Position numbers and translations under genes: made by a program
Shown: piece by piece, positions 1 to 33,739 of the stretch
Layout: the number at the start of each line of letters is the position of its first letter
Numbering within the stretch: the stretch's first letter is position 1
The notes under the pieces: generated by a model
What the model was told of the DNA's origin: nothing
Database searches by the model: none
Seen by the model: only the letters and a program-made list of their open reading frames with translations
Source: Clostridiales bacterium
Lineage (GTDB): Bacteria; Bacillota; Clostridia; Christensenellales; Aristaeellaceae
Assembly (NCBI GenBank): GCA_015056315.1
Contig: SVGN01000028.1
Span: 1-33,739, forward strand
Reading direction: 5' to 3'
Length of the DNA: 33,739 nt

Positions 1-365
1 TCGGGTTGCAGCGAAAACGAAGCACAGCCAAGAGGCTCCCCGCACGCGACGGTAGCGAACGACGTCAAATCCCCCTGCCGTTTTTCGGGGCGGGTTAAGG
101 GAGCAGTGCGCTGTACAAGCAGCGAGTAAGCTGACCTGTATCTGCGGAGTGACCTTGATTGCGACCGCCGCCACGAAAAGGGGCAATTATTGGGGATTTG
201 ACCAAAGAGAGCGTGTCGCTGTTTTCTGGTTCCTCTTTTGCGTCAAAAGAGGAACCGCGGTGTGGGGCGCGGAGCCCCACCCTGTTCCTCGCAGCGGTAC
301 TGCGAGGCAGATAAAGCTATGAGCAGCTTGGGTGGAATGACTCCTGCCGGGAGGGGTCTGCGGGC
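1..365 (+). repeat. Long dispersed repeat, copy 1 (left-truncated by window)
   Basis: This stretch is nearly the same as 24533-24900 and its first 100 bases match 33649-33739, all in the same orientation, with scattered substitutions and small indels. It carries a perfect 13-bp inverted repeat at 228-240/244-256 with a 3-base loop, and smaller palindromes around 267-281 (GGGGCGCGGAGCCCC) and 285-305. An open frame across it is shifted between copies by a single-base indel near 260, so it does not look protein coding. No gene is seen before 583. Confidence 0.85.
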
Positions 366-480
366 GGCACCCTCAGTCGGCTGCGCCGACAGCTCCCTCT
401 GAAGAGGGAGCCTTTCGGGGGGGCGGGCTGACAGCTCCCTCTGAAGAGGGAGCCTTGTGTGGAGGGAGCCCTGGGGGGGG
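363..480 (+). repeat. Two short dispersed double-hairpin repeats
   Basis: Copy one (about 365-412) has hairpin 1 GTCGGC-TGC-GCCGAC followed directly by hairpin 2 CTCCCTCTGAAGAGGGAG. Copy two (about 428-455) keeps only the end of hairpin 1 and a full hairpin 2. The same element recurs at 5116, 7559, 7743, 13328, 24278, 24897, 31560 and elsewhere. Confidence 0.85.
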
Positions 481-496
481 AGCGAGGGAGCCTTGA

Positions 497-527
497 TTGG
501 ACACCCTCCCCCATGCTGTGGTATGAT
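497..527 (+). promoter_or_regulatory. Probable promoter of the GH35 gene
   Basis: An extended -10 (TGTGG then TATGAT at 522-527) lies about 56 bases before the start codon. The best -35 is weak (TTGGAC or TGGACA near 497-503, spacer 18-19). It sits directly after the dispersed hairpin repeats. Confidence 0.45.
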
Positions 528-582
528 GATGCCAGCAACATCCGTTCCCGACAAAACAACACCCCCACAGGAGGTACCCGCC

Positions 583-2742
583 ATGTACACCCTCGACCTG
601 CGTTCCGTTGCGCCCAAGGCCATCCGCCCGCTTGGCGGCAAATTCTCCGGCACCGCCCCCGATGGGCAGAGCATCAGCTTTACCAACTACTATATGCAGC
701 AAAACGGAAAGCCGTATTTCGCCATCAGCGGTGAGATGCATTTCTGCCGGGTCAGCCCCGACCAGTGGGAGGATGCCATCCTCAAAATGCAGGCGGGCGG
801 CATCAATCTGCTGAGCACCTATGTGTTCTGGATCGTCCACGAGGAGCAGGAGGGCACCTTCCGCTTTGACGGCTGCCGGGATCTGCGCCGTTTCCTTGCC
901 CTGTGCCAGAGGCTGGGCATGCCGGTGATCATGCGCATCGGGCCCTTCTGCCACGGCGAGTTCCGCAACGGCGGCCTGCCGGACTGGCTCTACGGCAAGC
1001 CCTATGAGGTGCGGGAGAACGACCCGGGCTTCCTTCAGGCGGTGCGCCGGTTCTTCCGGGCGCTGCATGAGCAGATGAACGGGTTCTACTTCTCCCAGGG
1101 CGGGTGCATCGTGGGTACGCAGATCGAGAACGAGTACCAGCATTCCTCCGCGCCGTGGGAGATCACCACGGGCATCTCCTCCGAATGGGTCAACGGCGGG
1201 CGCAGCGGCGAAGGGTATATGCTGGCGCTGAAAAACATCATGCTGGAGGAGGGCATCCGCACCCCCTTCTACACCACCACCGCCTGGGGCGGGGCCATCA
1301 CCCCGGTGGAGGAGGCGCTGCCGCTGTGGGGCGGCTATTCCTATCAACCGTGGATCTTCTATGACCGCACCGGCGAGCACCCCGCCACCCCCGAATACAT
1401 CTACCGGGATAACCACAACGACGCTGTGCCCAAAACCTACAATTTCGAACCCGCCTACCCGCCGGAGAGCCGCCCCTACGCCTGCTGCGAGATGATGGGC
1501 GGCATGATGTGCTCCTACAACTACCGCTTCCAGATGGATATGCGGGCCATCGATGCGCTGGCCAACACCAAGCTGGGCAGCGGCTGCAACTGGCTGGGGT
1601 ACTACATGTACAAGGGCGGCACCAACCCCACCGGCCTGCATACCCCCTACCTGAACGAGAGCCAGGTGAGCAAGCGCAGCTACGATTATCAGGCGGCGCT
1701 GGGTGAGTTCGGGCAGGTGCGGGAGAGCTACGGGCGGCTGAAGGCCCTGCACCTGTTTTGCCAGACCTTTGCCCCGTTGCTGACGGAGACAAAGACCGTG
1801 CTGCCGGAGCATATGCACGCTCTGGCTCCGGAGGATACCGCGCCCCTGCGCTGGTGCGTGCGGGTGAAGGGAGACAGCGGCTTCCTGTTCATCAACAATT
1901 TTCAGGATCACCTGACGATGCCGGATCGGCGGGATGAGAACGTCTCCCTGCAATTGCCCGGCGGGGAGACCCGGTTCCGCTTCTCCATCGCAGGCGGTGA
2001 GAATGCGGTGCTGCCCTTCGGCCTGATGCTGGACGATCTGCGGCTGGACTGGGCCACCGCGCAGCCCATCGCCCGGGCGGGCAGCAGCTGGTTCTTCCTG
2101 GCTCCCGACGGGATGGAGCCGGTGTACTGCTTCGGCGGCAGGGAATACCGGGTGCAGCCCGGGCAGGTCTTGACCGTGGACGAGGTGACCCTCATCACCC
2201 TGAGCCGCCGGGAGAGCCTTGGGTTCTATCTGCTGGGCGGCAGGGTGTACCTGTGCGACCATCCCCTGTATATGGACGGGCAGACCCTGAAATGTGAGAC
2301 CGAAGACGGCTGCGCCACCCTGCGTACATGGGAGGGCGGCAGTTGGCAGAGCCGCACCATAGGCAGCCCCCACAAGCCTCTGCCCGTAGCCTTCCGGCAG
2401 GTGGGCGTGGGCCGGTACGCAGCGCAGATCCCTCAGGACAGCCTCACCGGCTGCAAGCAGACCCTGCTGCGGGTACAGTACACCGGCGACGTGGGCCATG
2501 CCTTCATCGGCGGGCAGATGATCAGCGACAACTTTGCCAACAACGCGGCCTGGGATATCCGGCTGGATGACCACCGGGCAGCGCTGGCCGATGAGCTGCT
2601 GGTCATCTACATCACGCCCCGGAAAAAGCATGTAACGGTGGATGTTTCCTCTGCCATGGCCGGACGCATGGAGCGGGCCGAAGGGCTGGTGGCTGAGCTG
2701 GAGAGCGCAGAGCTGATCAGGGTGGAGGAGATCGTGCTGTAA
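583..2742 (+). CDS. Glycoside hydrolase family 35 beta-galactosidase
   Basis: The 719-residue product is a GH35-type beta-galactosidase, expected to remove terminal beta-galactose from oligosaccharides by a retaining mechanism. The N-terminal half is the TIM barrel, with the family's GEMHF start and the IGPFCHGEFRNGGLPDWL stretch. GTQIENEY at residues 178-185 carries the predicted acid/base Glu184, and the YACCEMMGG segment puts the likely nucleophile at Glu303. The C-terminal half is a divergent beta-sandwich region that I cannot assign further. No signal peptide is visible, so it should act in the cytoplasm on imported sugars. ATG 583 is chosen because AGGAGG (569-574) precedes it; in-frame upstream ATGs run into repeat DNA. 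It has no sugar-gene neighbours here. Its 3' end is partly duplicated downstream. Confidence 0.9.
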   Translation: MYTLDLRSVAPKAIRPLGGKFSGTAPDGQSISFTNYYMQQNGKPYFAISGEMHFCRVSPDQWEDAILKMQAGGINLLSTYVFWIVHEEQEGTFRFDGCRDLRRFLALCQRLGMPVIMRIGPFCHGEFRNGGLPDWLYGKPYEVRENDPGFLQAVRRFFRALHEQMNGFYFSQGGCIVGTQIENEYQHSSAPWEITTGISSEWVNGGRSGEGYMLALKNIMLEEGIRTPFYTTTAWGGAITPVEEALPLWGGYSYQPWIFYDRTGEHPATPEYIYRDNHNDAVPKTYNFEPAYPPESRPYACCEMMGGMMCSYNYRFQMDMRAIDALANTKLGSGCNWLGYYMYKGGTNPTGLHTPYLNESQVSKRSYDYQAALGEFGQVRESYGRLKALHLFCQTFAPLLTETKTVLPEHMHALAPEDTAPLRWCVRVKGDSGFLFINNFQDHLTMPDRRDENVSLQLPGGETRFRFSIAGGENAVLPFGLMLDDLRLDWATAQPIARAGSSWFFLAPDGMEPVYCFGGREYRVQPGQVLTVDEVTLITLSRRESLGFYLLGGRVYLCDHPLYMDGQTLKCETEDGCATLRTWEGGSWQSRTIGSPHKPLPVAFRQVGVGRYAAQIPQDSLTGCKQTLLRVQYTGDVGHAFIGGQMISDNFANNAAWDIRLDDHRAALADELLVIYITPRKKHVTVDVSSAMAGRMERAEGLVAELESAELIRVEEIVL

Positions 2743-2960
2743 GGGCTGCCGGGGGCGGCCATGCCAGTTGAAATGCCAACAGACGCAGGGCCTGCCCGCT
2801 TAAGGGCGGCGATGCGGCTGGTGTTTTTGGGCTGCATCCGCTACAGGTCGCTGATCCGGGTGAGGAGATCGTGCTGTAAGGGCTGCCGGGGGCGGCCATG
2901 CCGGTTGAAATGCCAACAGCCGCAGGGCCTGCCCGCTTAAGGGCGGCGATGCGGCTGTTG
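2713..2960 (+). repeat. Tandem duplication of the GH35 3' tail and its hairpin
   Basis: Bases 2713-2820 are repeated at 2851-2957 (period about 137 bases). The copied part starts inside the last codons of the GH35 gene, includes its stop codon and about 80 bases beyond. Over the 81 bases after the stop I count two mismatches. Each copy ends in a hairpin. In copy 2 the arms CAACAGCCGCA (2914-2924) and TGCGGCTGTTG (2950-2960) are perfect. Copy 1 is imperfect but is followed by GTGTTTTTGG and may be the transcription terminator. Confidence 0.9.
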
Positions 2961-2982
2961 GTCGATCCACGATATTTACTCT

Positions 2983-3011
2983 GTATACCTTTCCCCTGCT
3001 GCGGGCACAAT
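2983..3011 (+). promoter_or_regulatory. Possible sigma-F-type promoter for the Gin-like gene
   Basis: GTATA at 2983-2987, a 15-base spacer, then GGGCACAAT at 3003-3011 fits the forespore sigma-F pattern (GywTA, about 15-16 bases, GGnnAnAnT). It lies 37 bases before the start codon of the Gin-like gene. No good sigma-A promoter is seen here. In Bacillus subtilis csfB (gin) is sigma-F dependent, which makes the match more credible. Confidence 0.45.
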
Positions 3012-3047
3012 GAGAATACCTGACAGAACCGGAAAGGAATGGTGCCC

Positions 3048-3221
3048 ATGAAACATTCTCACTGCCTGCTGTGCGGGAGGGAATACCCCACCGGGCTGAA
3101 CATTATGGATTGCTTTCTCTGCTTCCCCTGCGAAAAGCGGCTGGTACGCATGGCCGCCGCACAGGTGCCCCGGCAGACCCGGAACCGGCTGCTGACGCTG
3201 TATTGCTCCCGGGGGTCGTGA
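3048..3221 (+). CDS. Gin/CsfB-like anti-sigma-G zinc-finger protein
   Basis: This 57-residue protein has Cys6-x2-Cys9 and Cys25-x2-Cys28, with an extra Cys22, and the segment FLCFPCEKRLV closely mirrors the FICLDCERK region of Bacillus Gin (CsfB). Gin is a small zinc-binding dimer made in the forespore that inhibits sigma-G and limits its early activity. Length agrees with the family (about 60 residues). I chose ATG 3048 because GGAAAGGA (3031-3038) is nine bases upstream; the in-frame ATG at 3039 abuts that site. It is monocistronic, convergent with rlmH. If correct it implies a sporulating organism or recent ancestor. The alternative is another treble-clef zinc-ribbon protein of unknown role. 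Confidence 0.65.
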   Translation: MKHSHCLLCGREYPTGLNIMDCFLCFPCEKRLVRMAAAQVPRQTRNRLLTLYCSRGS

Positions 3222-3384
3222 GGAGGGCTGCCGAACACTGCACAGCATACAGGAGGCAGTTTTGCGCCCTGACGATACCACCACTCCCCCGGCAGCTGTA
3301 GCTTGGCTGCCGGGGGCGTGGTTATTCCGGAGTGATGGCGAGTCGTACTCCGGGGCGTGGCGGCTCCGGGGCGGCCATAAACAA

Positions 3385-3436
3385 GCCGCATGGCGGCGGT
3401 GCGGCGTTATGCCATCCCGCTGCCATGCGGCCTTTG
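3385..3436. terminator. Bidirectional terminator between gin-like gene and rlmH
   Basis: Arms GCCGCATGGC (3385-3394) and GCCATGCGGC (3422-3431) are perfect complements. T-rich sequence follows on both strands (CTTTGCTTTATTT on plus, TTGTTTATGG on minus), fitting two convergent genes. The rest of 3222-3384 shows no gene. Confidence 0.6.
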
Positions 3437-3438
3437 CT

Positions 3439-3918
3439 TTATTTATGGTACCGCTCCCCCGCGTTCAGCTTGGCGGCACGGTAGAGCTGCTCCATCAGCA
3501 TGACGCGGGCCAGCTGATGGGGAAAGGTCATGGCGCTCATGCTCATATGCTCCTGGGCACGGCGGGTGACGGCTTCATCCAGCCCCAGAGAGCCGCCGAT
3601 GACAAAAATGATGTCGCTCTTGCCCTCCACGAACAGGTTCTGCAGCTTCTGGGCCAGCTTCTCGCTGGTGAGGCCCTTGCCCTCGATGCACATGGCGATC
3701 ACATACGCATTCTGAGGGATCTTTTGCAGGATCCGCTCCCCTTCCTTCTTCTTGACCGCATCGCAGAGGGCAGGGCTGGCGTTCTGCGGCTCCCGCTCAT
3801 CCGGCAGCTCGATGATGCTCACCGGCATCAGGCGGCTGAGCCGCTTCTGGTATTCCTTGACCGCATCGGCAAAATAGCTTTCCTTCAGCTTGCCCACACA
3901 CAGAATGGATACGCTCAT
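3439..3918 (-). CDS. rlmH: 23S rRNA pseudouridine-1915 N3-methyltransferase RlmH
   Basis: At 159 residues this matches the RlmH family in length and sequence. RlmH is a SPOUT methyltransferase that uses S-adenosylmethionine to methylate pseudouridine 1915 in helix 69 of 23S rRNA after 70S assembly. The start (SVSILCVGKLKE), the glycine-rich SAM-binding loop (FVIGGSLGLDEAV, about residues 104-116) and the C-terminal knot (MTFPHQLARVMLMEQLYRA, ending in ERYHK) are all present. Its ATG overlaps the preceding gene's TGA (ATGA), with GAGGAGG upstream, so translation is probably coupled. It is the last gene of the walJ operon, an arrangement also found in Bacillus. Confidence 0.95.
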   Translation of the reverse strand: MSVSILCVGKLKESYFADAVKEYQKRLSRLMPVSIIELPDEREPQNASPALCDAVKKKEGERILQKIPQNAYVIAMCIEGKGLTSEKLAQKLQNLFVEGKSDIIFVIGGSLGLDEAVTRRAQEHMSMSAMTFPHQLARVMLMEQLYRAAKLNAGERYHK

Positions 3919-4205
3919 GCCTGTGCCTCCTCATCGGTAAAGGTAAGGGTAACAAGGGTGGCATCCACCGTCACCTTGCGGAAGAGCCGCTCCCAGTAGG
4001 CGGCATCGCCATCCGGCAGCATGAGCAGGTACAGCCCCTCCTGCTCCTCCACAGAGGCTACCCGGTGGCGGTTGCCCAGTGCATCGGTCAGGGCGGCTCC
4101 GGCGGCGGCCCGCTGCGGCAGCCCCTCGGCACGGGTCTCATCCATGCTCAAAAGCACCAGCCCGGTGGGCAGGGGCATCACTTCATCCAGCAAACGCAGC
4201 TCCAT
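3915..4205 (-). CDS. Small hypothetical protein in the walJ-rlmH operon
   Basis: I do not recognise this 96-residue protein. It is soluble and acidic toward its C terminus, without cysteines, signal peptide or membrane segment; it reads like a small beta-rich domain. The start at 4205 is supported by AGGAGGT five bases before ATG, and that site overlaps the walJ stop. Its stop codon overlaps the rlmH start. The tight spacing on both sides means it is almost surely co-translated with WalJ and RlmH, but the context alone does not show what it does. Confidence 0.75.
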   Translation of the reverse strand: MELRLLDEVMPLPTGLVLLSMDETRAEGLPQRAAAGAALTDALGNRHRVASVEEQEGLYLLMLPDGDAAYWERLFRKVTVDATLVTLTFTDEEAQA

Positions 4206-4215
4206 GCTGCACCTC

Positions 4216-5013
4216 CTATGGCATACGGTACAGGTACCCTGTCTGGTACCTGCCCGCTACATGCAGAGTTACATCCCGGCCGATCTGTGCGCCCGTCTGG
4301 GCCAATGCCCGGTAGGTGGTGCGGTAGGCCAGGTCGGGGTCGTTGTTCTCGCTGCTGAGGTGCCCCAGCAGAAAATGCTTCGTGCCCTTGGCAGCCAGCT
4401 GCACCGCCGCCTGTGCGCCGCTCTCGTTGCTCAGGTGGCCCTTTTTGCCCAGGATGCGGTTCTTCAGCGAGTTGGGGTAATGGGGGTTCTGCCGGAGCAT
4501 ATCCGGGTCGTGGTTGCTCTCCAGCAGCACCAGCTCCGCGCCCTCCACCGCCGCCTGCACGCCGGGGGCGAAGTGCCCCAGATCGGTGGCAACGGCAATG
4601 GAGGCGTTGGGCAGGAAGAACCGGTAGCCCACCGGCTCGTTGGCATCGTGGGGGATGGCGAAGGAGGCCACCTCCATGCCGCAGAGGAAGAAGCTCTCGC
4701 CGGGATCGATCCGCATGCGCTGGTGCGCCGGGATGGCCCCCACCGTATGCTCCATACCCGCCCAGGTGCCCTCGGTGGCGCAGACGGTAATGCCCAGCTT
4801 GCGGGTCAGCGGGCCGATGCCCCGGATGTGGTCGCTGTGCTCGTGGGTGACCACTACCGCCCGGAGGCGGGAGGGCTCCAGCTGGGCCTTGATGAGGGAA
4901 TCCAGCACTTGCTTGCAGCTCATGCCGCAATCGATGAGGATGGCTCCGGCATCGGTCTCCAGATAGGCCGCATTGCCGCTGGAGCCGCTGAAAAGGGTAC
5001 AGAAGGTGATCAA
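4216..5013 (-). CDS. walJ: WalJ/YycJ-family metallo-beta-lactamase-fold hydrolase
   Basis: The 265-residue product opens with ITFCTLFSGSSGN, typical of YycJ/WalJ, and has the metal-binding motif THEHSDH at residues 56-62. This fold binds two metal ions and hydrolyses phosphodiester or ester bonds. In Bacillus the gene sits at the end of the walRK operon and next to rlmH; links to genome maintenance and cell-wall signalling have been proposed for the family. I assign a TTG start at 5013: there is no ATG near, AAGGAG lies at 5029-5024 (10 bases away), and the conserved N terminus begins exactly there. The longer open frame upstream runs through repeats and is not coding. No walRK genes are in the window. 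Confidence 0.9.
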   Translation of the reverse strand: MITFCTLFSGSSGNAAYLETDAGAILIDCGMSCKQVLDSLIKAQLEPSRLRAVVVTHEHSDHIRGIGPLTRKLGITVCATEGTWAGMEHTVGAIPAHQRMRIDPGESFFLCGMEVASFAIPHDANEPVGYRFFLPNASIAVATDLGHFAPGVQAAVEGAELVLLESNHDPDMLRQNPHYPNSLKNRILGKKGHLSNESGAQAAVQLAAKGTKHFLLGHLSSENNDPDLAYRTTYRALAQTGAQIGRDVTLHVAGRYQTGYLYRMP

Positions 5014-5029
5014 GATCGGTTTGCTCCTT

Positions 5030-5165
5030 ACTGCATATGCGCCCTGCCGGATGGCAGGGCGTTTGGGTTGTGTGGGTAGGGGGAGGGATGGGAGGAAAGG
5101 GGCTTGGCGAGGGGTGGCACCCTCAGCCCCTTCGGGGCAGCTCCCTCTGAAGAGGGAGCCTTGGG
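5030..5165. repeat. Hairpin upstream of walJ and one dispersed double hairpin
   Basis: GCCCTGCC-GGAT-GGCAGGGC at 5041-5060 is a perfect 8-bp hairpin about 15 bases from the walJ ribosome binding site, in the transcript leader if the promoter lies further up. A dispersed double-hairpin repeat occupies about 5116-5163. I see no convincing walJ promoter. Confidence 0.65.
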
Positions 5166-5178
5166 TGGGGGGACGGGG

Positions 5179-5460
5179 CTGCTCCCTTTGTTCAAAGGAA
5201 CCCGGGGTGGGGGCGGGGCTGCTCTCTTTGCACAAGGGAACCCGGGGTGGGAAGCGGGGCTGCTCTCTTTGTACAAAGGAACCCGGGTTGGGGAGCGAGG
5301 CTGCTCTCTTTGTTCAACGGAACCTTGGGTGGGGGCGGGGTTGCTCTCTTTGTACAAAGGAACCCGGGTTGGGGGCGGGGCTGTTCCCTTTGTTCAACGG
5401 AACCTTGGGTGGGGGCAGGGCTGCTCCCTTTGCACAAGGAAACCCGGGTTGGGGAGCGGG
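5179..5460 (+). repeat. Tandem array of seven 40/41-bp palindromic units
   Basis: Units begin at 5179, 5219, 5260, 5301, 5341, 5381 and 5421. Each reads roughly CTGCTCYCTTTG-nnCAA-AGGAACC followed by a GGGTTGGGGGCGGGG-type G-rich tract. The CTCCCTTTGTTCAAAGGAACC core has the same layout as hairpin 2 of the dispersed repeat (CTCCCTCTGAAGAGGGAGCC), so this is probably an expanded, diverged form. Two unit types alternate in places (TACAAAG/CCCGGG and TTCAACG/CCTTGGG). Open frames in it are repeat translations, not genes. Confidence 0.9.
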
Positions 5461-5479
5461 AACCTTAACCAAAACGATC

Positions 5480-5567
5480 CTTGCGCCCATGTAATGGGCG
5501 CAAAGCCGGGATCCTTAAGGGATGAAATCCCTTAAGCGGGGTGTCGGGGCAGCGCCCCGACCGTCTC
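5480..5567. terminator. Three consecutive hairpins downstream of the cvpA-like gene
   Basis: TTGCGCCCA-TGTAA-TGGGCGCAA (5480-5502), CTTAAGGGAT-GAA-ATCCCTTAAG (about 5514-5537) and GTCGGGGC-AGC-GCCCCGAC (about 5542-5561) follow each other. Read on the minus strand, the last hairpin after the cvpA-like gene is followed by GGATCGTTTTGG, a weak terminator tail. The set may terminate the minus-strand transcript. Confidence 0.55.
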
Positions 5568-5577
5568 CCCCATCCCG

Positions 5578-6291
5578 TCACAGCTTTCGGTTCATGATGG
5601 ATATGATCAGGCTGCCGTTGGTAAAGTACCCGGCCAGGGTGCTGGCATCCACCGCTTCGCGGAAGCCGGGGATGGGCACCACGCTCTCCAGCAGGGGGAG
5701 CAGGGTGAGCAGGGCAAAGCACAGCAGCACGCCGGACAGCAGGCCGAACACGCCGCCCACGATGCTGTCCAGCTGCTTGAGCACAGGGAAGCGGAACACG
5801 GCCCGGAGCAGGTTGCCAAAGATGCTCAGCAGCAGGAAGCAGGCCAGGAAGCACACCAGGAAGCACAGCACATTGATGCTGACGCTGATCACCGTCTGGT
5901 TGACGTAATCGCCGACGTTGGTGGCCAGATTGCCCAGCGGGCTGAACACCTGCCCTGCCAGGTTATGCCCCAGCAGCGTGCCGATGGGGTCGGGCAGATC
6001 GGCTCGCTCCACGATGGCGGAGATATTCTCCGGGCTGAGGGCAGAGACCAGCCGGGTGCTCAGATCCAGGTCGCCCAGAAGGCTCTCCGAATCGGTGAAG
6101 GAGGAGATCATACGGATGATCTCCGGGTTGCCGCTGACCACATCCGCCAGCTTGGGGTAGAGAAAGAAGCTGGCCACGAACGCCAGGATGCCGCTGCCCA
6201 GGTTCAGCACCGAATGGATGAAGCCCCTGTACAGGCCGGACAGCAGCCCGCAGGCCAGAATGACCAGAATGATGATATCCACAACGTTCAT
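5578..6291 (-). CDS. CvpA-family membrane protein
   Basis: The 237-residue product begins with a CvpA-like transmembrane segment (VVDIIILVILACGLLSG-YRG, residues 3-22), then a second at about 29-46, a long extracytoplasmic loop with aspartates and serines, and two more hydrophobic segments at about 145-168 and 185-205. CvpA proteins are polytopic membrane proteins first tied to colicin V production; their general role is envelope maintenance and is poorly defined. ATG 6291 is chosen since GGGAGG lies eight bases upstream; an in-frame longer reading enters the previous gene. It is five bases after the DUF5711-like stop codon, so the two are one operon. Confidence 0.8.
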   Translation of the reverse strand: MNVVDIIILVILACGLLSGLYRGFIHSVLNLGSGILAFVASFFLYPKLADVVSGNPEIIRMISSFTDSESLLGDLDLSTRLVSALSPENISAIVERADLPDPIGTLLGHNLAGQVFSPLGNLATNVGDYVNQTVISVSINVLCFLVCFLACFLLLSIFGNLLRAVFRFPVLKQLDSIVGGVFGLLSGVLLCFALLTLLPLLESVVPIPGFREAVDASTLAGYFTNGSLIISIMNRKL

Positions 6292-6296
6292 GTGGG

Positions 6297-7445
6297 TTAC
6301 CTCCCTTCGGTGATGGTGTAGCCCTGGGGCAGAGTGAGCACGTAGACCTCCTCGCCGCAGGCTACGATGGCCTTGCCATCCTTCAGGGTGCCGATCAGCT
6401 CGGTGGCGGGGGCATCCAGCGGCAGGCCGAAGGCGGTGAATCGGGTATCGTTCATACCGGCGCGGAACAGCTGATCGCCGGAGAGGGCGTAGATGGTCTT
6501 GTTCCACACCGCAGCGCCCACGCAGTTGGCGGGCATGGTGTAGCGCTTATCCTTGCTGCCGCTGAGCAGGCGCAGGGAGGTGATGTCGAACAGGCTCTCG
6601 GTCTGATCGGTGGGGGCAAAGAGCAGCAGCGCATCGCCGCGCTCCGGCACCTCGGTATCCAGCAGCCGCCAGCCGTAGACCAGCACGCTGGCGGTAACAT
6701 CCTCGGTGCCGCGGTAGTCGAAGGTGAGCATCTTGCGGGTGTTGATGACCCGCAGCTTGTTGTTCTCGTACAGCACCGAATAGGTGATGGGCTCGCCGAG
6801 GGAGGCCTCGCCGGTGTTCATCTTGCCCACCTCAAAGGTGTTCATGATGGTGTTGGGCGCAGTGCCGAACACATCCAGCGCCAGCGTCCACATATACTGG
6901 CCCTCGGGGCCGTAAAAGCCCAGATCCAGCATGATCAGCTTATCGTAGGCGTCGGCTTCCTCGTCCATGTGGCCGCCCTCGTGATCCTTCACCACCAGGC
7001 GGGGGCTGTCGGTCTCGCCGATCACGGCGCCCACGTACTGCTTGCCCACCCGGGCAAACTGGATCTCCTCGCCCAGGCTGTCGTTGAAGCTGGAGTTGCC
7101 GTTCTGGTCAAGGATGAAGATGGTGCTGCCCGTCCAGGCGGCGACGGTGGTATCGTCGCAATCGAAGCCTGCGGCGGGGCCTACCTGAAACGACCAGCGC
7201 ACAGACCCCGTGGAGGAGATGCAGTGGATGTTGAGGCCGTCGTAATACAGCAGATTGTTGCCAAAGGCCCGGATGTTCTCGCTGTAGGGGCAGGGCATCT
7301 TGATGGCGCTGACCGAGGTGGAGGGCTTATCCCTGAGCAGGGTGGCGACCAGCCAGCCCACCAGGGCGACCACCGCCAGCACCGCCACCAGGATCAGGAT
7401 GGCGGCGACCTGACTGAGTTTGCGCTTGGGTTTGACTCTTTGCAT
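6297..7445 (-). CDS. DUF5711-like membrane-anchored beta-propeller-type protein
   Basis: The 382-residue protein has a basic N terminus (RVKPKRK) and one membrane anchor at about residues 12-35, followed by an outside domain. That domain alternates short beta-strands with phrases such as NLLYYDGLNIHCISSTGSVRWSFQ and FILDQNGN, suggesting a PQQ/WD-like propeller. Length, topology and pairing with CvpA fit the clostridial DUF5711 family, whose function is unknown. GGAGAT seven bases upstream supports ATG 7445. The downstream cvpA-like gene is five bases away. A structural or sensing role at the envelope is only an inference from topology. Confidence 0.65.
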   Translation of the reverse strand: MQRVKPKRKLSQVAAILILVAVLAVVALVGWLVATLLRDKPSTSVSAIKMPCPYSENIRAFGNNLLYYDGLNIHCISSTGSVRWSFQVGPAAGFDCDDTTVAAWTGSTIFILDQNGNSSFNDSLGEEIQFARVGKQYVGAVIGETDSPRLVVKDHEGGHMDEEADAYDKLIMLDLGFYGPEGQYMWTLALDVFGTAPNTIMNTFEVGKMNTGEASLGEPITYSVLYENNKLRVINTRKMLTFDYRGTEDVTASVLVYGWRLLDTEVPERGDALLLFAPTDQTESLFDITSLRLLSGSKDKRYTMPANCVGAAVWNKTIYALSGDQLFRAGMNDTRFTAFGLPLDAPATELIGTLKDGKAIVACGEEVYVLTLPQGYTITEGR

Positions 7446-7828
7446 AATACATCTCCAGATATTGATCGGTATGGTGGGTGACCGGGGGGCACCCGTGGGA
7501 TGGGTGCAGGATCGGGGGAAGGAAGCGGAAGGGAAGAAGAGGGGCTTGGGGAGGGGATGGCACCCTCAGTCACCCTTCGGGTGACAGCTCCCTCTGAAGA
7601 GGGAGCCTGTGGGGTTGGGGCTTCGGGTGACAGCTCCCTCCACCTTTACAGGCTTCTTCCCCCGTAGGGGGAGGAAGCTGGCTGCCCGTCAGGGCAGACT
7701 GATGGTGGGGGCAGGTGGAAGCCAACGGGCTTGGGGAGGGGCGGCACCCTCAGTCACCCTTCGGGTGACAGCTCCCTCTGAAGAGGGAGCCTGTGGGGTT
7801 GGGGCTGCAGAGCCGCCGGAGGCATCCC
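7446..7828. repeat. Intergenic repeats: two full and one partial double hairpin
   Basis: Two near-identical copies (7559-7608 and 7743-7792) carry hairpin 1 GTCACCC-TTC-GGGTGAC and hairpin 2 CTCCCTCTGAAGAGGGAG. Between them are a truncated copy (7620-7645) and a reversed hairpin-1-like piece (about 7680-7710, GGCTGCCCGTCAGGGCAG). No gene is visible. Confidence 0.8.
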
Positions 7829-9592
7829 TCACTCCGCAGGCGGGGCGGGGGTCTGGTACACGATGGCGGGGGTGGGTTCCGGGGTCATGGTGGGCACGGG
7901 GCTGGGGGTGACCGCCGGGTCGGGGCTGGGGGTGGGGGTGTTGGCGGCCAGCACATCCGCATAGATATGCTCCAGGGTCTTCACGCCCGCCTTGCCATCC
8001 GGGTAGAGGCCGTTGGCCTTCTGGTAGGCTTTGACCGCACCTGTGGTGCCCTTGTAGTATGTGCCGGTCACGGTGCCGGTATAGTAGCCCAGTTCCTTGA
8101 GCTTGCACTGGAGCCAGTACACATCCTCGCCGGAAGACTTGGTCTGCAGATTGCGCAGCGGCATGGGCGGCAGCTTGGTGCCATCGTACACCGGGGCCAT
8201 GGTGGGCACCGGTGTGGTGGCGGGCCACATCAGCTCCTTGTTGAGCCTGGGCTGCTTGATGGCGTAGCGCAGCTCCTCATCCAGCGGCAGATCCTCGGTG
8301 ATGTGGATGGTGGTGCCTGCACGGATGTTCTCGTAGATCCACTTGGCATCGCTCACCAGCAGGCGGATGCAGCCGTGGGAGGCGCGGGAGCCCAGCTTGT
8401 TGTAGCTCTTCACGCTCAGGGCCATGTTATCCACCTCGTTATAGATAACGCTGTGGAAGGCGATGTTATCGTTGATGCGCGTCCAGTAGCGGGCGTGGCT
8501 GCCGTAGAGGCTGAAATACGCCCACTGGGCACGTCTGCCGTTGGTGACGAAATCGCCCAGATCGCTGGGGGTGCCCACCATACCGGTGGAGCAGATCATC
8601 TGCTTGACGGGGATGGTGTACTCGCCGTTCTCATCGATGGCGTAGACCTTGGTGGCCTGGTTCTTCACATCCACCACCACATAATAGGGCACCAGGGTGG
8701 GCATGGGGGTGGGCCGGGGGGTGCACTGAGCATCCACCACATCGGCGGTGTTGAAGAGGGCGTTCCAGGTATCCTCATCCATCTCACCATCGCCTACGGG
8801 CAGGCCGTTGTACTCCTGGAATACCTTCACCGCCGCCATGGTCTGGTTCATGTAATAACCGCTGATGGGGCCGTCGAAGAAGCCCAGCTCCTTGAGCCGG
8901 GTCTGCACACGCTTTACATCCTCGCCCTCGGAGCCCCGCACCAGCTTCTTGCGGTACGCCACATCCGCCCGGCTGTCGGCGGTGCCCTGACCATCCTCCA
9001 CCATGACCACATCGTTCACGTCGCCCACGTCCGCATCGGGGCCGGGGGTGGGGGTGGGCTGTGCGCCCTTGGCCAGCGCACGATTGGAGAACAGCAGCTG
9101 CTGGGTGGTGGCATCGGCGATGCCGGTGGCTTCCAGCCCGTTATGCTGCTGGAAGGCCTTTACCGCCGCCTCGGTGGCGGAACGGAACTTGCCGGTAGCC
9201 CGGGTGTTCAGGTACTTGAGGGCGATGAGATGCTCCTGCAGGCGGGTGACCGCATCGCCATCCTCGCCATTCTTGAGCACCTTGTACTGGGCGGTCATCA
9301 GCAGGCCGTAGGTGCTCTCATCCACCTCGCCGGTCTCCTCCTGGCCGTAATCCTTCTGGAAGCGCTTGATGGCGGCGAAGGTGCCGTCCAGATAATTGCC
9401 GCTCACCTTGCCGGTGTAGTAGCCCAGATCCTTCAGTTTTTGCTGGATCTCCGTTACCTGGTCGCCCTTCATGCCGTAGACGATGTTCTGGAACGTGGTC
9501 TCCGCACCGCCTGCCGCCACGCAGCACACCAGCAGTGCACACAGCAGCGCGCACACCAGCGCCAGCATCAAAAGGGAACGTTTCTGCTTCAT
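7829..9592 (-). CDS. Secreted L,D-transpeptidase with four peptidoglycan-binding repeats
   Basis: The 587-residue precursor has a signal peptide (about residues 1-30). Peptidoglycan-binding (PG_binding_1) repeats lie at about 36-95, 105-168 and 218-285, then the YkuD catalytic domain at about 300-445, a fourth repeat at about 480-550, and a Thr/Pro-rich tail. The catalytic motif is SHGCIRLL with Cys408 as nucleophile and His406 beside it. YkuD enzymes cut the third-to-fourth residue bond of a donor stem peptide and form 3-3 cross-links or attach proteins to the wall. Each binding repeat has the YYTGxVxGxY, AVKxFQ pattern. The start is supported by GAGGTGA upstream, which overlaps the stop region of the HAD gene 12 bases away, so the two are probably co-transcribed. 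Confidence 0.93.
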   Translation of the reverse strand: MKQKRSLLMLALVCALLCALLVCCVAAGGAETTFQNIVYGMKGDQVTEIQQKLKDLGYYTGKVSGNYLDGTFAAIKRFQKDYGQEETGEVDESTYGLLMTAQYKVLKNGEDGDAVTRLQEHLIALKYLNTRATGKFRSATEAAVKAFQQHNGLEATGIADATTQQLLFSNRALAKGAQPTPTPGPDADVGDVNDVVMVEDGQGTADSRADVAYRKKLVRGSEGEDVKRVQTRLKELGFFDGPISGYYMNQTMAAVKVFQEYNGLPVGDGEMDEDTWNALFNTADVVDAQCTPRPTPMPTLVPYYVVVDVKNQATKVYAIDENGEYTIPVKQMICSTGMVGTPSDLGDFVTNGRRAQWAYFSLYGSHARYWTRINDNIAFHSVIYNEVDNMALSVKSYNKLGSRASHGCIRLLVSDAKWIYENIRAGTTIHITEDLPLDEELRYAIKQPRLNKELMWPATTPVPTMAPVYDGTKLPPMPLRNLQTKSSGEDVYWLQCKLKELGYYTGTVTGTYYKGTTGAVKAYQKANGLYPDGKAGVKTLEHIYADVLAANTPTPSPDPAVTPSPVPTMTPEPTPAIVYQTPAPPAE

Positions 9593-9603
9593 GACCGGTC
9601 ACC

Positions 9604-10416
9604 TCACAGATAGGGATTCATATCGCTGAGCCGCTCAAAGATAAGGGCGGGCTTGACGGGGCTTGATGCCACATCCTGCCGGGTGCTCTCGCCGGTGAGC
9701 ACCAGCACGCTGAGCATGCCGAAGTTGACGCCGGTGGCGATATCGGTATAGAGCCGGTCGCCCACCATGGCCAGCTGGTTCTTGCTAAGCCCGGTGATGC
9801 CCAGCGCATCCTCCACGATGCCGCTGTAGGGCTTGCCCAGGATCAGGTCGGGCCTGCGGCCTGCGCTGGCCTCGATGAACGCCATGATGGCCCCGATATC
9901 CGGCGCGAAGCCGGTCTCGGTGGGGCAGTTGAGATCCGGGTGGGTGGCGATATAGGGCAGGCCAGCGCGAACAAAGTCGCACACGGCGGTCATTTTGGCA
10001 TAATCCAGCGTGGTATCGTAGGCGATGAGCACATAATCGGGGGCTTCGTCATCCATGGGCAGGCCCATGGCGGCCAGCTCTGCCTTATAGAGATCGTTGC
10101 CCAGCACAAAGGCCTTCTTGCCGGGGAAGTGCTGCATGCAGTACCGCCCTGCGGTCTGCCCGGAGGTGAGCACATTGAGGAACGGCTCCGTTACGCCCAT
10201 GCGGCGCAGCTTTTCCACATACACCCGGCCGGATTTGGAGGAGTTGTTGGTCACAAACAGGGCCGTGCGCCCGGTCTCCCGGAGCTTTTCCAAAAAGCTG
10301 AGGGAGCCCTCCAGCAGGCGGTCGCCCAGGTAGAAGGTGCCGTCCATATCCAGCATAAAGCAGCGGATGGGGGCAAGGATGCTGCGCAGTTCGGCGGGGG
10401 TGGGTTCGTTGGGCAT
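9604..10416 (-). CDS. HAD-IIA family sugar-phosphatase-like hydrolase
   Basis: The 270-residue protein shows all HAD motifs: DMDGT with nucleophile Asp23 and Asp25, TNNSS as motif II, a lysine in LGKP, and GDRLYTDI as the acidic motif IV. The NagD/AraL-like cap between motifs II and III makes it class IIA, enzymes that dephosphorylate small phosphorylated metabolites such as nucleotide or sugar phosphates. The exact substrate cannot be read from sequence. ATG 10416 follows AAGGAG by ten bases; upstream in-frame codons are low-complexity. A possible promoter is TACAAT at 10553-10548. The L,D-transpeptidase follows 12 bases downstream. Confidence 0.9.
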   Translation of the reverse strand: MPNEPTPAELRSILAPIRCFMLDMDGTFYLGDRLLEGSLSFLEKLRETGRTALFVTNNSSKSGRVYVEKLRRMGVTEPFLNVLTSGQTAGRYCMQHFPGKKAFVLGNDLYKAELAAMGLPMDDEAPDYVLIAYDTTLDYAKMTAVCDFVRAGLPYIATHPDLNCPTETGFAPDIGAIMAFIEASAGRRPDLILGKPYSGIVEDALGITGLSKNQLAMVGDRLYTDIATGVNFGMLSVLVLTGESTRQDVASSPVKPALIFERLSDMNPYL

Positions 10417-10547
10417 GGCTGGGTGGCTCCTTCTTACGGATCGATTCCCCTGTGCGGGGTGCGGGTCAGCAGGGCTGACAGAGGGTGGGCAGCCGGGTGC
10501 GGGCATGGGGATGCCAAATGCAGACAGCTTTCCCATCTTATTTGTAT

Positions 10548-10577
10548 ATTGTAGCACAGAGAGTGGAAGGGGGGCAA
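10548..10577 (-). promoter_or_regulatory. Candidate promoter of the HAD/L,D-transpeptidase operon
   Basis: TACAAT on the minus strand (10553-10548) with a TTGCCC-type -35 about 19 bases upstream. It is weak in the -35 and spacing. The leader would be about 125 bases. Confidence 0.35.
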
Positions 10578-10626
10578 GGTGATGTGGGGGGAATGTTACA
10601 ATGCACGCAATACTGTTAATGATTTA

Positions 10627-10635
10627 TGGTATACT
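10627..10635 (+). promoter_or_regulatory. Extended -10 promoter of the HTH gene
   Basis: TGGTATACT at 10627-10635 is an extended -10 (TGn plus TATACT) located 35 bases before the ATG. No clear -35 is present, as is common for extended -10 promoters. Confidence 0.5.
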
Positions 10636-10669
10636 TTACATAGTCAAACGATAACAGGGAGGTATACAC

Positions 10670-11521
10670 ATGAATTGGAAAAGGATAGGAAGTAATATCC
10701 GGAGCTTACGTGAACGACACAGGCAGACACCGCTAGACTTAGCACTTATTATCAAAGTCTCAACTACAAGATTAAACGAATATGAAAACGGCGACAGGAT
10801 TGCACTAGATAAGTTGCAGATAATTGCTGATTACTATGATGTGACTATTGAGAGTTTGATAAATGATGATATTGATAACACTCCAATACAAGCGGAACTA
10901 TGGGATGCCGAAACAATTAAGTCTCTAATCGACAATACGCTTCCACTCCTCACATCAGACAGTGCTCGTCAAAATGAACACTTTGCAAAGGGATATCAAT
11001 ATGTAATGAACTGCAAAAGTAAACTGCGAGAAGGGTACACGCTACCTGCGCATGCCATAGATCCTGCTTTTGATGCATTTGTCTATGCTTTTGAGCATGA
11101 CGGAATCATTGAAGCTGCCGGTAATCTCTTGTTTTTCTTTTTCATTCTTTATTCCTCAAAGTTGGACCCTCATTATGATAGATTAGGCCAAGCTATTTTG
11201 CACGGCAAAACAAAGAGCAAAGATTTCTTAAAAAAATACATGGTAAAAAACCCCAATGAAAACGATGATAAAAACAGTGAAGAAAGAGCAATTCTTTCTT
11301 CAGACATTACTCCAATTGTTTACCAAATAATCCGGTTGTTGCGAGAAGATGGAAGATATTACGCATTTGCAGAATACTATCTGGCACTAGGACATTTCTT
11401 CGGAATTTTTGATAATGGCAATAACGCTGACAAGAATAAAACTATTGGATTTGGTATGATGTGCTCAGCATCAGCGTTAGGTAACAATTATGCATCAGCA
11501 TTCCTGAATACCATCTCTTGA
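10670..11521 (+). CDS. XRE-type helix-turn-helix protein with unknown C-terminal domain
   Basis: The 283-residue product has an N-terminal XRE/Cro helix-turn-helix (about residues 5-65, with the recognition region TRLNEYENGDR). About 220 residues of mostly helical sequence follow that I do not recognise; they include an unusually aromatic stretch (LLFFFFILYSS). It probably binds DNA and may sense a ligand or partner through the C-terminal part. AGGGAGGT (10656-10662) fixes the start. The gene is much more AT-rich than its surroundings and ends in a strong terminator at 11529, suggesting acquisition with its own signals. Confidence 0.75.
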   Translation: MNWKRIGSNIRSLRERHRQTPLDLALIIKVSTTRLNEYENGDRIALDKLQIIADYYDVTIESLINDDIDNTPIQAELWDAETIKSLIDNTLPLLTSDSARQNEHFAKGYQYVMNCKSKLREGYTLPAHAIDPAFDAFVYAFEHDGIIEAAGNLLFFFFILYSSKLDPHYDRLGQAILHGKTKSKDFLKKYMVKNPNENDDKNSEERAILSSDITPIVYQIIRLLREDGRYYAFAEYYLALGHFFGIFDNGNNADKNKTIGFGMMCSASALGNNYASAFLNTIS

Positions 11522-11528
11522 AGTTTAG

Positions 11529-11561
11529 CACTTTCGAGATTCTCGAAAGTGTTTCTCTTTT
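11529..11561 (+). terminator. Rho-independent terminator after the HTH gene
   Basis: CACTTTCGAG-ATT-CTCGAAAGTG is a perfect 10-bp hairpin (11529-11551) followed by TTTCTCTTTT. Confidence 0.9.
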
Positions 11562-11611
11562 GCATATAGAAAAAGTAATATGGAACAAAACATCAACAAA
11601 GGAGGTACACT

Positions 11612-11944
11612 ATGAACCGCAAAGAAAAACGCAGCTTTATCAGCCAAGCCCTTGACACCAGCCATACCCGCATGACTGAAGACGAAACAAATCTGCTTTT
11701 TGACTTCCTGACAAACTATGATGACAAATACCGAGGACAAAGCACAAGCAAAACTCACACGAGTCAGGGCAGATATTCGGAAGGGAAATTCACTCGTACC
11801 GAGACAAACACCTATACCTTTGAAGACACCCCCGGTATCCGGTATGACTACAGCTATCATGATGACGATGGGCAAACCGGTTCCAGTACCCAATTCATAA
11901 ACACCGCACGGGGAATTCTCAACTGGCTTAAGAATCATCATTGA
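11612..11944 (+). CDS. Hypothetical protein in AT-rich insert
   Basis: I do not recognise this 110-residue protein. It is hydrophilic and has many Thr, Ser, Tyr and Asp residues, including a DYSYHDDDG stretch, without cysteines or a membrane segment. AAAGGAGGT seven bases before ATG 11612 is a strong ribosome binding site. A gene for a small membrane protein follows 21 bases downstream, so the two probably form a pair. Confidence 0.6.
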   Translation: MNRKEKRSFISQALDTSHTRMTEDETNLLFDFLTNYDDKYRGQSTSKTHTSQGRYSEGKFTRTETNTYTFEDTPGIRYDYSYHDDDGQTGSSTQFINTARGILNWLKNHH

Positions 11945-11965
11945 CGGTCTGAAAGGAGAATCTTT

Positions 11966-12169
11966 ATGAACAACGTATCCAACTGGGATTGGAGAGGTGT
12001 CGCTGTTGTTGGCGGAGCTGCTGTACTGGGATTTACCACCATTTCTCTCGCTTTGATCGCAAAACTTGATCCATCAGATGTCAAAGAGGTGGTTCATCAT
12101 GTCATCGGGGCAATCTCTAATCGCTCCACACCGGCGATTAGCGGTACCGACACAACGCCAATCTCATAA
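11966..12169 (+). CDS. Small single-pass membrane protein
   Basis: The 67-residue product has one hydrophobic segment at about residues 11-33 (VAVVGGAAVLGFTTISLALIA), then a short tail with KEVVHHVIG. No family is recognised. AAAGGAGA upstream supports the start. It closes the AT-rich insert and is followed at once by a strong terminator. Pairing with the gene at 11612 could mean a membrane-linked two-gene module, but the sequence does not say what kind. Confidence 0.6.
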   Translation: MNNVSNWDWRGVAVVGGAAVLGFTTISLALIAKLDPSDVKEVVHHVIGAISNRSTPAISGTDTTPIS

Positions 12170-12176
12170 GCCATCC

Positions 12177-12207
12177 AAACGCCCACCGGCACTCCCGGTG
12201 GGCGTTT
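12177..12207. terminator. Bidirectional terminator
   Basis: Arms AAACGCCCACCGG (12177-12189) and CCGGTGGGCGTTT (12195-12207) are perfect 13-bp complements with a 5-base loop. It separates the plus-strand insert genes from the minus-strand XRE genes and overlaps the stop codon of the broken XRE gene. Confidence 0.85.
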
Positions 12208-12463
12208 ACTCTTCCTCCCCGGAGGCATCCAGCCCGGCGAAGAATTCGTCGTATGTGCAGTTGTAGATCTTGCGAAGCTCAACAAGCACGCTGGCGCGGA
12301 TGTTCAGCTCGCCCGCCTCGTATTTTGCGCAAGTAGTCCTGCCGATATCGCAGCCCCGGCGTTGCAGCTCGGCGCACAGCTTTTCTTACGAAAGCCCGCT
12401 CCCGCTGCGCAGACGGCGCAGATTATCCCCCATGTTCCGATCCCGCCGGATCTTCTGCTCCAT
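12206..12463 (-). pseudogene. XRE regulator interrupted by one ochre codon
   Basis: Read from ATG 12463 the frame encodes an 85-codon helix-turn-helix protein: a basic start, LRRLRSGSGLS, a stop (TAA, 12388-12386, codon 26), then EKLCAELQRRG, TTCAKYEAGELNI and YNCTYDEFFAGL, ending at TAA 12208-12206. The stop sits where XRE proteins normally have Gln (LSQEKLA), so a single CAA to TAA change explains it. Both sides stay in one frame, which is why it is hard to notice. It lies 37 bases after the intact XRE gene on the same strand. Either a recent pseudogene or a sequencing or strain-specific variant. Confidence 0.8.
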
Positions 12464-12500
12464 CTGCCTCACCCCGTATACGACCGCCATCCGATAAAGG

Positions 12501-12743
12501 TCACTTTACTTCCTGCTCCAGATCGTCGAACAGCTCCGATGCGAAAAACGCCTGTATGGAGATGCCCAGCCCATCACACAGCTTTTTGATGGTGGATATG
12601 GTAGCGCTGCGGTTGCGCCCGCTGACGATATTGTTGACCGTAGACTGGGTAACACCGCTGAGATTGCTGAGCTTGTTCACCGAAAGCTCCCGCTGCTGGC
12701 ACAATTCCACGATCCGCAGCCGAACAGCCTCGCCAATACGCAT
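12501..12743 (-). CDS. Small XRE-family transcriptional regulator
   Basis: The 80-residue protein is one helix-turn-helix domain: ELSVNKLSNLSGVTQSTVNN and SATISTIKKLCDGLGISIQAFF are standard XRE/Cro sequences. ATG 12743 is preferred because GAGAGG lies eight bases upstream; ATG 12749 is too near. It faces a SLOG-like gene across a region containing a 29-base palindrome, and so probably represses itself and that gene. A second, broken XRE gene follows downstream. Confidence 0.88.
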   Translation of the reverse strand: MRIGEAVRLRIVELCQQRELSVNKLSNLSGVTQSTVNNIVSGRNRSATISTIKKLCDGLGISIQAFFASELFDDLEQEVK

Positions 12744-12805
12744 GGGCATCACCTCTCTTTACCGGTTGTAAGTAGAGGATACGCAAAGCGCATTGAAAAG
12801 ATTAA

Positions 12806-12834
12806 CCCTTTTGAGTTAAAATAACTCAAAAGGG
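12806..12834. promoter_or_regulatory. Palindromic operator over divergent promoters
   Basis: CCCTTTTGAGTTA (12806-12818) and TAACTCAAAAGGG (12822-12834) are perfect 13-bp arms around AAA. The minus-strand promoter TTGAGT, 17 bases, GTTAAT and a plus-strand TTGAAA (12793-12798), 17-18 bases, TTAAAA/TAAAAT overlap it. A dimeric regulator here, plausibly the XRE protein at 12501, would block both genes. Confidence 0.65.
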
Positions 12835-12851
12835 GTGATGCCGTTCTGAAT

Positions 12852-13322
12852 ATGCAGCGCTGCTTCCTGATCGGGCACCGGGATGCACCAAAGACCATCT
12901 GCCCCGCATTGCTCAGGGCTGTGGAGGAACACATCCTGCATAAGGGCGTTACGGAATTCCTGGTGGGGCACTACGGCGCTTTTGACCGGATGGCGGCAGA
13001 AGCGGTGAGGGTGATGAAGGGGCTTGATCCCAGGGTGAGGCTGATCCTGCTGCTCCCCTATCACCCGCAGGAAAGAAATGTGCCCCTGCCGGAAGGGTTT
13101 GACGGTTCTCTCTACCCCGAGGGGCAGGAGACCGTGCCGAAACGGCTGGCGATCCTCCGGGCGAACCGATATGCGGCAGCCCATTCCGGGTATATCCTTG
13201 CCTATGCATGGCAACCGGGAAGCAATGCGAGAAAACTGGTGGAATGGGCACAGAGGCGCAGTGAAGGGGTCGTGACGGTGATCGGGCGGGAGGGGGAAAT
13301 GGGGAGCGGTTTATTGCGTTAG
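12852..13322 (+). CDS. SLOG-like Rossmann-fold protein
   Basis: The 156-residue product starts CFLIGHRDAPKTI and has TEFLVGHYGAFDRMAAEAV and LILLLPYHP, the pattern of the SLOG (YpsA/LOG-like) nucleotide-binding superfamily. Related proteins bind nucleotide-derived ligands, but the substrate here is unknown. The nearest ribosome-site-like sequence (AGGGGT, ending 12836) is inside the operator palindrome and about 15 bases from ATG 12852; a four-codon frame (ATG CCG TTC TGA, 12838-12849) lies between, so coupling by reinitiation is possible. It is divergent from the XRE gene. Confidence 0.65.
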   Translation: MQRCFLIGHRDAPKTICPALLRAVEEHILHKGVTEFLVGHYGAFDRMAAEAVRVMKGLDPRVRLILLLPYHPQERNVPLPEGFDGSLYPEGQETVPKRLAILRANRYAAAHSGYILAYAWQPGSNARKLVEWAQRRSEGVVTVIGREGEMGSGLLR

Positions 13323-13751
13323 GGGGGCGGCACCCTCAGTCACCCTTCGGGTGACAGCTCCCTCTGAAGAGGGAGCCTTTAGGGGGAGAGCTTCGCCGAC
13401 AGCTCCCTCTGAAGAGGGAGCCTTTTGGGGGAAGGCTTCACCGACAGCTCCCTCTTGAAGAGGGTGCCGTGGTGAGGGGCGGGCGGATTTTGCTAAAGAG
13501 GGAGCTGTAGGTGGGGCTATGAGGGGCTTGATTCCCCACTTACCCCAAATGTAGAGTGGCTGGTCCTGATACCCACCCCCAACCGCAATGGGGGTCCGGG
13601 GTCTCCCCGGCGTGGGAAGAGGGTAAGGGATCCTTAAGGGGACAGGGAGACCGGTACGGGGTCTCCCTTCCCCTTAAGCCGCCGGAGGCATCCCCCGGAG
13701 ACACCCATTGTACATTCTCTGTCCCTCTCCCCCGGCTCAACACCTGTTTAC
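13323..13751. repeat. Triple dispersed hairpins and a 46-base palindrome
   Basis: Three double-hairpin copies stand in tandem at about 13328-13377, 13390-13427 and 13438-13468, the last diverged (CTCCCTCTTGAAGAGGGTGCC). Downstream, CTTAAGGGG (13633-13641) pairs with CCCCTTAAG (13670-13678) and inside it GGGAGACC (13645-13652) with GGTCTCCC (13660-13667), a long nested palindrome. No gene is seen. Confidence 0.8.
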
Positions 13752-13780
13752 TTGACACTGCAAGGTTTTTCCCTTACAAT
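13752..13780 (+). promoter_or_regulatory. Strong sigma-A promoter of the riboswitch-ATPase transcript
   Basis: TTGACA (13752-13757), a 17-base spacer and TACAAT (13775-13780). Transcription should begin near 13787, about 33 bases before the riboswitch. Confidence 0.85.
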
Positions 13781-13817
13781 ATCCTGTGGTATCCCAAAGA
13801 TGCCCAAATCAAGAAAA

Positions 13818-13906
13818 CTCTTGAGGGAGTAGTTCGCGCATAGCGTGGCCGGTCAACACACGGCCCCACCGGGGTCTGGCCTGCCGTAAAGAACGAGACT
13901 CAGGTA
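13818..13906 (+). ncRNA. yybP-ykoY manganese riboswitch aptamer
   Basis: The hallmark internal loop is present: GGAGTAG (13826-13832) after P1 arm CTTGAG (13820-13825), and on the 3' side ACGAGA (13893-13898) before P1 arm CTCAGG (13899-13904). Between them is a GC-rich helical region with GGCCGGTCA and GTCTGGCC. This matches the yybP-ykoY class, which binds Mn2+ and turns on export genes. The next gene is a P-type ATPase, as for Lactococcus yoaB, a known member of the class. Confidence 0.85.
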
Positions 13907-13947
13907 CGCGAGAAACCGTTTCTCCTGTGCCCGGGTTTTCTTTATTT
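13903..13947 (+). terminator. Riboswitch expression platform (terminator hairpin)
   Basis: GGTAC (13903-13907) pairs with GTGCC (13927-13931) and GAGAAA (13910-13915) with TTTCTC (13919-13924), followed by TTTTCTTTATTT (13936-13947). The left arm overlaps the 3' strand of aptamer P1 (CTCAGG, 13899-13904), so Mn2+-stabilised P1 and the terminator compete. This predicts transcription ON with ligand. Confidence 0.75.
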
Positions 13948-13966
13948 CAGAAAGGAGTTCGCTGAA

Positions 13967-16639
13967 ATGAAACCCTACCTTACCTCCCCCGAAGAGACCC
14001 TGAAGCAGCTGAATGCTTCCACCGAGGGTCTCTCCACTCAGGAAGCCGCTCAGCGCCTTGAGAAGCACGGCCCCAACAAGCTGGCCGAGGGCAAGAAGAC
14101 CACGCTGATGCAGCGCTTCCTCAGCCAGCTGGCCGACCCCATGATCATCGTGCTGCTGGTGGCGGCCGTGCTCAGCGCCATCACCTCCATCTACTCCGGC
14201 GAGGGCCTGACGGATGTGTTCATCATTCTGGCTGTGGTCATCCTCAACGCGGTGATGGGCGTGGTGCAGGAGAGCAAGGCTGAGGAAGCCATCGAAGCCC
14301 TCAAGACCATGACCGCCGCTACCTCCAAGGTAATGCGCGACGGTAAGCTCCACTTCCTCAAGAGCGAAGAGCTGGTGCCCGGCGATGTGATCCATCTGGA
14401 GGCAGGCGACTCCGTGCCTGCCGATGCCCGCATCATCGAATGCGCCAGCCTGAAGATCGAAGAAGCCGCCCTCACCGGCGAGAGCGTGCCCGTACAGAAG
14501 GAAGCCGACACCCTGGAGGGCGAAGAGGTGCCCCTGGGCGACCGCAAGAACATGGTCTACATGGGCTCCACCGTGGTGTACGGCCGCGGCAGCGCGGTGG
14601 TCACCGGTACGGGTATGAATACCGAAATGGGTAAGATCGCCGATGCGCTCACCCAGGCCGAAGACGAAGCCACCCCCCTGCAGCGCAAGCTGTCTGCCCT
14701 GAGCCGCATCCTTACCTGGCTGGTGCTGGGCATCTGCGTGCTCATCTTTGTGGTGGGCATCGTGCGCGAAGGCAAGCTGACCTTCGATGTGGCCATCAAC
14801 ACCTTCATGATGGCTGTTTCTCTGGCTGTTGCCGCCATTCCCGAGGGCCTGGCTGCGGTGGTCACCATCGTGCTTTCCATCGGCGTTACCAAGATGAGTA
14901 AGCGCAACGCCGTCATCCGCCGCCTGACCGCCGTGGAGACCCTGGGCTGCGCTCAGGTGATCTGCTCCGACAAGACCGGCACCCTGACCCAGAACCGCAT
15001 GACCGTTGTAGACAGCTACACCGCCGACAAGGCCCTGCTGGCCCGCGGTATGTGCCTGTGCTCCGACGCGGAGCCCGACGAGAACGACGAGGCCGTCGGC
15101 GAGCCCACCGAATGCGCGCTGGTCAACTTTGCCACCGCCGAGGGCCTGCGCAAGGCCGAGATGGTCAAGGAGACCCCCCGTATCGCCGAAGCGCCCTTCG
15201 ACAGCATGCGCAAGATGATGTCCACCCTGCACCGGACCGGCAGCAAGGTGACCCAGTACACCAAGGGCGCCCCGGACGAGATCCTGGCCCGCTGCACCAA
15301 GATGCTCACCGCCGAGGGCATCAAGCCCATGGAGCTCAGCGACAAGGCCGAGGTGATGGCCCACAACAAGGCCATGGCCGACAAGGCCCTGCGCGTGCTG
15401 GCCTGCGCCATGAAGGAATATGATGCCCTGCCCGGCAACGTTGACCCCGAAGCCATCGAGAACGAGCTGGTGTTCATCGGCCTGACCGGCATGATCGACC
15501 CCGTGCGCCCCGAGGTGAAGGACGCTGTGGACAAGTGCCGCGATGCGGGCATCCGCGCCGTGATGATCACCGGTGACCACATCGATACCGCCATCGCCAT
15601 CGCCCGGGATCTGGGCCTGCTCACCGAGCCGGATCAGGCCATCATGGGCAGCCGTCTGGACGACCTGACCGACGATGAGCTGGATATGGCCATCGAGCAC
15701 TACTCCGTCTACGCCCGCGTGCAGCCCGAGCACAAGGTGCGCATCGTGGATGCGTGGAAGCGCAAGGGCAAGATCGTTGCCATGACCGGCGACGGCGTGA
15801 ACGATGCCCCCTCCATCAAGGCTGCCGACATCGGCGTGGGCATGGGCATCACCGGTACGGACGTTACCAAGAACGTGGCCGATATGATCCTGGCAGACGA
15901 CAACTTCGCCACCATCGTATCCGCCGTGGAGGAAGGCCGGCGCATCTATGCCAACATCCGCAAGGCCATCCAGTTCCTGCTCTCCTCCAACCTGAGCGAA
16001 GTGATCGCCATCTTTACCGCCACCATGCTGGGCTTCACCATCCTGAAGCCTGCCCACATCCTGTGGATCAACCTGATCACCGACTCTCTGCCCGCTCTGG
16101 CCCTCGGCATGGAGCCCGGCGAAAGCGACAGCATGAAGCGCAAGCCCCGCTCCTCCAAGGCCGGTGTGTTCTCCGGCGGTGTGGGCGGCGACATCGCCTA
16201 CCAGGGCTTCTTTGTAGCTCTCATCACCCTGATCGCCTTCGCCATCGGCCACGCTATGGCCAACGGCGGCGTGCTGGGCTTCAACAACTGCGACAAGGGC
16301 ATGACCATGGCCTTCCTGACCATGAGCATGGCCGAGATCTTCCAGTCTTTCAACATGCGCAGCCGCCGCGGCAGCATCTTTACCATGAAGACCACCAACT
16401 GGTGGCTGCTGGGCGCGGGCGCAGCCGCTTTCGTGCTCACCCTGCTGGTGCTCTATGTGCCCTTCCTGCGCAACCTGTTCGGCTTTGAGCCCGTGGCCTT
16501 CGGCGAGTTCCTGATCGCTCTGGTGCTGGCTTTTGCCATCATCCCGCTGGTGGAGCTGGTCAAGTGGATCCAGCGCAAGACCGGCCACAGTGAGAAGGAT
16601 GAGGAAGAGAAGCAGAACGCCAAGGAGAACCTGAAGTGA
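13967..16639 (+). CDS. P2-type cation ATPase, probably Mn2+ exporting
   Basis: The 890-residue protein has the N-terminal cation-ATPase domain, actuator TGES (170-173), phosphorylated Asp335 in DKTGTLT, hinge TGDGVNDAP (607-615), M4 motif PEGL (292-295) and M6 NLITD (702-706). The M4 glutamate and M6 Asn/Asp are the ion ligands of P2A pumps of the SERCA/PMR1 group, many of which move both Ca2+ and Mn2+. Sequence alone would give calcium-transporting ATPase; the Mn2+ riboswitch in its leader suggests Mn2+ efflux. AAGGAG nine bases upstream sets ATG 13967. Codon use is strongly biased toward C-ending codons, a sign of high expression. The next gene overlaps its stop. Confidence 0.93.
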   Translation: MKPYLTSPEETLKQLNASTEGLSTQEAAQRLEKHGPNKLAEGKKTTLMQRFLSQLADPMIIVLLVAAVLSAITSIYSGEGLTDVFIILAVVILNAVMGVVQESKAEEAIEALKTMTAATSKVMRDGKLHFLKSEELVPGDVIHLEAGDSVPADARIIECASLKIEEAALTGESVPVQKEADTLEGEEVPLGDRKNMVYMGSTVVYGRGSAVVTGTGMNTEMGKIADALTQAEDEATPLQRKLSALSRILTWLVLGICVLIFVVGIVREGKLTFDVAINTFMMAVSLAVAAIPEGLAAVVTIVLSIGVTKMSKRNAVIRRLTAVETLGCAQVICSDKTGTLTQNRMTVVDSYTADKALLARGMCLCSDAEPDENDEAVGEPTECALVNFATAEGLRKAEMVKETPRIAEAPFDSMRKMMSTLHRTGSKVTQYTKGAPDEILARCTKMLTAEGIKPMELSDKAEVMAHNKAMADKALRVLACAMKEYDALPGNVDPEAIENELVFIGLTGMIDPVRPEVKDAVDKCRDAGIRAVMITGDHIDTAIAIARDLGLLTEPDQAIMGSRLDDLTDDELDMAIEHYSVYARVQPEHKVRIVDAWKRKGKIVAMTGDGVNDAPSIKAADIGVGMGITGTDVTKNVADMILADDNFATIVSAVEEGRRIYANIRKAIQFLLSSNLSEVIAIFTATMLGFTILKPAHILWINLITDSLPALALGMEPGESDSMKRKPRSSKAGVFSGGVGGDIAYQGFFVALITLIAFAIGHAMANGGVLGFNNCDKGMTMAFLTMSMAEIFQSFNMRSRRGSIFTMKTTNWWLLGAGAAAFVLTLLVLYVPFLRNLFGFEPVAFGEFLIALVLAFAIIPLVELVKWIQRKTGHSEKDEEEKQNAKENLK

Positions 16640-17562
16640 GCCGTTCCCTGAGGGCGGCGCTGCTGCTCCTGCTCACCGCCATGATCTGGGGCGCAGCCTT
16701 TGTAGCCCAGGACGTGGCCGCTGATGCGCTGGAGCCCTTCACCTTCAACGGTCTGCGTATGGTGCTGGCCGCCCTGACCCTTGTACCGGTGATCGCTTAC
16801 CGGCACGCACGGCAGTGCCGTGCAGCCGCTGCCGCACCCGCTGCGGAGCGGCCCGCCCTGCTGCCACATGACCCCGCCCAGCGGCGCTTTCTGCTGCTGG
16901 GCGGCCTTTGCTGCGGCGTGATGCTGGCGCTGGGCTCCGGCTTTCAGCAGCTGGGCATCAACGCCGGGGTGCAGGCGGGCAAGGCCGGGTTCATCACGGC
17001 GCTGTACATCGTTCTGGTGCCCCTGACCGGGCTGTTCTTCGGCAAGCGGCCCCAGCCGCTGGTGTGGCTGGCGGTGGTGCTCAGCGCCATCGGCCTGTAC
17101 CTGCTTTGCATGCAGGGCGGCTTTGTGCTGGAGAGCGGCGATGTGCTGCTCCTGCTCTGCGCCCTCAGCTTTACCGGGCACATCCTGGTGGTGGATCATG
17201 TAGGCGCAAGGGTGGACGGTGTAAAGCTCAGCTGCATCCAGTTCGCCGTTACGGCGGTCATCTGCCTTACCATTGCTGCCTTTACCGAACACCCCACCTG
17301 GGCGGATGTCAAGACCGCTGCCATCCCCATCCTGTATGCGGGCATCCTGTCCGGCGGCGTGGGCTACACGCTGCAGATCGTTGCCCAGAAGGATATCGAC
17401 CCCACCATCGCTTCGCTGATCATGTGCCTGGAAAGCGTGTTCGCCGTGCTCTTCGGCTGGCTGCTCCTTGGCGATGCCATGAGCCCCCGGGAGTATCTGG
17501 GCTGCGCCGTGATGATGCTGGGCATCCTGCTGGCGCAGCTGCCGGGGAGGAAGGAAGCGTAA
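16636..17562 (+). CDS. EamA/DMT-family transporter
   Basis: The 308-residue product has about ten hydrophobic segments in two EamA repeats (about residues 5-145 and 165-302), typical of drug/metabolite transporters such as RhaT/YdcZ relatives; the N terminus AMIWGAAFVAQ and the end ESVFAVLFGWLLLGD are characteristic. Substrate is unknown. The start is GTG 16636: it overlaps the ATPase stop as GTGA and AAGGAG lies eight bases upstream. It is therefore translationally coupled to the ATPase and under the same Mn2+ riboswitch, which may tie its substrate to manganese or metal stress. A strong terminator follows. Confidence 0.9.
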   Translation: MSRSLRAALLLLLTAMIWGAAFVAQDVAADALEPFTFNGLRMVLAALTLVPVIAYRHARQCRAAAAAPAAERPALLPHDPAQRRFLLLGGLCCGVMLALGSGFQQLGINAGVQAGKAGFITALYIVLVPLTGLFFGKRPQPLVWLAVVLSAIGLYLLCMQGGFVLESGDVLLLLCALSFTGHILVVDHVGARVDGVKLSCIQFAVTAVICLTIAAFTEHPTWADVKTAAIPILYAGILSGGVGYTLQIVAQKDIDPTIASLIMCLESVFAVLFGWLLLGDAMSPREYLGCAVMMLGILLAQLPGRKEA

Positions 17563-17635
17563 CGGGGAGGCGGGGCACCCCGCATATGCACCTGCTCTGC
17601 GGGTGCAGAGGGGATAGATTTGGATATGGTTACAG

Positions 17636-17670
17636 CCTCCGCAGGCGGGAAATGCCTGCGGAGGTTTTGT
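17636..17670 (+). terminator. Rho-independent terminator of the ATPase-EamA operon
   Basis: CCTCCGCAGGC (17636-17646), loop GGGAAAT, GCCTGCGGAGG (17654-17664), then TTTTGT. The rest of 17563-17860 holds a small hairpin near 17588 and a possible promoter (TTGCAT about 17776, 17 bases, TAGGCT). Confidence 0.92.
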
Positions 17671-17860
17671 ATACACTTTGGTCGGGCGATAAAAGCAACA
17701 AAGGATGGCAGAGCGCCAAACCCTTATCCCACAAGGAATGCAACCGAAAGTTTACAAAACGAAACCCGCCGTTGGTTGCATGCCCGGCAGGGGTTTGGTA
17801 GGCTGGGAGCGAAAACCAACAGGGATGTTGATATCCCCTTGAAAGGAAGCGCATTTTGCA

Positions 17861-18730
17861 ATGACCACAGGAGACAAGATCGCCGCGCTGCGCAGGCAAA
17901 ACCATTTGACCCAGGAGCAGCTGGCCCAGCTGCTGGGGGTCTCCCGGCAATCCATCAGCAAATACGAATCGGATCTGGCCTACCCGGAGACAGAGAAGCT
18001 GATCCGCCTCAGCGATCTGTTCGGCTGCACCGTGGATGAGCTGCTCCGGGATCGGCCTCCGGGCGAAGGGGGCGGTTCAGGGCGGGAGGGCTGCTCTGCT
18101 GCCGGGGCTGCCGGAGCAAACGAAGCGGCTACCGGGGTCGGCAGGGCTTTTGCACCGGGCTGCGCTGCCGCCGATGAAGCTGCCGGGGCTGCCCAGCCGA
18201 TCCCGATCCCCGGGATACGCATCGGCAATTGGATCCCGACCGAAAAGAAAAGCGAGAAGACCCTCTGGGGGCTGCCTCTCTGGCACATCGGCAAGAATGC
18301 AAAGGGCATCATCGCCGTTGGCTGGAGGGCTACCGGCGTTCTGTCTGTAGGGTTTCTGGCAACGGGCATCGTATCCTTCGGGTTTCTGTCGCTGGGCGTG
18401 ATCGCCCTTGGCTTGCTGGCGCTGGGGCTGCTGGCGGCAGGCACCTTTGCGCTGGGGGCGGTGGCCGCCGGAGCCGTCGCCGTGGGGCTGATCGCCTTCG
18501 GAGCCGTGGCGGTGGGGCACATCGCCATCGGCGCGGCGGCCTATGGCAAATACTATGCCTGCGGCGACTACGCACAGGCCATGTTCGCCTATGCCAAGAC
18601 CACCGCCAACGGCTCTGTGATGGGCTGGCTCTGGGGGCAAACGGATGTACCGCCCCACAGCCTTGCTATGGAAATGTGGTTCCCCAAGGCATATCATTGG
18701 CTGATCCCGCTGCTGACGGGCGGCAGATGA
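17861..18730 (+). CDS. XRE regulator fused to a 16-fold hydrophobic pentad repeat
   Basis: The 289-residue protein has an XRE helix-turn-helix at about residues 5-65 (LTQEQLAQLLGVSRQSISKYE), an Ala/Gly-rich linker to about 115, then KGIIAVG starting an 80-residue run (150-229) in which glycine recurs every fifth residue (for example IALGLLALGLLAAG). The run is followed by a Tyr/Trp-rich tail. Such regular pentads suggest either a right-handed beta-helix or a packed set of membrane helices; both are inference. GAAAGGA upstream supports ATG 17861. Its own promoter is uncertain. It probably links DNA binding to a membrane or multimer scaffold. Converges with the XRE gene at 18813. Confidence 0.8.
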   Translation: MTTGDKIAALRRQNHLTQEQLAQLLGVSRQSISKYESDLAYPETEKLIRLSDLFGCTVDELLRDRPPGEGGGSGREGCSAAGAAGANEAATGVGRAFAPGCAAADEAAGAAQPIPIPGIRIGNWIPTEKKSEKTLWGLPLWHIGKNAKGIIAVGWRATGVLSVGFLATGIVSFGFLSLGVIALGLLALGLLAAGTFALGAVAAGAVAVGLIAFGAVAVGHIAIGAAAYGKYYACGDYAQAMFAYAKTTANGSVMGWLWGQTDVPPHSLAMEMWFPKAYHWLIPLLTGGR

Positions 18731-18760
18731 GCCGCCCGGCAACCATTGGCATACACATAT

Positions 18761-18802
18761 GAACACAGCCCCGCAGCGGTCAGTTGCTGCGGGGCTGTGT
18801 TC
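18761..18802. terminator. Bidirectional terminator
   Basis: GAACACAGCCCCGCAG (18761-18776) and CTGCGGGGCTGTGTTC (18787-18802) are perfect 16-bp arms with a 10-base loop between two convergent genes. T-tracts are weak on both sides. Confidence 0.75.
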
Positions 18803-18812
18803 GTTGATGCTC

Positions 18813-19022
18813 CTACGGCTTATCCGTTCTCTCCAGAATATAGTCGGTGGTGGTGTGGTACAAATCTGCCAGCCTGATCAGGATATCGGTGGGGATATCC
18901 CGGTAGCCCTGCTCATAGCGGAAATACTGGGGCTGCTTCATGCCCAGATGCTGCGCAACCTGTGCCTGCGTAAGATCGTGATCCTCCCGCAGCTCCCGCA
19001 AACGCTTGTAGCAAGCCAACAT
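18813..19022 (-). CDS. Small XRE-family regulator
   Basis: This 69-residue protein is a single helix-turn-helix domain (LREDHDLTQAQVAQHLG, then MKQPQYFRYEQGYRDIPTD). Its ending, LADLYHTTTDYILERTD, is typical of the XRE class that represses the adjacent operon. ATG 19022 is used because GGAGG lies four to five bases upstream, although this is close. It is divergent from the genes at 19132 onward, with a perfect sigma-A promoter and ATAACC/GGTTAT half-sites in the gap, so it probably controls them. Confidence 0.85.
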   Translation of the reverse strand: MLACYKRLRELREDHDLTQAQVAQHLGMKQPQYFRYEQGYRDIPTDILIRLADLYHTTTDYILERTDKP

Positions 19023-19049
19023 CCCACCTCCGTAATAACCAACTGGATA

Positions 19050-19104
19050 TTGACAATATAGCGCACCCATAGTATAATCCAGCTATAAAATAACCATTCG
19101 GTTA
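19050..19104 (+). promoter_or_regulatory. Consensus sigma-A promoter and operator of the 19132 operon
   Basis: TTGACA (19050-19055), 17 bases, TATAAT (19073-19078): an exact consensus promoter. Just downstream, ATAACC-ATTC-GGTTAT (about 19089-19104) is a palindrome, and AATAACCA also occurs near 19033. These are candidate sites for the divergent XRE repressor. Confidence 0.85.
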
Positions 19105-19131
19105 TAAACAGATGCAAAGGAGAAGATCATC

Positions 19132-19581
19132 GTGGCGTACTATTGCGGTGAATGCATCGTCTGGCGTGGCTCCAGCGATGAGAACAGGTACGGTGAGCGT
19201 TGGTGTTCCTACTCCCGCCGGTACGAGCGCTCCGACCAGAACACCTACGGCTGCAAGGGCTTTCTGTATGCGGGTCGGGCTGTGCTGACCAAGGTATGCG
19301 AGACCCTCGGGCTGGATACGCAGCCCTGGTTTGCTGCGTTCGACCGGGTAAAGGAAGCCTACCTTGTGCCGGAACAGATGGAGCTGCTGGTGCGGTATTG
19401 TCAGGCGGCTCCCGGGCTGGTGGCTGCCATTGAAGCGGATCCGCAGAAGGAGAGCTTTGCGCAGCAGCTGATGGACAGGTATCTAGCTCCGGCACGGGAG
19501 TTAAGCGAAAACGGTAACTATCAGGAGTCTGTTGAAGTATATACGCAAATGCTGAACCATCTTAAGAAACACTACAATTAA
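19132..19581 (+). CDS. Cysteine-containing hypothetical protein (zinc-ribbon-like start)
   Basis: The 149-residue product has Cys5-x2-Cys8, Cys25 and Cys41 in an aromatic N-terminal region (YYCGECIVW, WCSYSRRYE), which could bind one metal ion. A helical C-terminal part (about 45-149) ends in a TPR-like helix pair (ELSENGNYQESVEVYTQML). No family is recognised. GTG 19132 is used, since AAAGGAGA lies nine bases upstream. A matching fragment of its last 25 codons is found at 20107-20184. It starts a plus-strand cluster behind a consensus promoter and opposite an XRE repressor, so it is likely tightly controlled. Confidence 0.75.
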   Translation: MAYYCGECIVWRGSSDENRYGERWCSYSRRYERSDQNTYGCKGFLYAGRAVLTKVCETLGLDTQPWFAAFDRVKEAYLVPEQMELLVRYCQAAPGLVAAIEADPQKESFAQQLMDRYLAPARELSENGNYQESVEVYTQMLNHLKKHYN

Positions 19582-19594
19582 GGGAGGAAGCAAA

Positions 19595-20071
19595 ATGGGT
19601 CTGTTTGATATGTTATCCGGTCACAACAGTGCTGCTGTTCAGAAAAAACTGTTCCGCATCAACTGTGGCCCCATGCCACTTGATGCAGCGGCTCGTTCAT
19701 TTGGCGAATTATGCTTTGAATTCGCAAAGGGCGTACCTCAGAGCAACAAAGAATCTGTGGTCTACCGCATCGATATCGACCGCAACAATGTAACTGCGCG
19801 ATTTGCCATTGATGACTCCAGTGGTGCTATCAATTTCAGAAAGATCATTCCCGGTTATTTGCTTGTAGAATCCTATGGCTGGGATCATGGCCCCAGGCAT
19901 CTCGAAGGGCATGTTCAAAGCATCTATCTTCCCGACTCTTGGGATGGCGTAAGCATCTGTGAGGCTATAGCAACTGATTTCAAGAAAGGCTGCCCCACGG
20001 CACGTGTCGTCAATCAATACGATGATCTTGCCGATACCAGAACCGCCGGTGTCATCTTTAGGATCTCCTGA
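19595..20071 (+). CDS. Hypothetical protein
   Basis: I do not recognise this 158-residue protein. It appears soluble and alternates short beta-strands with helices; phrases include SVVYRIDIDRNNVTARF and YGWDHGPRHLEGHV. No cysteine motif or membrane segment is evident apart from isolated cysteines. AGGGAGGA upstream supports ATG 19595, only 14 bases after the previous gene's stop, so it is in the same operon. GC content is lower than for the housekeeping genes around it. Confidence 0.65.
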   Translation: MGLFDMLSGHNSAAVQKKLFRINCGPMPLDAAARSFGELCFEFAKGVPQSNKESVVYRIDIDRNNVTARFAIDDSSGAINFRKIIPGYLLVESYGWDHGPRHLEGHVQSIYLPDSWDGVSICEAIATDFKKGCPTARVVNQYDDLADTRTAGVIFRIS

Positions 20072-20106
20072 CATTCGAACGATCAATCGACAGAAATAAC
20101 CATGAA

Positions 20107-20184
20107 ATGAGCGAGCGGGGGCAGTACCGGGAAGCGGTGGAGACCTATCGGGGGATGGTGGAAGAACTGCAGAAGCGCAGCTGA
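20107..20184 (+). pseudogene. Fossil of a paralogue of the 19132 gene (3' end only)
   Basis: The 25 codons before TGA 20182 read MSERGQYREAVETY, then RGMVEELQKRS. They align with the C terminus of the 19132 product (LSENGNYQESVEVY, then TQMLNHLKKHYN) at nearly every structural position. No ribosome binding site and no matching upstream domain are present. It looks like the remnant of a duplicated gene. Confidence 0.7.
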
Positions 20185-20216
20185 CAGCTGCCGAACACAA
20201 CTAAAGGAGTACCATT

Positions 20217-20915
20217 ATGAACAATGCGCTTGCCATTATATTTCTTGTTGTCATTGCGTATGCCATCTATGCTTTACGCGTGATCTTTTACGAAGGTATT
20301 CTGTGGGGCTGGCTTGCCCCTGTACTTATCGTTGCCGGTTTTGTTGTAGACGCTACCTTCTCTTCTGTATTGGGTATTTTCTTATGCCTTGTGGGGTTCG
20401 TTATCTTGGTAAGTGCCCACATCTATTCTTATCAAAAAAACGAGGATCGCAGAACATATACTCACACAAGCAGCCCTTCAACAAGATCGAATCGCTATTC
20501 ATCAATGCCCGGCGATGCCCACGACCAAGTAGAGGCATTAGCACGGCTTATCTATGTTGTGTACAAGAATGACCCCTATGCAAAAAACGATTTTGCAAAG
20601 GGACATCTATTCCTATACAGAGATAACAACAATAACTGCGTGTTGGATTTCTGGTATGATTGGGATTATGGCCCTGCCGAGTCGATCGTTCGCGAAAACT
20701 ATGTCTTGGACTCCCGCATCACATTTGATGATGGTGAAACGATCAGATACCGCACCAATAACGTTGAGCATTTCGATTGGATCATTCACCCTATGACGAA
20801 CAGCTACTACTTTGACCCTGTAGTAGCCACTCTGCAAAACGAATGCCCCGGCTTGCAGATCACACAGCGTGAAGTGACACAAAGCGGCATTCGCCTTTCG
20901 TTCAAGTACCGGTAA
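20217..20915 (+). CDS. Hypothetical membrane protein
   Basis: The 232-residue protein has two or three N-terminal membrane segments (about residues 3-22, 30-47 and 50-70). A soluble domain of about 140 residues follows, rich in Asp, Asn and Tyr (LYRDNNNNCVLDFWYDWDYG). No family is recognised. AAAGGAG before ATG 20217 is a good ribosome binding site. It is the last gene of the cluster from 19132 and ends in a strong terminator. Its place behind an XRE-controlled promoter suggests a shared function with its two neighbours, which I cannot name. Confidence 0.65.
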   Translation: MNNALAIIFLVVIAYAIYALRVIFYEGILWGWLAPVLIVAGFVVDATFSSVLGIFLCLVGFVILVSAHIYSYQKNEDRRTYTHTSSPSTRSNRYSSMPGDAHDQVEALARLIYVVYKNDPYAKNDFAKGHLFLYRDNNNNCVLDFWYDWDYGPAESIVRENYVLDSRITFDDGETIRYRTNNVEHFDWIIHPMTNSYYFDPVVATLQNECPGLQITQREVTQSGIRLSFKYR

Positions 20916-20931
20916 CCGCATCCAACAAAAG

Positions 20932-20975
20932 CACCGCCCGCAACGATGATCGAACCGTTGCGGGCGGTGTTTCTC
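20932..20975 (+). terminator. Terminator of the 19132-20915 cluster
   Basis: CACCGCCCGCAACG (20932-20945) and CGTTGCGGGCGGTG (20956-20969) are perfect 14-bp arms, followed by TTTCTC. Confidence 0.88.
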
Positions 20976-20998
20976 TGCTGTATACAAGCCACGGGCCC

Positions 20999-21637
20999 TT
21001 ACCCCTGCTGCGCCGTCTCCATCTTGATATGGGCATAGGCCGCCACCAGCTCTACCAGCTCCTCCAGGGAGTGGCCGTCGGTGCGGAGCATCAGGTCGTA
21101 ATTGGAGCGCATGCCCCAGTTGCCGTCGGCGTAGAAATTGTAGTAGCTCTTGCGCTGCTTATCGGTCTTTTTGATCAGCTCACGGGCCTTATCCGCATCC
21201 ACGCCCATCACACGCATGATGCGCTCGGTCTTATGCTCCTCGGAGGCATAGACGAACACATGGGTCACATTGGGGCGGCCCCGGAGCACATAGTCTGCGC
21301 AGCGGCCCACGAACACGCAGGGGCCCTCCGCCGCCAGCTGGGTGATGGCATCGAACTGGGCCTGAAAAATGCGCTGGTTCATGGGCATCTGCATACCGTA
21401 GCCCACGCCGCTCATGGCCCCGCCCAGAGAAGCGGAAGCCCCCAGCAGGCTGCGCAGCGCGCCCTTTTCGTCGTGGGCCTCCATCACTTCTTCGCAAATG
21501 CCGCTCTCCTGCGCCGCACGGGCCAGGATCTCCTTATCGTAATAGGCAATGCCCAGACGCTTTGCCAGCAGCTCGCCCAGCTCGCGCCCGCCGCTGCCGT
21601 ACTCACGGCCGATGGTAATGATCAATTGGTTCTGCAT
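20999..21637 (-). CDS. Cytidylate-kinase-like family protein
   Basis: The 212-residue product has the P-loop REYGSGGRELG (residues 11-21) and the start QNQLIITIGREYGSGG of the cytidylate kinase-like (Cytidylate_kin2) family. This family has a P-loop kinase fold, but the substrate is not established and it is distinct from the essential CMP kinase Cmk. It has the helical middle and VFVGRCADYVLRGRPNV central strand seen in relatives. AAGGAGG upstream supports ATG 21637. It is monocistronic behind a good promoter. Confidence 0.85.
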   Translation of the reverse strand: MQNQLIITIGREYGSGGRELGELLAKRLGIAYYDKEILARAAQESGICEEVMEAHDEKGALRSLLGASASLGGAMSGVGYGMQMPMNQRIFQAQFDAITQLAAEGPCVFVGRCADYVLRGRPNVTHVFVYASEEHKTERIMRVMGVDADKARELIKKTDKQRKSYYNFYADGNWGMRSNYDLMLRTDGHSLEELVELVAAYAHIKMETAQQG

Positions 21638-21707
21638 CCGCTATCCTCCTTCAGATGGTAAAAGTCTATGGGAACGATGATTCAATTGTGCAAAAAGCTG
21701 ATAGGTC

Positions 21708-21736
21708 ATTATAGCAAATTCGGCGTAGGAATTCAA
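21708..21736 (-). promoter_or_regulatory. Promoter of the cytidylate-kinase-like gene
   Basis: On the minus strand TTGAAT (21736-21731), a 17-base spacer, TATAAT (21713-21708). It is about 70 bases before the ATG. Confidence 0.8.
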
Positions 21737-21778
21737 TATTCAGTTGGATAAGAGAAAGCAGCACGAACAAAAGCGATA

Positions 21779-21994
21779 CAAAAAGCTGCCGCACAGAGGC
21801 GGCAGCTCAGATCGTTGAAAAAGTGCGGGGTGCAGGGGGATCATCCCCCTGCCGGCTGTGGGCAGAGCCCACAGCCCTTACGCCGCAGCGTTTTCCTGCA
21901 AGCACAGCGAGCACCGAAGGTGCAAGATGTGCGGCTTTGATCGATAAGTATGGGTTTATCAACAGTCTGAGCTGCCGCACAGAGGCGGCAGCTC
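21779..21994 (-). terminator. Terminator of the DUF6273-like gene, duplicated hairpin
   Basis: AGCTGCCGC and GCGGCAGCT flank a 6-base loop twice: copy A 21784-21807 and copy B 21969-21994. On the minus strand only copy A is followed by a T-tract (TTTTTGT), making it the functional terminator. Between them lie further hairpins (GGGGGATCATCCCCC; GGCTGTGGGC-AGA-GCCCACAGCC). No gene is seen in 21638-22046. Confidence 0.7.
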
Positions 21995-22046
21995 ATAGAT
22001 GGCTCAATAACCGTTTATCGTGGCGGCTGCCCGGGGAGCCGATGCG

Positions 22047-23267
22047 TCAGCGGCCAAAGGCCTGCTGCACATCCACCCAGATGGCGGGGCGCACGCCTAC
22101 GCCGGTAGCGTTGGTGTTGCCGCCGTACTCGGATACGCTGCCGTTGGGGTATACCCGGTTGGCATCGCTCTTGCGGGTGGTGGTATCGCGCAGCCACCAG
22201 TAGCAGTAGCCGTTATCGGTGGCGGTGGACTTGCCCTTGGAGTAGGCCGTGGGCTTGCATTGGATGATCCACTGGGGGTAGGCCTTGGCCTCGGCGGCCT
22301 CCAGCAGGAAGACCCGATCCTGCGTTACCACGTTGGAATCCACATACCGGGTGACCAGTGTGGCCTGCAGGATGGCCCGCTTTTCCTTCTCGCCGAAGCA
22401 CTCGTTGTAGAAGTTGTTGTTCAGCCAGCTGCGCAGCTGACAATCCTGCCAGCTCACCTCCGTCCAGCTGGTGTGGAAGCTGGAGGGCAACAGGGCGTGG
22501 CGGCTCAGCAGCAGGGCGCGGCCCATGTAGGTCTGCAGCACATACCATTCCACCGGCTCCTGGCCGTTCTGCAGGTTGTTATCCTGCTCATAATAACCGA
22601 ACCACACGGTCTGGCCGGGCACCGTCCAGCCGGAGGTGATCTGGTCGGCGCTCCAGCTGGGCGCAGCGGGCTGGGGCGTGGCGGTGGGAGCATAGGTGGG
22701 CGCGGAGATGCCGCCCGGCAGATAGTAGAAGAACGTTACCTCGTTGCGGGTGGGGCGGCCGTTCTCATCGAACGAGATAATGGCGCGGTTGTTGCCAAAG
22801 GGCAGGTAGCCTTCCGGGATCAGCGCCGGGTCGGGGGTGATCACATTGGCGTTGGGAGAAACATACACCGTGCTGGTGGCGAACACGCCCTGCACCGTGG
22901 AGTAGTTGACCGTAACGGTGGGCATGGCGGGGGCGCTGGAGGCATCGTTCTTCTGGTAGGTGAAGTAGATCACCTGCGGGATGGGGGTGCCCTGGGCATC
23001 GAAGATCAGCTTGACGGGGTTGGCGTTGACCGGGTCATGCCCCTCGGGCACATAGGCGGGGTTGGGGGAGACGATATTGTTGACGATATCCACCGCCACC
23101 TGCTCGGTGCCCACGGTGCCTTCGGGCGTGGCGTAGATGACCTGCACATGGGTGGTGGCGGAGATGGTGTAGCTGTTCTTGGCCATTGCGCCCACGGGGC
23201 ACAGCGCAAGCAGCAGCACAAGGGCAAGGATGCACGCAAGGCTTTGGCGGAAAATGTTGCTTTTCAT
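22047..23267 (-). CDS. Secreted protein with two MucBP-like repeats and a DUF6273-like domain
   Basis: The 406-residue precursor has a signal peptide ending near residue 29 (AMA/KN). Two similar 65-residue repeats follow (41-106 and 118-184; VxVxY, then VxPNAxxxxPDPAxxPEGxxP, then VxFxYY), resembling MucBP-type surface modules. A Pro/Thr linker leads to a C-terminal domain (about 217-400) with WFGYYEQ, SWLNNNFYNECF, YWWLRD and VRPAIWV, the pattern of DUF6273. That domain is common in surface proteins of gut clostridia, with no known activity. ATG 23267 is chosen for AGGAGGT nine bases upstream and an ideal signal peptide; an earlier in-frame GTG or ATG gives an unlikely basic extension. No sorting motif is visible. 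Confidence 0.78.
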   Translation of the reverse strand: MKSNIFRQSLACILALVLLLALCPVGAMAKNSYTISATTHVQVIYATPEGTVGTEQVAVDIVNNIVSPNPAYVPEGHDPVNANPVKLIFDAQGTPIPQVIYFTYQKNDASSAPAMPTVTVNYSTVQGVFATSTVYVSPNANVITPDPALIPEGYLPFGNNRAIISFDENGRPTRNEVTFFYYLPGGISAPTYAPTATPQPAAPSWSADQITSGWTVPGQTVWFGYYEQDNNLQNGQEPVEWYVLQTYMGRALLLSRHALLPSSFHTSWTEVSWQDCQLRSWLNNNFYNECFGEKEKRAILQATLVTRYVDSNVVTQDRVFLLEAAEAKAYPQWIIQCKPTAYSKGKSTATDNGYCYWWLRDTTTRKSDANRVYPNGSVSEYGGNTNATGVGVRPAIWVDVQQAFGR

Positions 23268-23332
23268 ACGGGCAATACCTCCTGTTTTGGGTTTGTTCTC
23301 TCGGCTTCGGGCGCTCGTTTCTTCTTGATTCT

Positions 23333-23361
23333 TTTTTACCACAATGCACCCCTCCTGTCAA
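23333..23361 (-). promoter_or_regulatory. Promoter of the DUF6273-like gene
   Basis: TTGACA (23361-23356 on minus), 17-base spacer, TAAAAA (23338-23333). Confidence 0.65.
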
Positions 23362-23406
23362 TGGATGGAGACAGATGGAATACCCTCTGTTATCCTGCGG
23401 TTTTTC

Positions 23407-23435
23407 TTGCTAAGGGCGCGTAATCATGCTACAAT
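23407..23435 (+). promoter_or_regulatory. Promoter of pth
   Basis: TTGCTA (23407-23412), 17-base spacer, TACAAT (23430-23435). It gives a leader of about 185 bases, unusually long and GC-rich with several small palindromes; no known riboswitch is recognised in it. Confidence 0.7.
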
Positions 23436-23627
23436 ACAGTACCCCGGTCAGCGGCGGCAGGCTGCCGTGCCGGGGCCACCGATACATCTCCCGCCGGGCG
23501 GCAGCAGCCCCTCTGGCGGAAGCTCATATGCGGGCGGCGGGCATGACCCGCGCCCCCACTACGCAGCGAGGGCGGCAGAGGGCTGTCCTCGCCAAACGTG
23601 TTTGTACATACAGAGGAGGTATGCCAT

Positions 23628-24254
23628 ATGTATCTGATCGTCGGTCTGGGCAACCCGGGGCAGCAATACACCCACACCCGCCACAACGCAGGCTTTGATG
23701 CGCTGGAGGAGCTGGCCCGCGGGCTGAATGTTTCCATCACCCGCAAAAAGGAGGATGCCCTCATCGGGGAATGCTACATCGGTACCGAAAAGACCCTGCT
23801 GTGCATGCCCCAGACCTTTATGAACCTGAGCGGGCACGCCGTGAGTGGGCTGATGCACTATTTCCGCATCCCGATGGAGAACCTGCTGGTGATCTACGAC
23901 GACATCGACCTGCCGCCGGGCACGGTGCGCATCCGCAAGAACGGCAGCGCAGGCACCCACAACGGTATGCGCTCCATCGTGGAGCAGCTGGGCAGCGATC
24001 AGTTTGCCCGGGTGCGCATCGGCGTGGGCGACCGCCCCGCAGGCGGCGACCTGGCCGCATGGGTACTGGGGCACATCGCCGACGGCGAGGAGCGCAAACT
24101 GGTGGAGGAATCCTTCCGGCAGGCGGCGCTGGCCTGCGAGTGCTTCGTGAAGGAGGGCGTGGAGACCGCCATGTGCAAGTACAACACCAAGAAGAAGAAA
24201 AAGGCCAAAGCCGGGGAAGCTGCCCCTGAGGCGGACAGCGGTGCTGCCGAGTGA
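23628..24254 (+). CDS. pth: Peptidyl-tRNA hydrolase
   Basis: The 208-residue enzyme releases tRNA from peptidyl-tRNA dropped by stalled ribosomes. It has the family start LIVGLGNPG with Asn9, catalytic His19 in TRHNAGF, the MNLSG loop with its conserved Asn, and YDDIDLPPG with the catalytic-site Asp. The C terminus is extended by a Lys-rich then acidic tail (KKKKKAKAGEAAPEA) beyond the usual length. ATG 23628 is preceded by GAGGAGG; the ATG at 23621 is too close. The next coding gene is mfd, as in Bacillus, but about 850 bases of repeats separate them, so they are probably not one operon. Confidence 0.96.
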   Translation: MYLIVGLGNPGQQYTHTRHNAGFDALEELARGLNVSITRKKEDALIGECYIGTEKTLLCMPQTFMNLSGHAVSGLMHYFRIPMENLLVIYDDIDLPPGTVRIRKNGSAGTHNGMRSIVEQLGSDQFARVRIGVGDRPAGGDLAAWVLGHIADGEERKLVEESFRQAALACECFVKEGVETAMCKYNTKKKKKAKAGEAAPEADSGAAE

Positions 24255-25106
24255 GGGCGTGGGTCGGGTGGTTTGGGCACCCTCAGTCAGGCTTCGCCTG
24301 ACAGCTCCCTCTGAAGAGGGAGCCTTGATGGGGCGGGCTTCGCCTGACAGCATGCTTTGAAGTTGGAGCCTTGATGGGGCGGGCTTTGCCTGACAGCTCC
24401 CTCCGAAGTTGGAGCCTTGTGTGAGGGCGGGAGCCTGGATAAGAGGTTGGTTTCTTCGTTGGCGTGTAACGCGGGACAGCCTATGGGAAAGAACTTGCTT
24501 TCCCTTGCCGACCCGCCCCGACAACTCGGAGCCCGGGTTGCAGCGAAAGCGAAGCACAGCCAAGCCGCTCCCCGCACGCGACGGTAGCGAACGACGTCAA
24601 ATCCCCCTGCCGTTTTTCGGGGCGGGTGAAGGGAGCAGTGTGCTGTACAAGCAGCGAGTAAGCTGGCTTGTTGCTGCGGAGTGACCTTGATTGCGACCGC
24701 CGCCACGAAAAACGGCAATCATTGGGGATTTGACCAAAGAGAGCGTGTCGCTGTTTTCTGGTTCCTCTTTTGCGTCAAAAGAGGAACCGCGGGTGTGGGG
24801 CGCGGAGCCCCACCCTGTTCCTCGCAGCGGTACTGCGAGGTAAACAAAGCTATAAGTGGCTTGGGTGGAACGACACCCACCGGGAGGGGGCTGCGGGCGG
24901 CACCCTCAGTCGGCTTCGCCGCCAGCTCCCTCTGAAGAGGGAGCCGGGATGGTGGGGGCTTCGCCTGACAGTTCTCTTTGAAGAGGGAGCCGGGATGGGG
25001 TAACTTCGCCTGACAGCGCACTTCTTGGAAGGAATGCCCGTTCTGCCTGACGAGGGCGGATCCCCCCTGCAAGACCGCAAAGCTATGCTTTGCAGAAGGA
25101 GAAAAC
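24255..25106. repeat. Intergenic: dispersed hairpins around long repeat copy 2
   Basis: Three hairpin copies (24278-24326, then diverged copies about 24335-24374 and 24380-24418) precede the long dispersed repeat (about 24443-24900). Two more follow (24897-24944 and 24957-24992). The long repeat holds the 13-bp inverted repeat 24760-24772/24776-24788. No gene is supported here. Confidence 0.85.
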
Positions 25107-28100
25107 ATGAACGAAGGACTTTTCAGTGCCTATACCTCCCTGCCCCAGTGGCAGGAGCTGCTGAGCCTGATCAAGGCTCCCGGCTGCAGCGCTGTTTACG
25201 AGCTGGCAGAGGGCGAGCGGCCTTTTCTGGCGGCGGCGCTCAGCCAGCGCACCGGGCGGCCCGTGGTGCTGGTATGCGCCACCGAGCTGGTGGCCCAGCG
25301 CTGCGCACAGGATATCCAGCGGCTTACCGGGCTGGGCTGCGTATGCCTGCCGCCCCGGGATCTGCAATTCAGCCGCGCTGCCTCCAGCCGGGAGAGCACC
25401 TGGCAGCGGCTGGCTGCCCTGGATCAGCTGGCCCACGGCCAGGCCCGTGTGCTGTGCATCAGTCTGGACAGCCTCATCCACCGCTGCGTGCCCAGAAGGA
25501 TGTTCACGGGAGCGGAGCTGCGGCTGGCAGAGGGCGGCGTGCATCCGCCCCAGCAGCTGATGGAGCAGCTGCTGGCCGCAGGCTACGAGCGGGTGGCCAT
25601 GGTGGAGGGCCGGGGCCAGTGCGCCATGCGCGGCTCCATACTGGATGTGTTCCCCTCCAACACGCCGGATGCGCTGCGCATCGAGTTTTTCGATGATGAG
25701 GTGGATTCCATCCGCCGTTTTGACTGCATCAGCCAGCGCAGCATCGCCCGGGTGAAGAATGCCCGCATCGCTCCCGCCACCGAGTGCCTGATCACCGAGC
25801 CGGAAGCGGCGGCAGAGCGGCTCCGGGCGGCCATGGAGGCCGGGCTGGGCCACAGCCTTACCGAGCTGCCGAACCAATACATGGAAAAGCCCGACCGTTA
25901 CGCCGCCCCCGTGGTCACCGACAGCGGCGAGGAGCTGCCCTCGCTGGACGAATTCCTGCTCTCCATCGACCTGCCGGGGCTGGAGGAGGGCGAGGAGGCC
26001 TGGGCTGCCGCCGAGGCCGACAGCGCCGCCAAGGCAGCCGGTCAGCACCCTGCCGGTGGAAGGGTCGAAGACCCGGACGACCCCGATGACCCGGACGGCG
26101 GTCTGGTCATGGCAGAGGCCATCAACAGCCTCAGCTACCGCCGTCATCTGGACGATGTGGAGCACATCGCCGCCGGGCGCACCATCCGCACTGCGCCCAT
26201 GTGGCTCAATGTGCTGTGCCGGGAGACCGTTACCGCCATCGATTATCTGGATGACCCCATCCTGCTTCTGGACAGGCCGGAGAACTACCTGAGCCGCATG
26301 CGGGTGCTGGATGCGGAGTTCAGCGATGCCTACGAGAGCGCCCGCCAGCGCGGCGATGCCTTCGATGCCCAGAAGCAGCTGCTCTTCCCCTACGACGAGC
26401 TGCTGCCCGACTGGCAGCGGCTGCCCGCCGTTCTGCTGACCGATTTGAACGCAGGCACCGGCAAAATGAAGCCGGAAAAGCTGCTCTCCTTCGGCAGCGC
26501 CACGCCCCTGCCCTACCAGAGCCGCCTGGAGCCGCTGTGCGCAGACATCAAGAAGTGGAAGGAGCAGAACTGCGCCATCGTGCTGCTGTGCGGCGGCGAG
26601 GCCCGTGCCCTGCGCCTGCAGAAGGCCCTCAGCGAGCGGGGCGTGCCCTCCAGCTACTGCGAGACCCTGGACGGGAACGTGATCCTCAGGGAGGTCATCC
26701 TGCTGCCGGTGAGCTACACCAAGGGCTTTTTGAACCCGGGAGCCCGTCTGTGCCTGATCAGCGATACCGACCTGTTCGGCTCCGCTTACCACAAGGCCCG
26801 CAAAAAGACCAACGCGGGCGAGCGCATCTCCTCCTTCACCGACCTGAAGCCCGGCGACTACATCGTGCACGATCTGCACGGCGTGGGCATCTATCAGGGC
26901 GTTACCCAGATGAACGACGAGGGCGTGAAGCGGGATTACCTGATCATCCACTACGCAGGCAGCGATAAGCTGTACGTGCCCGCCGACCAGTTCGACCGGG
27001 TGCAGAAATACATCGGCGCAGAGGCCGCTCTGCCCAAGCTGAACAAGCTGGGCGGCAACGAGTGGCAGCGCCAGAAGAGCCGGGTGAAGGGGCAGCTGAA
27101 AAAGCTGGCCTTCGACCTGGTGGCCCTCTACGCCAAGCGTGCCCAGGAGAACGGCTACGCCTTCAGCCACGAGAACCCGTGGCAAAGGGAGTTCGAGGAT
27201 GCCTTCCCCTACGAGCTGACCGACGACCAGCAGCGCTCCGTGGCCCAGATCGAAGAGGACATGGAAAGCGCCCGCAACATGGATCGCCTGCTCTGCGGCG
27301 ACGTGGGCTACGGCAAGACCGAGGTGGCGCTGCGGGCCGCCTTCAAATGCGTGGTGGAGGGCAAGCAGGTGGCCATCCTTGCACCCACCACCATCCTGGT
27401 GCAGCAGCACTACAACACCATACGCAAGCGCTTCAACGGCTTCCCTGCCAAGGTGGAGATGCTGAGCCGCTTCCGCACCGCCGCCGAGAGCAAGGAGATA
27501 CTCAAAAAGCTGGAGGCGGGCGAGATCGATATCATCGTGGGCACCCACCGGCTTCTCTCCAAGGAGGTCAAGTACCACGACCTGGGCCTGCTCGTCGTGG
27601 ACGAGGAGCAGCGCTTCGGCGTGGCCCACAAGGAAAGCATCAAGCAGATGAAAAACCGGGTGGATGTGCTCACCCTCTCCGCCACGCCCATCCCACGCAC
27701 GCTGCACATGAGCATGGTGGGCATCCGGGATATGAGCATTCTGGAGACCCCGCCGGAGGAGCGTCTGCCTGTTAAGACCTACGTGATCGAGTACGACGAC
27801 ATGATCATCCGGGATGCCATCCGCCGGGAGCTGAGCCGGGGCGGGCAGGTGTACTTCCTCTACAACCGGGTGCGCTCCATCGACCAGATGTACGCCCGGC
27901 TCCATGCGCTGGTGCCGGAGGCGCGCATCGGCATCGCCCACGGGCAGATGCGGGAGAATGCGCTGGAGGATATCATGCTGGATTTCTACGCCGGTGCCTA
28001 CGACATCCTGCTGTGCACCACGATCGTGGAAAGCGGCCTGGATGTGCCGGAGGCCAACACCCTCATCGTGTTCGATGCGGACCGCTTCGGCCTGAGCCAG

Positions 28101-28892
28101 CTGTACCAGATCCGCGGCCGTGTGGGCCGCAGCAACAAGCAGGCCTACGCCTACTTTACCACCCGCGCCAACAAGCAGATGAGCGAGACCGCCCAGAAGC
28201 GGCTGGATGCCATCCGGGAGTTTACAGAGTTCGGTGCGGGCTACCGCATCGCCATGCGCGATCTGGAGATCCGCGGTGCGGGCGATGTGCTGGGCCCCCA
28301 GCAGAGCGGCCACCTTTCCACCGTGGGCTACGATATGTACTGTAAGCTCATCGAGGAAGCGGTGGGCGAGGCCCGGGGCCTCTCCCAGACGCCGGAGCTG
28401 GATACCCGCATCGACCTGAAGATAGACGCTTACCTGCCCCAGGACTATGTGCAGCAGGAGAAGCTGCGGGTGGAGATCTACAAGCGCATCGCCATGGTGG
28501 TGGACGAGGAGACCCGCATGACCATCGAGGACGAGCTGATCGACCGGTTCGGCGATATTCCCCAGCCGGTGGAGAACCTGATCCGCATCGCCCAGCTGCG
28601 GGGCGCTACCCGCCGCCTGGGCGTGAGCCACCTGACCCTCCGGCAGGACGGCCTGCACCTGAAGCTGAGCCAGCAGAACATGCCCGACCCGGGCGTGCTG
28701 TTTACCGCCGTTACCATGACGGATGACCGGCTCAAGTTTGCTGTGGGGCGCACGCCGGAGCTGGTGTTCCTCCAGCCCCGCCTCACCCCCACCGTGGCGC
28801 TGGAGATGGCCATCCCCATGGTTACAAAGCTGCAGCGCAATGTGGAAAAGCTGCTGATGGAGAAGGCCGCCGCCGAGGAAGCGGAGCCCTGA
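25107..28892 (+). CDS. mfd: Transcription-repair coupling factor Mfd
   Basis: The 1261-residue ATP-dependent translocase removes RNA polymerase stalled at DNA lesions and recruits UvrA. N-terminal UvrB-like domains span about residues 1-300 (GSILDVFPSN). A CarD-like polymerase-interaction domain starts near 583 (GDYIVHDLHGVGIYQG). Walker A is GDVGYGKT at 731-738 and the Walker B DEEQ at 832-835, with LSATPIPRTL and IVESGLDVPEANT as later helicase motifs. The C-terminal autoinhibitory domain runs from about 1100. There is an unusual Asp/Pro-rich linker near residue 325 (EDPDDPDDPDGG). Length is slightly above the roughly 1150-1180 typical. AAGGAG six bases upstream fixes the start. Confidence 0.97.
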   Translation: MNEGLFSAYTSLPQWQELLSLIKAPGCSAVYELAEGERPFLAAALSQRTGRPVVLVCATELVAQRCAQDIQRLTGLGCVCLPPRDLQFSRAASSRESTWQRLAALDQLAHGQARVLCISLDSLIHRCVPRRMFTGAELRLAEGGVHPPQQLMEQLLAAGYERVAMVEGRGQCAMRGSILDVFPSNTPDALRIEFFDDEVDSIRRFDCISQRSIARVKNARIAPATECLITEPEAAAERLRAAMEAGLGHSLTELPNQYMEKPDRYAAPVVTDSGEELPSLDEFLLSIDLPGLEEGEEAWAAAEADSAAKAAGQHPAGGRVEDPDDPDDPDGGLVMAEAINSLSYRRHLDDVEHIAAGRTIRTAPMWLNVLCRETVTAIDYLDDPILLLDRPENYLSRMRVLDAEFSDAYESARQRGDAFDAQKQLLFPYDELLPDWQRLPAVLLTDLNAGTGKMKPEKLLSFGSATPLPYQSRLEPLCADIKKWKEQNCAIVLLCGGEARALRLQKALSERGVPSSYCETLDGNVILREVILLPVSYTKGFLNPGARLCLISDTDLFGSAYHKARKKTNAGERISSFTDLKPGDYIVHDLHGVGIYQGVTQMNDEGVKRDYLIIHYAGSDKLYVPADQFDRVQKYIGAEAALPKLNKLGGNEWQRQKSRVKGQLKKLAFDLVALYAKRAQENGYAFSHENPWQREFEDAFPYELTDDQQRSVAQIEEDMESARNMDRLLCGDVGYGKTEVALRAAFKCVVEGKQVAILAPTTILVQQHYNTIRKRFNGFPAKVEMLSRFRTAAESKEILKKLEAGEIDIIVGTHRLLSKEVKYHDLGLLVVDEEQRFGVAHKESIKQMKNRVDVLTLSATPIPRTLHMSMVGIRDMSILETPPEERLPVKTYVIEYDDMIIRDAIRRELSRGGQVYFLYNRVRSIDQMYARLHALVPEARIGIAHGQMRENALEDIMLDFYAGAYDILLCTTIVESGLDVPEANTLIVFDADRFGLSQLYQIRGRVGRSNKQAYAYFTTRANKQMSETAQKRLDAIREFTEFGAGYRIAMRDLEIRGAGDVLGPQQSGHLSTVGYDMYCKLIEEAVGEARGLSQTPELDTRIDLKIDAYLPQDYVQQEKLRVEIYKRIAMVVDEETRMTIEDELIDRFGDIPQPVENLIRIAQLRGATRRLGVSHLTLRQDGLHLKLSQQNMPDPGVLFTAVTMTDDRLKFAVGRTPELVFLQPRLTPTVALEMAIPMVTKLQRNVEKLLMEKAAAEEAEP

Positions 28893-28943
28893 CCGGGCAG
28901 CCTGCCCAATCGAAAACAAATTGTGAACCTTCCGCCCCGCCGC

Positions 28944-28972
28944 TTGCGATCGGGCAGCGGCGGTGGTATGAT
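28944..28972 (+). promoter_or_regulatory. Promoter of the 29018 gene
   Basis: TTGCGA (28944-28949), 17-base spacer, TATGAT (28967-28972), 45 bases before the ATG. Confidence 0.65.
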
Positions 28973-29017
28973 CGTAACGGAGCATATACCAACGAACCGT
29001 AAGGAGGATACACTGTT

Positions 29018-29383
29018 ATGGACATTCTCGGCATCATCAAGAACCTGCTGGGCGGCGATAAGGAACTGAAGGTAGCGGATCTGCTGACCAAGATCGTGGC
29101 GCTGGTAAAGCCCCTGCTGGCCGAAGGCAAGCTGGGCGAGCTGGTGCAGACCGCTCTGGGCAACTTCGGCGATCTGGGCGAGCAGCTCACCGCCACCAAG
29201 ACCAGCCTGAAGACCGCCACCGGCGAAGCCAAGGCCAGCCTGACCGCCCAGAAGAACGATATGGTCGCCCAGATGAAGGACAAGGGCAACGCCCTGCTGG
29301 ACAGCCTCTCTGCCGAGAGCGAGCTGCCCGAGGCCCTCTCCGGCATGATGAGCAAGGCCAAGAACCTGCTCGGCAAGCTGTGA
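29018..29383 (+). CDS. Small helical hypothetical protein
   Basis: The 121-residue protein is predicted to be all helical, made of amphipathic stretches with Leu, Lys and Ala (LLTKIVALVKPLLAEGKL, LTAQKNDMVAQMKDKGNALL) and no cysteine, tryptophan or signal peptide. I cannot assign a family. AAGGAGG before ATG 29018, its own promoter and terminator, and the C-ending codon bias of the ATPase and PpiC genes suggest an abundant stand-alone protein. A cytoplasmic or membrane-surface structural role is possible. Confidence 0.8.
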   Translation: MDILGIIKNLLGGDKELKVADLLTKIVALVKPLLAEGKLGELVQTALGNFGDLGEQLTATKTSLKTATGEAKASLTAQKNDMVAQMKDKGNALLDSLSAESELPEALSGMMSKAKNLLGKL

Positions 29384-29411
29384 TCGGGAAAAACGGTCAT
29401 TCTGTGATATT

Positions 29412-29447
29412 CGTCTCCCGTGCCCCATGGTGCGGGAGGCGTTTTTT
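29412..29447 (+). terminator. Terminator of the 29018 gene
   Basis: CGTCTCCCG (29412-29420) pairs with CGGGAGGCG (29433-29441) with one G-T pair, followed by TTTTTT. Confidence 0.9.
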
Positions 29448-29560
29448 GCTTGCTGTGGAAACCCTCTCCCCCATGCCCACGACCTGCCGCCGCTGGCGGG
29501 TGCTGCCTCCGCTGACATATGAATATGCTGTAACTTTCTGCCCCCTGGGGGGCAAAACGC

Positions 29561-29589
29561 TTGCCAACCACAGCCGGATGTGTCATAAT
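29561..29589 (+). promoter_or_regulatory. Promoter of the PpiC lipoprotein gene
   Basis: TTGCCA (29561-29566), 17-base spacer, CATAAT (29584-29589). It leaves a leader of about 65 bases. Confidence 0.65.
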
Positions 29590-29660
29590 AAACGGGCATT
29601 AAAGCGGGCTGTGGACTGTCTCGTTCCCCCCGGCCCGCATCTGAAAGGAACGTTGCTGAA

Positions 29661-31199
29661 ATGAACAAGAAATGGCTTTCTTTGCTTTTGTGCCTGTGCC
29701 TCATGCTGGGCCTGACCGCCTGCCAGCAGGCTCAGCCCGCTGCCGCCCCCACTGAGGTGCCCGCCACCGAGACCACCGAAGCGCCCGCCGACACCGCTGC
29801 CGATGCCGCCGCTCCCGAGGTGACCGAGGCTCCCGCCGACACCGCCGCCGATGCTGCCGCCGTCAGCGAGCTGAAGGATACCGACCTGCTCATGACCGTG
29901 AACGGCCAGCAGGTGACCTGGGCCGTTGCCAAGCCCTATTACGACAGCCTGGCCTCCCAGTACAGCGTTTACTACGACATGACCCTGCCCGAGAACGTGG
30001 AAATGTTCCGTGCCGTGGCTGCCGAGAACGCCCTCTACGAGACCCTGCTGATGCAGAAGGCCACCGAGCTGGGCCTGGCTCCCCTGTCTGAAGAGGACAA
30101 GGCTGCCGCCATCACCGAGGCCGATGCCATCTGGGAAGAGAATGTGACCTACTACATTGCCAACACCCACCCCGAGCTGACCGAGGAGAGCACCGAGGCC
30201 GAGAAGGCCGCTGCCCGCGACGAAGCCATCGCCTACCTGAACGAGGCCGGCTTCACCATTGAGTACGTGCGCGAGAACTACACCGAGAGCACCATTCTGG
30301 AGCGTCTGTTCAAGCAGATCACCCAGGATGTGGCCATCACCGATGCGGACGTGGAAGCCGAGTACCAGGCCCAGGTGGCTGCCGACAAGGCTCTCTACGA
30401 GAACGACCTGAACGCCTACGTTGCCTACAACAGCAATGTGGATATGAACAACATGTACATGATGTACACCGGTCAGGGCACCGCCATGGAGTATGCCTGG
30501 TACCGTCCCGCCGGTTTCCGCGGCGTGAAGCACATCCTGCTGAGCGTGGATGATGCCCTGATGCAGGAGTACCAGAACATCCAGGCCCAGCTGGAGGAGC
30601 AGATCGCTGCCGAGGGCGAGGAAGCTGCCGAGGGCACCGAGACCGCCGAGACCCCCGAGACCCCCGTTACCCAGGCCGATCTGGACAACGCCAAGGCTGC
30701 CATCCTGGCCTCCTGCCAGGAGAAGATCGACGAGATCAACCAGCGCCTGGCCAACGGCGAGGATTTCGTCGCCCTGATCCCCGAGTACACCATGGACAGC
30801 GACAACACCTACGAGGTGTGCGTTGCCAGCACCGATCTGGTGCCCGAGTTCGTGGAGGCTGCCTTCAGCGTTGATACCGTGGGCGATGTTTCTGCCCCCT
30901 ACATCAGCCAGTACGGCATCCACATTGTCAAGTACATGGAAGACATCCCCGCCGGCCCCATCGAGATGACCGAGGAGCAGCGCCAGGCCAAGTATGATTC
31001 TCTGCTGGCCGCCCGCCAGGACGAGGTCTACAACGCCGCCGTGGAAGAGTGGGAGAGCGCTTCCACCGTTGAGTACAGCGGTCTGGTGATCAGCTACGAC
31101 GAGCTGCTGGAGAAGATGATGGCCGAGGAAGAGGCCGCCGCCGCTGCGGAGGATCCCGCCGAGGCTCCCGAAGTGACCGAGGCTCCCGCTGCCGAGTGA
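29661..31199 (+). CDS. PpiC-type peptidyl-prolyl isomerase lipoprotein (PrsA-like)
   Basis: The 512-residue precursor has a lipoprotein signal (LGLTAC, lipid-modified Cys21), then an acidic Ala/Thr/Pro linker with a repeated TEAPADTAADAA unit. A SurA/PrsA-like helical domain (about 75-270) follows, then a parvulin domain (about 288-427; VKHILLS at its start and YGIHIVKYM at its end). The parvulin domain is interrupted by about 40 extra residues, including EGEEAAEGTETAETPETP. It ends in another acidic Ala-rich tail. The role inferred is folding of secreted proteins outside the membrane, as for PrsA. GAAAGGA precedes ATG 29661. Very uniform codon use points to high expression. Confidence 0.88.
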   Translation: MNKKWLSLLLCLCLMLGLTACQQAQPAAAPTEVPATETTEAPADTAADAAAPEVTEAPADTAADAAAVSELKDTDLLMTVNGQQVTWAVAKPYYDSLASQYSVYYDMTLPENVEMFRAVAAENALYETLLMQKATELGLAPLSEEDKAAAITEADAIWEENVTYYIANTHPELTEESTEAEKAAARDEAIAYLNEAGFTIEYVRENYTESTILERLFKQITQDVAITDADVEAEYQAQVAADKALYENDLNAYVAYNSNVDMNNMYMMYTGQGTAMEYAWYRPAGFRGVKHILLSVDDALMQEYQNIQAQLEEQIAAEGEEAAEGTETAETPETPVTQADLDNAKAAILASCQEKIDEINQRLANGEDFVALIPEYTMDSDNTYEVCVASTDLVPEFVEAAFSVDTVGDVSAPYISQYGIHIVKYMEDIPAGPIEMTEEQRQAKYDSLLAARQDEVYNAAVEEWESASTVEYSGLVISYDELLEKMMAEEEAAAAAEDPAEAPEVTEAPAAE

Positions 31200-31224
31200 T
31201 CGGGGAAAAGGAAGAGAAATAACG

Positions 31225-31262
31225 AGCTGCCGCAGGAGGATGCTTCTGCGGCAGCTTTTTTG
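31225..31262 (+). terminator. Terminator of the PpiC lipoprotein gene
   Basis: AGCTGCCGCAG (31225-31235) and CTGCGGCAGCT (31246-31256), then a run of T residues. Confidence 0.92.
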
Positions 31263-31835
31263 TTTGGGGAGGATACAGATGAGCCGGGTGCAGGGGGCCT
31301 TTTCTCCGCAACATCAGTCGGCGTTCCGGGCACGGGCTTCCCTTCGGTGCCTTTGGCAAGGGCGGGCTGCGGAGGTGGGTGCTGACGTAAGCAGTCTGCT
31401 TTACCCAGCTTGGGATAGCGCATTGCCCCGGGCGGCTGCCACCTCCTGAGGCTCCCTTGCCAAAGGGAGCTGTCGGCGCAGCCGACTGAGGGATTCAACG
31501 CCCAACCGCGGTCACCTGCCACCGCCATGGCGGAGCTGTCCTCCCCGGCCCGGCTGTGTGCGGCACCCTCAGTCAGGCTTCGCCTGACAGCTCCCTCTAA
31601 AGAGGAGAGCCTGCGGAGGTGAGCATTACCGGGCGGGGTCTGCTTTGTCCGGGGTTGGCTGTTAACGCAGCGTACGATCCTTCCGTCTGTCCCGAAGGGC
31701 AGACGGAGGGTGCCGAAAGGAGTCCCCCCTCAGAACATATGCTCCCACCGTGCATCTTCCGGCTGCCTTCGTGCAACTGCGCCCCGCCATACCGCCGTCA
31801 GCCGCTCCCCTCCCCGTCCCTTTTCTGTACTTTTC
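31263..31835. repeat. Intergenic dispersed hairpins, both orientations
   Basis: About 31449-31492 is a reversed double-hairpin copy (CTCCCTTGCCAAAGGGAG then GTCGGCGCAGCCGAC), about 31560-31611 a forward one (GTCAGGC-TTC-GCCTGAC; CTCCCTCTAAAGAGGAGAG), and about 31683-31716 a reversed hairpin-1 variant (GTCTGTCCCGAAGGGCAGAC). No gene is seen. Confidence 0.75.
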
Positions 31836-31865
31836 TTTACGAAGCCGCTCCCTTTTTGGTATGAT
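31836..31865 (+). promoter_or_regulatory. Promoter of the ketopantoate-reductase-like gene
   Basis: TGG plus TATGAT (31857-31865) is an extended -10; a weak -35 (TTTACG) is 18 bases upstream. Confidence 0.5.
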
Positions 31866-31925
31866 GCAGCTGTTATCATTCATACCCGCAATCATCCTGT
31901 ATACTGCAAAACGGAGGGATACACC

Positions 31926-32927
31926 ATGCGCAATGCCATTTACGGAGCCGGTTCCCTGGGTACCGTGCTGGGGGCCTACATTACCAAAAACGGCGGCGAG
32001 ATCGATCTCATCAACCGCAACCGCGCCCATGTGGAGGCGCTGAACCAAAACGGTGCCCGAATCACCGGTACCGTGGAGCTGACGGTGCCGGTCAAGGCCA
32101 TCACCCCGGAGGAAATGACCGGCGTGTACGACATCATCCTGCTGCTGACGAAGCAGCTGCAGAACCGGGAAGTGGTCACCATGCTCCGGGAGCATCTGGC
32201 TGAGGATGGCGTGATCGTCACCCTGCAAAACGGCCTGCCGGAGCCGGGCATCGCCCAGATCGTGGGCAGCCACCGCACCATGGGCTGTGTGGTGGAGTGG
32301 GGCGCGACCCTGTCCGCCCCCGGCGTGTGCACCCTCACCAGCCAGCCGGACAGCCTCTCCTTCCACATGGGCAGGATGGAGGGCATCACCGATGAGAAGT
32401 ACAATGCGGTAAAGGCTCTGCTGGAGAAGATGTGCCCCGTGCACGAGGAGCCCAACCTGCTGGGCGCACGCTGGTCCAAGCTGCTGATCAACGCCACCTT
32501 CTCCGGCCTTGGCACGGTGGTGGGCGGCACCTTCGGCGATGTATCCGAAAACCGGGAGGCCGCCAAGGTAGCCATCCGCTGCATCAAGGAGTGCATCGAT
32601 GTGGGCCGGGCCGCAGGCATCACCTTTGCGCCGGTGCAGGGCAAGGATATCACCAAGCTGTTCTATTACAAGGGCGCGTTCAAGCGCACGCTGGGCACGC
32701 TGCTCATCCCCATCGCGATGAAGAAGCACCGCGCCATCGAGCCCTCCATGCTGCAGGATATCAAGAAGGGCAAGCCCTGCGAGGTGGATGCCATCAACGG
32801 CGTGGTGTGCGAATACGGCCGCAGGCTGGGCGTGGCCACCCCGGTGAATGACAAGATCGTGGAGATCATTAAAAAGTGCGAAAGCGGCGAGATGACGCCT
32901 TGTGGGGAGAATATCAAGCCAATCTGA
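31926..32927 (+). CDS. Ketopantoate reductase (PanE/ApbA) family protein
   Basis: The 333-residue product starts RNAIYGAGSLGTVLGAYI, an NADPH-binding Rossmann GxGxxG motif, and has the central ILLLTKQLQN and LQNGLPEP segments and C-terminal helical domain with SKLLINATFSGL of the 2-dehydropantoate 2-reductase family. PanE reduces ketopantoate to pantoate for pantothenate and coenzyme A. Many relatives act on other 2-keto acids, and no pan genes are near, so I do not give the gene symbol. GGAGGG upstream marks ATG 31926. It is monocistronic, ending just before repeat DNA. Confidence 0.85.
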   Translation: MRNAIYGAGSLGTVLGAYITKNGGEIDLINRNRAHVEALNQNGARITGTVELTVPVKAITPEEMTGVYDIILLLTKQLQNREVVTMLREHLAEDGVIVTLQNGLPEPGIAQIVGSHRTMGCVVEWGATLSAPGVCTLTSQPDSLSFHMGRMEGITDEKYNAVKALLEKMCPVHEEPNLLGARWSKLLINATFSGLGTVVGGTFGDVSENREAAKVAIRCIKECIDVGRAAGITFAPVQGKDITKLFYYKGAFKRTLGTLLIPIAMKKHRAIEPSMLQDIKKGKPCEVDAINGVVCEYGRRLGVATPVNDKIVEIIKKCESGEMTPCGENIKPI

Positions 32928-32928
32928 T

Positions 32929-33054
32929 ATGCACGTCCGACCCGCCCGCTGGCGGGTCGCTCGCGCTAGCGGCGGGTCTCCGGTTCCGCGGATGCACGTT
33001 CGACCCGCCCGTTGGCGGGTCGCTCGCGCTAGGGGCGGGTCTCCGGTTCCGCGG
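32929..33054 (+). repeat. Two tandem 63-bp repeats
   Basis: Units 32929-32991 and 32992-33054 differ at only a few bases. Each has a GACCCGCC-nnn-GGCGGGTC hairpin and ends CTCCGGTTCCGCGG. They begin two bases after the stop codon of the preceding gene. Confidence 0.9.
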
Positions 33055-33554
33055 CTTAAAGGGGAAGGGTCCCTTCCCTTCCCCACGCCGCTTGCGTAAG
33101 GGCCCGTACTCGCAGGTGGCTGCTCGCTTCGCCCGCCCCGCTTCGCGGTCGGGCGGCTCGCTGCCCCCTGCTCCGTGCGGGCCCCGTGGGGTTGAGGGTT
33201 GGGTGGCTACCCTGTGATGGCTCCCTCTATAGAAAAGGCCCTCGTAAGGGCATAGCGCATTACTGCGGGCGGTGGGCAACTGTGACGGCTCCCTCTTTAG
33301 AGGGCACCGGAGGGAAGCGGGTGTCCTGTGGACACAACGGCGAAGCCGTTAGCGACCCGCAGGTGGGGAGTGAAACGAGCAGAGGGCACGGCAGTGCCTT
33401 CTGCGACGATTGAACGACCCGGGCCGAAGGCTGGCTGCCCTTTAGGGCAGACTGAGGGTGCCGATGCAGACCACACGAGAGAAAAATGCGGCTTGGCTGC
33501 CCTCGGAATCCCCCCGTCTCGCCTTCGGCGAGCCACCCCCCTTTGGCAAGGGGG
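33055..33554. repeat. Repeat-rich intergenic DNA, no gene
   Basis: Degraded dispersed hairpins are at about 33218-33240 and 33285-33308, and a reversed hairpin-1 form (GCTGCCCTTTAGGGCAG) at about 33436-33455. I see no open frame with a ribosome binding site and codon bias. Confidence 0.6.
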
Positions 33555-33739
33555 GCTATGGAGTTGGCTGGCGTACAGCGTGGGACAGCCTATGGCATAG
33601 GCTTGCTTTTTGGCCGACCCGCCCCGAGAACTCGGGGTTCGGGTTGCAGCGAAAACGGAGCACAGCCAAGCGGCTCCCCGCACGCGACGGTAGCGAACGA
33701 CGTCAAATCCCCCTGCCGTTTTTCGGGGCGGGTAAAGGG
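33555..33739 (+). repeat. Long dispersed repeat, copy 3 (right-truncated by window)
   Basis: From GTGGGACAGCCTATGG onward it follows copy 2 (from about 24470), and from 33649 also copy 1. It includes the shared segment ACGCGACGGTAGCGAACGAC. The rest lies past the window edge. Confidence 0.85.

Follow-up and report, generated by a model that had tools for sequence, protein, structure and literature searches.

Our evidence supports reading the leader of a P2-type ATPase gene in a Clostridiales bacterium (GCA_015056315.1) as a riboswitch of the yybP-ykoY type that switches through a terminator. We hold this assignment to be right because of its sequence cores, the covariation among relatives, the regulon that follows the RNA and the overlap of helix P1.1 with the terminator. 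Judging from the class to which it belongs, an excess of manganese is very probably what the leader detects, switching the pump gene on in response.

The locus

The window is the whole stretch of DNA analyzed, 33,739 nucleotides (SVGN01000028.1, positions 1-33,739, forward strand). Promoter, aptamer and terminator (13752-13966) are followed by the P2A ATPase gene and by an EamA gene that overlaps it:

13752..13780, plus strand: sigma-70-type promoter, TTGACA-17-TACAAT, 11/12 consensus matches
13817..13907, plus strand: yybP-ykoY (Mn2+) riboswitch aptamer, three-way-junction form (model R1, 81.6 bits; MFE fold; covariation in relatives)
13820..13825, plus strand: P1.1 switch helix, 5' strand (fold and covariation)
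13825..13832, plus strand: L1 core, 5' side, GGGAGTAG (motif read)
13853..13858, plus strand: L3 core, TCAACA (motif read)
13894..13899, plus strand: L1 core, 3' side, CGAGAC (motif read)
13895..13939, plus strand: intrinsic terminator hairpin, -20.1 kcal/mol, with a T-rich tail to 13948
13899..13904, plus strand: P1.1 switch helix, 3' strand, common to the terminator (fold)
13951..13957, plus strand: Shine-Dalgarno sequence AAAGGAG of the ATPase gene (read from the sequence)
13967..16639, plus strand: P2A cation ATPase, 890 aa (Pfam, NCBIfam, motifs)
16622-16627, plus strand: Shine-Dalgarno sequence AAGGAG of the EamA gene (read from the sequence)
16636..17562, plus strand: EamA transporter, 308 aa, GTG start (PF00892, 122 bits, two stretches)

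The promoter is the sole one detected in 13500-14100 (shuffle mean, 0.1). The EamA protein has two EamA repeats, and the GTG of its gene and the ATPase stop overlap by 4 nt.

Aptamer and terminator

The window RNA carries the core of the class, with L1 GGGAGUAG, the 3' side CGAGAC and an L3 with the metal-binding adenosine. The ordered triple GGGAGTAG, TCAACA and CGAGAC occurs once in the window and in none of 200 dinucleotide shuffles of it, and the E. coli mntP leader has the same L1, L3 and 3' cores. Placed by eye, A13855 in L3 would be the counterpart of A41, which a passage of PMC9190785 describes as the metal-binding adenosine of the L. lactis riboswitch. Folded in isolation, 13817-13907 gives P1.1, P1.2, P2 and P3 (MFE, -32.5 kcal/mol), the helices of the class around a multi-way junction, here in a three-way form; a P4 helix is absent from this fold.

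A covariance model, R1, was built from 17 relatives and scores the window at 81.6 bits, the window sequence being itself among the 17. Run with stricter filters on the genomes of the family, R1 found 96 copies in 73 of 150 genomes, and the L1 core GGGAGTA is present in all 95 copies that were read. A further set of 119 loci (pattern loci) was selected because L1, L3 and the 3' strand of P1.1 carried the chosen motifs, and 99 of these together with the window were the source of a covariation alignment fitted to the model structure. In its 101 sequences 95.4% of cells are paired, and the covariation score is 0.439 compared to 0.187 after shuffling, with 0 of 500 shuffles as high; three "pairs" on the L3 side hardly vary and probably belong to loop L3.

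The terminator hairpin takes in the entire P1.1 3' strand, the T-rich run comes next, and in the predicted fold P1.1 competes with the terminator. A simple terminator scan listed none at this locus; the hairpin emerges on folding the segment that begins with the P1.1 3' strand and reaches the T run. Under an arbitrarily chosen rule, a T-run pattern plus at least three left-arm pairs, the pass counts are 103 of 117 for the pattern loci and 52 of 85 for the family copies; the 33 family copies that fail include the mntP and SRPBCC copies of the organism's own genome. The aptamer core, the overlap of the terminator with the P1 3' strand and the GTG-started EamA gene overlapping the ATPase gene, all read from the sequence in an earlier note on this DNA, are confirmed.

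The EamA gene

That the EamA protein joins the manganese response, as was also proposed, is less secure: the coupling by position stands, but only 5 of the 17 genomes of the genus have the gene beside the ATPase, and no locus examined outside the genus has both genes. A relative of EamA is present in all 17 genus genomes, yet in 12 no ATPase lies near it within the flanks examined (at most 1.5 kb a side), and one genome (G156) carries riboswitch and ATPase on contig C38 and EamA on contig C53. This distribution makes it rather probable that EamA joined late as a passenger, expressed along with the pump in this clade yet standing outside metal export, although the 4-nt overlap and a Shine-Dalgarno sequence of its own amount to tight coupling and the neighborhood is kept in five genomes. 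The open-access literature searched held no paper on a manganese riboswitch with EamA, which is not proof of none in print; in the passages of PMC7266159 that mention both yybP-ykoY and EamA, the EamA belongs to another riboswitch.

Genes downstream of the RNA in relatives

A recognized gene follows 94 of the 95 family copies examined (96 R1 hits, G031:C4 left out). The first such gene, labeled by the earliest tblastn match within 1600 nt with queries taken partly from those very loci, is MntP in 45 copies, a P2 ATPase in 25, CitMHS-like in 10 (a label checked by Pfam on one protein), CaCA in 8, an SRPBCC/ATC_hydrolase operon in 5 and GDT1 in 1, with none in 1. Among the 119 pattern loci the corresponding counts are P2 ATPase 51, MntP 48, CaCA 8, TerC 3, GDT1 3, none 3 and contig end 3. 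MntP is a manganese exporter family. The RNA lies upstream of manganese exporter genes (MntP, P2 ATPase, GDT1 and TerC), and the link between the class and such exporters drawn earlier holds in this family, with MntP commonest and P2 ATPase next. The organism's own genome has a second copy of the RNA before mntP, and in another genome (G004) the RNA is followed by mntP and then by the ATPase.

A copy of the RNA is also found at the SRPBCC operon of the own genome. The L3 variants UCAGCA, UCAUCA and UCAGUA before CitMHS-like genes were considered as signs of a new ligand, a reading given up as superfluous, since something much alike occurs in the leader of E. coli alx (GGGAGUAAC, GUCAUUACG and GUGAGAC, read by eye). 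No paper on yybP-ykoY with CitMHS or with Faecalibacterium was found in the open-access literature searched, again not proof of none in print.

The pump and its metal

The ATPase has the Pfam domains E1-E2_ATPase, Cation_ATPase_N and Cation_ATPase_C and the motifs TGES, DKTGT, KGAPD, TGDGVND and PEGL, which identify it as a P2A ATPase and agree with the catalytic motifs read by the earlier note. The prediction that it would be annotated as a calcium pump also came true, with 509.7 bits against a cut-off of 507.05 for the PMCA-type NCBIfam model TIGR01517. Its best solved relatives are LMCA1 (lmo0841; 699 bits) and SERCA1 (511 bits). In the alignments E is common to the window pump and SERCA at E771 and E908 (SERCA numbering), positions at which LMCA1 has A and R.

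At ten metal-site positions the window pump is identical to SERCA, and the same residues recur in 31 homologues with the leader and in 12 without it, where "without" means that the sequence pattern is absent from the available upstream stretch, so that the label is unsafe for one locus (L024) with just 117 nt upstream. In this comparison no residue marking a manganese pump, distinct from those of calcium pumps, was found. The site resembles a calcium pump's more closely than had been assumed, and the statement that the pump probably exports Mn2+ is not established by it; since the site equals that of SERCA and is unchanged with or without the leader, the case for export of Mn2+, or of both Mn2+ and Ca2+, comes entirely from the regulation.

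There is a modest chance that the RNA responds to Mn2+ and Ca2+, that the pump works mainly as a Ca2+ exporter of the SERCA kind and that the operon is a defense against calcium/manganese overload. The ten SERCA positions point that way, as do the CaCA exchangers after 8 of 95 family copies and 8 of 119 pattern loci and the S. pneumoniae mgtA riboswitch, described as Mn/Ca sensing in passages of PMC11434433 and PMC9495176. Against it, MntP is the commonest target in the family (45/95), the RNA retains the L3 adenosine by which its relatives select Mn2+, and the residues of the pump are compatible with Mn2+ too. A wider version is somewhat more doubtful: in these Clostridia one riboswitch class, acting as a joint Mn2+/Ca2+ overload sensor, would serve two pump chemistries (P2A with a complete SERCA-like site, and PMCA-type with a different site) as well as CaCA exchangers and CitMHS-like carriers, and the window pump would export calcium in response to manganese or calcium. 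Two of eight proteins provisionally labeled YoaB-type, a label that is a guess, were tested with TIGR01517, and both are PMCA-type.

Class assignment

RF00080, the Rfam model by which the earlier note proposed to check the class, gave no match at gathering in the window, nor any in 13740-13990 at E≤10. E. coli alx likewise goes undetected by it at E≤10, and E. coli mntP, at 41.6 bits, stays below the model's cut-off of 45. We set it aside as a membership test because both of these E. coli controls fall short. None of the 150 family genomes has a match over the cut-off, and 15 of the 18 weak matches there (E≤0.01) fall on R1 copies. R1 in turn gives the E. coli leaders only 15.6 bits (mntP) and 11.6 bits (alx), so that model scores tie these copies only weakly to verified members. 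The silence of RF00080 and these low scores could suggest a different riboswitch or attenuator class merely resembling yybP-ykoY, but this is highly improbable given the cores equal to those of E. coli mntP, the coincidence of weak RF00080 matches with R1 copies and the manganese-exporter regulon.

Proposed mechanism and known systems

It is likely that the yybP-ykoY (Mn2+-type) riboswitch controls the two-gene operon through the terminator and that the divalent cation then pumped out as surplus is most likely Mn2+, with Ca2+ probably included. With too little metal, the P1.1 3' strand (13899-13904) would be drawn into the terminator at 13895-13939, and transcription would stop ahead of the ATPase gene. 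Mn2+, perhaps also Ca2+, bridging L1 and L3 would hold P1.1 and block the terminator, and read-through would yield the P2A ATPase and, by translational coupling, the EamA protein, the pump then expelling the surplus cation. Our analysis establishes the anatomy, the conservation, the covariation and the regulon, whereas for the ligand, the ON direction and the transported ion we argue from relatives.

Counted against this mechanism were the silence of RF00080, the weak R1 scores in E. coli, the lack of P4, the terminator rule (52/85), the SERCA-like site and a review that in one passage calls the yybP-ykoY class OFF switches (PMC11477304).

Control of a pump by a riboswitch placed before it is an already known kind of control. 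The switching mechanism is described for L. lactis and X. oryzae yybP-ykoY in passages of PMC6754395 and PMC11087558; L. lactis yoaB and the X. oryzae RNA share with the window the L1/L3 cores and a P1.1 3' strand common to the terminator, but they are four-way junctions with P4, unlike the three-way window RNA. S. pneumoniae mgtA (formerly caxP) likewise has a three-way-junction aptamer before a P-type ATPase (PMC9495176, PMC11434433), a likeness drawn from description rather than sequence comparison, and the passages concerned mention no EamA partner. C. difficile CD2503, also Clostridial, has a manganese riboswitch before a P-type ATPase, the same arrangement by its description in part of PMC11477304.

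The locus is a further Mn2+-type riboswitch operon, well supported, in a family in which RF00080 sees none (0 of 150 family genomes, compared to 73 of 150 with R1). The metal-site comparison poses a testable question, namely, which ions are moved by pumps of the SERCA type that a manganese riboswitch controls (Mn2+, Ca2+ or both), and the CitMHS-like carriers and the SRPBCC-like/ATC_hydrolase operon suggest manganese-response genes beyond the usual exporters.

Leader anatomy and proposed switching

The leader, the pump gene and the EamA gene are all present as an earlier note on this DNA had stated. Transcription signals upstream of the aptamer are as follows:

13752–13780, + strand: promoter-like site TTGACA-17-TACAAT, the sole such site in 13500–14100 (shuffle mean, 0.1)

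Downstream of it the aptamer cores start at 13825, 13853 and 13894, a triple contained in 0 of 200 window shuffles. Folded alone, 13817–13907 forms P1.1, P1.2, P2, P3 and a three-way junction (−32.5 kcal/mol), and the stretch from 13895 to the T-run forms a hairpin (−20.1 kcal/mol) that takes in the whole 3′ strand (13899–13904) of P1.1, the switch helix. The fold of the 174-nt leader beats those of its shuffles (z = −2.56; 2 of 200 were equally good). Short near-palindromes (AGCTCCCTC...GAGGG) lie in the intergenic stretch 13400–13520, 5′ of the promoter; one exact pattern from that stretch occurs a single time in the genome.

This layout is the one described for the riboswitches of L. lactis and X. 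oryzae, in which Mn2+ stabilises P1.1 and blocks the terminator (PMC6754395, PMC11087558). Since the layouts are equal, we infer that Mn2+ is most likely the ligand and that it most likely switches the operon on: Mn2+ would hold P1.1, the terminator would be prevented and the genes would be expressed. The anatomy fits an ON switch, contrary to a review that terms yybP-ykoY riboswitches OFF switches (PMC11477304).

Conservation and detection of the RNA

ATPase homologues are present in all 150 genomes of the family set, and the leader was found at 18 of the 30 ATPase loci returned. Seventeen of these 18 leaders were aligned to build the covariance model R1, with the long form at one locus (L014) omitted. 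R1 scores 81.6 bits on the window, which is one of its own sequences; on E. coli mntP it scores 15.6 bits (E = 0.07), in the correct place and with the cores aligned, and in a 301-base stretch searched with filters off its best match is the alx leader, at 11.6 bits. It finds 96 copies across 73 of the 150 family genomes, and three in the window's own genome, the window itself and two others:

Contig C81: R1 copy 5′ of an mntP gene (Pfam Mntp)
Contig C5: R1 copy 5′ of genes for a protein that we read as SRPBCC-like, although Pfam matches nothing in it, and for an ATC_hydrolase-like protein

Across 101 sequences, in an alignment fitted to the model and so biased in favour of its structure, 95.4% of cells pair at the 23 positions, compared with 82.7% after shuffling and 25–47% when partners are slid, with 291 double-sided changes against 94 shuffled and a covariation score of 0.439 against 0.187; none of 500 shuffles matched any of the three observed values. 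A motif search of the species collection (L1 and L3 loop cores plus the P1.1 3′ strand) returned at least 119 stretches, mostly from Clostridia by an uncounted impression of record titles among the matches listed. A terminator that includes the P1.1 3′ strand occurs at 103 of 117 of these loci, among the matches listed (shuffled tails, 30–39), and at 52 of 85 family copies (shuffled tails, 11–21).

The earlier note had named the lack of a match to the Rfam model RF00080 as one refuting outcome, and no match was obtained, either at the gathering cut-off in the window or at E ≤ 10 in 13740–13990; the window's own genome gave just two weak matches, both elsewhere than the leader. The copy of RF00080 used (177 positions, cut-off 45) is a poor detector of the yybP-ykoY class, because it scores the E. 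coli K-12 mntP leader (L033:962–1058) at 41.6 bits, below cut-off, and does not detect the alx leader (L034:2372–2503) at E ≤ 10. We read the miss at the window as a limit of that model. RF00080 exceeds its cut-off in none of the 150 family genomes, and 15 of its 18 matches there at E ≤ 0.01 coincide with copies found by R1; we take these weak matches as support for class membership.

Genes downstream of the RNA

Gene families were named by Pfam on single members. The first recognised gene 3′ of the RNA, among the 119 matches listed, is a P2 ATPase in 51 and MntP in 48, followed by CaCA exchanger (8), TerC (3), GDT1 (3), none (3) and contig end (3). The family set gives, over 95 of its 96 copies, 45 with MntP first, 25 with a P2 ATPase, 10 with a CitMHS-like gene, 8 with CaCA, 5 with an SRPBCC/ATC_hydrolase operon, 1 with GDT1 and 1 with none; the order in one genome (G004) is RNA, mntP, ATPase gene. 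One account names MntP, UPF0016/GDT1, P-type ATPase and TerC as the manganese efflux families of the class, and notes yrbG under riboswitch control in V. vulnificus (PMC13274385).

The SRPBCC-like (no Pfam match) and ATC_hydrolase-like (PF14196) operon lies on C5 of the window's own genome (L158:176–1521, minus strand) and recurs under the same RNA in G084:C9, G115:C39, G143:C16 and G159:C11, with an additional DUF6796 protein in G143; its proteins are not among the known exporters. In G059 the leading gene encodes an alpha/beta hydrolase. The CitMHS-like carrier (PF03600 on the sole member tested) follows RNAs (for example, G083:C17:2521–2611 and G051:C17:22823–22914) whose L3 is UCAGCA, UCAUCA or UCAGUA in 8 of 10 copies; L3 is YCAACA in 67 of 70 MntP and ATPase family copies. 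At L016 (208–1470) a CitMHS-like gene lies directly 5′ of a window-type ATPase gene. [Clostridium] asparagiforme carries a tandem pair of RNAs 5′ of a P-type ATPase gene (L102:2029–2390, minus strand), each with an apparent terminator of its own by eye. Some motif matches fall in records whose titles name Methanimicrococcus, Alphaproteobacteria, Victivallales, Bacteroidales or Brachyspira (L112, L132, L088, L038, L084, L152, L091, L108, L143); these may reflect transfer, or contamination of metagenome bins.

The pump and its ion

The closest solved relatives of the window pump are LMCA1 and SERCA. Of the NCBIfam models, PMR1-type scores highest at 665.5 bits, short of its cut-off of 798.3, followed by SERCA-type at 656.7, short of 703.4; PMCA-type, at 509.7, is marginally over its cut-off of 507.05. 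Matched by alignment, the pump equals SERCA at all ten site positions, which we take to be V304, A305, I307, E309, N768, E771, N796, T799, D800 and E908. The full set occurs in 43 of 53 proteins: 31 have the leader, and for 12 no leader was detected. L011 ends before the last position and L043 differs there. The other eight (L036, L053, L059, L065, L075, L091, L106, L112) are a second P2 ATPase type under the same RNA, about 35% identical, with the site VAVE-N(S/A)-NMD-(Q/H), in which NMD replaces NTD and S/A replaces E771; both of the two tested are PMCA-type. No manganese-pump signature was seen among the ten site residues of the 53 proteins: the full set recurs with and without the leader.

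The earlier note's claim that the pump probably exports Mn2+ thus outran its evidence, the ten positions being those of SERCA, leader or no leader. Regulation, together with the case of S. pneumoniae MgtA (PMC9495176, PMC11434433), suggests that it may export Mn2+, probably with Ca2+.

The EamA gene and the operon as a whole

With a start that overlaps the end of the ATPase gene and an SD of its own, the EamA gene is likely coexpressed with the pump gene. EamA relatives occur in all 17 genomes of the genus, and adjoin the ATPase gene in five (G000, G013, G084, G154, G155); in G156 the riboswitch and ATPase gene are on C38 and EamA is on C53. The two were found together at no fetched locus outside the genus. 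EamA is more likely a local addition than a part of manganese handling, and its proposed place in the manganese response goes too far for a gene adjoining the ATPase in just 5 of 17 genomes.

The Mn2+-type riboswitch operon that the earlier note described is genuine and belongs to a kind already known, and the note's two inferences, Mn2+ export and the EamA role, outrun the evidence. What makes the finding valuable is the database blind spot, the manganese/calcium question and the wider regulon.
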